In this document: positions 1 to 64,000 of the stretch, piece by piece
Position numbering within the stretch: the stretch's first letter is position 1
How the letters are laid out: each line of letters starts with the position of its first letter
Assembly (NCBI GenBank): GCA_035235625.1
Contig: CP141149.1
Location: 10,818,893-10,882,892, forward strand
Direction: 5' to 3'
Source: Saururus chinensis
Taxonomy: Eukaryota; Streptophyta; Magnoliopsida; Piperales; Saururaceae
Length of the DNA stretch: 64,000 bases
Made by a program: the position numbers and the translations under genes
The notes under the pieces: generated by a model
What the model saw: only the letters and a program-made list of their open reading frames with translations
The model's database searches: none
What the model was told of the DNA's origin: nothing

Positions 1-1080
1 TTATAAATTATGTGTGTGTGATCAGAGCGTGCGATAGATCTTCGTTGTGGGTTGGTGGTGTATTATCGATGGGCATGAGTATGTGTGTTTAAGTTTGTCG
101 AAGGGGTATTTCATGGCCTACAACATGGATATTGTGATTGTATGACGGGCAAGAAAAGATGAGATTTGATGAGAATGAAGAATTGGTTTGGATTGAGTCA
201 AGTAGTACATTGGAGCAATGACCAAAAGACCTAAGCAATGTAAGGATTGGGAAGATTCAAGGTTCTTAACGTCTTCAGGGGTTTGTGAATTAGTGAAAGT
301 GGATAGCATAATTGTGTCAGTATAATGTACGTAATATGAATTATAACTGAAAAACAATGAGTAAAGAATTAGTAAGGGTTTGATGACAGGACTTAGGTCT
401 AAGGGTTTCACTCGAGGAGTTCGATAATGACAATTTAGTTTTTAGGCGAATGGTATAAGATGTAAGAACGCAAGTATTTAATGGTAAGAGTGTGAGTATG
501 AAATTCAAGTTTGACAAGTAAGTCTTTGTTGAGATTTGTAAGACTGTAATTATAAGGTGGGGGATGAGATAAGTAAATAATGTTATTTTTGTGGATTAGA
601 GCTTCAGAACAGGCACAATTTTAGCTTTACTAGCTGAAGAATGTAAGATGGAAGTAGTTCACATAAGTTACCTAATATGAACTTGAATGATATATAACCC
701 TGATTTGATAATGTTGTGAGTTTGAGACTGAGGATTTTGACGAATTAAGTTCAGTTTTTGTGCTAATCGATAAGTAATCGACTGAGCGTCCTTCCCGGTT
801 TAGTCATGGTGTTATCCTGTAGGATTTGGTCATGGTGTTATATTTTGGCCAGACGTTTAATGCTCTATTGAGAGTGTTGTAAGTTTCGCGCTTCGTGTGC
901 ACTGTATGTATTTTTGCTTAAAAATGGCACTGTATGTTCCACCCAAGAGTGGCACCGTATGTTTTCCGCCCTTAGCTGGCACTGCATGGCCCCAAAGAGT
1001 GGGTATTTGCACGCTCAAATAAGCAATATCATAGACCTACTCTTACTTATTTGATCATGTGCTCCATGAGCATAGACATG
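1..1080 (+). repeat. LTR-like non-coding DNA, left flank of a solo LTR
   Basis: No convincing coding region is seen. The stretch is AT-rich with short repeated phrases: 'TGGTCATGGTGTTAT' type phrases near 803-845, and 'GGCACTGTATG/GGCACCGTATG/GGCACTGCATG' near 925-985. It reads as the left half of a gypsy-type LTR whose right half resumes at 2507, because the solo LTR between them has a perfect target duplication. Assignment to a family is inference. Confidence 0.4.
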
Positions 1081-2501
1081 TGATAAGTATGAAATCTATA
1101 TCTATTTTATATGCCTTTTTACCTTATTTGCTAGTATAGATTAGGTTAATTTAGAGTTAATTATAGTTTATTTAGATTAAGATAAATATTAGTATTTTAG
1201 TTTAATTATTAATAATTTTGTAGTTATTAGTAATTTAGATGTGTATTTAAACAAAGTTGGAATTTTAATTATATTCTACATGTCTAAAGTATGGTATTTT
1301 ATGTTTTGTAGGTAAAGTTCACTTATCGAAGTACTTGGACGATGTTTGAAATGATTAAAAATAGTCTTCACATGCTTTAAAGTGATTTGGACAACTTTTC
1401 AGAGTTATAAACAAGTTAGAAATTAATATGGACACGAAGGAAAGCTTAATGAACAGAATATGAACTGTTCAGGAAAACAGAAACACTGTATCCGATCGAT
1501 CGGGGTCACTTACCGATCGATCGGGATAACGTGAATTTAGATGAAAATACAGTGTATCCGATCGATCGGGCATGCAGGGCGATCGATCAGCATAATGTGC
1601 AGTTCCCTTGTTTGACCCAAATTCCAATCCTTTTCATATTGGACTTCTTCCTACGGAACTTATGCCTATAAAAAGACATATTTGGCTTAGAATTAAAGGA
1701 TTCCAGTAGATTTTAAGAAGAGAAAAAGGAAGAAGAAGATGGAAGAGAATTCAAAGCTTCTAATGGAGATTCAAGTGCTTTCTTCTACAATGAAAGGCTA
1801 GACTTTTCTTTTACTTAGGAGTTGATGAAGCTATAGATAAGTTTCAGTTTCTTTTCTTTTTAATTTAGATCTCAGTTGTGAATGATGACAATTGTATGAT
1901 ATGGATTTCCTTTTTAATGGAAGAGCTTTTAATGTTTATTCAAGTCTATATTGATTTATTGTCTTGTAGATGATAGATTGATATGATTTTGATATTTGCA
2001 TCAATTCTAATTTCTGTGATTTAGATGAGATGGTCATACAATAGTTTTAATGTTCAGATAATTAATGACTTGGATGAGTTATACTAAGATTAGACGGGTC
2101 ATGCCTATAGCTAGTTTAGTGTAGATGATCCGTGCTATTGTCGAAGATAGTTCATGCCATGGAAGTTAATTAATGATTCTTTTTGAAGTAATTCTAGCTT
2201 GTAGCTGAGAATACTTGTTCATGTTCACACTAGATTTAGATTAAAAGTTAAGGAATTGTTATGGTTTTATAGTGGATTCAATTTCCTAAGTAAATTCCAT
2301 CATATTAATCTCTTATTTTTAAACTAGTTGATTTCTTTCCTTTACTTGATTAAAGTTTAAGTTGTTTTTAGATTTTAAATCAGCAAATTCCTCTTTAGAT
2401 TTAGTAATAACTCATCCGTCCCTGAGGTTCGACAACCCTTAAATACTTATCCTAGTACAATTACCTTGTACACTTGCAAAGGGTTTAATTATAAACGATC
2501 A
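1081..2501 (+). mobile_element. Solo LTR, gypsy (Athila/Tat-like), 1,421 bp, with 5-bp TSD
   Basis: The element begins TGATAAGTATG and ends AAACGATCA, giving the TG...CA ends of an LTR. The five bases before it (1076-1080) and after it (2502-2506) are both ACATG, a perfect target-site duplication. Its last ~150 bp (for example the phrase around 'GTTCGACAACCC' near 2427) are matched in inverse orientation at about 7319-7470, and its first bases at about 7640-7652, so a second, shortened copy of the same LTR family is in the window. No internal coding region is attached, so it is a solo LTR. Four copies of a CGATCGATCG palindrome lie at 1492-1590. It looks whole as an LTR; the clean TSD suggests moderate age. 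Confidence 0.82.
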
Positions 2502-2506
2502 ACATG

Positions 2507-3810
2507 TCTTGCCTTCGGAGAAGTTCATGGTGTCTAGTTGCTCCCTGAAGGTTAAGGTAACTCCTTAGTGACATTCCCTTCCTTTCCGACTCAGAAGCTT
2601 ATTAATTATAATGAGCTTTAGGTGTCGGTAGCATGTGTACGGCAATAAGAGTAAGTTTTATGCATCAGATTTTGGGTAAGCAGTATGTGTAAGATTCAGA
2701 GTAAATGTGAGCTTCTAAGGAAGACATAAGAGTATGTTTATGCATAAGAGTAAGATTGTACGAGTAAAGTCGTACGAGTAGTTGTATGTTGTAAGTGTAA
2801 GTGTTCGATTGTGCGAGTAGGCTAGTAAGACTTTGATTCAAAGTGTAAGTGTAAGTATAAGAGTATATTACAAAAGTGTAAGTTCAGCCAGTACGATCAT
2901 ATGTGTGTAAGATGCATTTTTATGCTGCATGAACTTCTTGCTTCATGTGTATGATGTAAGATGCATTTTTATGAATGAATCTATGTATGAACTTACAAAA
3001 TTCATTTATTTATTTCCCTTATTGGGTATCTTCCTACTAAGTATGAAAATACTCACCTTATATTTTTAGATCCTTTGTCTGGAGGCTTTAGCATGTCGAT
3101 CTATAACTGTTTGGACTAGACTAATCCCCGTGGTGGACTATTCTTCCTCCACCTAGAGTGCAACAAAATCGTAGTGAGGCTTTGTGAATTTTAGTGTCAC
3201 GAGCTCATGGATTGATTAAGGTGATAGAAATATATTATTTACTGGGCTTGTGTATGTTTGTATAATTCATTTTTTAGACTGTGATAGAACTTGTCTGAGA
3301 GGTATTTATTTTTAAAGCCCATGACCATGGTAGGTTTTACCTTTATATTTTCGTTTTGGGTCACGACTGAGAATGTTAGTTTTTTCATATGAAGAATTAA
3401 TTTATGAAAATTATTTTCATATGTTTTGAATTTTGTTGGTTCTTTTGTTTTACGCCTATATTTCAAAATAAAATATTAGCCAATTTTTTAATTAAATGTA
3501 AGGAAAAACCTCAATCATGACAACAGGGGATGACCAGGGAATGGCGCCGAATTCTAGAGGAAGAACCAGGGCTCAGGCTCCTCCACCCCGTTGGCATAAG
3601 GAGAGAAGCAAGGGAGCAAAAAAGAGGGAGGGCTGGTAGGCAAAGAGGGGGACAACTTCGGAAGGTAGCAGCTGATGTTGATATGACACACCCCCTGCTC
3701 ACCTTCTCCACCTCCTATGATGCCAAGGGTGGGGAGAGGGTTAGTGGAAGTGAGGGTGGGGAAAATGGGAGAGAGAAAACTAAACTCTTACTTATCCATA
3801 AACATAAGAA
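2507..3810 (+). mobile_element. Gypsy-type LTR remainder and possible start of gag
   Basis: This continues the DNA interrupted by the solo LTR. Between about 2640 and 2900 it contains many degenerate copies of GTAAGTGTAAGT-like and AGAGTAAG-like phrases. The phrase 'AAGTATGAAAATACTCACC' near 3038 is of the kind often met in chromovirus LTRs. At 3517-3720 a GC-rich frame begins MTTGDDQGMAPNSRGRTRAQ, which resembles the basic start of a plant gypsy gag; that reading is uncertain. The sequence is then cut by LTR DNA of the opposite orientation. It is a fossil with an unknown number of breaks. Confidence 0.4.
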
Positions 3811-6372
3811 CTAGTATGCATACGACACGTATATCAAGTCAGAACACAAATGATCATGTTATAACATAGTATAAATCTTGCATAAGTAGTGATCATCATC
3901 TAATTAAATCAAACATAATATTATAATAAACCGCATGAGAAATGTCTTTCACACAATTTATGATCATGCGACCATATCACATAAAATTGCATAATAGTGT
4001 CTCATTCACACCATTCAGATTATGCATTTATATTACATAAACCTAAATAATATTCTCAATTACATGATTCATATCGTATATTCATATCACATAAACTTGC
4101 ATAATAGTCTTAATCACACGATTCAAATTATGTATTTATATCAAATAAACCTACATGATAGTGTCTTAATAACACGATTTAGATCATGTATTCATATCAC
4201 ATAAACCTAAATGATAGTATCTTAATCACACAATTCCGATCATATATTTATATCACTTAAACCAACATGTATAAGTGTCTTAAACACACCAATCTAGTAT
4301 GCATAAACATCACATAAGCCTACATGAGCATGTCTCTACCACACTAATTTAGTATGCATAAACATCACATAAGCCTGCATGAGAGTGTCTCTACCATACT
4401 TTCTGATTATACATAAATATCACATAAACTAGCATGTATAAGTGTCTCAAACATAATAATCTAACATGCATACCCACAATCAATGAACACAAACATGCAC
4501 CTCTAGGCCGAAGCCATCAAGGAACCCCTTGTCAGATAAGCATGTTCTTCGAGGCTAAAGCCCTCGAGCAACACTTCCCATCAAAGACAAAACCCTCAAG
4601 CACCACTTGCCCATCAAGGTCAAAACCCTCGAGAAACCCCTGCTCTTCAAGCCCAGCAACCAATGCTCATCATAGCCGAAGCACTTGAGCAACCCTGCTT
4701 GTCAAGACCACAATCCAGGCAGCACATATTGTAAACCGGTGCACTCGGACATATCGGATGAATTCTCAAAGTTAAGATAATCTCATTATGTTGATCTCCT
4801 TATATCATTTCCGCTCTTCTCAACCTGGGGACGATCCATGTCACAATTGGGAACTCAAATTGAAATAATGTCTTTTTGGACCAATCAAATTCTGATTAAG
4901 CTAACGATCGATTAATCCAGCATGTAATTTCACATCATTGCATACAATCGATCAATCACTGCTAAACATTGGTAAAGTCTCATTAAAGAAATCCATTCAT
5001 GATGCGTAGAACATGATATAAACGTGAGTATTCTCTACATAAATTCTAAAACATTGAATGTGCTCCCATCAATCCCCTCATGTATCATAATTGATTAATA
5101 AATAACCATAATTTTATAGTAAATTCCTCACACGTGTATGTTCATGAATTTCTTAAGCCCATAACTAATACTTTAATATAAGCTCATAAGGCGATACACT
5201 CATGCTTAAATACATTCAAATCATGATTTTCAACTGAAATATAGGGTAAAATCTTTCTGAAACTATAAATCAATTAATGTAAAATCAAATGTTTAACTCT
5301 TACAAGCATTGTTATTCTATACAAAAAGATATAACATATTGACATCATTCACCCACCATCCATTGTCATTATATTATAACATATCTTATCATTTACCATG
5401 TAATATATCTGCTACAAATATACCCTAATAATAACAATTCCATCATCTATAAATTTAAGATAGTCCAATGTTAAAACGTATAACTATTAAGATACAATTC
5501 TACATAACAAATATATAATCATAAATCATAAATCCCTATCACAAATTCTACACCTTTCTAGTAACTTAATTTCAATATAAAATATTTCTCATAAACATTA
5601 GAAGTATCAATTGGGATGAAAATACCAAAATGAATATCAAAATCCAAAAATTCAATCAAAACAGTATTGGCCAGATCGATCGCCAGCACACAGTTTGAGC
5701 TTTCTTTTTCCTTTTGAAATTCAAAATCAAAACACTATTAAAAAACCATAAAATCTTCATCACAAGCTTCATACACCATCAAAATTCAATAAAATATTAA
5801 CATTTCATAAATTTACCATTAAAACCCTAATCAAGAAAACTTATTCAAGTAAACCTATAAAAATCGAGATTTTTACCACAATACGGCCGAGATTTAAAAA
5901 CCCATTACCTCTTCACTTAATTTGGGGTAATCCTTTAATCGCCTTCGATACCTTCCAAAAGCATGATTTTTAACTAAAATTTGAGGTAGGAATAGAATCT
6001 TTAACTAAAATTATGAAATTTAGCAATTTAACGTCTAATCAGGGCTATAAAAATTCTATTTTTTTGGTAATGACTTCCTTTGATGTTTAAAACGTTTTGG
6101 ACCGAAACCTTCAAATTTGACCCTAGGGCCCACAAATTGGTCCCACCAAACCTTAATTTTTAAAAAATATGTAAAATTTTCAAAAATATGTGAAAGTTTA
6201 CAAATGGTTTGGATTCACTTAAAACTCTCAAATATGAAATTATTTTTCTTTGAAAACTTTAAAAATCACCTTTATTATTAAAAATCATCAAAATTAATTA
6301 AAAATGACTTAAACTACATGAAAGTAATTAAACATAATGAATTTAAACTGGTTAAAGATTAAGGATCTTACA
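3811..6372 (-). mobile_element. 3' LTR of a minus-strand gypsy element
   Basis: Read on the minus strand, the LTR begins TGTAAGATCCTTAATC at 6372, directly after the pol-derived sequence and a purine-rich stretch at 6373-6395. The part from about 5280 to 6372 is matched by the LTR at 9698-11141. It contains a ~56-bp tandem array (3945-4485) and a second, degenerate set of ~40-bp CCCTCGAGCAAC-like repeats at about 4505-4710. The far boundary near 3.8 kb is a guess, since no TSD was found. Confidence 0.55.
3945..4485. repeat. Tandem array, about 10 copies of a ~56-bp unit
   Basis: Successive degenerate units share the order CTTAATCACACGATTC, then a TATGTATTTATATCA block, then CATAAACCTACATGATAGTGT. 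Unit starts are visible near 3947, 4001, 4055, 4111, 4167, 4223, 4281, 4336, 4391 and 4446. Copies differ at many positions, so the array is old. It sits inside the minus-strand gypsy LTR. Confidence 0.7.
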
Positions 6373-7310
6373 TCCTCCCCTCTTAGGAATTTTAGTCCTC
6401 CAAAATTCTCTAAAGGTCGGCGTCAAAAAAACTAAGATAAAAGTTCACAAGTCTTCTCATCTTTTCACTTCCACGTAGCTCCTTCAACCTCGTGATTCCA
6501 CTTTAAGACTTTCACAAGTGGAATCACCTTTTGCCAGAAAGTCTTCTCCTTCCGGTTTAGGATCTAACCAGGTGTCTCCACATAGGAAAGATCGTCTCGT
6601 AACTCCAACAGCTCAAAATCCAATATGTATGTTGGGTCTGGCTCATACTTCCGAAGAAGCGATACATGAAACACATTATAGACATTAGCAAGCTAAGGCG
6701 GCAAGGCTACACAATAGGCCATAGCCCCAACTCACTCTAAGACCTTAAATGGTCTAATAAACCTAGGAGACAACTTACACCATTGGCAAAACCGAACTAC
6801 ACCATGGAATGGAGAGATCTTAAGAAACACATGATCAAGAATGTTAAACTCTAACTTTCTCTCATGTTGCATGAGCACACAACTCAAGCCACAAATTGAG
6901 GCATCACTATCGACCACATATCCACAACTCCTGGAAGGCAAAGTTAAGACCGGAGTTAAAGTCAATCTCATCTTCAACTCTTTGAAGCTCTCTTCACAAC
7001 CTTGATTATGCACAAATTTCTTATTCCTCCTTGTCAACTTGGTCATGGGCATTCGAAATAAGTTTCATGCCTAAAATAGGTTTAACAAGGAATTTAACCT
7101 CCTTAGCGGAATGCAATCCCGAAAAACACAACTTCAAACATCGACACCATTGAATGGATTCCAAGGAGTAGTTCCGCACTCGTCATCGAGATGCTTGAAA
7201 GAAAATTATATACCCTCTATTAGTCTACCTTCTAACCTTAGTAAAAGACACAGAGAATCTTCCACTAGAACACTTAATACCCTAGAAGAAAAAAGTCTCA
7301 ACCTCGGGTA
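6373..7310 (-). mobile_element. Gypsy chromovirus-like internal fragment
   Basis: On the minus strand, 6732-7052 reads residues typical of the RT/RNase H junction (a 'LTLTPVLTLPS' then 'VDSDASICGLSCVLMQH' pattern) followed by an integrase C-terminal pattern (FNILDHVFLKISPFHGV, LSPRFIRPFKVLE). The stretch 6400-6730 continues with an integrase-tail pattern (DLSYVETPG, IPLVKVLKWNHEVEGATW). These belong to Tekay/Del-type chromoviruses. The copy is strongly shortened and carries several breaks. It leads directly into the LTR ending at 6372. Confidence 0.65.
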
Positions 7311-7318
7311 AAATAAAT

Positions 7319-9697
7319 TTATCGTTTATAATTAAACTATTTTTAAGTGTAAAAAGTAATTGTAATAGGATAAGTATTTAAGGGTTGTTGAACCTTAGGG
7401 ACATATGAATTATTACTAAATCTAAGAGACAATTTGTTAATTAAAAGATAAAAAGAACTTAAAACTAAAATTAAGCAAAAGAAAAATAATCAATTAATTT
7501 AAAAGAAAGAGAATAATATGAAATTACTTAGAAAATCGAATTCACTATAAAATCATAACAATTTCTTAACCCTTAATCTATACTAACAAGTAAGGTAAAA
7601 AGGTATATAATATATATATATATATTTCATACTTATCAAATACCCCCAAACCTATATTTTGCTAGTCCTCAAGCAAAACAAAAACAACACAAAACAACTA
7701 ACCTAAAAAAAATATCACTTTCGTAGGAAATCACGATTGTATTTAGCATATACAACAAGTCTTTAAACCCCTACGTGTCCCTGGTTAGACGAGTTGTGTT
7801 TTACGAGGGTTTGCAATAATGATACCCACAAATGTCTAAACCTAACAAAACAAATAATACAAAATAAAAAAACAAAATTTCTAGAAACAATCTTCTATTA
7901 AAAACACATAACTATTTCTAAAAAGAATAAGTAAGGATTAATCCATTCTATAATCCATCTTAGAAATAATTGTGCAACTACATATATATATTTCAAAAAT
8001 ATAAAATGTAGAAACTTTGTAGTTATACAATGTCATTCTTTATTAACAAGCATATCATATGTGACTCATTAACCAAACTCATTAAAGTTCACTAACTCAA
8101 AAATATAACGATAACAATTTTTCATCTTTAACATCTCATAATAAAACCTCATGTAATAGCCTTTAAATTTAAATTAAATTGAGAAAATAAGAACATAACA
8201 TATCTCAAAATATGACTTCTACAATACTTAGTTCTATTAAGCTTTCTAAATAGTTCATGTAATAAGTGTTAGGCCAATATTCTTAATCTAGTTAGCTTAA
8301 GGCACTATGTGTTGAAACACCCCTTCGACTTAATAACTAAAATTATAAAGGTCATAAAACTAAACAAGTTATAAAAGAATTTAACTCAACTTTTCACCTT
8401 TTGACGCGATCCCTTATACTTGCCTAAGCGCAAGGCCCGGTTACTCAGTGAAAAGAGAAACAAACCTTTACTCTTTTTTTCATTTTCAATGTTTTTTTTC
8501 AATCAATCTATCTTAATTTTTTCAACTTTGTTTTTTCAGTTTTTTTCATTCTTTTTTTTCTTCATTTTTTTCATTATACACTTATCCCAAATTTTTTTCA
8601 AATAAAAGTTAAACATAAAAATTTATCATAAAACATTAAAAATTATTCAATTATCATGTTTTCAAATAATATGCTTAGTTAATTATATCCCACTATGATT
8701 ACAAGTAATAAATTATAAAATTATATTCTTACAAGTTTTAAGTTTGTGAAATGTGATTTAAAAATATAAGCACAATTATCCAAAATAAAGAAAATAAAAC
8801 AGAAATTACTCACTTAATTATTTTCATCACTTAATTAATTACTTGAACTTTCTTTATAAAATTGATCTCTTTAAAAACAAAAATATACTTTTAAAAGAAG
8901 ATAAGCAATAAAAACCACATAAAAGAAAAAAAAAATAATAACGAAAAAAAGTATTTTCTAAAACATCATAAAAGAAAAATAACGTTGAAAAATATCTTTT
9001 TACACCTTAAACCTAAACTGAACATTATCCTCAATGTTAAAAAAAATATATACTACAATGACAAAAATAAGTAAGAGAGGAAAAATAAGATATTACCTGA
9101 ATGCAAACTAATCTACTAATCTGAAAGTGAAGTACATAAATTTGGAGAAAAGAGATCAGTGTAAGTGATGAGCATTCCCCCAATCCTAAAGTACTCTATC
9201 CCACAAAAGAACAAAAGCTATAATGAGAAAAAAACACAGATAGAAAAATTGATGTAAGCTTACGCACAGAACGGTTGGCTAGCTAAAAGGTAACTAATGT
9301 AGGTTCCAATTCACCTAACCCTAGTTTTTCATACACCGAATAAGGGAGTAGATTGACACTCGCACTAAAGTCAAAAAGAGCTTTATGAATAGAGTGGTTA
9401 CTTATGATACACGAAATAGTATGCACTTTATGATCCTTATACTTAGGCGGAGTGTTAAACTTCAAAAGAAAGCTAACTTACTCAGTGAGAAAGACCTCTG
9501 TAGACACATGAGTCTTGGGTTTATGCTTTTAAGTACATAAGTCTTTAAAGAACTTTGCATAAACAGGGACTTCCTTATTTAGTTCTAAGAAGGGAAGATT
9601 AATTTTGACATGTTTGAAAATCTTAAGAATCTCATTTATCCTAGCTGTGCTCTTTCTAAAATGTCGGGCTATGTTAAGACACTGAAGAAAATGTGAA
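7319..9697 (-). mobile_element. Athila/Tat-type gypsy fragment with part of its LTR
   Basis: At about 7319-7652 lies a shortened inverse copy of the LTR found as a solo LTR at 1081-2501. Immediately beyond it, on the minus strand, is a plausible polypurine tract (GTTTGGGGGTAT at about 7653). The stretch 9283-9465 (minus) reads an aspartic-protease pattern of the Athila/Tat lineage: ISCIISNHSIHKALFDF, SASVNLLPYSVYEKLGLGE. The stretch 9529-9738 reads a gag-pol linker-like pattern. Between 7660 and 9280 nothing else is recognisable and the base composition is very AT-rich with long T and A runs (8460-8600, 8930-9060). The copy is heavily decayed. Confidence 0.6.
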
Positions 9698-11141
9698 ATC
9701 AAATGTTTAACTCCTACAAGCTTGATTATTTTACACATGAAGTTATAACATATTAATATAATTCACCCACCATCCATTCTTATTATATAATTGTTCGAAA
9801 CATACTTAAATCATAAGAATTCCATCATCAATATATTAAAGAAAATTCAATGTTAAAATATATAACTATTAATATATAATTCCACATAACAAGTACATAA
9901 TCATAAATTATAAATCCCCATCACAAATTCTACACCATTATCGTAGCTTAATTTCAATATAAAATATTTCCGATAAATATTAAAAGCATCAATTAGGAGG
10001 AAAACACTAAAATAAGCATCAAAATTCAAAAATTGTAGAACTGCCGTATAGCCTATCAATCGGCTTGCCAAGCCAATCGATCGCCAACATAGTTTGAGCT
10101 TTCTTCTTCCTTTCAAAATTTAAAACCAAAACACCATTGAAGAACTATAGAACCTTGATCCCAAGCCTCATACACCATCAAAATTCAATCAAACATTATA
10201 AAAAACTAATTAAACCTATTTTAAGGTAAAACCCTAAAAAATTAAGGCAAGAAATTATCATTTCATAAATCTACCATTAAAATCCTAATCAAGAACACTC
10301 ATTCAAGTAAACCCATAAAAATCGAGATTTTCACCTCAAAGCTAAAATTTGAAAACTCATGAACTCTCTACTTGATTTGGGTCGGATTAATCCTTATAAT
10401 TACCTCTTATACCTTCTAAAAGTATAATTTTTATATTAATATATATTAAAAGTCAATTTAACCTTTAAAATCATAAAGTAAACCCTAGATCTAGAACTTA
10501 AGAGATAAAAACAAATTTTTGAATGTTAGGTTTTAAAGTAGAAAAGTAAAACAATGATTTAATGATTTAAAATTAGATTAAATCAATAGAAAAAAATAAA
10601 TTTAAGAGATGATTAGGAAAACCCTAATGATTAAACAAGAATTAAGGGAGAGCATACCTCTAATTACTTCTTCTTGAGGCCTAATTAGGCATTAGGCTTC
10701 CAATCTTCTGGCTTAGCTTTTTCCTAAATGGGGTTGGGCTATACCTAATTAAAATTTAGGGTGAAAATAAATTCTTTAACTAAAATTAGAAATTTTGGCA
10801 CTTTAACCTCTAATAAAGGCTAAAAAAATTTAAAACTTTTTGTAATAACTTTCTTTGATATGTAGGATGATTTGAACTAAGAACCTCAAATTCGACCGGG
10901 CCCATAGGGGGTCCTACCAACCCCTAATTTTTAAAAAATATGCAAAAATTTAAAAAATTCTAAAATTTTACAAATGATTTGGATTCACTTAAAACTCGCG
11001 AATATAAAGTTATTTTTCTTTAAAATCTTTATAAATCACCTTTATTTCTAAAAATCATTGAAATTGATCAAAAACGGTTAAACCACATAAAAAGAATTAA
11101 ACATAATGAGTTTAAACTAGTTCAAGATTAGGGTTCTTACA
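9698..11141 (-). mobile_element. Gypsy LTR copy (same family as 5280-6372)
   Basis: It shares long stretches with 5280-6372, for example the 'CATTCACCCACCATCCATT' type phrase (about 9760 and 5345) and the terminal 'AAACATAATGAGTTTAAACT' type phrase. On the minus strand it begins TGTAAGAACCCTAATC at 11141. It directly abuts the receptor-kinase pseudogene. No matching TSD was recognised, so it may be a truncated LTR rather than a clean solo LTR. Confidence 0.65.
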
Positions 11142-11189
11142 AATAATATCTTGCATTTCAAACATTAAAACTATTTGCCCTCTTCACGC

Positions 11190-12590
11190 ATGCTCCACAA
11201 AGAATGCTTCAAAGATGCACCACTTAAAGTTAGGTATATGTTAAAAAGTCCAAGGTTTTTAGGTTTCTATTCACATGTGGACCAATTTGAGAATTACCTC
11301 ACTAGTGGTCTTGTACTGGCTATATATTAGCTGAAAGTATATACTTTTTTGTGGGAAAAAGGTCTTAGGCTAAAGATGAATTTGAAACTCTATCCTACAA
11401 TTTCTAATAATTATGTCAATATTACAAGATTCTTCAATGATAGTGAGATTAAAATATTACATGTCATGTTTACTGGTTGGTTAATTCCTAATAGTGAAAT
11501 ATTTGGGACATATGAATTACTAAATTTCACTCCGGAACCTCCTTATAATAATGGAACATCTTTTGGAGTCTATGCAAGCTTTTTTTCTTTTTAACCATTT
11601 TCGTTAATCATTATTTTAAATAATGGAACCTTTATTCTTCAAAAGTTTTAGGATAGGGCTATTCCTTCTCAAGTTACGGTTGTGTTATCAACATTAAAAC
11701 CAAATTATTTGAAAATTGGGTATTACTAAATTAATTGTGAATCTATTAAAATTTGAATTTCTTATTCCTTTAAGAAATGTGTATCTAATTCTAGCTCCTT
11801 GCTATTTCTATATTTTTTGCATCAAATGAGTTGGGAGTGAGCAAGGGTGTGTTAGCTGGTGACATTCTCGAGTCAATTGCTCTTGCAACTACAATTTCTA
11901 CTATTTTTTCACAATGATAACATTAGACGCGAATGGGGTACCATGTGACTAAATTATTTAAAATAAAATTATTTAGAATTTTTATGTTTGCTTTTAAGCC
12001 TCCATATGTATGCTAATTGCATACAACTTTTTTAGAAGTAGCTGTAAACCTACTTATGCAAAAGTAGTTTTTTTCTACTGTTACATTCCATTTCATACCT
12101 TTAGCCCTTGTTTACTATAGGATAATAGATTGCATCACTAAAAAGACTCACAGGCATATAAAATGGTAGGCTACACTCGAGGGTCTTATCTATTATTACC
12201 TTCTTATGTCAGTAGTTCTCCTTGTGTACATTTATTAAGAACATGGATTCTTATAAAATAATGGTTCTCCATTTGAATTTAATTATTTTTATTGTATTTT
12301 TTGATCTATGCTAGTACTAGATTTAATTTTCTAGGAATGTAATATCTACAATCTTTTGAATTCTTACTTGTTTTCATGGAAGTTGAAAATCACACTAATA
12401 TATTTTATTGCTGACATTTTTTTATAATAATGTGTCTATAGTGTCATGAATCCCAAACATGATTAAAGGCGTGAAAGACTTCACTTTTCAAGAAATGACA
12501 CTTGCTACAAACAATTTCAACGACTCTAGTCTAGTAGGATATGGAAAGGTGTATAAAGGCATTTTAGAATCTTTGCTTCCAAGCTTACCT
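11190..12590 (+). pseudogene. LRR receptor-like kinase (LRR-VIII-1 type), decayed fragment
   Basis: Three blocks in gene order match a plant LRR receptor kinase of the subfamily with the signature [17 protein letters not shown] at the start of the kinase domain. Block 1 (about 11200-11590) reads the late ectodomain: RYMLKSPRFLGFYS, DQFENYLTSGLVLAIY, then WEKGLRLKMNLKLYP and MFTGWLIPNSEIFGTYELL. Block 2 (11818-11925) reads the pre-membrane and membrane segment, SNELGVSKGVLAGDIL and IALATTISTIF. Block 3 (12459-12573) reads the kinase start, ending [10 protein letters not shown]; the glycine loop has lost residues expected between LVG and YGK. A stop interrupts block 1 after VLAIY, another follows block 2, and everything after the first ATP-binding loop is missing, so no active kinase can be made. 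Spacing suggests original introns. Gypsy LTR DNA ends 50 bp upstream. Subfamily placement is from memory of the motifs. Confidence 0.8.
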
Positions 12591-15500
12591 CATTTTATTG
12601 CAAGAAGAAATCATAAATGTCATATTATTACAATAATATTTTTTATTTACTTTAAAAAACTAAATAGTGTTCAATGTGTTTTTTTACAGTTTAACATTTT
12701 GAAGTAGTAATGTGCAGAGGCAAGTCGAGTTTCGGCTCATTCAAGCCAAGCTGAGTTAAGCTCAAACTTGACAGGGCTAACATCAAGCTCAACTTGTAAT
12801 ATCCATAAAAAATTTCAATTATGAATTAGGATTTAGTTTCCTTGGATTTTCTTTAATTTGGTTTTAGCTTATTTGTTGAACAATTAGTAGGGTTGATAAT
12901 TTCTTTTGTTGACAATGTGAATGGAGGAGGATCTACAAACCTTATCTTGTAATACTCTAAAACCAAATGAAACTTTTACATGTGAACAACCATATGTTGA
13001 ATATATTATGTTATGGCAAGCTCATATTAGTCAAACACAAAGTTGTTTCACCCATTAAGCCGGACATCTAGTTCCTTCTTTATATTCTATACATATTTTT
13101 GCATCTTCCTTTAAACATGAATCTAATTTTTATTGTATCATGTTACCTAGGGATTTCCAAAATAATTTACTTTCAAATATTTCAGAACCTTTTGATCCTC
13201 CTACAAATGTCACCATCATGTATGCTCCATCTTCCTTGTTTAGATAAATTATCATTATCTACAAATATCTTTTATTCATCCTTTTGTAGTTCTTCAATGT
13301 AGTGCATTTTTACTACAATGTACTACAATTAGATGGTCTCGTGTAATATTTTGTCAATATTGTATTTTTTTAATGCCTAACTTTCTGTTTGAGTCATTGA
13401 CATGAGTAACATCTAGAACAAAAATAGTGAGGGACATAATTGCATTAGACAAAAACAACAAAAACATAATATTAAAATGATGTGAGGCAACGTCTACAAG
13501 ACTAATGAAGAAAAATAAGCAAACACATAAGGACAACTTCAATAGTCAACTCATAATTACATTCAAATATCAATGACTAGATAACAAATAATCAGATAAC
13601 TATCATGTATTCAATTTGCAATGTCTTACTCATGCAAGATATCATCATTAAACACATAAAACAACATAAAAATATTGATGAAAATAGCATAGTCATACTT
13701 TTTCCAATAAAAAAGATACTTGAAAGGCCCTCAATTCTTTGTCAATATCTTCATGCTAACAAAGTTGTAGTGAAACCTTTTCACTATGAAAGTAAATAAA
13801 ACTAATATAAAAAAAGAAAAAAGTTATATAGAAATTGTCTTTGGTAAAACCATCCCACACATAATTTAAAAATTATCAAGAAATGCACAACCAATGCTAC
13901 ATCAAAAACAAGTCTTTATTAGAGATCACATGAAAGTTAACAACTTGGGCAAGGATAGCAAGGGACATTGGAGAAAAGAAGCAGGTTATATGCCATTCGG
14001 CTACTCATATGAAGTTATGCTTGTGTGTAAAGAACTCCAGTTGTATGGGCTTGTAGCCTTGTCTATAATCAAATAAAGAAATATAAAGATTTGTCAAACT
14101 ATAGTGAAAGATTAAAAAATAGTAAAAAATACATTTATTCTACAAATTAGATTGAGTAAATAAAAATAATACGATTAAAATCATCTAACCATTTATAGAA
14201 CACAACAACAACAACAAGTACAGAGACAAAAAAATTCTAGCTAGATGAACAATCCTTAACAACATTGAGGAGAATCAAGAGGATAACAGACAAAACAACC
14301 ACTCTTGCCAAAGAGATATCCCACTTCTCAAAACCCAAGCTAAAGTCACTAGCTGCCATCTTAAAGTACATAGATGAACCAACAAAAACGTAGGGGCGGG
14401 GGGGGGGGGGGGAGGGGGGGGCAATCCACACAAACTAGGACATTGTGGGAGAGGGGTGCCCAGCATGACCAAGAGGGAGAGTGGAAGGGCAATGCAATGT
14501 GCTGGAGATGGAAAAACATTGGTGGGTCCAGTGGTCTAGAAAGGTAGGGGAGGAACATTTCAACTAATGGGAAAAGTTGTGGTCTTTGGTAGGTAGAGAT
14601 CAAGAGGGTGGAGGGAGAGGGACTTGGTTAGCAGGTTAAGCAAAGGAAGGCAAGAAAAGAGGTGATGAATAGAGAACAAGGTGGTCTTCCTTTGAAATTG
14701 GTTAAAGGAGACAAGTGTAAAGGGTTTTGAGAAGTGTTTCTATTTGTTGTGAATGTTGTGATGTGTTTGCTTTTGTGTGGTGGCCAACGGGCATTGAGGG
14801 AGGAAGCCTCCCCAACAAATTCACATCCATGGAATACACAAACAAAATCACCATACTCAATGTTGGTCATTTGTAAAAGCCAACAACATCTTCCACATTA
14901 CTAAAAGGGTGATGCTGGCCAGGAGATTGTATGAGGGGCTTGACAAATCCACACTTAAATTAACAACACAAGAACCAATAATTGAGGAAGTAATGAGAAT
15001 GATTAGGGGATGCCTAGTCAATTTTATCCGTCAATTTTATCCTTGTGTTTTTTTCACTTGGAATGTAGAAGGATTAGAAGGATCAACAACATGCAATCTC
15101 TAAAGAAACATGGGATACATTAGAGAAGCGGATCATATAGGGAGAGAAAAATTATTAAAAACGACAAAATCTCTCTTGTAAGGTATTAATCATTCATGCG
15201 CTACTTTGCAATTTTCTACTACTTACAAGGTATGAGGGTAGCAGCAAACCAGAGTCATGTGGAACAAAACCTTTAAAGCAACAACTCATAAGCCCTCACT
15301 CCATCTTAGATGCTACAAGGGCCTGTACATGCTTTAAACTCGTTGACACCAATGATTCAGCTAATAATCCCAAAGACCAAATGGAAACCAAGATAACATC
15401 CTACACAAAATGTTGCACATGTTCAAGTGATGAGATCTTCAATAGGTTATCTCATGCTAAAAACCTGAATTCTTCGTTTTCACCCCAATGCATGATAAAC

Positions 15501-15880
15501 ATACATTTTTTTATCACAGTGCGACAAGAAAGAGAAAAATCAAATGAGCAAGCAAAAATAATTTACCTTGCCCACTCACTCAGTGGCCGGCAAGATTGCA
15601 AGAGAAACCATGTATCAACAACATTGGATGATCCAAACATGGAGTGGTAATGAGTTTTTGAGAAACTTCTCCTTCTCTTTGAAGGTTGTGGCGTGTCTTG
15701 TTTTAAGTGACGGCCAATGGGTGCTGAGGGCGGAAACCTCCCCAATAGATTCACATTTCTTTCTATTACATCTCCAAAAATAAATCTGTCTTGAAGGACA
15801 TAGAGAAGTGTCTACTTAATAAAACCAAGAAAGTTAGCATAGGAAACAAGCAATAGAGGAAAAATATGAATTATTATTCT
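12591..15880. other. Unassigned intergenic DNA
   Basis: No gene is recognised here. A 60-residue frame at 13894-14076 (VFIRDHMKVNNLGKDSKGHW) has protein-like composition but I cannot place it. At 14392-14420 there is a G-rich run (15 consecutive G, then A, then 8 G). The stretch around 14730-14830 is matched in degenerate form around 15680-15760 (shared phrases: GTGGCCAACGGGCATTGAGG and ACGGCCAATGGGTGCTGAGG, both followed by CCTCCCCAA), so an old repeat is present twice. The rest is AT-rich without visible structure. Confidence 0.4.
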
Positions 15881-16148
15881 TCACCTTTTTTTATTAATAA
15901 AAATTAAGGTAATAAATTTCATATAATTAATACTAGCACAATGTAGTTATAAACAAGCAATTCAGTATAAAAAGAAAAACACTTTAAAAGGAAAAACAAT
16001 TGGAACATGTGAATCACCTTTTTTTATTAATAAAAAATAAGGTAATAAATTTCATATAATTAATACTAGCACAATGTAGTTATAAACAAGCAATTCAGTA
16101 TAAAAAGAAAAACACTTTAAAAGGAAAAACAATTGGAACATGTGAATC
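15881..16148. repeat. Near-perfect 133-bp tandem duplication
   Basis: Two units, 15881-16013 and 16014-16148, start TCACCTTTTTTTATTAATAA and end TTGGAACATGTGAATCA. They appear to differ only by an A insertion or substitution near the start, so the duplication is recent. A degenerate third relative (AAATTGGAACATGTGAGTCA) is at about 16253-16275. Confidence 0.9.
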
Positions 16149-17276
16149 ATTATACAACCCTGTCCAATATGGTGAACAAACACTTCAAGAAATCTCACAT
16201 AATAAACATAATTCTATATTAGTATTTTAGTACTAAAAGAAAAATATTTGAAAATTGGAACATGTGAGTCATTGTGCTACCATGTCCAAAGAGACACTTC
16301 AAGGCCCGTTGCACCAAGCAGTCAAAAATTAAAACTAATTGTTCTAAAATGAGATATTTTAATCTACTCACCAAGAATTTGTTTGAACAATAAAATTCAA
16401 ATAATTTATAAAAGAAAAACAGAGGAACATATGCCTCCGGAGATCAAGTCTCCTCAATCTAATCCAAAGTAACTATTAAAATTAAGGCATAAAGAATCAC
16501 ATTTTGACAGCTCAAATTAACGAAATAAAGATACAAACATTATTTTAAAATAAAACTAGAGCAAGCATAAGATTTTAAAATAGCGCAATGTGGTTACCTT
16601 CAATGCCAGCAGCCGAAAGTTGTAGAGTAAATATTTTGCAAACAAATAGTGGAGTATGTTGCAAGAGAGCAGAAAAGTGGCTTTCATGGAGAAGATGCTG
16701 AGGACAAGCTGTATGAGCGAGCTAGGTGAGTCGTCGAAGACTGGGATCTTGACCAGAGCTGGCTGGAGGAGGAGGAGGCTAGGAAAAGGAAAAGGAAAAG
16801 ATACATCAACATCAAGAAGAAGAGGGGGGGAAGTGGTTTCTGGCGGAGGCAGAGGAGGGAATATGGGAGGGAAGATGAAGCAAGAAAAGGGGCTAACGGT
16901 GATGGAGACATCTAGCAGGGGGAGAGAGCTGCTGAAAGCATTGAGGGATGTAAAGCTTCGTCGTCGCCTAGCCTTAGAGATGGCCACCTCCACCGGACTG
17001 GGCTTATACCCATAGGATTGGGCTTTTTTCCTGCCTTCCTCTGCTCATCCCGGCCGCACCGTCCCTCCTTCCTCTACTCGGTCATCATCACCATCGTCTT
17101 TTGTTTGCCTCCGCCTCCGCTCCTCGATTCGCTGGTGACCCGCCTATCCCGGGTAGCTTCCACTTTTCTCTTCACTCCAAGAGCTACTACAGCAACACAT
17201 GGCTGGGTTCCTCTCCAAAAGGCCCTACTAGCGGACTAGGCTTGGGGACCTTCTCACACCTACTCCCTTGGACATG
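16149..17276. other. Left flank of CACTA; GC-rich unassigned genic-looking DNA
   Basis: Between about 16640 and 17270 the composition turns GC-rich. Both strands carry overlapping open frames: plus 16656-17015 (119 codons, Arg/Gly-rich) and minus 16556-16993 (145 codons, Ser/Pro/Leu-rich). Neither shows a family I recognise. A GTGAGT donor-like site on the plus strand (16725-16730) follows a frame reading MEKMLRTSCMSEL, so a host exon is possible but unproven. The CACTA element inserted at the ATG at 17274-17276; the flanks would otherwise join here. Confidence 0.3.
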
Positions 17277-18109
17277 CACTATAACAAATTAAACCTTTTG
17301 CAACAAATTAATTTATTGCAAAAGATACTATTTTATGGCAAAAAGCTTTTTGCGACAAAAATAAGTTCGTCCTAGAGTTGTTGCAAAAGGCTCATCTCAA
17401 AAGGTTATTTGCAACAAAATAAATTGTCCCAAAAGGTTTACTTTTGCGACAATATTATGTCACAAAAGGGATGCTTTTTTGTCGCAAATGCTATAATTAT
17501 TTAGATAAAACCCAATAAAAATTGTCGCAAAAAAATTAAAATAAAAAAATAATTTTGTATTTGCAACAAAGAAAATTTGCTGTAAAAATTATTTTCAAAA
17601 TTATAAATGCAACAATAATTAATCATTCCAAAACAAGAAAATATATTTGCCACAAATGCATTCCATTCTAAAAAACTAATCTTTAGTATTTGGGACAAAT
17701 TATTTTGTCCCAAAATGTATCTGCAAGACTATTTGGGACAAAAAAATTTCGTTTTAAAAACATTTGAAATTCCAAAAAAAAATATTTGATAGTTTGCAAC
17801 AAAATTTTCTTATAAAAAAAATACATTTAAAAAATCAATAAAATTTCTACAGTTAGATCAATAAGCACCAAACAAATGCCTGCCTAAAAAACAAAGTTCT
17901 AACTCTGGCTTGAAAGAAATGGGGAAGTCTACGCAAATTTGGAGAACAATTTCAAGTACATATTTGGACAGTTGGAATAGAATACGGGCAAGCTCTCAAT
18001 GCCCCACCCATCCAAAATTTCTAAAATAGGTTTCACAGTTGATCCTATTAATAGAATTAGTACAAGCAGAAATCAAAATTAAAGCTCATGCTCAGGAATA
18101 AGTAGCCTT

Positions 18110-18790
18110 CATGTCCAATGGGAGAATTTAACCTTCTTAATGAGATAAACAAGAAATATAGGTCAGACAATTCAACACCTACGTCATGAAAATATGTTAC
18201 TTGACTCTTTTTCTTTTTCTGCAAGATAGTTGAGAAAACATAGTCCAAACTCCTATGCATGTATGTTCTAGTAATCATATGCATATAGAAGGACATGAGA
18301 CTAAGAGGAAAGACAAGAAAAGGCAAAAAGTAAAAAGATATATGGGGAGACTCCAACTCTAGTACCAGCGGCATTTGCCGATCCCAAATTTCCAGAAGTA
18401 AGGGAGTATCTTAGATCACTTGTAATAGTTTTAGCTTAATAGCAAGATGAAGGTTAATATCTTTGCCATCATCCACACTATTTATAACAGAGAAAGCAAG
18501 GTAGACTAACTTTAATAGCAAGGTGAAGGTGAACAACTACATTCGATAAAGCATCTCTCAATATTGATACTTGGAAAGATATAAGTAAGAAGTTTGCTTA
18601 CATGCCCAAATACAGTTTTTACCATTCTGCACAATCCCCTAAGCAAAGGACCAGCAAGTTCCAGCCTTCTGTTTCCATAGTGGTCCCTGTCATCTTTTAG
18701 TTGTTGTCCAAAAGCACAAAGCAGAATTCTATATATAATGTACCTTAGAGAGTTACAGTAGCAAATAACTATCATAAGCTGTAATAGATG
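18110..18790 (-). pseudogene. NRPB2: Captured NRPB2 (RNA polymerase II second-largest subunit) fragment
   Basis: Read on the minus strand, 18640-18770 gives YRILLCAFGQQLKDDRDHYG and then GNRRLELAGPLLRGLCRM, followed at once by a GTAAAA donor-like site. This matches the DDRDHYGNKRLDLAGPLL block of the RNA polymerase II RPB2 subunit. Further along the same strand, 18110-18150 reads SLRRLNSPIGHEG, matching the RRLNSPIGREG block that lies downstream in RPB2. The two blocks are in the gene's order, with about 450 bp of intron-like sequence between them, so a genomic segment rather than a cDNA was captured. The great majority of the ~1,190-residue protein is absent, so this cannot be a polymerase subunit. 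Conservation of both blocks is good but residues differ (for example G-H-E-G where G-R-E-G is usual). It lies directly downstream of the endoglucanase fragment in the same orientation. A Pol IV/V paralogue is less likely given the DRDHYGN wording. Confidence 0.78.
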
Positions 18791-19115
18791 AAGGACCACA
18801 TGCATTCAAAACAGAATTTACCCAAAATAAAATCCCTTCTACGTCTCACAATTTTCTTAGAGTAAACAAGAGCATGAAGAATCTGAAGTCCCTGTCATAA
18901 AATATACAAAAGATTAGTCATTTCTTGAAAGTTTAATCGTTAGCTGATTCATGCCAGCTGAAAGACTAAAGCAAGCATCTCAGATTATGAAACTTTTGAT
19001 TTGCACATATTCTTAATGGTTCTGACTCTAAACCAATATTTAGAGTGATTGGAGTCGCCAATACAAGAGTTCAGAGCGTTTCAACCTGGCAGTAAATTTG
19101 GTTGATAGTGGTGGC

Positions 19116-19786
19116 CTAGGAATTGAGGGTGCACAATAAATAATTAGTGCCCCATCTGATGAGTTCCCTGGCGTGATTGTATTCACCAATGGCCTTGTAC
19201 TTGTCACTGTATTCAATCAGAGTCCAGCTTAGCATGCTCATTGAGAAGACCATTGGAAAGCTGAACTTGATATTGTCTCCCGCATCATAATATCCTCCTA
19301 CGAGCCCTCCTTTCACATCGGTCAATCCCAATCCATCTTCCAAGCCTGAGTCCCCTCGCCATGGCACCCCATTGTTCTTTGGAAGCTTCCCTGCTGCAGG
19401 ACCCAGTTCCAGAATCATCAGAAATTGTCAAACTGAAACCCCAATGTTGTATGGATGTTGAACTGGTGATTTCTCGTGATCTTATAAATTTAAATGATCT
19501 TAAGCAAAAATCAGATCTACCTAAATGGGCCATATTTCAGGATTATTGAATAGTTCATTATCATTACCATATTGGAGAGATCCCACCAACACTTGAGTTT
19601 GAAATCATCAGTAAAAGCTACAATGAGATAGATAGAAATTAAGAGACAAAAGAAGGAAATTTACTCACACTTTTGAGCATTGAAAAATTGGAGGACCTTG
19701 TGATGGGCCAAGGTGTAATTATCAGGGGGAGGACGGCGTGGGTGGTTGATCTCGTACGAGCCACCCCAATGATTTGCTGAATGCAT
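19116..19786 (-). pseudogene. Captured KORRIGAN-type GH9 endoglucanase fragment, two exons
   Basis: On the minus strand a start at 19786 opens a 118-bp exon (19786-19669) reading MHSANHWGGSYEI and then NHPRRPPPDNYTLAHHK. A donor GTGAGT follows; an acceptor ending CTGCAG precedes the second exon at 19393, which reads SGKLPKNNGVPWRGDSGL, DVKGGLVGGYYDAGDNIKF and ELIRWGTNYLL and ends at a TAG at 19118-19116. Spliced, this is a 131-residue frame. These are the N-terminal tail and the first part of the catalytic domain of membrane-anchored GH9A endo-1,4-beta-glucanases (KORRIGAN family, cellulose synthesis at the plasma membrane; ~620 residues). Homology continues past the stop (ATTINQIYCQV). The acidic tail and the membrane anchor that should separate EI from the PPPDNYT segment are missing, and the catalytic residues of the C-terminal half are absent. 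The intron shows capture from genomic DNA. It sits upstream of the NRPB2 fragment in the same direction. Confidence 0.85.
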
Positions 19787-20159
19787 CATGGTCCCTGACT
19801 CAGCACAATGTCATTGAATATATGTGTTTTTCTGCAACCTAAGATTGAACCATAAAAAATGTCACTCCCAGTCGTCCAAATGATATAAATGTTCATCAAA
19901 AGACTAGTAGAATTAAAAAACAGAGTAGTTTCATTACTCAACAGATCATATGAATACCTGTTTGATGAGTGCCTCAGTGAAAATTGGGATTCCCGCCAGC
20001 CCAGTTATCCAATGTGATCAGTTGGGTGCTATGGCGTTCCAACATAAGAATAAACTTACCGAAATATCCTTGTCAACCATTTTCAGATTAGTCAAATAAT
20101 CATCATAAGACTGTCTAGTTTTTTTTTTTAAGAAAAACAAAAAAAACTGAGTGATTCAT

Positions 20160-21060
20160 TGATGAAAGCTTGCATCTGGCTACCTGTTTGATGGGTGCCT
20201 CAAAGATAAGGGCAATCTGCAAAGGACATGCGATTATCAATTTACGTGCAGATCAATACGCCTATCCAACAATCTATTCAAGCCATACACAGTTTTCACT
20301 TCAATGAAAATCTCAAGAAAGACAAACATAACAAACAATTCCAAAGTACAGAGAATATGGCAATGCGACAGTGCAATATTATTATCTGACCAACAAGGAA
20401 ACCATTAAGAAGATAAGAAGACAAGACACAAGTTAATTATTCTGGACGGCAAAACTATGACAGAAAACATGCATTAAAACAGAACAAAAAATGGATCTTA
20501 ACAAAAATAAATTGCTGTTGTGGCTTTTGGGACAACTCCTTATAACTCATAAACAAAGCTGATTCCTATCAGTGGAAGGCAAATATAGCAAAGCCTTTAC
20601 ACTGGTCATCTCAGAATGAAGGAATACTGTAGTTGCCTCACTTTGAATCCAACACGAAAAATACCACCTTTGACTCTACAATTGATAGAGCGACAATATC
20701 CCTAAAAATCTTTAAAGGGACACAGATGTGAAGATGGAGGATAACCCATCAGCTAAAATCCAATTCTAGTGCTGCGAACTGAAGAAGAGGATGGTTAATG
20801 TTGGGGAGAGCCTCTTGCAGCGCCGTGGCGGGAAGAAGGCTTTGGGCGTGAAGGTGGGAAGCGCCGATTGCAGCGAGATGGAGCCGGAATCAAGATGCCG
20901 TCAACGCGATTTGAAGCCCTACTGCAACGGAGCACGATCGCGCAAAGCAGTGGAAGGTGAATTAGGGTGAGGCTGACTAAACTGGGGAAATCTTGGAGGT
21001 ACAGCCGTGGGCGGGAGTGGGAAATTTTCTTGGCGCGGGAGTCCTGCACGCCAGTGGAGG
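20160..21060 (-). other. Unrecognised genic-looking segment inside the CACTA
   Basis: The stretch 20800-21060 is markedly GC-rich against the surrounding AT-rich DNA and on the minus strand is open for 84 codons from 21049 (MQDSRAKKISHSRPRLYLQD). At 20171-20219, also minus, a short exon-like piece reads IALIFEAPIKQ between an AG and a GTAGCC; a related phrase recurs near 19955-20010. This could be the 5' end or untranslated leader of a further captured gene and might supply a promoter for the downstream fragments. I do not recognise the family. Confidence 0.35.
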
Positions 21061-23582
21061 ATTTGTTTCATTTTTTATGTGGCAGGTTTGGATTTTGGGT
21101 TTGGGTTAGAACCCAACCTGGAGTCGAAGTTCTTTTGACCCGACCCACTAACCCACCGAATATGAGCAAAAAAAAACCCACCGAAATAAGAACTAAGAGT
21201 CGATTTGAAGCTCGGTTAATTCTAATAATTAAAACTAAATTAATCTTAATTTAGATCTAAAAAATAATATAACTAAAGTTAAATATAATCTTGTAATTTA
21301 ATTAGAAACTCAAGTCAGGTTGGTTTTTGAATTTTTCACATATTAATCCCAACTCGACCGAATTCAGGATTTATTTAGATACTTATTTCTTGGACTTAAC
21401 TTGACCGGGTCAATCTTAAATCTTAGGTCAGGTTTTAGTTTTCAACACTGCCTTAGGTTACAAGTGGATTCTTTGATTCGTTGGTTAAAAAATTATATCC
21501 ATTAATTCACGTATCAACGAATGAGTTTTTTTAAATAAAATTAATAATTAAAATGGGTTTTTTAGCCTAAAATACATAATTTTTCTTAAAAGTAATATAG
21601 ATTATAATTATATTAATAAATTAGTAATTTTCACATAAATAGATTTATGAAAGGAAAATTTAGTTTCATTGTAATTATTAATACATAAAATTATTTTTAT
21701 TAGTGTATTTTCATCAATTTGCATTACTTTTTTTTATTGTCAACAAAAAATTAAGGCAAGAAGGGTACAATATATGTAGAGTACAATCTTATCGATCATA
21801 GTGTAAGTATTATATATACTAATTAAAATTATATATGATATGTTGCAAACCCAATAATAACATGACAAATAATTAACTACTTTTTCATTTACATAAAACA
21901 TAGATTTGGCCAACCAGTACACCTAAAGGCAACTAGATATGGTTGTTAAAATTACAAGGGTTCAAGTGAAAAGAGTTTTCAATGCACCCTCAAACTTGTC
22001 CATGTATTGAGGGTATTCACAATTTAAGCACATCACCGCTCAACCTTTTTCAACTATTTACTTCTTACCTCTTTTAACATGCTACAATATGCATGCTTTC
22101 AATATATGGAAATAGTGGTGCTTTGAGCACACCCTCGGATGCCCCCTCCCCCCTCGAGGACCCAATTGATTTTTGAGCTTCAAAAACTAATTTACACTAG
22201 AGTATATAATATATTTTGAATACTCACTTGACATGATATCATTTGTAAAGCATCGAATACATAAAGAATTAAGAGAATGAGGCAAAAAACTTAAAAATAT
22301 TATGCAGTGTGTCTATATGTATATATTATATATAACATTGAATAATTGCTTATCATTTCATAAATATTAATCATTTATAAACTATCACATATTATTTGGT
22401 AAATATTAATCAATTAATTTATGTATTTATATATTTTACATAATAAAACATATATCCATATTATATCCTACATATGGTATATGGTTTTACATAACAAATA
22501 TATATATTTATGAAATTTTTTATTTTGGAAAAGAACTTTAATAATGTATAAAAAATATTTGATTTAAAAAAAACTATAACTTTTTTTTTTTAAATACCAC
22601 CTATGATATGTTTGGAAACTCATTGAAAATAAGCATAATAAAGTCTTGAAAAATATATGAATATAAAATATATTTATAGTTTGTTAATTTAGTAAGAAAC
22701 CTATTTGAAAAAATCTATTACTAACTCGAACAACTTTTCATTTAAATAAAAAAATAACTATTTGACAATTTAATGTAAAAAATTCCTATTCGCCGTAAAC
22801 TAGCTAACTTGTTGCACAAGGTATATACTTTTTGTGATAAATTTCTAAAATTCTCTCAAACATATAGTTAGGATATTTTTACCTTTTTTCTTTTAAATAA
22901 AATAAAATGAAGCCTATTTAGGACACATTGTGAATTTTGTTGCAAAAATCAATACAATTTGTTACAAAACTTCTTACTCATATCAAATAATCAAATAGTA
23001 TTTGCAACGAATTAAGCTTATTGTTGCAAATGCTCTCTTGCTTTTTCAAAGTACATCTTTTTTTGGATGAATTTTAAAATTCATCCTAAAATGTGACTTT
23101 TAGGGACAAATATTTATTCGGGGCAAAACGTTTAGTTGTAGTGCTTTTGCAACAACTAATAAAATTTATCGCAAAAACATTTTAAAAAATTATTATTATT
23201 ATTATTAAATATTAATGAGAATATTTTTAGGACAAACTACACATTTTGTCATTAAAAGGCTAGAACCTTTTCGATAAAACAAAATTTTGTTGCAAAAAAT
23301 ATAGACATTTTGCAATGAATTCCCTTTGTTGTAAAAAAGTAGGTTTTTTGCCATAAAGTGAAAAATTCGTTGCAAAAGAACTAACCTTTAGTGAAAAAAA
23401 ACCCATTTGTTGCAAAAAAATCACATTTTACAAGTACACCAAGTTTTTGTAACTAAGTCTTTAAAATTGTCGCAAATGATATATAATTAGCGACAAATTC
23501 TTGTTTGTGGTAAAAAAATTTATTCCAAAAGGGTCTTTTTATTGTAGTGATGTGAATTCCCCTGATCTTTGTCCCCATTCGT

Positions 23583-23672
23583 TATCTTTGATTCGTTTTG
23601 CACGCTTTTTAGTTCTCTTTGATTCGTTTTTCACGTTCGTCCTCTTTGATTCGTTTTTCACGCTTTTCTGAT
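23583..23672. repeat. Three copies of a ~30-bp repeat
   Basis: The phrase TCTTTGATTCGTTTTNCACG occurs at about 23585, 23616 and 23643, about 30 bp apart, between the right end of the CACTA and the O-methyltransferase promoter. Confidence 0.75.
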
Positions 23673-24234
23673 TTTGGGTTTGCTTATCATTTTTGGTAAC
23701 CGTAACGGCCTCCGTCTCCGTCCCTTAGCTTGGTTGTGACGTATCCAGTTTTAATAGTGGCTAACGGGCTGACGAAACTTCACCAGCATATTCACGTCCG
23801 ACGCGGCTGCTTCATGCCTCATCACTTTCAAAGTACTATGTAGACCGCTACCATTAATGCTTGTCTCCACTTTTAATGCAAGGATGTCTGTGGATTCCTA
23901 CCGGATTAGCATGTGTCTTACTGCCATGCACAGTAAGTGAGACCTGCCTTGAATTGATTTCATTGCAACATTCATACTCGGTAAACAAAATTTAAACTCA
24001 TGCGCCTTAAAGATGATCTCGACAAATCTCACAAGAGTGCAACATGTTGCTTGCTACCTATTAAATAATGTCATCTACGTAATTCACGTTGAGTTCATGC
24101 CTGCAATTAAATTTATCTCCAACTTCAAGCCTTTGGGTCTGCGCGCCCAACTCCACATCCTTTTCTTCTAATACAAAAAATCTTTAAGCTTAGTCCAAAT
24201 CAACAAGTAGCCTCCTGGCCTCTCCAATTCCCAA

Positions 24235-24244
24235 CTATAAAAAG
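24235..24244 (+). promoter_or_regulatory. TATA box of the O-methyltransferase gene
   Basis: CTATAAAAAG lies 108 bp upstream of the ATG at 24352, a normal plant core-promoter position that implies a leader of about 75-80 bases. No other TATA-like element is as well placed. Confidence 0.6.
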
Positions 24245-24698
24245 ACCATCAAGTTAGAACGCTAAATCCATTGATTGCTGCCAACCATCTTCTCTAGTTT
24301 TGTTAGATTTCCCTTCGAAGTATTCCGTTGTTCTTTCTCGGCTTCAGCTGGATGGCTTTATCAAAAGTAGAGGCAGCGGAAGAGATGCTCCAAGCTCAAG
24401 CCCACGTAATGAACTACCTCTACGCCTTTGTTGGACCCATGAGCCTCAAATGTGCCGTAGAGCTCAATATACCGGACACCATCTACAAACATGGTGCTCC
24501 CATGACTCTTACAGACCTCGTCTCTGCCCTCGGCCTTCCCGCGATACAAAAACCGCACCTCCGCCGCCTAATGCGCCTTCTCGCCCACTCCGGCTTTTTC
24601 ATTATACAAAAAAATGGCGGTGATCTCGGCGAAGAAGCCTTCCTCCTTACTCCATCCTCCAAGCTCTTAATAAAGGAAACCAAGACGAGCATGGCAAC

Positions 24699-25597
24699 TG
24701 TTAGCCCCCTAACTTGATGGATGCGGAAAGGGAGCGGCTACTCCCATACTTGGCAACGGACAGCCAAGTTTTGCTAGGCGACGGACAGCCTAGACAGCCC
24801 CTTGGGCACGGACGGATGCTGGGACAGCGCGGGAGATGTTCCGGATGAGCTACTCGCCTTGCGGAGCAGGCTGGGTAGGAGTCCTTGCACGGACGGGACT
24901 CTTGCGGCGAAGCTGAGCGCTGCTTGGACTTAGGGGAGGACTCCTAAGGCGGATAGGATTCAGCGTATGCTGGCTGGCTGAACTCCTAGTTGGAGTAGGA
25001 GACCGGGCAGCAGGCTCCTAGGATGGACAGGACTCGTACAAGCAGGCTGGCTACACTCCTAGGACGGATGGGAGTTGGTTGGCTGGTTCCCTTGGATAGC
25101 ATGACTCTTGGTGGCAGCATGGCGAAGGACTTCTAGTGGAAGACGGACTCGCGAAGGCTTCCTTATCTATGCAATCCCGGAATGGCTTTGGGTTGAGAGT
25201 TGGACAGGGTGAGGACACTTGTATTGGGTGGGTTTTGTACTTCTAGTCGCTCTAGGACGGCCAGCCTATGGCTGGGTCTATATAAAGGGATGAGAGGGGC
25301 GGCCAAGGCATGAGAATGCTCTGATTTTTCCTGCGCAGCGAACCAGGGAGAAAGAGAGGAGAGCTCTCAGCCTTGGTGGTTCAGCCCTGCCCTCTCCCTA
25401 CTTGTGTATTTCGATGGACTGATTTACATAGCTTGGGCGGAGACCCTTGCACCAGGTCGGACTGTGTTGCAGGTTGGTTGCTTTGCTTGTTTTTCCTTGC
25501 GCATACGAGTGGGAAGGGAAGAGAGTGGCTGCTGACTGCGTGGTGTAGTCAGGCCATCACGAGTGCGAACGCTAGGCAAAGCTTCGTGCCCGTAACA
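24699..25597. mobile_element. Solo LTR (899 bp) with perfect 5-bp TSD in O-methyltransferase exon 1
   Basis: The insert begins TGTTAGCCCCC and ends CCCGTAACA, with short inverted ends TGTTA/TAACA. GCAAC stands at 24694-24698 and again at 25598-25602, a perfect 5-bp target duplication. A TATATAAA box lies at 25279-25286 on the plus strand, as in many LTR promoters. Most of the LTR (about 24720-25250) is a GC-rich degenerate repeat of ACTCCTAGGACGGA- and GGCTGGCT-like phrases. There is no internal region, so it is a solo LTR; copia, TRIM or gypsy origin cannot be decided by eye. The perfect TSD points to a fairly young event. Confidence 0.9.
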
Positions 25598-25602
25598 GCA
25601 AC

Positions 25603-26026
25603 CATGGTGCAAGCATACATGCTCGAGATGACAATGCTCCCATGGTACAAGCTAAGTGCCTGGTTCATGAACGAGGGCACCACTCCTTTCGAGCTAGCCT
25701 ATGGCACAACGGCTTGGCACTTCATGAGCCAAAATCGTGAGGCGAATGACTTGTTCAATATCGGTATGGCTAGTGACAGTCGGCTCACAGCTAGCGCTTT
25801 TGTGGCAAAGTGTGGTGGAGTCCTCAAAGGGATAGGTAAGATGGTGGACGTGGGTGGGGGGAATGGGACGGTGGCTAAGTTCATTGTGGAGGCGTTTCCA
25901 CACATCAAGTGCACTGTGATGGACCTGCCGCATGTGGTCGATGGCCTGGCTGAGCTCCCTGGAGTAGACTTCGTTGGTGGAGACATGTTTGTGTCTGTTC
26001 CTGCAGCAGATGCAGTTTTCCTCAAG
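25603..26026 (+). CDS. O-methyltransferase exon 1, distal part (SAM-binding fold)
   Basis: Continues in frame from the target site: MVQAYMLEMTMLPWYKLSAW, then the AYGTTAWHF segment, VDVGGGNGTVAKFIVEAFP and MDLPHVV, ending in AVFLK before a GTTAGC donor at 26027. This holds the dimer helix and the Rossmann-fold cofactor pocket. An open frame extends upstream into the LTR from 25373, but those residues are LTR-derived. Confidence 0.85.
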
Positions 26027-26065
26027 GTTAGCTACCTATTAAAATGAAGTTTTTTTTTTTTTTGA

Positions 26066-26205
26066 CACCGTCAGCTAAGGAACGCATGGAAGTGTCTTTC
26101 AAGATGGACGGCATAAACGTTAGCGTAAGTGAAATTTGTATTAACGTGGGTTAGCATGTGTGCCGTCTATCTATGCGTTCCTTATGCTGGCGGACCGAAC
26201 ATAAA
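26066..26205. mobile_element. Small foldback (MITE-like) in the O-methyltransferase intron
   Basis: GTCAGCTAAGGAACGCAT near 26069 is the inverse of ATGCGTTCCTTATGCTGGC near 26176, giving a hairpin with arms of about 25 bp and a ~85-bp loop. It lies just downstream of a T-run after the splice donor. No clear TSD was identified, so the family is open. Confidence 0.5.
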
Positions 26206-26404
26206 AATAAAAGGATTCCTTATTAAACATGGTACAAACATCTCAATAAAACATTTATTTATATTTATTAAGAATTCCTGTAAAATTTCTTTAAAAGAAC
26301 GCGTCTATTCTCAAAATCCAAATTATATTATTTTATTGCTTACCCACCATAGCCCCCACTATTTTGTTGTTGGCCATCCCCATGCTGTCTTTTCCCCTTC
26401 TCAA

Positions 26405-26760
26405 CACCGGTTGCAGGCATGGCTCTAACAAGAGCTGCTTGTAACGCCATGGCCAGAAGCCATGGTCATAGTTGGTTGTGGCCAGATGCCATGGCTGCAG
26501 CTAACTCTGACCAGAATCCATGGCAGCGGCTAGCTCTGGGCAGACGCTATGGTTGCAGCTGGCTCTGGGCTCACGCCAAGGCCGCAGTTGGGCTCCGGGC
26601 AAATGACATGTCCACAACTATCTATGGCCAGAGCTGCACGCAGGAACCATGGTTGCAATTGCTAAAGCTGGGCTAGCCAATTAGCCCTCTAGGATGGCAG
26701 TCGGAAGGCGGTGGCAAGCGTGCTCTTCGCCTGCGCGACTGCCTCATTTAGCAGACAACG
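26405..26760. repeat. GC-rich degenerate repeat in the intron
   Basis: Degenerate units around CCATGG and GGCAGCTNGCTCTGG (about 30-45 bp apart) fill this part of the intron, in contrast to its AT-rich surroundings. The style resembles the AGATCT repeats inside the elements at 27.9 and 39.5 kb, so it may be the core of another Mutator-like insertion; its ends were not resolved. Confidence 0.4.
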
Positions 26761-26965
26761 AAGGAGAAAGAAAAAGGAAGGGGAAAAGGGAATATGAATG
26801 AGTAATCTTTATTTTTTATTGGGGCTATATATAAGAGGAAATATGGGGCGGTAGGAGGGGGGGTAGTAAGGCTATAGCCAGTGGAATGAAATCATTCGAT
26901 TGTCAGAATTTATCTTTCGGAATTATTTACTAACTCAATACTAACATTTGATGTATCAACAACAG

Positions 26966-27268
26966 AATATCCTTCATGACTGGAGTGATGAACAATGTGT
27001 TCAGATCCTCCAAAATTGCAGAAAAGCCATTCCCTCTAGGAATGAGGGTGGCAAGGTAATCCTCGTGGAGTTAGTGGTGGGTGGCAAGAGCAACGATAGT
27101 AAATTGTTAGAAACAATGTTCTTCATGGATTTGTCGATGATGACTCATATGGAGGGCAAAGAGAGGGAAGAACAAGAATGGAAGAAAATCTTTGCTGCAG
27201 CCGGCTTTTCTGACTACAAAATACACCCTGTGTTAGGTTTGAGATCATTGATAGAGTTGTATCCATAA
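26966..27268 (+). CDS. O-methyltransferase exon 2 (catalytic His part)
   Basis: One hundred codons plus stop, in phase 0 with exon 1. It begins NILHDWSDEQCVQILQNCRK, containing the general-base histidine, continues with a GGKVILVELVV strand and the FFMDLSMMTHMEGKEREEQ segment, and ends with FAAAGFSDYKIHPVLGLRSL and IELYP. All family landmarks are present and the length is standard. Confidence 0.85.
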   Translation, partial: NILHDWSDEQCVQILQNCRKAIPSRNEGGKVILVELVVGGKSNDSKLLETMFFMDLSMMTHMEGKEREEQEWKKIFAAAGFSDYKIHPVLGLRSLIELYP

Positions 27269-27942
27269 TTTATTAGCTCAGATTGTCTCACTCCTGAGGT
27301 GATTTAACTGAGAACATGGTGCACATTATAGTATTATGAAAGGAATAAGTGCCATCCTTGGATATTGTTGACTCTTTTGATAAAAATATTTTAGCCTCTG
27401 TCTTGAAATAAATGTCTCATTTAAGAATAATTTATCCTAAAATAAATGTCCCATTTACTTGGCTGTTGTCAACAACTTTCTTTTCTCTTATTGTAGTTTT
27501 TAAGTACGCGTAAAACTTGTTACAAAATTGAATCTTAAGTTCAATAATAGGTACACTTCAGTGTCATTTTCTATATTATTTTTCACTACATAATTATAAA
27601 CTATGACCAAAAATCAAACCTAAATTGTCTCACAAATCTAAATGCGTAGTTTTTGATATTGATAAAAATTTTGGCATTATTAATATAAGTTCTTGCTAGA
27701 AGATGGCAACTTGAAGCTGTCCATGAAGTTTTATGCTATAAGGATAAATTTTGGGAGGATAAAAATATAAATGCAATACCAATGAATACTTTTACTGCTT
27801 ACAAAGGGAAAACATTTACAAATAACAAGAATAAAAAAACAGTAGAAGATTGGAGAAGACCAAAAATGGAAAAACTCACTTTCAATCTACACGAGCTTGT
27901 CCAAAGATGTTTCTTGGTGCCTGATTTTACAAAGAACGTGGC
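27269..27942. other. 3' flank of the O-methyltransferase
   Basis: AT-rich DNA with two AATAAA-type signals near 27408 and 27441, the second part of a short duplicated AAATAAATGTC phrase. No gene is recognised; a 74-codon frame at 27782-28006 runs into the next transposon and has no family. Confidence 0.4.
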
Positions 27943-28764
27943 TATACACACCCCGTTTTTATCTCTGTGTCCCCCGTTACTCTTTTACCCCGCTATCTTA
28001 AACTAAAATCTTCAGTATACCCCATTTTACCCCACTTCTCATTTTTTCACTTTTTTTCCCCCTTTCTTCTTCATCTCCGGAGCCGGCGATAATGCCGACA
28101 TCTTTTTTTTCCGCCAAGGCTGATTGTAGCCGCTGGCCACGACCACGGCCAGAGGGTCGGCATGGCCAGATCTAGCTGCACGGCCAATTTGACCGTGTGA
28201 GACCAGTGCGCGACCAGATCTGGCCGCACTGGCCTGTGCGTCTGTGCGCTGGCCAGATCTGGCCGGCGCAGGCCAGTCCGGCCAGCATCGCGCCGGCCAG
28301 ATCTGGCTGCGCCGCACATGCCAGTCTGGCCAGCGTCGCGCCGGACAGATCTGGCCGTGCCGCGCAGCTGGCCGGCGCGACGCAGGCCAGATCTGGCTGC
28401 GCCGCGCAAGCCAGTTCGGCCTGCGTCAACTAGCCTGCATCGTGCCGGCCAGATCTGGCCGCGCGCAGGCCAGTCCGGCCTAATTTGGCCGTGCAAGTCA
28501 GTCTGAGCTGTGCGCCGGTCAGATCTGGCTGGTGCACAAGCTGGGTGAACGCCAGCGGAGTCGCCGGAGACAGAGTTATCGGAGAGGTAATTGCCGAAGT
28601 TTTAATCGCCGGAGAAGAAGGAGATGGGGTTTAATTGAATGGGGGATGTATGAGTAAAACAAAGGGGGGAATATGGGGGATAAAAGTGGAAAAAAAAACC
28701 ACTTTTTTACTTTGTTTTGGGGGACACAGGGATAAAAGTGGGGTTTGAATAGCCACGTTCTTCC
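27943..28764. mobile_element. Mutator-like element with GC-rich repeat core
   Basis: The ends are long inverted repeats: AAGAACGTGGCTATACACAC at the left and, read inward from the right, AAGAACGTGGCTATTCAAAC, both continuing with CCCC, TTTTATC and CTGTGTCCCCC blocks (about 55 bp of recognisable similarity). The core (28160-28540) is GC-rich repeat DNA. No transposase is present. No 8-11 bp target duplication could be found, so the superfamily call rests on the long inverted ends only. A related right end is at 40,020-40,075. Confidence 0.6.
28160..28530. repeat. AGATCT-centred GC-rich repeat, 8 copies
   Basis: GGCCAGATCTGGC-like palindromes occur with AGATCT at 28168, 28216, 28255, 28299, 28347, 28389, 28451 and 28521, spaced 39-70 bp, separated by GCGCCGG and CCAGTCCGGCC-like phrases. 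The block is CpG-rich in an AT-rich region. It makes spurious Arg/Ala-rich open frames on both strands. Confidence 0.8.
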
Positions 28765-29350
28765 ACCATGTACTGCCCACCCACCTTGGAGTAAAATAAA
28801 AAAAATAGAGAATGATAGACAAGAGGAGATGATAGGAGAAGAAAAGAAATCAAAATCTCACCATTCATAGTTTTCCACCCCATCCCTGGCATGAATAATT
28901 TACATGGCGGGGAGATGTATATTATTTACTAGTGTAGGTTTTTTTTACGTGGAGGTGATAAGTATTCTATGGGGGGCAGATTGGGAAAGGACAAAGGGGG
29001 AATATTTAAGATTTACTTCTCAAGAAGGGTATTGAGAGGTTTCTTGGGTACATATTGATGCATTCTACCACTAAAAGAAATAAACCCTATAGCGGTCATT
29101 TTAAAACTATCATTAAGGTTGTGTTTGGCAACCTGGATTTGAATTTAGATGTGTGATTACTAAATTATGTCATTATAAATAATGGGATAAGTAAGATTTG
29201 TATTTAAGAATTAAGTTTTTAGGAATTATGTATTTTTAAGAGTGAGATTTGTATTTGAATTTTAGTGAGGTGGGATTTACAAAAAACATGGCTGACCGTG
29301 TGATTTATGTTTACCCTCTTTCTAGTTATAAAACAAATTACATGATTTGG
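28765..29350. other. Intergenic DNA with a possible CACTA end
   Basis: At 29069 the phrase CACTAAAAGAAATAAACCC followed by TATAGCGGTC has the look of another CACTA terminus, but no partner end or TSD was found. From about 29119 the phrase GTGTTTGGCAACCTGGATTT resembles hAT-type MITE ends, also without partner. Nothing else is recognised. Confidence 0.3.
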
Positions 29351-32300
29351 GATTTAATCTTTTTCATTCGGTCCTTGTAATTTTTAGAACAATCATAAGC
29401 ATCATTTCAAAATTCCTCCAACTCATTAATCTAAAACTTCCTATGAGCACCTGCCTTGTTAGGATCAAAATTCAATTGCTTTATAGCCCATTATGCTCTA
29501 TGTTTTTAACTCAGCAGGAATATGATAAGCCTTGCCAAAAATAATTCTGTATGGAGACATACCAATGGGAGTTTTAAATATAGTATGGTATGCCCACAAT
29601 GCATCAGTAAGTCATAAAGACTAATCTTTCATATTAGGGTTTACCATTTGCTCCAAAATATGTTTAATCTCCCTATTAGAAATCTCATTTTGACCACAAG
29701 TCTGGGGGTGGTAAGGTGTAGCAATTTTATGGGTTATACCATATTTCTTCATTAATTGCTTAAAAACCCTATTATAAAAATCCTTCCTTCATCACTAATG
29801 ATGGCATGTGTACCAAAGCTTACAAAAACAATCTCTCTCAAAAATTGGATGACAACCTTGTGATCATTGGTTTTGCATGCAATAGCCTCTACCCACATAG
29901 ACACATAATCTACCCCAACAAAGATGTAAAGATTATCAAAAGAATTAGGAAAATGACCCATAAAATCAATGCCCCAAACATAAAATATCAACTGTTAAAA
30001 TTGGGTTTAGTTGCATTATATTTTCGCCTGAAATACTCCCTAACTTTTGACATCTTTCATAGGTTGATCAATATGTGTAATAATCTCTAAAAATGGTCGG
30101 CCAATAAAATCCACACTGTAAAATCTTTTAAGCAGTCTTTCTAGAACTAAAGTGATCACCACAAGCATGATCATTTTTAGGAACAAACCTCCTAATTATC
30201 TGATTGGGACAATATTTGAATAAGTAAAATTCGTTTCAAATGTACTTAACCTCAATTAAAAATTTACATCTATCTTATTTAGTCCAACGAAAAGGATTTT
30301 GCTCAATAACAAGATAATTCACTATATTAGCATACCAAGGTAACTGGGAGATATGAAGTAAATACTCATCAGGAAAATACTTAATAATAGGTGCAAAATC
30401 ATCAGTAAAATCAACTATCCACCTAAATAATTGGCCTGTTACAACATTTTTGGAGCCCTTCTTATCTTAAATTTCAAGATCAAATTCCTATAGCAACAAT
30501 ATCCATTAGATAAGATGAGGTTTAGTATCCTTTTTAGACAAATGGTACTTCAATGTAGCATGATCCAAATAGACATAGACCTTAGACCATAATAAATGGG
30601 ACAAAAATTATCTAGTGCAAAAGCAACAGCTAACAACTCTTTTTAGTGGAGTAATTGAGTTGAACATCATTTAGAGTTTTACTAGCATAGTAGATCACAT
30701 GGGGGTGTTTATCAATATGCTTCCCTAAAATAGTACTAATGGCATAGTTTGAGGCATCACGCATAATATCAAAAGGTATATTCCAATTAGGTGGTCAATT
30801 AATTGGTGCAAAGGTCAATGCAATTTTTAGCCTTCCAAAAGCATGAAGGCACTCATCATTAATGACAAATGGAGAATCCTTAGCAAGTAAAATGTAGAAA
30901 GGTTTAAAAATTTTACTAAATTTTTTGATGAATCTCCTATAAAAGCCTACATAACCTAAAAATGATCTAATTTCTTTCACAATTCTAGAGGTGAAAGATG
31001 AGAAATTAAATCATTTTTAGCTTTATCACCCTCAATGCCCTTAAGTGATATGACATGTCCAAGAACAATCTCCTTAAGTACCATAAAATGACATTTCTCA
31101 CAATTGAGTACAAGATTCTTCTCTTTATATTGCACTAACACTAGGGATAGGTGGTACAAACACTTATCAAACATAGAGCCAAAGATGGGAAAACCATCCA
31201 TAAATACCTCTACAAAATGTTCTACCATTATGAGAAAATGCTAACCATGCACCGCTCGAAAGTGGCAAGTGTAATGCACAACCCAATGGGCATGCGATAG
31301 TAGGCAAACGCCCCAAAAGGACAAGTGAAGGTAGTCTTCTCTTCATCCTTAGGTGCTATGAGAATCTAGTTATAACTAGAATACCCATCAAGAAAAAAAT
31401 AATAAGCATGACTAACTAACCTCTCTAACATCTTATCTATGAAAGGAAAAGGAAAGTGATATTCCCTTGTCATAGTATTTAACTTCCAATAGTCAATGCA
31501 AACATGTCAACCTATTTGAACAAGGATTAGGACTAAATTGTTAGAATCATTTTTTACTACTATTATGCCTAACTTCATTGGCACAACTTGAAATGAACTG
31601 ACCCATCTACTATAAAAAATTGGGTAAATGACGCCCACATCCAGAAGCTTCAAAACTTTTGCTCTAACCACATATTGGATGACAAGGTTTAAGTGCATCT
31701 AAGATTCACATGAAGGTTTAGCATTTTCATCTAACTGAACTATTTGCATAACTACAAAATGACCAATCCCCTTAATGTTAGCAATTGTCCACCCTATAGC
31801 CACTATGTCATTTTTAAGGACATCAATTAATTTTTTTCTTTGATTATCATCTAAATTGGAAGCTATGATGATTGGTAAAGTTTGAGAAGAACCTAAAAAC
31901 ACGTATTTGAAGGGGTAAGGTAATGGTTTGAGATCCATCTTGGGTGGTTCCACAGTGGATGGAAGGGGTGGTGATGATGATAATGAAAGAGGAGCCATTT
32001 TAGGTTACCATTTTTTATTACTCATAAGAGAAACAAAATGTAGCATTGAATTAACCTCCTCAACTAATTTGCCAATGTCAAACCCGCAACCAAAGTGTGC
32101 TAGACAAGCCTCTAAGGGATCTTTAGAATGTGATTAAATGAAGGTATTATGAACAAAACTATGAATCAAGTTAATCCATTCACATCTTCCATATCTGGTG
32201 ATTGTTTGCTTATGTCAAAAATATTGAGCACAACTATCATGTTACCAAAGGATATTTTTATCATCTCATTTCTACAATTTATTAGAGAATTTTTAAATAG

Positions 32301-34040
32301 ATATCTTGAACAGGCTGAGTATCAAGGACTACAATGTTTAATAGAAAGTAAATTTCGCACTACCCCTGAATCATACAAAGTCTTCTCAGTGTGAAGATCC
32401 CCTATCTTGCATGATATTGTGGGACAACCAAGGTCCTGATATTTAACAAGGAATTTGCATTGAATGATAGAGCTGACTTGCTTCATCAGGAATGCCTTTT
32501 TAGGAACATTTGTTTTCCTCTTGAATGTAACTAAGTTGTTTAAAAATTTAGCATAAGACAATATTTGTTGTAACTAAGTTGTTTAAAAATTTAGCATAAG
32601 ACAACATTTGCTGAATAAAATCAAGGAATGAGATGTTTATCAATACTTGCTTAAACACCTCTAAAATTTCTCCAAAGTGTGCACCTTTCTTTGGATTAAC
32701 TAATCTTTGAGGAAATGGGGCTTTAGGCACAAAACTTCTAAATGGGGGTCAACTAAAATCGGTGAGGAGGAATTGGGTTCTTGTTTCTCACACTACTCAG
32801 TATTCTTAGTTCTCTCTTCTCATGCATTTCAGCATGATTGTCAACTTGTCTCCAAGATCTAAGAGTGGTGATAAACTTGACATGCCCTTGGTCATGTGAT
32901 GAAGCATTACAAACAACATATTAACCTTTACGGTTGCATATAGGCTGATTGCAAAACTTTGATTTCTCTCTCTCCCCTACATGAGTTGTTAACTAGCCAA
33001 TTTGAGTTTTTAGTTTTACTATGGCTTGTGTGTTCCTTTCACTAGAATTTTTCAGTTTTAATATGGCTTGGTTAGTAGAATGCGTGATTACTTTGAGAAA
33101 CTCTTCAAGTGATGATCGTTGACATGGTGGGACCACAACTTGAGGAGCTAACTAGGGGACAAAGGTATTGGAGGGATTGGGTTGCCCAAATTGAGTGGAC
33201 ATCTATTGCATTGGCAGCCCTAGTCCATTTAAGGGAGGTTGGTTTTACTTCTAAGAGAAATTTGGATGATTTTGCCAATTCAGATTGTATGTCTAAGACA
33301 AGGGCTGCTATATGGCTTCCCTAATTATTTAGTGCATTAGCTTACTTAACAAAGTACTCAAAGTACCCTAACATCGAAGGACAAGTTTGAGCAGTGTACA
33401 TTGGACTTGCACACAGAGAACACACTTCAGTTTGAATTTAGTTGGTACAATTCATATTTCTAACGAGGGTCAGGGCTTCTTCTTTTCTGGATAGCTAGTC
33501 TAACATAGGTTTCATGTCAGTATTTTCCCCTACTTCATATAAGCCCCCTTTCCTAGGGTTTTGAGTTGGCTTTTCTCTGTGGCTTGAAAAATCCCATTGA
33601 TGGGAACTCTCAGAAAAACTCTCTATGAACTTATATGTCGCATCATCATTCAGACTCAAGAAATAACCACCTTACATGGATTCAGTCATAGTACTGTGTG
33701 GTTAAACCATTGTAAAAGTATTGTACAAGCCGCCATATTTCAAAACGAGGGTGCGGACACTTCATAAGTAAGTTCTTAAACCTCTCCCAACTCTCATATA
33801 CTTTTTCATGCTCCTCTTGACTAACGTTAGCTATCTCTCTCCTTAAAGCATTGGTTTTAGAAATTAGGAAAAAATTGGAAAGGGAATTGCCGACAAGTCC
33901 CTCCCATGAATTAAAAGACCCTGATGGTAGAGAATTCAATCAAGAATTTGCCTTGTCCTTTAATGAGAAAGAAAATAAGTCTATTCAGATTGACACATCA
34001 GAAAAATTTTGAAACTTGGAGTAGCATAGATTTCAACAAA
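29350..34040 (-). mobile_element. Athila/Tat-type gypsy element, internal region, decayed
   Basis: On the minus strand the parts are in element order: a gag-like region (33682-33939, NSWEGLVGNSLSNFF and KVYESWERFKNLL), protease-like region (about 32320-32730), reverse transcriptase (30795-31998, with FLGYVGFYRRFIKKFSKI and an NLVLNCEKCHFMV pattern) and integrase (29752-29991, [31 protein letters not shown]). This wording is typical of the non-chromoviral OTA clade. LTRs were not delimited. Very many breaks are present; it is an old fossil. Confidence 0.75.
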
Positions 34041-34049
34041 AGAAGCCGG

Positions 34050-36821
34050 TCAACTAAGGGAAAGTCTATGATATCTCAGCTCATGAGGCGGCCAATGCTT
34101 CAACAGTGGTGGAAGGTATGCTTGTAATCATCCCCCACTATGATAGACTATTGTTTGATACTGGATCTTTTCTTTCATTTATTTCACAGCATTTTTCTCT
34201 TGAGCTTGATGTTGAGCATAATATGTTGTCTATTCCCTTGTGTGTGTCTACACCTTCATTTTCCCTTTGAGCAAAGAAATATCTTGAGAAGGTCTCTATG
34301 TTTATTAAGGAGCATGAGCTGTATGTTGATATGATTATCTTAACTATGATTGATTTTGATGTGATTTTAGCCATGGACATCATGTATGTGAATCATGTAC
34401 ATGTTGATTGTCATGGGAAAATGGTGGTGTTTGCCTTGCTAGATGTTAAGCCTTTCAACTTTTAGGGTGTGAGATGGTCTAGCAGCAAATTCTTAGTGTT
34501 TTCTGCTAAGACTAGAGAGTGTATAGATAGAGGGTGTGTAGCTTTTGTTGCAACCATCTTGGTGATGAGTGCAGAGTTACCTCCTCTTGAATCCATTCAG
34601 TTAGTGTCAGAGTTTGTGGATATGTATCCTAACGACTTGTCATGATTGCATCCTAAGATGGAGATCGAGTTCCATTTTGATTTTGTTCCGGGCACAAGTG
34701 CTATCTTGAAAGCCATATGACTAAGTTAACAATGAAGAATGAGAAGTTTGAGTGGAGTCAAGCATGTGAAGAATGCTTCCAAGAGTTGAAGAAGTGGTTG
34801 ACCTCAACTTCCATCTTGACTTTGCCTTCATGGAGTGGTGGATTTAAGATCTATAGTGATGCTTCACATAGAGGTTTGGGATGTGTACATATGCAGCATG
34901 GGAGAGTGGTAGCTTATGCATCTCATTAGCTTAGAGTGTATAAGCAAAAATATCCTACTCATGATTTGGAGTTAGTTGTCATGGTATTTACATTGATGAT
35001 TTTGCAGCACTATCTCTATAGTGAGAAATTTGAGGTATTCCTTGGCCACAAGAGCTTAAAGTATCTCTTCCCCAAAAGAGATTTGAACATGAGGCAAAGA
35101 AGATGGTTGGAGTTCCTCGAGGACTATGACTTCACTATCTCTTATCATCCCGGGAAAGCTAATGTTGTGATGGATGCCTTGAGTAGAAAATTGGCCACTT
35201 TGATAGCTTGTGTGCACGTTTAAGAATAACTCTTGCATGAGGAAGCCATTAAGCTTAAGCTAGAGTTAGCTATGGAGGATACACGTAGTTGGTTTACCAA
35301 TTTTTTCATAAGCTCTAGCTTGGTTGATGATGTCATGGAAGCTCAAAAGATTGATGAGGAGACCCAAGTGACAAAGACTAAGTTTAAAGAGGTGATCGAC
35401 TTTGAGGAGAGGTCTGATGGGATCTTGACTTATAGAGAACGGTTGTGTGTGCCAAACTCCATGGAGCTTAAGGAGTGTATTTTATTGGAGGCACACCATT
35501 CTAGGTTCTCCATCCACCAATGGGGAACCAAGATTACCATGACATAAAAAGACCTTTTGGTGGAGCATGTTGAAGAGAGATATTGTTTCCTTTGTGTCAA
35601 AGTGCCTTGTATCTCAGCAAGTTAAGACAAAGCATCGTCATCCAGGCAGTATGCTACAACCCCTTCCTATCCTGTAGTGGGAGTGGGAGAATGTAGCGAT
35701 GGATTTTGTTTCTAGACAGCTGAGATCGCCGAGTGGTAACGATACGGTGTGGGTCATTGTTGATAGACTCACCAAATCCACACATTTCCTTGCAATGAGG
35801 ATGACTACTTCCTTGGGTTGGCTGCCCTTTATGTGAAGGAGGTTGTGTGGTTTAATGGTGTTCCTGTGTCTATTGTTTCTAACCGCGATCCTCGCTTCAC
35901 TCTCGATTTCCTGCAGAGTTTCTAGGAGACCTTGGGTACAACGTTACATCTTTGCTCAGCCTATCACCCCTAGACCCATGGGCAATTGGAGAGGGCTATC
36001 TAGACTCTTGAGGATATGCTTTGGGAGTGTATACTTGAGTGGAAAGGTAGTTGGGAGCAGCACCTACCTTTGGTAGAGTTTGCATACAACAACTGTTATC
36101 AGGCGAGCATTAAGATGACACCTTTTGAGGCACTTTACGGGCATCCATGTGGGTTTCCCCTTTGCTAGATTGAGGTCAGAGAACATCTTCTTATTGGTCT
36201 TAATCTTGTGCAACAATTGGTGGAGAAGATCCATCTCATTCGGGAGAGGTTATAAATGGCACAAAATCAGCAAAAGAGCTATGCCGACAAGAGTGGCGAG
36301 ACCTAAAGTTTGATGTGGGTGATCATGTGTTCTTGAAAAACTCTCCTTACCATGGTGTTGTTCATTTTGGTAAGAAGGGAAAAGTATCTCCTTGATTTAT
36401 TTGAACCTCTAAAGTCCTTGAGCACATTGGCACTGTGGCATATCGGGTGGACCTACCTCTTTAGCTCGCGAGTATTCATAATGTGTTCAATGTTTCACTT
36501 CTTCGGAAGTACACGCCAGATCCATGCCATGTGTTAGAAATTGAATCCTTGGAGCTTAGGGAGGATCTATCCTATGTGGAGGTGCTGATGCGTATATGGG
36601 ACAAGAAGGAGAAGACCCTTAGATAGAAAGTGATCCCGTTGGTGAAAGTCTTATGGAGGATCACAATGTGGAAGAAGCCACGTGGGAGCAAGAAGACGAA
36701 GTGAAGGAGAATACCATCATCTTTTTACTACCGCTCAATAGAGAGTTTTGAGGAAAAAATTCATATAAGGTGGGTAGGATGTAAGATCTCTAACTTTAAC
36801 TTGGTTTAATGTATTAATTAA
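34050..36821 (+). mobile_element. Tekay/Del-type gypsy chromovirus, 3' half, decayed
   Basis: The plus strand reads RNase H (34717-35215: [54 protein letters not shown]), then integrase zinc-finger and core patterns (35233-36300) and the integrase tail. A purine-rich tract ends at about 36778 and a new LTR begins TGTAAGATCTCTAACTTT, cut off after ~43 bp by the mini-CACTA. Upstream, 34130-34640 reads a retropepsin-to-RT linker. Many breaks are present. Confidence 0.75.
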
Positions 36822-37193
36822 CATTACAAACAGTGACGCTAATAGTTTCTTATTAATGACGCAATCTAAAATGTCGCTAATAATCTATTGTTAGCAATGA
36901 TTGTGAGAGCGTTGCTAATAATAAGATTATTAGTGATGTTATGTAAAGTGTTGCTATTAATAGATTATTAGTGATATTTTTCAATGTGTTGCAAAATATC
37001 TAATATTAGCGACTAAAGGATAAAGCATTGCTAATATTATACTATTAGTGACACTTATAATGAGCAGTTGCGATGGGACTATTATCGACAATTTTATCGA
37101 CACTTTTTAAGCATCACTAATACCCATTAGCAATGCTTTTGGAACTATTAGCAACACTTAAAAGCGTTGCTAATAGTCCTTTTCTTTGTAGTG
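36822..37193. mobile_element. Mini-CACTA (372 bp, non-autonomous)
   Basis: Begins CATTACAAACAGTGACGC and ends CCTTTTCTTTGTAGTG; read from both ends the termini share CA(C/T)TACAAA. The body consists almost wholly of inverted TTAGCGACNCTTT / AAGCGTTGCTAATAG motifs. Flanking triplets are TAA and TAG, an imperfect 3-bp duplication. It belongs to the same repeat family as the array at 49.2-63.35 kb and stands between the gypsy LTR stub and the copia remains. Confidence 0.72.
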
Positions 37194-37194
37194 T

Positions 37195-39480
37195 AGTTAT
37201 GATATTGGGGCTTCAAAAGATCTGGTTTCATTTTCACAAGCCATAGAAAGTATTAATTCTAAAAAATAGATTAAAGCCATGAATGTTGAATTAAACTCAA
37301 TGGCCCAAAATGAAGTATGAGAACTCGTTGAATTGCCCAAAGGATGAAAGAAAGTGGGTTGCAAATGGATATTTAAGACCAAATATGACTCAAAGGGTAA
37401 TATAGAATGATCTAAAGCTCGACTGTGGCCAAAGGATTTACTCAAAAAGAAGGTTTTCATTATAAAGATACTTTTTCTCTTGTATCCAAAAAGGACTCAA
37501 TCATAATTATTTTAGCATTGGTTGCTCATTATGATTTAGATCTCCACGAAAAGGATGTGAAAATAGCTTTCTTGAATTAAAGTTTAGATAAAGAAGTCTT
37601 TATAGACCAACCTGAAGGATTCTCTATTGAAGTAAAAGAGCATTTAGAGTACAAACTTAAGAAATCAATTTATGGACTTAAGCAAACTTCCCGACAATGG
37701 TACCTTAAGTTTAATGATGTCATTACTTCCTTTAGATTTAAAGAAAACATTATTGATTAGTGTATTTATCTAAAGGTAAGTGGGAGTAAGTTCATATTTT
37801 TTTTTTGTACGTTGATGAGATATTAATTGCAAGTAATGACCTTTGATTATTGTATAAAACCAATGACTTTTTCTCTCAAAATTTCGAAACGAAAGATATG
37901 GGTGAGGCAAAATACGTGATTGGAATAGAAATATTTCAGAATTGTTCAAGTGGATTGTTGGGTTTGTCTCAAAAGGCCTATATAGAAAAAAATGTAGAAA
38001 GATTTGGAATAACAAGTGTTCATCAAGCCCAGTTCCCATTCAGAAAGGGGAAAACTAGACTTTATGCAATGTCAAAAAGAATATTTAGGAATGAAAAAGG
38101 ATGAAGGGAATTCCTTATTTGTTTGCAGTTGGAAGTTTAATCTATGCACAAACTTGTGAAGGCCATATATCAATTTTGTTACTGGTGTGCTAGGAAGATA
38201 CCAAAAGGACCTAGGATTTGATCATTGGAAAGCTTGAAAGAAAGTCATGAGGTACTTGTAAGGAACAAAATATCACATGCTCATATATAGAAGGTATGAA
38301 AATCTTGAGGTCAATGGCTACTCAAATTCTGATTTTGTTGGATGTGTCGGTGATCAAAAGTCCACATTTGGCTACTTATGTATGGTTGTTAGAGGTGTCA
38401 TATCATGGAAAAGAGGAAAATAATCTATCATAGCTTCATCTACTATGGTGGCTGGATTCATGGCATGCAATGAAGCCATACTTAATACTTTATGGTTACA
38501 GAATTATACTTCAGGGCTTAGAATTGATGACTCTATTCATTCGCCACTAAAAATTTATTGTGATAACTTCGCAACAATTATCTTCTCAAAAAATGACAAG
38601 TACTCTAAATGAGTAAAACACATGGAATTAAAGTTTCTTGTTGTTAAAGAAGTATAAAAACAAAGAGTGTTTATAGAGAAAATTAGTACTAACCTTATAA
38701 TTGAAGATCAAGACCTTTATTGAACATGCCAATAGAATTGGTCTTGAAAATAATCCATGATTTTAAACAGTTACTAATGTGATGGATTATGCTTTATTTA
38801 TGATGATGTTTACGATCTATTACATTTTGATATCAATAAAGTGTTTCTAATTCTCCTGTTTTAGTTATTATGTGCATTGATGTGAATGAATATATGTGTG
38901 TGTGTGTGACAGGATTCGTCTCAATTTATAGAGACATTATGCAGACTCTTATGATTTCCTCTTTTGAACAGTATATTCATAAGCTTTTAATATTGTGGTA
39001 CATGGAAGGGACCATGTCATTTAAAGACATTGAATTGCCATGACTCATATTAGTGATTTGTTTAATCATAATATTATGTAACCAATTTGAATGGATAATT
39101 GTGTGCACCTTATGCTATTTTGTTATACTATCATGATTAATTATCATTCAAACAAGGTGGGAGAATGTAAACAATTCCATTGTTTAATTAAGTGGTCCTA
39201 TATGATAATTAGAATTATAACATGATTAATTATCTTCTTTGTCATTGGTTCTCAATTGGGACGTTGTAACTACTTGATGGAAGTGGTTACTTAAGAAGAA
39301 ATTAGAGGAGAAGGTCATTTCTCCACCCAACAGACTAACCAGATGGTGCACAATCCATCTTAAGCAGAAAATCATCATTAGGGAAAGGACAAGGGAGAGA
39401 ATATTATCTTACGAAACTTCATCAACAAAGCATGGAACTAGGTACGTCGTATTATTGAAAACACAGTCGATAAAAAAAAG
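37195..39480 (+). mobile_element. Ty1/copia element, 3' half with part of an LTR
   Basis: Reverse transcriptase wording runs from 37205 (FEASKDLVSFSQAMES, then KWIFKTKYDSKGNIE, QPEGF, KKSIYGLKQTSRQWYLKFND) to 38100 (FETKDMGEAKYVIGIEI), followed by RNase H wording to about 38700. A polypurine tract (AAGGTGGGAGAA at about 39154-39165) is followed by an LTR beginning TGTAAACAATTCC, which runs to about 39480 where other DNA starts. Many breaks; the 5' half is missing. Confidence 0.75.
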
Positions 39481-40075
39481 AATGTTGGCCACAGCCGGCC
39501 AGATTTGGCACTATCGCATAATCCTAGATTTGGTCTGGCTGCTGACCGTAGCCAGCCCGTTGTGGCCAGATCTGGCCTACCCTTCGTGGCCAAATCTAGC
39601 CAGCAATAGCCAGATATGACTGCAGCCAATTTGGTTGAAGTCGGATCTGGTAGGCCATGACCCAGATCTGACCAGCCATGGCCAAATCTAGCTAGCCAAC
39701 AGCCAGATTCGGCCATGGCAGTTGGTCGTGGCTGACTATTTCCAAATCTGACCAGCCACACAGGTTGTCTACGACTAGCCAGATTCAATCGCATCCAGTC
39801 GATTAGATCCGGGGACGGCCAGATCTAGCTGGTCGAATGCCGGTGTGTTGGTAGCAGCTATCCGCAACAGCGAGGACAGGCCACTAGCACTGGTACCGGT
39901 GTCGACAATCAAACTTCACCGGAGAAGAAAAGGGAAGTAGGAAAAAAAAAAGAAAAAGTGAGAAAGAGGGGGAAGTGGTGTAAAGATGGGGGATGAGAGA
40001 GATTTTAATAAAAGAGGGTGGGGTAAAAGAGAAATGGGGGACACAAGGAAAAAATTGGGGTATGGATAGCCACAT
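39480..40075. mobile_element. Second, one-ended copy of the Mutator-like AGATCT family
   Basis: The stretch 39485-39835 is made of CCAGATCTGGC-, CCAAATCTAGC- and CCAGATTCGGC-like units, more decayed than the copy at 28.2 kb. The right end (about 40020-40075) reads inward AATGTGGCTATCCATACCCC and then TTGTGTCCCCC, matching the inverted end of the 27.9-kb element. The left inverted end was not found, so the copy is truncated. Confidence 0.6.
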
Positions 40076-40120
40076 TTAAAAAAACTGATTTATGATGTTA
40101 TGCAATATTAATTCCAACAT

Positions 40121-40475
40121 CAAAATCATGTCTAGTTTCATTCATAAACTTTTTTTTCTCAATTATCCTTTATTTAATGGATTTTCTATAAATCAAGAGA
40201 TTTGAAAGTTATAATTCTTTAAACTTGGTTCAAATGTGTCTCCCGTATCCAAATAAAAAATGACTGCCGCCAAAATCCGTTATTTTTCCATGAGCCCTTA
40301 ACCCAATATAAAAGAGCTGTCTATTTTGACTTATTTGGGGCTGAGTATAAACCTAAGAGACCTTATTGTACGAGATTTGCTCGAATGTGCAACAGTTTTT
40401 AAAATTATGGGATAATTAGTTTTAATTGTCAAATTAAACTCATGATTTAATTATGTGCTCTAGATTCTTGATTTC
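40121..40475. repeat. Dispersed repeat, copy 1
   Basis: About 355 bp that is clearly matched at 48747-49105: both begin CAAAATCATGTCTAGTTTCA and end near GATTCTTGATTT, sharing the ATTATGGGATAATTAGTTTTA block. Probably LTR-derived, but no ends were found. Confidence 0.65.
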
Positions 40476-42290
40476 TAATGTGGTCAGAATTTTGTTTTAA
40501 TCTATCATTTCTCAATATATTTTTTTGCAAAAATTAGAACTTTAAGTAGAGTCAAAATTAGGGTTTGGTCCAATTGACCCTTGACTTGTAATTTAATGTG
40601 GTCATATGTCAAGTATTTGCTTTATTTTGTGATCAAAACAATTTCATAAATGTGTTTAATCTTGATTCATGTTATATCTAAAAATTAGTTTCCGTAGATG
40701 AAGCATGAAGAAGACTCAAATTTTGTATTTTTACAAGTAATATTATAGGGTAAAGAAACTCACATGGGTGTGAAGATGAGTGATGGAGGAGTTTTGAATA
40801 AAGTTTCATAATTTTTTTAAATAGTACTAATTGGGAGTGTGATCGATCGACCACTTCTTTAATAAATCAATCAATTTAAGTAAATTCAAGAGAACCAAAA
40901 TAGCAAGTGATTGATAATTCTGTCAAACGATCGATTGCTCCTTACTGCAAGTACTTAAATTAGACCATTCAAATTTGATTTAGATTTTGAGATTGCGTGA
41001 AATTCCTTTTTGAACATGGGGGGTCTATAAAAAAGGGTTGAGAAAATGTGAAGAATGAGGAGAAGGCTTTAGAAATTATCTTTTTGCATTATTTATAGAA
41101 AAGTTATACTATAAAACCTTTGAGGGGCTAATTTTCTATTTTTTCTAAATGTAAGAACATATGTGTTAGATGTTAGGTTAATTGGATAATTTCTTTATCA
41201 AAATTATGTGAGAAACCTTAAGAATGTACTTAGTCTTAAATTATGATCAGATGTAGTTGTGGTTGAGTCATATTTCAAATTGACAGACTTAAGAAATAGA
41301 AGCAAACATGTTCTTTTGGCTAAAGATAGAAGACTAAATAATGTTTAAAGTTTTTGAAGCTTATTTAGATCACATTCGCATACCAAAATCACTTGGAAAA
41401 GTTTCAAAAGTGATTTCAATAGTTTCAAGTGGTTTTAGTGTAAAAGAGCAAAATTGTAATTATATAGTCAAAATGATCGATCGGCACTTCAATCTTCCTC
41501 GTGTAAAATGAACATGAGAGATATTGATCGATTACTCGAAGTACCATGTATTCAGAAAGCAATGAATGAGTGATTACTGTTTAAAATGAATGATCACTAT
41601 TAATTATACTGGCCATAAACAAGTCATTTCGAATTCAATTTCTTTTCTTGTTAAAGCCAAAGAACAAAATCGGTTTGGAGAACTATATAAAGGTCAAGAA
41701 ATGACGAATATGATGAGAGGAAAAGCTAGAGAAAATGAGAGAAGAAGGGTGAGACCTTTGCATATTGTTTTCCAAAAAAATTCACATGTTGCAACAAATC
41801 TCCAATGGGAGATTAAAGATTCCAAATGGTAAAAGTCAATACACCAAGAGAAACTTCTTGAAGGAAAGAAGAAGACAAGGACAAAGAAAGGAGAAAGAAA
41901 AGACTTGAAGGCCAATAATGACAAGAGTTTGTGAAGATCTAAACAAAAAAGTGTTTGTGTTAGAGTCAAAACAAAGGTTGGTGGTTTGTTTGTGTCAATG
42001 CAAATTGTCTTACTTACTAGTATTACAGTGATTTGGTTCCTTGTTGGAACTGCGATGGTTTCTTACCCGAGCTTGGGTTTTCCAAGTTAAAATTGTTGTG
42101 TGTGCATGTGCGATTTGAGAGAAGATTCATTTGTTTCCGCTTTATGAGAAACTTTTGTGCAAAGATCTATAAACTAAGGGCAATGTGGCGATCCACTAGG
42201 TTGAGTAGATGGATTTTAAACTCACACTCACATGTTGTCATAGGGTTGTAAGGTTCATGTGCCTCCATCATTTATGCTGTCCTCCACTGC
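40476..42290. other. Copia-LTR-like DNA, no gene seen
   Basis: A TATAAAAAAGGG box at about 41026 and, near 42065, the phrase CCCGAGCTTGGGTTTTCC, which is common near the 3' end of plant copia LTRs, suggest LTR debris. CGATCGATCG-like palindromes occur near 40852 and 41472. An 80-codon frame at 41590-41832 has no family. Ends and TSD were not found. Confidence 0.35.
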
Positions 42291-42291
42291 T

Positions 42292-42435
42292 GGTCTTGGG
42301 ACCCAATGTGGAGCACTCACTTGTGAGTATTCTCATAAAAGCTAAGCAATCCATAAATGCTAGCATGAGTCTTCAGTGCTCACTCGGTGTTTGTGGGAGC
42401 ACTCACATTTGAGTGTTCCACAGTGGATCCAAAGC
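42292..42435. mobile_element. Mutator-type MITE, 144 bp, copy A
   Basis: The left end contains GTGGAGCACTCACTTGTGAG and the right end, read inward, GTGGAACACTCAAATGTGAG, forming a foldback with arms of about 50 bp. Flanks TCCACTGCT (42283-42291) and TCCACCTCT (42436-42444) match at 7 of 9 positions, as for an old 9-bp target duplication. Copy B of exactly the same length is at 47082-47225. Confidence 0.75.
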
Positions 42436-42636
42436 TCCACCTCTACCTGTAAAACTTGCTTCTCCCTCCACAATTGCAGTGGATAGGTGTTCCTCGCTTC
42501 CATCCATGCAGGCAATTTTTTGTGAGTGCTTCACAGTGGATCCAAAGCTCCACCTCTACCTGTAAAACTTGCTTCTCCCTCCACAATTGCAGTGGATAGG
42601 TGTTCCTCGCTTCCATCCATGCAGGCAATTACTCAA
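42411..42636. repeat. 113-bp tandem duplication overlapping the MITE end
   Basis: Unit 1 starts at 42411 and unit 2 at 42524. About 100 bp, from CACAGTGGATCCAAAGCTCC to GCAGGCAATT, appears identical in both. Unit 2 includes a second copy of the last ~25 bp of the MITE, so the duplication came after the MITE. Confidence 0.88.
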
Positions 42637-42735
42637 AAAATCTCCATTAAATTGGCCTCTTCAAATTACTTCAACTGGAAAATGTAGATTCTTCCTATAT
42701 TATGGTGTCACGGGCTCCTTGGCCTTATCCTAGGT

Positions 42736-45200
42736 TGTAACATCTACAATTTTTGAAGAACCTTTTTAAAATATCTTTGTAGTAAAATTTAAGTGTGTTG
42801 AGTAGAGATCTGTGAGGCGAGCATAATGAGCCTAAGAACACCTAAATCGAACACTAGGGTCATGAGTTGTGGCCACGGGAAGAATACTATATAGGCGGGG
42901 CCCACTTAAAAAATGTGTAAAAAACCCATGTGGGGTCTAGTTTCGTAGGGCTTGTTGATACGAGCTTAACAATACTAAGAATGCTATATTTTGACTTCAA
43001 GGTAGGGAGATATGCTTATTTGAAAATTTGAATTTCAGTTTTCAAATAAAGACCAAAGAAATAAAAAATAAAATAATTTCAAATTTTTGCATCAGCCAGG
43101 ACGAGCCGCATGTGGTGGGCTCGCATCAGTATGGGAGAAGTATGAAAATTCATGCACTAGGACTGCATCGTTAATATCAGCAAAATTTCCCAATGGCAGC
43201 ATCGTCAAAACCAATATGGGGCAAGGTTGAATGATAACATCTTGCAGTTCAGCGAGATCGCCAACTGTGGAGGCTGTAACACCACTGTGAGTCAATGACA
43301 TCGCATCCAATGTTTGTGGGGACTGCCTGGACACTTCCATACCCACTCTGCCATCTAATAAGTTTCCTGGGGTTGGATGCAATAGGCCTGCACCCAGCTC
43401 GCAAGGCATGTGGAGTTCGTACATCAGCTTTGTGCAGCACGAGGGGGGCACCCACAATGCGCAGCAGCCACACGCTACCATGAGTAGGGGTGGCAACATG
43501 CTATGCATGTGCCACACATCATGTGGCATGCAGAACCGCCTCAAACACCTACAAAAGGTGTGTGACTCATTTGTTTTTTTAGTTTTTCCACTCCCAAACT
43601 CTTCAAACTTCATATTCCAATATCTAAACCATTTTAAGTCTAGTTTGGGTGGTTCAAGATATGTTTCCAGTTAAATCAAATGTGGTCTACACAATGGGAG
43701 GCTTGTTTTTAGGATTGGATGACTCTCAAAGGGTAAAATATTTCGTCCAATTAAGGGGTATCTTGTTTCTCACCTTCAAATTTATGAAGAAGATTCAGTG
43801 TGAGATTTTATCCTCATTCAAGACATAAGTGCTTACATGGGCTGTCTTATAAAGCTTATATATATAATTTTCATTAAGTACTTCAGTAATTTCCATGTAT
43901 GTTTTAAGATTGCCTCATACATTTGTTTTATCGATTGTTTCTCTTGAAGCAAATTATGAATTATACTATCTGATATATGTAATGTAGATAAAATCTACCT
44001 TTCCCATTATTTTAATTATACTTAGAGTATAGTAGGATTGAAAGACAGTTTTATGGAATTATTGAGTTGTCAAAAGGATTTGTGACATGCGTACAATCAT
44101 GTCAACCAAGTTACTAGGATGAGATAGAGAAGGGGAAATTGTCTTGTTGTAACGAGCAACCAACCCTATTGTTATAATCATTATCCATAATGCGGCCATG
44201 ACTTGTAGAGGCGAGGATAGGATTTTGACAGGTTAAACCACAAGGAAGGATGTTCTAAAAAAGAAAAACCATGTTTTGAGTCAGGGAATTCAAGAGTTAT
44301 TTGATTGTCTTTAGCTTTAACTTGGTAGACGTACCGACTGATAGAAATCTACAAATTAGCCGGTTTGGAATCAGATAAACAGTACACACATTAGCCTGGT
44401 GATCCCCGAATGAAGGGCAAGACCCCTAATTAGCCAGAATGAAAGGCACCTATCAAGGTTATGTGTGTTAGGGTAGAGAGTATCATAGGAAGACTCACTA
44501 ATCTATTGATCCCGGCGCCCTATAAGAACGAGTATCTCTTCTCTCCACAAGTACAAAGTGTTGTACGATGATTCGTGGAGTAAGAGGTGGCTACTTTGTA
44601 GCCGTAACAAAGTATATAGGATAGAGTAGGTGTTGGGACACTAGTAGTAAGCTTCGAGAGCTTACTAACCCTACTAGTATCTTTGATATGTAGGACGAAG
44701 CTCTAGGGTAGGTTTTGGGTTAGAGGTACTCCAAGTTTTTGAAAAGTATTATCTATTTACCTAATTGCTTTATTTCAAAACTGCATATGTTAAATTTATG
44801 TTTGATATAATAAATACTCCTACTGAGTATTTTAAAATACTTATCACCCCCAGACCTTGTAAGACCCGGTGAGGAATAGATTACGGGTAGAAAAGACTTG
44901 TGAGAAGATACCTTTTTGAGAGCTTCAAGAGGTTACTAAGAAACTACAACTATACCAATATGTCCTAAGTACTTTGTTTTACTTTTGTAGGCTTGAGAAG
45001 ACTTCTTTATATTTTTACCTGTGTGTTTGTACATAAACACTATATTTCTTGGGAAATGAACTATACTTTGTTATGTTTGTGACAAATTGTTTCCAGGTCG
45101 CAACTTGAACAAGTTCTGATTATAATTTTATTTTTCTTTGTAGTTTAAGAAAAATCTGTGTTGTGACATTGGCACTATGCCTTGTCCTTCTCGTGCTCAT
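42736..45200 (+). mobile_element. Gypsy LTR-like region
   Basis: Starts TGTAACATCTACAATTTTTG, like other chromovirus LTRs, and near 44815-44860 has the phrase ACTGAGTATTTTAAAATAC followed by TTATCACCCCC, also usual in such LTRs. A 173-codon frame on the minus strand (43092-43613) is the longest uninterrupted frame of the region but matches nothing I know. A palindromic CATGTGGCATG phrase occurs near 43509-43532. The right boundary and TSD are unknown. Confidence 0.35.
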
Positions 45201-45566
45201 GACTCATTGGTAATTCTATAATAGCTTTCCCTAGCTAGACTAGATGGTTCTCGCATGGTTGGCAAGATCCTTGTATGAGACAATTCTCATATAGGTCTTT
45301 CAATGTGAATCGCGATCAATGGCTGGCCTTTGGCACTCCCTAGAAGTTCTCTATAGGAGCTTGACTCGTTCTCGGATTCAACAACTCAAACCCAATTATC
45401 ACTTCATAAAAAAAAAATGTCTCTCTAATGCATATTACATGCACACAATCAAGGGCCTTGTTCATGGGAAAATGATATATGTACTCGGCATCTTTACACC
45501 CCTCCTTACACTGCTCACGTGGCACTCATCTTTTAGGTTTTGCCTCGCTAATCACCGTGAGCCCTC

Positions 45567-46829
45567 ACCTTCTTCATGCACGACATATTGAACGGGTCGC
45601 ATGCCTCGGCCGGGGCCGTCACGGGCCTTGTGGCAACCACCTCCACCAACGGCCTGCTCCCCTTTGGCAGGCCCAATGGCGGCGTCTTTCCGGTCAATGG
45701 CTGGGACCCCTCCCCAATGGCAACATCCCGTTCGCCACCGGCGCTAACGGAGCCACCATCCTTAACAACAACGGCAACAATGCGCAGTTCCTCACTGGTC
45801 CGGGCGGGCAGACGGGGAGCACCATCATCAGCAGCAACGACAACAATGTCGTTGTTGGGGGCAATCAGTTCCCCTTCGTAGCCAGAGGCCAGCTGCCTAT
45901 GGGGTCCACGCTGCAGAGCCTCGACGGGAAGGGACGACCCATTTCTCCCAGAATGAGAATGGAGACCGGGCAGAGATTTTCTTCTCCTCCTGTTGTGGTC
46001 GGCCAGCCTCCTCCTGCAGCTCCGTTTTCCTTAATCAAACTCCGACAGCAGGTGGAACCTTGCACAGAAAACATTGAAACGTTGAAAACATCCCTTTCCC
46101 ATCTTAGTAATGCGCAAGTTGCCATGACCCATAAGCTCTGACAACTCTTCACACCCACATGCTGCTGAATCAACATTCAACAACCATGCTACAGATAGGC
46201 AGGTCGCCCATAAAGAAAAATAATGAGTAGTTATATGGTAGTCGCGACAGGAAATGATACGGAGGAAGAGACGAGCTGACGGAGGGGCACGAGGTGGACT
46301 CTGGGGTGGTGGGCAGGGCCCAGGGGTTCAATGTGGGGAGCTCGGAGGATGGGACCAGCCAGACGTACGATAGTGTTCACGGCGATGCTGGAAGGCGAGG
46401 GGGGCCACGGGTGAAGGATAGCGTCAGCTTCTTCGGGGTGCACAGGACGGTGTCGGAGGATTCGCAGGTGGCGGTGATAAGCGGGACTGGGAAGTATGCA
46501 GCCTTGTGTTCGGGACCATGACCGTGATCAACAATGAGCTAACGGAGGGGCACGAGGCAGACTTCGGGGTGGTGGGCAGGGCCCAGGGGGTCTATGTGGC
46601 GAGCTTGGAGGACGGGACCAGCCAGATGACGGTGTTCACGGCGATGCTGGAAGGCGAGGGGAGCCACGGGTACAAGGACAGCATCAGCTTCTTCGGGGTT
46701 CACAGGACAGTGTCGGAGGATTCGCAGGTGGCGGTGATAGGTGGACCGGGAAGTACGCAGGGGAGTGGGGGGCAGCACACTATAGACGGGGCAGAAACGT
46801 TGCTTCAGCTTGTCGTCTATCTCTATTAA
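45567..46829 (+). pseudogene. ESB1-like dirigent protein pseudogene with duplicated C-terminal half
   Basis: Dirigent proteins guide phenoxy-radical coupling in the apoplast; the ESB1-like group acts in lignin deposition at the Casparian strip. The first part reads LTFFMHDILNGSHASAGAV and PFGRPNGGVFPVNGW (about 45570-45710), then shifts frame into PLPNGNIPFATGANGATIL, NNNGNNAQFLTGPGG and FPFVARGQLPMGSTLQSL (to about 45920); the Asn/Gly-rich linker is the hallmark of this group. About 340 bp of unrelated sequence follows (ending in a frame with KTSLSHLSNAQVAMTHKL). Then the C-terminal barrel occurs twice: copy 1 from 46273 (ELTEGHEVDSGVVGRAQGF ... SFFGVHRTVSEDSQVAVIS) and copy 2 from 46506 (MFGTMTVINNELTEGHEADF ... 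QHTIDGAETLLQLVVYLY, stop at 46829), offset 263 bp. Copy 1 is out of frame in its middle; copy 2 is open to its natural stop. The N-terminal signal peptide is not recognisable. Confidence 0.88.
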
Positions 46830-46870
46830 GGCCTAGAGTTTGTGTCTGAACCCCACAGGGAGAGGAGATC

Positions 46871-47078
46871 ACACACAGGTGCTAAGATTGAGAGCATCGG
46901 GAGAGGAGGGAGTGGCGGAGAGTTGGGTGGGTGGAGAGGGAGGAAAAACAAGTAGGCAGAGAAGGTGCGCACTCACACACAGGTGCTAAGATTGAGAGCA
47001 TCGGGAGAGGAGGGAGTGGCAGAGAGTTGGGTGGGCGGAGAGGAAGGAAAAACAAGTAGGCAGAGAAGGCGCGCACTA
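46871..47078. repeat. 104-bp tandem duplication
   Basis: Unit 1 is 46871-46974 and unit 2 is 46975-47078. Both run from ACACACAGGTGCTAAGATTG to GGCAGAGAAGG(T/C)GCGCACT with only a handful of differences. It lies 40 bp after the dirigent stop and directly before the MITE. Confidence 0.9.
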
Positions 47079-47081
47079 TCG

Positions 47082-47225
47082 GCGTTGGATCCGCTGTGGA
47101 GCACTCACATGTGAGTGCTCTCACAAAAGCCCAGCGAGCCATGAAAACTCATGCGAGCATTCATGGCTCGCTTGGCTTTTGTGAGAGCACTCACATGTGA
47201 GTGCTCCACAGCGGATCTGAAGGCC
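47082..47225. mobile_element. Mutator-type MITE, 144 bp, copy B, 9-bp TSD
   Basis: A near-perfect foldback: GATCCGCTGTGGAGCACTCA at the left is exactly mirrored at the right, and the arms (about 60 bp) continue through CATGTGAGTGCTCTCACAAA and AGCGAGCCATGAA. GCACTATCG stands at 47073-47081 and again at 47226-47234, a perfect 9-bp target duplication. Copy A at 42292-42435 has the same length but more differences, so copy B is younger. The near-perfect hairpin could be processed into small RNA if transcribed; that is inference. Confidence 0.9.
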
Positions 47226-47408
47226 GCACTATCGCAAGTTGGAAGGCGGTTTTTAGTGTTTTGGACCTCAAATTTAAATTAAAGCTGACGTGTTTGTCCT
47301 GCACAGCTTAACTTTGGAGGCTGATGTGCTAGTCACTGGTTGGTGACACTCTGGCCGGAGTAGGGAGGGTGTATAAGATCCGGAGTAGGAATATCATTAT
47401 CCTTGTGG

Positions 47409-49190
47409 CAAGCTTGTAACGCCCTGAAAATTTAAAAGAATATTCTTTTAGTAGTTTACTTTTAAGTGTAAAATTTCCGTTGTTGAGTTAATGTGGAACA
47501 CTATGAGTGCTTTTGACCCTTGACCATTCGGGGAAGGGGGCAGAATTTTCCTAATTTAGCCGGGAATGCGTAGTTTCATAGTCAATTGAGTCAACTTGGC
47601 TAATCAAAACCATAGAAGCATGACTGAAGATTCAATAAGATAAATTGAATTATTTATTGACTAAAGAGTTCACTTTAGGTTAGTAAGAAGACTTGTGTAT
47701 ATTACTTGACCGTACTGACCCAAGTGAGAGTGTGCACCCACGAACAGGTGAAACTTACCTGAGAAAACCCTACCTTGTGGTAGGGATTGTTAATGTTGAT
47801 TAGGAGAAAATGAGCCCGAAAATAGGTTTGAAATGAAGGATAATAGTGCTTGGATGGACAAGGCGTGCACCAGAGTGGGACGATGACCCAACCAATTAGG
47901 TGATTTGGCATGAAGTAGGGTGGATGACCCAAAATCTCCTAATTTGGGTAGAGATTAACTTAAATATGGAATATTTATTGCTAACTGGCCGAAGAGAAGG
48001 TTTATAATGACTCTAACTAGGAATCAACTAAAAGAGGAAACTACCACCTATAAGGAGACATCTCTCTCTCTCTCTCTCTCCCCACCTGCCCCACTCTCTC
48101 TATCCTCTTTCCCTTTGGTCCGGCCCTCCCTATCTCTTCTCTCTTTCTCTCTCTAGCTGCCCTGACCAGCTTCTAGTTCTTCTTCCTTTGTTCCTTGAGA
48201 TTGAACTTTCAAGTCAGCCATTAAAGCTCTTGAAGAAGAAGAAAACAAGTCCATAGCACCATAGAAGCACATGGAACCGCATAAAGAGTTGGAGAAGACA
48301 TTTATCCTTGATTAAGGTAGGGACTACTCTCATGCTACTTCAATTTATTATGCTAGGGCTGTTGTCGATTTTGACGGTTGGTCATGATGTGTTTTGGTGT
48401 TTAAAGGTATCCTCTCACTGTTTCAATGGTGTTTGAGGAAGGGTAAATTCATTGGTCTTTGATTCAAGTTGTATTGTTTTATATCTTTTGGCCTTAGTTT
48501 TGTTTACACCTTTTGAATGACTGGTTCTGTTCGGGGCCTTCTAGTAAGCTTTTTTACTCCATCTCAAATCTTTTAACTTGTTCATCTATGTATGGTTCAA
48601 AATTTTAACTTTTCTCCAATCTTTACTCATTCCACCATTTATATCTTCCTCAAAACCTCATTAGGCCAATTTTTACAGTCTCGAGTTGTTGGTGTAGTGT
48701 AATGATCTTATATTTGAATAAATACCCTAAAAAATTATTGGCGACTCAAAATCATGTCTAGTTTCAACAATAAATTTTTTTAAGTTTTCTCAATTATCCT
48801 TGATTTATTGGATTTTCTGTAAGCCATGAGGGTTTGGAAATTACAATTATTCACAATTGTATCTCCCATATCCAAAGTGAATTAGAAGTTTTTCAAAAAC
48901 TTTATGAATATTTTGCCATGAGTTCCTTTCTGAATAAAAAAGAGGTGAGTCTATTTGGACTTGTTTCAACTGAGATATGACACTAGAGTCCTTACTGTAG
49001 TAGAATTGTTGTATTGTGTAGTATGTTTTAAAATTATGGGATAATTAGTTTTACTTGTCAGATTAAACTCATGATTTATTCATGCCAGGATTCTTGATTT
49101 TCTATATATAAATTTTATTTTCTCTCTTTCTTTCATCTTATTTTCCTCCACTTTCCTTCATTTTTCTTACTTTTTTGCGCTGAAAGATTC
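47409..49190 (+). mobile_element. Gypsy LTR-like region with CT microsatellite
   Basis: Starts TGTAACGCCCTGAAAATTTA, an LTR-like opening. A CT microsatellite lies at 48059-48085, with more CT-rich DNA to 48155. The segment 48747-49105 is the second copy of the dispersed repeat at 40121-40475. No coding region is seen and no TSD was found. Confidence 0.4.
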
Positions 49191-50872
49191 TGTGGCACGT
49201 CGAGGCCTAGGGCATACGACTAAGTCTCACGTTAAACTCTATAGGTACGAATAGGGTGAGTGGACTCTGATAGGAGAGGATGAGAGGGGAGAGAGCATTT
49301 AATTTTTATTTTAAAGATTTTTTAATAATATATTTTTAAAAAATAATAAAAATTTAAGAGGTATTAGGGACGCGTAAGAATATGCATCGCTAATACCCTA
49401 GGTATTAACAATGCATATGAGTACACATCATAAATACCTAGGGTATTAGCAACATGTTTTCCTATGCATCACTAATGCATTTAATATTATTTTTAAAAAT
49501 TTTAAAATATAATTTGTAATTAATTTTAAAAAATTATTAATTAATTTCTCATGCTCTCTCACCTCTCCTTCTCAAAGCCGGGGCTCACACTAACATGCGT
49601 GAGAGAGAGAGGTGGAAAGGAGAGAGGGATGGAGGGATGGAGGGAGAGAGAAGAGAGAGGAAAGAGCTAGGAGAGAGAATAAAGAGAGGAGAGAGGAGAG
49701 AGAGGATTTAAATTTTTATTATATATTATATTTTAAAAATAATTAAAATAAAATAAGAGGTATAATAATGCATAGGGATATGCGTCGCTAATGTTGTATG
49801 TACATATTAGTGATGCAAATTGATATGCATTGCTAATACCTAGGGTAATAGCTACTCGTATTCCTCTGCATCGCTAATACATTTTATTTTTTTAACTTAT
49901 ATTTTTTTAAGATATAATATGTAATAATTAGTCCCAAAAAATTAAAATTAAATTCCACTATTCTCTCCCCTCTCTTCCTATGAGTTAGGGCTCAAGCTGC
50001 CGTGTGTGAGAGTGAGAGGAGAGAGGAGGTAGAGAGAATGAGAGGAGAGAGATAAGATAGGGTGAGAGGAGAGAGAGGGAAATTGAAGAGAGAGATAAGA
50101 AAGAGAGGGAGGGAGACATAGAGAGATGACAATAGACATGAATTTGAAAAATTAGACAAACAAAAATAGGCCAAACAGGAGGATCGTTAGACTCTGATGG
50201 AGGAGGAGAGGGGAGAGATCATGAGAGTTAATTTTAAATTTATAAGATTTTTAATTAATAACACACTTTTATAAAAATAAAAATAAAATAAGAGGTATTA
50301 GTCACACATAGAAATATGTGATGCTATTACCCTAGGTATTAACAGCACAATATGAGTATGTGTAGCAAATACCATGGGTATTAGCAATGCATATTCCTAT
50401 GTGTCGCTAATACCTCTTTTTTTTATTTTTTAAAATATAATATATAATTAAAAATCTTTAAAAAGTTCAATTAAATTCCCTTGCTCTCTCATCTCTCCTC
50501 CTTAGAGCTGACGAGCATAAGAGAGAGGAGGAGAGAGAGGGAGGGAGGGAGAGAGAGAGAGAACAAAGGAGGGAAAGTGAGAGGACATACATGGAGAGAG
50601 TGAGAAGAGAGAGGAGCAAGTGCGAGTGATGAGAGAGAGAGGAGAGATATGAGGGAGAGAGTGAATGAAGAAAGAGGAGAGAGAGGGGGGAGAGAGAAGA
50701 GAGTGAGAGGAGGAGATAAGAGGGAGAGAGAGGAGGAGAGAGAGAAGAGAGTGAGAGGAGAGAGACAAAAGGGAGAGAGAGAGGAGGAGGAGAGAGAGAT
50801 AAATAGTATAGAACAATTTTAAAAAATAGCATTTGTGACACTTTTTTGTAAGTGTCACAAATAATCAACTAA

Positions 50873-53800
50873 TGTGCCTGACGTAGGCACAATTGCTATT
50901 CGGGAGGTTCACGCAGTGAAAGGGGAGAAACAAGGAAGAAAGGGGAGAAGTTATGAGTAATTCTAATAGCATAACCCTAAAAAAAAGAAGAGGATTGCCC
51001 CTTATAGGAGACGATAAGTCTCCTCGGGAGTCGCACCAAGCTTTGCCATGTCGGCCCAATTCCTTCGGCAAACATGCCAGTTAGAAAAGTAAAGTCTAGT
51101 AGTCTGGGTGATCGTGCACAACACTCCACCACACTTATGCTATTCGTCTTGTCCTTAAGGTGACCAAGTCAGATATCAAGCCATAAACACCTCCTTAGGC
51201 ATTCATGTGGAATCATCATGTGACTGGCCCTACCAAGAAATTAGAACCTCAATAATAATGCGCCCAGAGTGACAGACCCAACGCTTATCAAGAAGCGAGG
51301 CAAGAATAGGGTCAGACGATAGAACCGGGCCCAACAAAGGGGGTGCTGGAGTAGCAGCAGCCAAGGACGTGTCACCCACAAAGCAGCGCAGTAGGGATAC
51401 ATGAAAGACAGGGTGAAGTAAGGAGTCAAGCAACAAAGTAAGGCGGTAAGCCACCGGACCAATACGTGCCTTGACAACATATTGACCATGGAAACAGGGG
51501 GCGAGCTTCGAGTGCTCAGGCTGAAACAAAGATGTTTGGAGCTAAGGCATAACTGAAACATAAACCAAGTCACCCACCACGAACTCCTGGTGAATGTGAT
51601 GTCCATCATAAATCTACTTCATCTGGTTTTGAGCGGAAGACAAGTTCTCCTTGAGCTGATGCAGGATCTCATCTCGTGTCTGGAGCATATAATCCACCTC
51701 AACCACCGAGGAACGGTGAAGTACATACGATAACACGGTCGGTGGCGGGCGGCCATACATCACCTCAAAAGGAGTAAAGCCAACATAAGTATGATAAGTA
51801 GTATTATAACACCACTCTGCCCATGGAAGAAGCTGAAGCCATCTGCGGGGTTGCATCATAGTGAAGCATCGAAGATACTGCTCCAAACAATGATTAACCA
51901 CCTTAGTCTGGCCATCCGACTGAGGTTGATAAGCAGCACTCATATGGAGAGAAGTGCCCTGTAAAGTGAAGAACTCCTGCCAAAATTGAGAAATGAATAT
52001 CCAGTCACGATCAGAAAGAATAGTACGGAGCATACCGTGGAGTTTGGCCACCTCTCGAACATACATCTCAGCCATTGTCTTGGCAGTGAAGGGATACCCC
52101 AACGCACAAAAATGGGCTTACATGGACAGCCGGTCCACCACCACCATAATAACTGACTTACCTTGCACCACGGCAAGGCCTCCACAAAACCAATCAAAAC
52201 ATCCTCCCATACCTTATCTGGAATAGGTAATGGCTGCAACAAACCAGTGGGAGACGTTGTGGCGGCCTTAGCTCTCTGACAAACATCACAAGCGGCCACA
52301 TACTCTTGGACACCCCAGCGAATACCCTGCCACAGGAGGCTCTGGCTGACCCGCTTATAGGTGCGGAAAGCCCCTTCATGACCGGCCACAGGAGAGTCAT
52401 AGAAGTGGGAGAGAATGCGACAACGAAGGACAGCGACATCGGGTGCCCATAGGCGGTCCTTCCAAAAGAGAAGGTCATCCCTCTACACAAAGAAGGGCCG
52501 AGCAGCAGGGTCGGTCTAGAGGGCTGCAATCACAGCCTGCGTCAATGAATCAGCAAGGTATGCCTGCTTCAACTCATCAATGAATGGACAAGATAGAGTA
52601 GAGAAGGCCAAGCAAGAGCCCGAGCAAAACCTGCGAGAAAGAGCATTGGCCACGTGTTCTCGGACCCTTTCTTGTACACAACCTCATAATCATAGCCGAG
52701 TAACTTGTGGATACTCGTTGTGCCAAGAAATACTTCAGGGGCTAGTGGTCTGTGTGAATCAGGAACCAACGGCCAAGTAAGTAAGGCTGCCACTTATCGA
52801 CAACAAGGATGATTGCCAACATTTCCTTCTCATACACGGACAGGGACAAAGAGTGGCCACCCAAAGCTTTGCTGAAGTAAGCAATGGGGCGCTCATTCTG
52901 GAGTAGAATTGCCCCAAGCCCCATCTCTGAAGCGTCTATCTCCACCATGAAAGCCCGGCTGAAATTAGGTAAGATCTGGACTAGGGCGGCGGCCATAGCC
53001 CCCTTCAAATGCCTCTTGGGCAGCTGCGTTCCAAGTAAAAGCCCCCTTCTTGAGTAGCTCTGTAAGGGGACGAGCCAACTCTCCATATTGATTGATGAAC
53101 CGCCGATAATAACCTTTAAGGCCCAGAAAATCCTTGAGTGCCTGGACGCAGGTGGGTGGCGGCCAAGAGAGCATGGCGGCCACCTTGGCGGGGTCAGTGG
53201 CAACCCCACTCCTCGAAATAATATGGCCCAAGTAATCAACCTACGGGCTGCCAAAGGAACACTTTGAACGCATTAGGAGTAAGGAGTTGTTAGTAGCCCA
53301 TCAGGACCTGAGATGCGTCAAGTGCTCTGCCCATGACATGCTGTACACCAAGATGTCATCAATGAAAACAATATATAGAGGTGGAACAGCCTGAAGAGAT
53401 CGTTCATGAGGCACTGAAATGTGGAGGGGGTGTTGGTCAGCCTGAATGGCATGACAAGGAATTCAAAATGGCCATCATGAGTCCGGAAGGCGGTCTTGTG
53501 CACATTGGCTGGCTGCACCCAAATCTGATGGTAACCCAAACAAAGGTCGAGTTTATTGAAGACCTTGGCACCCATCAGCTCGTCCAACAACTCCTCAATC
53601 ACTGGTATGAGATATTTGTCTTTGACAATGATTGCATTCATGGTGCGGTAGTTGACACAGATCGCCATGTACCGTCTTTCATCCGAACCAACAACACCGG
53701 AGATGAGTAGGAACTCGTGCTAGGGCAGATGATCCCGGACTAGAGCATGTCAGCCACGAGACGCTCAATCTCTGATTTCTGTATATGAGGGTAATGGTAA

Positions 53801-56800
53801 GGGTGGACATTGGCCGGGGCCGCTCCAGGGATAATGGGAATCTGGTGGTCGTGAGGCCGGATGGGAGGGAGACCCTACGGCTCTGCAAACAAGTCCTGAT
53901 GGGCTGCTAGCAACTCCTAGAGATCTAGAGGCATCTCGTCCTGAGTCACCTCGATAGTGGCATGTTGTTGCAAGGGGAGCCCTTGGGGGGCGAACCGAAA
54001 GAAGGAGCTCGAAGACTGGGCGGACAGGAGGGTGCCAGACCTGAAGCCTTTAATCTGAACCATCTGGCCCTGAAGCTCGAAGTCCATCACCATGTCTCTG
54101 AAGTTCCAAATCACATTCCCAAGCTCGTGAAGCCTTTCACTCCCAACACCACGTCCACCCCCTTTGTAGGCAGAAAGAAGAGGTCGGTAACAAAGGTGTG
54201 GCCTTGGACAGAGAGAGTAACCTGAGCACACACCCCGGTGCTCCGGAGGTGCTTTCCGTCAACAATCAGCACTTCAAATGGTTTTGAATCGGAGACAAAA
54301 CAGCCTAGCCGATGGGCTACCTCGTCCTTAATGAAACTATGGGTAGACCCACTGTCGATCAAAATAGCCACTTGTTGTCGCTTGAGGTAGCCCTGTACTC
54401 GCATCGTGCGTGGAGTGAATGCCCCCAAGAAAGCATGGACAGAAATTTCTAGCAGCACGTCATTAGGGGGAAGCAAGTCAACCCAGTCTGCCCCTTCTCC
54501 TTCATCATCCATCTCCTCCATGAGAAGGCTGCCCTTGACCGAACAACGGTGCCCCGGGACGAACTTCTCGTCGTAACGAAAACATAGCCCCTTACACTTG
54601 TGTTCCTCCATCTGGGCAGGGGTGCATTGATGAACAATGATGCACTGAAATAATGTTCAATAAAATGTTTTCAAATTTCAAATTGCAATCCTATTTTGTA
54701 TTAATTCATTGCTTATTTGGGCTATTTATGTTTTGAATAGGACCTTAATTGAGTTTACATGTCTAAACAGGCTTCAACAGGATCCAACTAGAATATGAAG
54801 TAAAGCCCAACTACCCAAAGCTATTTAAAAGTTAAGAATGGGCTCCTAATGGTCTAAACATACATGGAATGGTCGAGCACAACCTTGTGGACCCGTTTGA
54901 TTTGATATTTGCATCAAGAGAACTAAATTAGGAAAGAAGCTGATTCGGACAGATTGACACAGCCATAGTATTTTAACCATATCTTTCTCTGTATAATTCG
55001 GATTGATACGATTCTTGTGGCATTGGAAAGAATACTTCCGTGGCCACAAGTCTTATTTCAGGACAAAATTCCAAATTTCGAAGATATATAGGTCGCATTT
55101 GGCATGTAATCAGACAGCTAGTAAACTAACCCGAGGCCAGCACATAAAGAATATTTTCATTGATTTTGATTGATACACATAAAGAAAGACAATGAGGCTG
55201 ATTGGATATTTAAAGGAAGATTTAAAGATACTTATTTGCTAAATAAATCATAGATTTATTTGATTTATTTAGTATCTAATCATTGCCAAAGAAGCAACCA
55301 ATTAGGCAATAATCAGGATGCAATCTAGAGATTTGATTTCACTTTTCTCTTTGAAGCAACCCCTTCTATTCCTATAAATAGAGGGGTGGACGTGATAGAA
55401 GGGGCACTCTCTCCTCTTTGGAGCTATTTTCTTCTTTTATTTTGTAATTTTGTTTTTAGTTTTATTGTAATGGCTTTCTAAGCTCTCAAGCTAAGGCTAG
55501 AGGTGATTTATAACAATCTAATGGAGTTCTATTCATGTTTCATCAATGGTTTCAAGTAAGTATTGTTTATTTGAAGTGATGTTTATTTAATATTATTTTT
55601 TTTCTTGTTTCTTTTTGATTTGGATATATAAGATGCTTGAAGGCTCTCCTTCTTGATCTTTTGTGATTTGGATACATAAAAATCTTGAAGAGACAATTAT
55701 TTTGATCCTTCATCTATCCAAAGCATTTTCTATCTTTAGTTTTAATTTTAATGTTCATATCTTCCGGTTAGATAGAATCTTCATTCAATTCTAACTGAGA
55801 TAACATGATATATGAAGAACATCATTAGATGTTACAATGATCCTTAATGCCTTAGTGTTTTCTCATCTTGATTTCTTAACTTGTTATTCCCTCAATACTC
55901 TTCTACTCTTTCTTTCTTAATTTTTCTTCCTCTATTTCTTCGTAACTATTTTCTTTGTTGCACAAGGCTTTCCCTGTGGATCGACCTTGTCTACTACAAT
56001 TGGCAAGTAAAATAAATCTGAATTTGACTTCTTCATAGTCTTGTTTCAGACGTAACAACAAACAATCTAGCCTGCCTGAGCAGGCTGTTGGCCAAAGCGG
56101 CCTGTGACTAGGCTACTAGTTGGCGCTGCAAGGGGGCTGGCGCTAGAAGTAGGCGGAGGAGAAGGCCCAAGCCGCCCCCCCTGCGCTGCCTAGCCAACTT
56201 CTCCTCCTCGATGCGAGCATGGTGCACGCATCCGTCATGCTCGCACAGGGAAAGTGGCGCATCTCCTTAGAAATCTCAGGCTTGAGGCCTCACTTAAATG
56301 TGCCCACCAAGGCGGCCACCGGCCAATCAGGGAGGCAGTTGGCCACCTTCATAAACTCCGTGTAATAGGCATGGACAGTGGTGGTCTGGCATAGAGTGGA
56401 GAACATTTTGTTGAAGTCCTGGAACTCATTCAGCCCAAACTGAATACAGAGCTGGTCGGAGAAGCCGGCCTAGGAGGGATAGCGGATCTCATTCTCAAAG
56501 CTCTGAAACAAATAGAGGTGTCTCCGTCCAGAGGGAATGCGGTGATGCACAGTCGTTCAACCTCTGATTGCGTGCCTTGATAAGAGAAGAACTTTTTCAC
56601 CTTGTACAACCACTCCACTAGGTCGTCATCCCCATTGTAGCGTGGGCATTGTAGGCGGGCCAAGCGGGTTTCAGCACCTCCCCGAGGAACACCGCGAGGG
56701 CTTAGGTACTCCTCCTAGTCATCCTCCATCTCCTAAAACAAGTTCCTGGGGGGCGGTACCATTGGAGCATTTTCCCGAACACCTAGAGGGCCTCGCGGTG

Positions 56801-57570
56801 CCCAGGCCTGGCGCCTCTCTTCTGTAGCCAATTCAGTCGGCCCAACACACAAGGGGGCCTAGGTCTGTTGTCCCTCCCTGTTTGCAGTGGCCTGGAGACA
56901 AGGAACACACCTATCAAGGCCCTGAAACGATTCCCCAAGTTCCATGGGGACAGCTTGTGGTATGGAGAGTAGTGGGGCTGTAGGCACTGACTGTGCTGCT
57001 TGGATTTGGGCCACTGTTAGGGTCAAGACGTCGACCTTGGCCATGAGCTAAGCCAGCATGGGGCCGTCCGATGTTGACGGAGCCGGTGCAAAAGTGGCAA
57101 GAGGGCTCTCCGCTGATGCGTCAGCCTCCTTCATGGGCTGCACTTTAGGTGCAACAGTAACCTGTTTGCCTCGCACCATGGCTGGGGATCGATGAAGCTC
57201 TGATACCAATCATGTGCCTGACATAGGCTCAATCGATATCCAGGAGGTTCACACAGTGAAAGGGGAGAAACAAGGAAGAAAGGGGAGAAGTTCTAAGTAA
57301 TTCCAATAACATAACTCTAAAACAAAGAAGAGGATCACCCCTTATAGGAGACAACCAGTCCCCTAGGGAGTCACGCCAAGCTTTGCCATGCCGCCCAATT
57401 CCCTAGGCAAACACGCCGGTTAGTGGGTTAGGCTAGTCCGGGGCCACTAACTAAACCAGTAACAACTTATATAAGCAAATAACAAGCAAATACTAAGCTA
57501 TTACAAAAGGAAATAGTCTAATGCTAAGAAGTAAAGTAAAGTTTAAGAGTTTGGGTGATCGTGCACAACA
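50873..57570 (-). mobile_element. Reina-like chromovirus (gypsy), LTR to LTR, decayed
   Basis: Minus-strand element of about 6.7 kb including a later 1.4-kb insertion. LTRs are 57213-57570 (5') and 50873-51123 (3'), both reading TGTTGTGCACGATC ... GTCAGGCACA; they differ in length and sequence, so the copy is old. The primer-binding site GCTCTGATACCA (57197-57208, plus-strand wording) is complementary to the initiator Met tRNA end. Parts in order: gag (about 56230-57180), protease (54111-54611, DSGSTHSFI), reverse transcriptase (53318-53668, NKLDLCLGYHQIWV), RNase H (52570-53250), integrase (51614-52390) and a chromodomain-like tail (51230-51330). Several breaks are present. No 5-bp TSD was found. 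Confidence 0.85.
54638..56060. mobile_element. Solo LTR (1,423 bp) nested in the Reina-like element, 5-bp TSD
   Basis: Begins TGATGCACTGAAATAATG and ends GACGTAACAACA; AACAA stands at 54633-54637 and 56061-56065, a perfect target duplication. Internal wording near 55966-56010 (CCTGTGGATCGACCTTGTC) is typical of the end of Athila-type LTRs. It lies between gag and protease of the host element and has no internal region. It must be younger than the Reina-like insertion. Confidence 0.85.
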
Positions 57571-57970
57571 TCACCCTATTTGCAATACTTATTAAAAAGC
57601 ATCGCAACTAGTACACTATTTGCTACTCTTCATAAGCAATGTCGCAATTAATATATATTTATGTTTTTAAATACATATACTATTGGAAACATTGTGTCTC
57701 TAATACATCCACTATGTGAGACACTTTCATTGAAGCATTGGTAATAGCATAAGTATGGGCAAAGTGTCGCTGATAGTATATGTTAAAAAAAGTAAACATA
57801 AACTATTTCAATGCTTCTTATGAAGTGTCACAAATAGTATACCAATTGCAACACTATTTGTATAAGTGTCACAAATACTAGTTTTTTAAATTATTCTATA
57901 CTATTTATCTCTCTCACTCCTCTCTTTCTTCCTTTTCTCTCGTTCCTTCCTCTCTCTCCTTTCTCTCTCT
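57571..57970. repeat. Palindrome I, right part (left part at 50500-50872)
   Basis: The right arm AAGTGTCACAAATAC (about 57863) through TTCTATACTATTTATCTCTC (about 57895) is the inverse of 50790-50850 (GAGAGATAAATAGTATAGAA and on). The symmetry centre is near 57715, between GTGTCTC and GAGACAC. The GA tract at 50515-50800 is mirrored by the CT tract at 57905-57970. The Reina-like element sits inside the left arm. Confidence 0.65.
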
Positions 57971-58735
57971 TGTAAGATCCGGTTGTTCTTGTTTTCCAAT
58001 TGTCTTATTTATGGTTGACTTATAGAAATTTTAGGAGTTTGACCTATTAGTCTTATGAGTTAGATAACTCTCTAAATATGTTTAATTTAGTGCTGATACT
58101 TGTATCTTATAAACTAGATAGAAAGAGCTTTGAAACACGACAAAGAATGTGTAAGACGGAGTTCGGATGAGTGGGGGATGGCCGTTTGAAGATGTACTAG
58201 ATGCACCATACCAAATTGCCCGATTTAGACCTAAAATTGCACCTATTTAAAATTTTAAAGTAAGTTACGGAAATAGTAGTTTAAGGGTCAATTTGGGTAG
58301 CCCAATGTTGGTTTAGTAGCCTAAATCCTAGGAGGATTAGGAACCCAAATACCCCTCTGTAAATAGGTCGTAAGAGGCTTAATTAGAGAGTTTTGGAGCT
58401 TTGTTTAGATTTAACTGATAATTTGTAGTGTCATAGCCTCCCTCAAGCTGAGTAATTTGATTATTTTCTCCTTAATCCTTTAATATTTAATGGAAAATTG
58501 AAGGTTCTTCATGATTAATAAAATTTTAATATCCACTTCTTTCAAAAGCCCCAAAATTTCCTTGTTTCATGCTTAGATTTATTGAAAAAACATAATTTTG
58601 TTGAATAGGGATCCTTTGATTTAGGAAAATTTGAGGAGTTTCTCTATCCTATAGGTAAGGGTTTTGTTTGATGATGTTTTACGTGCATTAACACCATGTT
58701 ATTGGTAAAATCATGTTCTTAAATAATTGATATCA
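57971..58735 (+). mobile_element. Gypsy LTR-like insertion
   Basis: Starts TGTAAGATCCGGTTGTTC directly after the CT tract, in the style of the LTRs at 6372 (minus) and 36779. It has no coding sequence, and the CACTA-like motifs resume near 58740. The right end and TSD were not resolved, so solo-LTR status is likely but not shown. Confidence 0.45.
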
Positions 58736-60828
58736 CCAATAATAGTACTATTAGCAACACTTTTTATAAAGTGTCTCAAATACGGGTACTATTAGCAACA
58801 TTTTTATAAAAACATCGCTAATAGTTTTAATATTAGCGACACGTTTTAAAAAGTGTCACTAATAGTTATAAATTATAAATATATAAATAAAAAATTTAGT
58901 ACTATTTGCGATTCTCTTTTAAAAGTGTCTGTAGTTATTTGAACTATTAGAGACATTTACAAAAAAGCGACCCAAATGAAATAAATTTATTTTTTTAAAA
59001 CAAATATAAGCATATTAGAGACCCTTTGTTAAAAGTGGCACTAATAATACCACTATTAAAAAGTGTCACTAATAATACCACTATTAGTGTTGCTTTTAGA
59101 AAAGCGTCACTAATAGCTTTGCTAATTTATTTTATTTTTATTATTTAAATATATAATATATAATAAATAAATATTAAAAAAATTTAATAAATAAAAAATA
59201 GTACAATATATTTATTATTTATTATTTTATATATAATAAATAAAAAATAAAATTGTCCTATTTATCCTCATTCCTCCTCAAAGTTGGCGCTCACGTTCAT
59301 GTACATGCATAGAGAGAGAAAGAGGAGAATGAGAGAGAGGAGCGAAGATAAAAGAGAAAGAGACAAGAGGGGAGAGAGAGTAGTGAAGAGAAAGAGAAAG
59401 GCGAGAAATAGAGTGAAGAGAGTGGGGAGAGAAGAGAGAGTGAGATTAGATAGAGAGAGAGTGAGATTAGATAGAGAGAGAGTGAGACGAGAGTGAGAGA
59501 TAAATAAGGTAGAGAGAAGATAGACATAGGAGAGAGAGAGAAGAGAGATAGAGAGAAGAAAGAGCGTGAAGAGAAAGAGGAGAGGAGCTAGAGAGATAAG
59601 AGAAGAGGGAGAGAGGAGAGACGAGAAGAGTGAGAGGGTAGAAAGAGGAGAGAAGAAGATAGAGGAGAGAGAGTGCATAAAGAAAGAGAGGAAAGGGAGA
59701 GAGAGTAGAGAGAGAGGGAAGAAATAAATTTATATTTTTTGGGATTATTTATTATATTATTATATTTTAAAAATAAAATATATTAGCGACACTTCATAAA
59801 TTGCATTACTAATATATTTTATTTAAATTTTTTTATTAATTTTAAAATTTAATTTATAATAAAAGAGAGAGAAGAGAGAGAAAAGAAGAAGAGAGAGTAA
59901 ACAGAGTGCATAGAGAGAGGAGAAGAGAGAGTGTGTGTGAAGAGGAAAAGGAGGGTAGAGAGAGATGAGGGAGAGAGGAGAGGAGGAGACATAAGAGAGA
60001 GGAGAGAGTGTAGAGTGTGTGAAGAGGTGAGAAAGAAGAGAAATGGTAGAGAGAAAGATGAGTGGGAGAGATAACAAATATAGGAGAAAGAGAGGGGGGA
60101 AGAAATTAATTAATTTATTTTTATTTTTTTATTTTATTTTATTTTTAAAAAATAATAATAATTTAAAATAAAATATATTCACGATGTTTATTACGTTGTG
60201 TCATTATTACCTAGGATACTAGCGACCCAAGTGTTGCTAATATATTTAATTTAATTTAATTTATTAATTTTAAAATATATTTTATACTAAAAACATGATA
60301 GAGAGAAAAAATAAAAAGAGAGAGGAGAGAGAATGCATAAAAAGAGGAAAAGAGAGAGGGTAGAGAGATAGTGGAGAGGAGAGAGAAGGGAAAGAGATAG
60401 GTTAGAGAAATATTAGAGAAAAGGGGGATAGAAATTAATTTATACTCCCTCACTCCGTCCTATATTAATAACTCCAGTTGAATAAAATAATATTTTATAT
60501 TAATTACTCCATTTAGGTTAATTCAATAGTTATATAAGTCTGAGAAACTTTTCAGATAATTTAGAAAAGAAAAAAACCTATATATCGGCTGCACCATGGC
60601 GTCTCGCATGGGGATTTTGGGTCCATCGAACCACGCATCCTCACTGATCTTGTAGCTGTCGTTTCATTGCGCCAAGTCCACCTCCCAGACGACAGCTCCT
60701 GCTTGAAATCCGACCACCCGCAAGGGCGAATATCAAGTAATAGGGCTGTGGATAAAGCGGAGCTCCTTCTGGTATGCAAACTGCTCTGGGGAGAACTTGA
60801 GGCCCAGGAAGCTGCGGAAGAGAACTAG

Positions 60829-61250
60829 AGAACCGGAGTGAACTGCGTTACTGGTCAAGGAGGCACCCCACAATACATGTCCCCCGAGGCCGTGACCAGC
60901 AGCTGCTTCGAACCGCCCATGGACATGTGGCCTCTCGGCTGTGTGGTACTGCATATGCTCACGGGCAAGCCGCCTTGGGTCCCATCATCAGATGAGGAAT
61001 ACCAGGGCGTCCCCTCAGACTTGCCCGACTTGTGCAAGGATTTCCTCAACCGCTGCTTTGTGCGAGATGCGGAGTACGATGGATGGCTGATATGGTTCAA
61101 GACCATCCTTTACTTCAAGCTTCTTCAGAAGATGATGACGATTACAACTCTTTATTTTTGGTGGATAAGAATGATGCTGAGGACGAGTCAGTAAAGTACA
61201 TGAGCAGCAACGAATTGCCGACGAACTTGATGTCGCTCGTAGTGAGCTCA
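60829..61250 (+). pseudogene. MAPKKK-type protein kinase fragment
   Basis: The plus strand reads RTGVNCVTGQGGTPQYMSPE, AVTSSCFEPPMDMWPLGCVV and LHMLTGKPPWV, then DLCKDFLNRCFVRDAE: the activation-segment end (GTPQYMSPEA), the subdomain IX D-x-W-x-x-G motif and the subdomain XI region of plant MEKK-like MAPKKKs (MAPKKK17/18/20 type). After RDAE (about 61075) the homology shifts one frame to VRWMADMVQDHPLLQASSED, so there is a frameshift. A stop stands just before the first block. The ATP-binding lobe and the catalytic loop are absent, so it is inactive as a kinase. The C-terminal acidic stretch (SSEDDDDYNSLFLVDKNDAE) may also be kinase-derived. It lies inside the Stowaway-like element. Confidence 0.82.
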
Positions 61251-61534
61251 ATAGAGAAGTTGTTACTATCGTTTCGTTGTCTTCAAGTTCTTGCGGGGAT
61301 CTCCTCCTAGAGTGAGCCACCACACTAGGTGGTTGAACGTACAGTTGGGCTCTAACTGCATGGAGATCCAATTCTCCAGCAATGGCCACAACGTGATACA
61401 ACCCATCTACTGCTTTAAGTTCGACTATAGAAAATCCTCTTCAGGCTTCGATAGGATCAGTCTCTACCACGCCACCTTCTTTCTCTAGTCCGTCACCAAC
61501 CTCCGCCTTAGCTTCCACGCTTGGTCAGAAGATA

Positions 61535-61716
61535 GAGAAATTATTCAGTGTGCGTCGCATACCCCGTTGGCCGTGTATTTCACCATTGAACGCATGACTC
61601 ATCAGCATAGTTGTGAGACATGAGGGCAATAAACAGTTATAAATGCTGATGAGTCGTTTTGTAAATGGTGAAACACATAGCCAACACGGTGTGCGACGCA
61701 CACTGAATAATTTCTC
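61535..61716. mobile_element. Nested foldback MITE, 182 bp
   Basis: GAGAAATTATTCAGTGTGCG at the left is the exact inverse of the right end; the arms extend about 75 bp with several mismatches, through GTATTTCACCATT and GACTCATCAGCAT. CAGAAGA stands at 61526-61532 and 61717-61723, a 7-bp match around the ends compatible with an 8-9 bp duplication of hAT or Mutator type. It interrupts sequence carried by the Stowaway-like element and so is younger. Confidence 0.82.
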
Positions 61717-62810
61717 CAGAAGACGGGCCTTTGGTGCCACCTCCACCCAATCCTCTCCCTCCACGAGGGACTGGCCCTCTTCTGCGAGCTCACTGCCACT
61801 AGACAATGCCTCGTTGTCGTTGGCAGGTGGAACCTACGCTCTTTGTGAGGTTTTGTCCAGCATCTACATTTATGACTCTCTCTAAGTGAGCTGGCATTGA
61901 GGGGTCCCCATGGTGGGCCCTCGTGGTGGTTGTTCATTGCCTATGCATCAGATATGACAATGCGTCTTACACTCTGACCTCCATGTTGATGAGCTTCAGC
62001 TCGGTGAGGCTGCGAGCAACAAAGGGGAAGGCGGTGACGGAGATGGCCACAACAAAGAAAAGGATAGTCTTTTGGAAGGGGGATGTCTCGAAATCCAGGG
62101 CATTACCATGAGAAATTTCCCTATGCTATTACTTACGTAAGACTTACCATAAAAAAATAAGAAAAATAGAGCTATTAATAGTGGACATGGGGAGTATTTT
62201 TAGGATTTTTATATATTATTATATTTTAAAAAAATAATAATAATTTGATATATAATATATTAGTGATGCTTACTACTACCATAAGTAGTAGCAACACATA
62301 TACGTACGTGTTGCTACTACCATAAGTAGTAGCGACAAATATGTGTATGCATCACTACTACATAGGATACTAGCAACGTAATTTGACATGCATTGCTAAT
62401 TTATTTTATTTATTAACTTTAAATATAATTTATAATAAAAGAGAAAGGGTAGAGAGAGAAAATAAGAAGAGACACTAGAGAGAGTGCATAGAGATTAAGG
62501 AGAGGAGAGAGGGGAGAGAGAGGGTAGAGAGAGACAGTGAAGAGAGAGAGATAGGGTAGAGAGAGTGAAGAGAGAGGAGAGAGGGCAGAGAGATTGAAGA
62601 GAGAGGGTAGAGAGAGGAGAAAGAGTGAGAGGTTAGAGAGAGTGAAAAGAGGGACGGTAGAGAGAGTATGAAGAGAGAGGGTAGAGAGAGTGAAGAGAGA
62701 GAAGGCAGAGAGAGAGTGAAGAGAGAGAGGGTAGAGAGTGAAGAAAGAGAGAGAGTAGAGAGAGAGGAGAGTAGGGTGAAATGAGAGATGAGAGAGGAGA
62801 AATTTTTTTA

Positions 62811-63210
62811 AAAACTAAGCCTACTAGCTACGCTCGTCGCTATTAGACATAGTAATTGCAACACTTACATTTTAGCATCACAACTAATTAGTACATTAGT
62901 GACGCTCATTACTGAGCATAGCTAATAGGCTTGTATATTAAAAATCAATTTACACTATTTGTGATGCTTAGGAAAGAGCTGCAAATAGTTTAAGAAGTGG
63001 CGACACTAAAACGAAAATGTCACAACGACTTAAAACTATTTGCCACGCTCTTTACTAAGTGTCACAAATAGAGTAATTTATTTATTATACAAGCCTATTA
63101 GCGATGCTCAGTAACGAGTGTCGCTCTTATATATATTAGTTGCGACACTTAAATATAAGCGTCACAACTACTTTGTCTAATAGCGACGCTCACTATTAGG
63201 CTTAGTTTTA
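62811..63210. repeat. Palindrome II, 400 bp
   Basis: From AAAACTAAGCCTACTAGC at 62811 to CTATTAGGCTTAGTTTT at 63210 the two halves are imperfect inverses, with arms of about 190 bp around a centre near 63010 (shared blocks: GTCGCTATTAGACA, ACTGAGCAT-GCTAATAGG, CTTGTATA, AAGAGC-GCAAATAGTTT). A GA tract on the left (to 62800) and a CT tract on the right (63235-63290) extend the symmetry. Confidence 0.8.
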
Positions 63211-63416
63211 TTTGATAAATTTTCTTCTTTTGCCTGTCTCTACTCTCTCTCTACCCTCTCTCTCTACTCTCTCTCTTCACTCTCTATCTCTGTGCTTATT
63301 TAAAAATACTAAGCACTATTAGCGACACTTACTATTTGTTGTAGTGTCTCTCTGTCTCTATCTCTCTCTTCTCTCTCCTCCTCCTCTATGCTTCCACAGT
63401 CTCCCTGCCCTTGGTG

Positions 63417-64000
63417 CTAGAGGAGGAGAAGAGGGGGTGGCACCGTAGGAGCTAGATCTGGCGCCACCCCTTGTACTCGGATCAAATTCTCATTGATTCT
63501 GGCCTGAAGTATAGCAGCGCAGATCATTGGCCTAACTAAGCCTAATATCTCGAGTTGTCTAAAATCCAGCTGAATGATGTCCCCTGCCTGTTTCGCTACG
63601 TAGTAAATGACATACAACCAACAATCTTCACATGTTTCCTAGTACGGGCATTTGTTGATCTTAGTCATTGTCCACCTCGGCGAAGTGGTGACCGTTTTCA
63701 CCCTTTAGAGTATTGTACCAACTAAATCGCTTCTCCCTGCAGCAGACAATAAGCAAGAGAAAGTGGCCCTTGACATAGACACGAATGAAACCACTCTTTG
63801 TGTTAACATTCAGGCCTCTGAACAATATGTGAGAGAGTTTTCCCTCCTTCTCTGCTGGCCCTTCTTCCGTGCCACGTTAAAATAGTGCTAAATGGCGAAC
63901 CTGCTGAAAAAATAGTTTTGGTACCTGCTTGGATTTCTTGAATTGCGTTCATCAAGAAGTTGGAAGAACATGTCTATGACCTAGAACAAACCACACGTGT
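63417..64000 (-). pseudogene. Ulp1-like (C48) cysteine peptidase, C-terminal part, broken
   Basis: On the minus strand, entering from the window edge, pieces in different frames read HILFRGLNVNTKSGFIRVYV, GHFLLLIVCCREKRFSWYN, TLKGENGHHFAEVD, then KCPY and ETCEDCWLYVIYYVAKQAG (63570-63640), followed by DIIQLDFRQLEILGLVRP down to 63417. The H...(D/N)...DC order is that of the Ulp1/SENP catalytic triad; here the usual Asp position reads N (YNTLKG) and the residue after the Cys, normally G, is W. Stops and frame changes make it non-functional. Ulp1-like domains are often carried by plant CACTA and Mutator elements, so this is more likely transposon cargo than a host SUMO protease. It lies just outside the CACTA-like terminus at 63346. 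Confidence 0.55.

Follow-up and report, generated by a model that had tools for sequence, protein, structure and literature searches.

CACTA elements with several unrelated genes as cargo are not unusual, and the founding paper on the Pack-CACTA type is said to be that of Catoni et al. from 2019. In soybean, the 5.7-kb CACTA element Tgm-Express1 sits in an intron of F3H and holds exon and intron segments from five unrelated host genes, and chimeric transcripts have been shown for it (PMC1947982). Pack-CACTAs from Arabidopsis, maize and rice are bounded by terminal inverted repeats (TIRs) and carry coding DNA; maize Pack-TYPE elements often contain more than one locus, with Pack-CACTAs holding the greatest number (PMC8903248). 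For wheat chromosome 3B, 140 CACTA capture events are reported, with 74% in one named family and 26% of the captured genes transcribed (PMC4290129). The Tpn1 family of Ipomoea nil comprises 339 non-autonomous CACTA copies whose ends are conserved and whose interiors have been replaced by captured host sequence (PMC5105172).

Within a 64-kb window (the whole stretch of DNA that was analysed), the segment at 17277-23549 is very probably a Pack-CACTA, a non-autonomous transposon of the CACTA (En/Spm) superfamily. It is a genuine element, but one of an already familiar kind. Like Tgm-Express1, it is a CACTA element carrying pieces of unrelated host genes with introns; unlike Tgm-Express1, it lies upstream of a gene, carries different cargo and is known from sequence alone. 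This last point also separates it from the wheat 3B cases, for which transcription of captured genes is reported. The Pack-CACTAs of the three-species survey were called in multi-member clusters, and Tpn1 has a family name and shares its genome with relatives that bear a transposase, whereas we examined one copy, a single element within the 64-kb window.

The element is about 6.3 kb long, and its CACTA...TAGTG ends at 17277 and 23549 form the terminal inverted repeats expected of the superfamily. On the left, ATG (17274-17276) is followed by CACTATAACAAA starting at 17277; on the right, TTTATTGTAGTG stops at 23549 and is followed by ATG (23550-23552). The left TIR, CACTATAACAAA, occupies 17277-17288 on the plus strand and the right TIR, CACTACAATAAA on the minus strand, occupies 23538-23549, with identity between the two ends at 10 of 12, 14 of 20 and 22 of 30 terminal bases. 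In a local alignment, the left 624 bp and the right 406 bp score 109, whereas 100 dinucleotide shuffles averaged 62 and never exceeded 88. The flanking ATG copies constitute the 3-bp target site duplication of CACTA elements, a three-base match that chance alone would produce in about 1 of 64 cases. No other copy of the element was found within the 64-kb window, and the apparent mobility of the composite unit rests on a single insertion.

Short repeats, both direct and inverted, form arrays as a further attribute of the superfamily and occupy the subterminal regions on the left (17277-17876) and right (22901-23549), neither of which was assigned a strand. Counting on both strands with at most one mismatch, we found 15 TTTGCNACAAA-type matches in the 600 bp of the left region and 15 in the right region, 5 of these in 22901-23143 (one site scored on both strands) and 10 in 23144-23549; the 5-kb interior between the two regions has 1. 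Outside the element there are 5 in 17.3 kb and 13 in 40.5 kb. These counts amount to 21-25 per kb subterminally versus 0.2-0.3 elsewhere, and to 49 matches over the whole window versus 10.7 expected. No literature joining CACTACAACAAA with a transposon was found. A scan limited to stop-to-stop frames of at least 35 aa returned no transposase match at E up to 0.1 among the 76 such frames of the element. GH9 was matched by one frame and Rpb2 domain 2 by another; five further families appeared at E 0.032-0.09 with one frame each, as chance would be expected to give. Host coding DNA (GH9, NRPB2), which together with the lack of a transposase marks a Pack-CACTA, is present inside the element. In 17000-24000, a search for structured RNA yielded no Rfam family at or above its gathering score. 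An earlier note on this DNA had described CACTA...TAGTG termini with a perfect ATG/ATG duplication, subterminal repeats at both ends and the lack of a transposase; the termini and duplication lie exactly where it had placed them, the repeats are borne out by motif density, and the lack of a transposase holds for the 76 frames of at least 35 aa.

A fragment of a KORRIGAN (KOR)-type GH9 endoglucanase, an enzyme of the cellulose pathway, extends on the minus strand from 19789 to about 19083. It is truncated and covers only the initial quarter of the GH9 domain (105 of 444 profile positions). Its GT-AG intron (19394-19668, minus strand) separates exons that join in frame, and the spliced frame runs for 132 aa from the ATG at 19789 to a TAG at 19118-19116, with a product that matches GH9 at E 6e-36; among solved structures, GH9 enzymes match it at E 1.3e-28. 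In the same orientation, a fragment of NRPB2, the RNA polymerase II second-largest subunit, occupies 17992-18856. This piece is plainly decayed: it has an in-frame stop and two frameshifting 1-nt deletions, near 18435 and 18140. Its GT-AG intron (18744-18821, minus strand) joins ...FYFG to YIIYR..., which restores the coding sequence in frame, and the fragment presumably corresponds, with gaps, to about residues 360-556 of the Arabidopsis protein. Both gene pieces were identified through distant homologues and plant protein sequences. Pol II RPB2 chains match the NRPB2 pieces at E 2.9e-24 and Pol III at 2.3e-4. An origin from Pol IV/V was discarded for this fragment, as the plant Pol IV/V subunit gave E 1.3; the NRPB2 protein sequence itself retrieves Pol IV/V subunits from the same collection at 8.6e-24.

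These matches, together with one GT-AG intron in each piece, confirm the earlier claim that two unrelated host-gene fragments with intron-like spacing lie in the same orientation within a complete-ended CACTA element. Both gene identities stood, but the spans then proposed, 19116-19786 for KOR and 18110-18790 for NRPB2, fall short of the similarity at 19789 to about 19083 and 18856-17992. The earlier note had made no mention of the stop in KOR, of the stop and frameshifts in NRPB2, of the internal stretches that resemble nothing recognisable or of the extra, degenerate right end at 23131-23143. A peptide at 18.82-18.89 kb had no match, the frame read not being that of NRPB2. Upstream NRPB2 exons at 19.95-20.2 kb, which would have nested KOR in NRPB2, were rejected as a resemblance by eye only. 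Frame-tolerant alignment with NRPB2 gave no signal there, with best scores of 37 in 19790-20300 (shuffle maximum 45) and 29 in 20000-20130 (shuffle maximum 38). Searches for literature combining RPB2 with Pack-MULE, or NRPB2 with transposon and gene capture, found none; the matches listed for the RNA polymerase II second-largest subunit are fungal studies, and those for CACTA, KORRIGAN and transposon look unrelated, judged by title and the start of the abstract.

Adjoining the KOR fragment, 19790-20759 (minus strand) is further cargo with exon-like pieces, and it contains a 62-bp direct duplication (19915-19976 and 20141-20202, 78%). The 19.8-21.1 kb stretch had no match in Pfam and, for one guessed 53-aa product, none among solved-structure sequences. 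The GC-rich segment at 20760-21070 (GC 0.56, CpG o/e 0.96), one of six CpG-island-like stretches in the window by our own cut-offs, could be where captured gene material has its 5' end or its promoter, presumably on the minus strand, and is only compatible with a promoter. The AT-rich interior from 21071 to 22900, to which no strand was assigned, is without convincing coding similarity.

The introns kept in the cargo show that the KOR and NRPB2 sequences are captured genomic DNA. A derivation from processed transcripts as retrocopies has a negligible probability, given the intron in each fragment, and nothing found here supports it. On its right side the element has a second, degenerate copy of a right end (CACTACAACTAAA on the minus strand, 23131-23143), directly followed from 23144 by left-end-like sequence that lacks its first 18 bases. 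This might be the relic of a fused neighbouring element. One published model of capture, the tandem-insertion model, holds that two neighbouring CACTAs fuse. It is possible, if rather doubtful, that the right side is a fossil of capture, in which same-orientation neighbouring CACTAs fused via lost or mutated inner ends and took up host DNA; the inner right end is suggestive only. The same feature hints at more than one element, and could indicate that a host pseudogene patch is flanked by two independent CACTA elements or by solo ends, with an interior that never moved with the ends. The single copy of the whole unit in the window would fit such an arrangement. We nevertheless consider it very improbable, since the outer ends resemble each other in TIR and subterminal sequence well beyond the shuffle maximum (109 versus 88), point inward, have matching 3-bp duplications and enclose an interior that combines fragments of unrelated genes.

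The KOR stop, and the stop and two frameshifts in NRPB2, interrupt any open frame through both fragments, and with the present sequence these lesions exclude a fusion protein of KOR and NRPB2. Splicing of the captured exons in a transcript of the minus strand would be possible, and the chimeric RNA and the small RNAs against the parent genes that the earlier note suggested are hypothetical. An active chimeric gene, starting in the GC-rich segment and yielding a functional truncated KOR or a regulatory RNA against NRPB2/KOR, would fit a Pack-CACTA identity and competes only with the reading of the element as a passenger. In its favor, the CpG-island-like segment lies upstream, the 132-aa frame stays open across a canonical intron, and published reports describe transcription of CACTA-captured genes in wheat (PMC4290129) and chimeric transcripts in soybean (PMC1947982). 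KOR is also nominally better conserved, retaining 72 of 84 conserved Arabidopsis-rice columns compared to 76 of 102 conserved plant-metazoan columns for NRPB2, but with a Fisher p of 0.069 the difference falls short of significance. It does so too with a bacterial GH9 outgroup, where KOR keeps 47 (p 0.23) or 44 of 56 rice-bacterial columns and Arabidopsis KOR itself 48 of 56; the idea that the two fragments differ in age was dropped for this reason. With KOR reduced to part of a domain and ending in a stop, NRPB2 disrupted, and no long inverted-repeat pair within the cargo among the longest 25 of 64 ungapped pairs in 17000-24000 (longest arm 39 nt), we regard an active chimeric gene as very unlikely.

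At present the element is most likely a mere passenger that is probably silenced. Genomic KORRIGAN-type endoglucanase and NRPB2 DNA, plus a stretch of unknown origin, would have been taken up earlier; an autonomous relative would supply in trans the transposase that binds and cuts the terminal and subterminal sequences, as the superfamily suggests, with insertion at this locus creating the 3-bp duplication. The element is a well-bounded example of a plant DNA transposon shuffling unrelated gene pieces, among them one from a core subunit of RNA polymerase II. If the fusion relic is true, it would provide one-locus structural support for the tandem-insertion model, and the locus would allow gene acquisition by Pack-CACTA elements to be tested concretely; if not, the element is one more case of a well-described class. 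An O-methyltransferase gene lies downstream of the element, at a distance of about 0.8 kb.

The Pack-CACTA element has the limits, 17277-23549, that the earlier note had assigned to it: CACTATAACAAA starts at 17277 directly after ATG, TTTATTGTAGTG ends at 23549 and is followed by ATG, so that both the flanking ATG/ATG and the CACTA-type termini were confirmed. The left and right termini agree at 10/12, 14/20 and 22/30 bases, and an alignment of the two ends over about 380 bp scored 109 versus a shuffle mean of 62 and maximum of 88 (n=100). The TTTGCNACAAA motif, counted on both strands with at most one mismatch, occurs 15 times each in the left 600 bp and right 649 bp of the element; one further match falls in its 5-kb middle, and the remaining 57.7 kb of the window contain 18. 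The termini, the TTTGCNACAAA arrays and the 3-bp duplication match the TIRs, subterminal arrays and 3-bp duplication of the CACTA layout described in PMC8978399. The earlier claim that it lacks a transposase was borne out by a Pfam scan that covered every stop-to-stop frame of 35 aa or more (76 in total), in which none was found; GH9 (3.2e-29) and Rpb2 domain 2 (1.6e-5) were each matched by a single frame. Weak matches (E 0.032-0.09, one frame each) to Exonuc_V_gamma, DUF5017, Pox_D2, TraQ_transposon and DUF1240 are no larger than chance would produce in 76 scans. CACTA transposase action on element ends is established for En/Spm, and the ends of this element would likewise be acted on by a CACTA transposase encoded elsewhere.

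As had also been proposed, the cargo holds host-gene fragments of a KORRIGAN-type GH9 endoglucanase and of NRPB2, the second-largest Pol II subunit. Both are on the minus strand and keep introns; our limits for them are 19083-19789 and 17992-18856. The KORRIGAN frame opens at an ATG at 19789, continues in frame in a second exon across an intron (GTGAGT...CTGCAG, 19668-19394) and ends after 132 aa at a TAG (19118-19116), beyond which similarity runs as far as 19083. These 132 aa matched positions 1-105 of 444 of the GH9 profile (6e-36) and solved GH9 enzymes (1.3e-28). It was by comparison with Arabidopsis KOR1 and a rice stretch that the fragment was assigned to KORRIGAN and not to a different plant GH9: the match to KOR1 is good from residue 99 onward, and the fragment is identical at 77/113 positions to the Arabidopsis and 87/113 to the rice stretch, which are themselves identical at 84/113. 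Immediately before this match the frame holds 14 residues that share 7/14 identities with the KOR1 N-terminus, not significant alone (E 14); if this likeness is real, KOR1 residues 15-98, which hold the membrane anchor, would be missing.

The NRPB2 pieces matched Pol II RPB2 chains at 2.9e-24; E values were 2.1e-6 or weaker for archaeal subunits, 2.3e-4 for Pol III RPC2 and 1.3 for the plant Pol IV/V subunit. A Pol IV/V origin was rejected on this difference; those chains were open to matching, since an Arabidopsis NRPB2 sequence finds them in the same collection at 8.6e-24. Similarity to this sequence, interrupted by gaps, covers its residues 360-556 and spans 18856-17992. In frame-tolerant alignments of 11 element stretches, each against 40 shuffles, four exceeded every shuffle (157, 92, 63 and 46 versus maxima of 48, 46, 42 and 35), all within 17850-18930, and the other seven (18880-19090, 19070-19470, 19790-22900) gave no NRPB2 signal above the 40 shuffles. 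A GT-AG intron joins the exon ending at 18822 in frame to that starting at 18743. The first recognised exon contains one in-frame stop, and a further stop lies just upstream, beyond recognised similarity; shifts of frame between adjacent matches indicate 1-nt losses near 18435 and 18140, and no counterpart could be recognised for residues 413-427 and about 500-543. The fragment is identical to Arabidopsis NRPB2 in 97/133 aligned columns, compared with 102/134 between the latter and a metazoan RPB2, from which we infer that it has long been free of constraint. Inside the fragment, adjoining the unrecognisable residues 413-427, 27 bp are directly duplicated (85%; 18436-18462 and 18512-18538).

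Because introns are kept in the cargo, capture took place at the DNA level. Owing to the stop in the KORRIGAN fragment and the lesions in NRPB2, the cargo as it stands cannot, judging from its sequence, encode a fusion protein of the two; transcription, a chimeric RNA and small RNAs are possible. CpG o/e is 0.18 in NRPB2, 0.32 in the KORRIGAN fragment and 0.52 in the window, the two low values being compatible with, though no proof of, past methylation. Further along the cargo, 19790-20759 contains exon-like pieces and a 62-bp duplication, with no relative recognised in Pfam or, for one guessed 53-aa product, among solved-structure sequences. The segment at 20760-21070 (GC 0.56, CpG o/e 0.96) is one of six such GC-rich stretches in the window by our own cut-offs, and the AT-rich stretch at 21071-22900 gave no convincing Pfam match in frames of at least 35 aa.

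Gene-carrying CACTA elements are an already known kind, given the precedents of soybean Tgm-Express1, whose 5.7 kb contain five gene fragments and give rise to spliced chimeric transcripts (PMC1947982), the 140 CACTA capture events on wheat chromosome 3B (PMC4290129) and the captured genic interiors of Tpn1 elements (PMC5105172); our element adds a further member. Our literature search, judged by titles and abstract starts and thus a weak negative, found no report of NRPB2/RPB2 or KORRIGAN as transposon cargo.

A possible second, degenerate right end lies further in at 23131-23143, where CACTACAACTAAA on the minus strand has one mismatch to the terminal consensus, a match that arose in 2/300 shuffles of the right subterminal region and 15/300 (5%) of the whole interior. 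Among 800 positions aligned with the outer right end, this one ranked first; among 860 aligned with the left end it shared fourth place, equal to the true right end. For the 244 bp inside it, alignment with the left end gave a score of 75 (shuffle maximum 72, n=100), and alignment with the outer right region one of 67 (shuffle maximum 63). Such an end would fit the capture model outlined in section 9 of PMC8903248, in which DNA is captured by two neighbouring elements that have had their inner ends deleted or mutated. When 790 positions were compared with the left end starting at its base 19, 23144 and 23145 shared the top rank; their score of 40 versus 35 for the best position outside this cluster, and the presence of the same unit in the subterminal repeats, make this weak evidence. 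Tiles of the right region showed no clear preference between direct and reverse similarity to the left end. The right end having simply been duplicated is an alternative that is also compatible.

Since an O-methyltransferase gene starts about 0.8 kb to the right, the element may have inserted within its promoter. This plus-strand gene (24307-24714, 25325-26044) encodes dimerisation (E 2.4e-20) and methyltransferase (E 2.3e-29) domains, with an additional exon-like ILHDWSDEQC at about 26975. By its content, the window comes from a plant. Elsewhere in it we observed minus-strand LTR retrotransposon remains (51617-53719; with matches to reverse transcriptase, RNase H and, weakly, integrase), a separate minus-strand retrotransposon RNase H fragment (6735-7064, E 3.5e-8) and a plus-strand protein kinase domain fragment (60829-61191, E 3.4e-11). 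There are also near-perfect two-copy tandem duplications at 15881-16149 (133 bp, 99%), 42410-42630 (113 bp, 98%) and 46869-47077 (104 bp, 96%), and long, imperfect GA-rich arrays at 50008-50799, 59311-60008 and 62440-62800.
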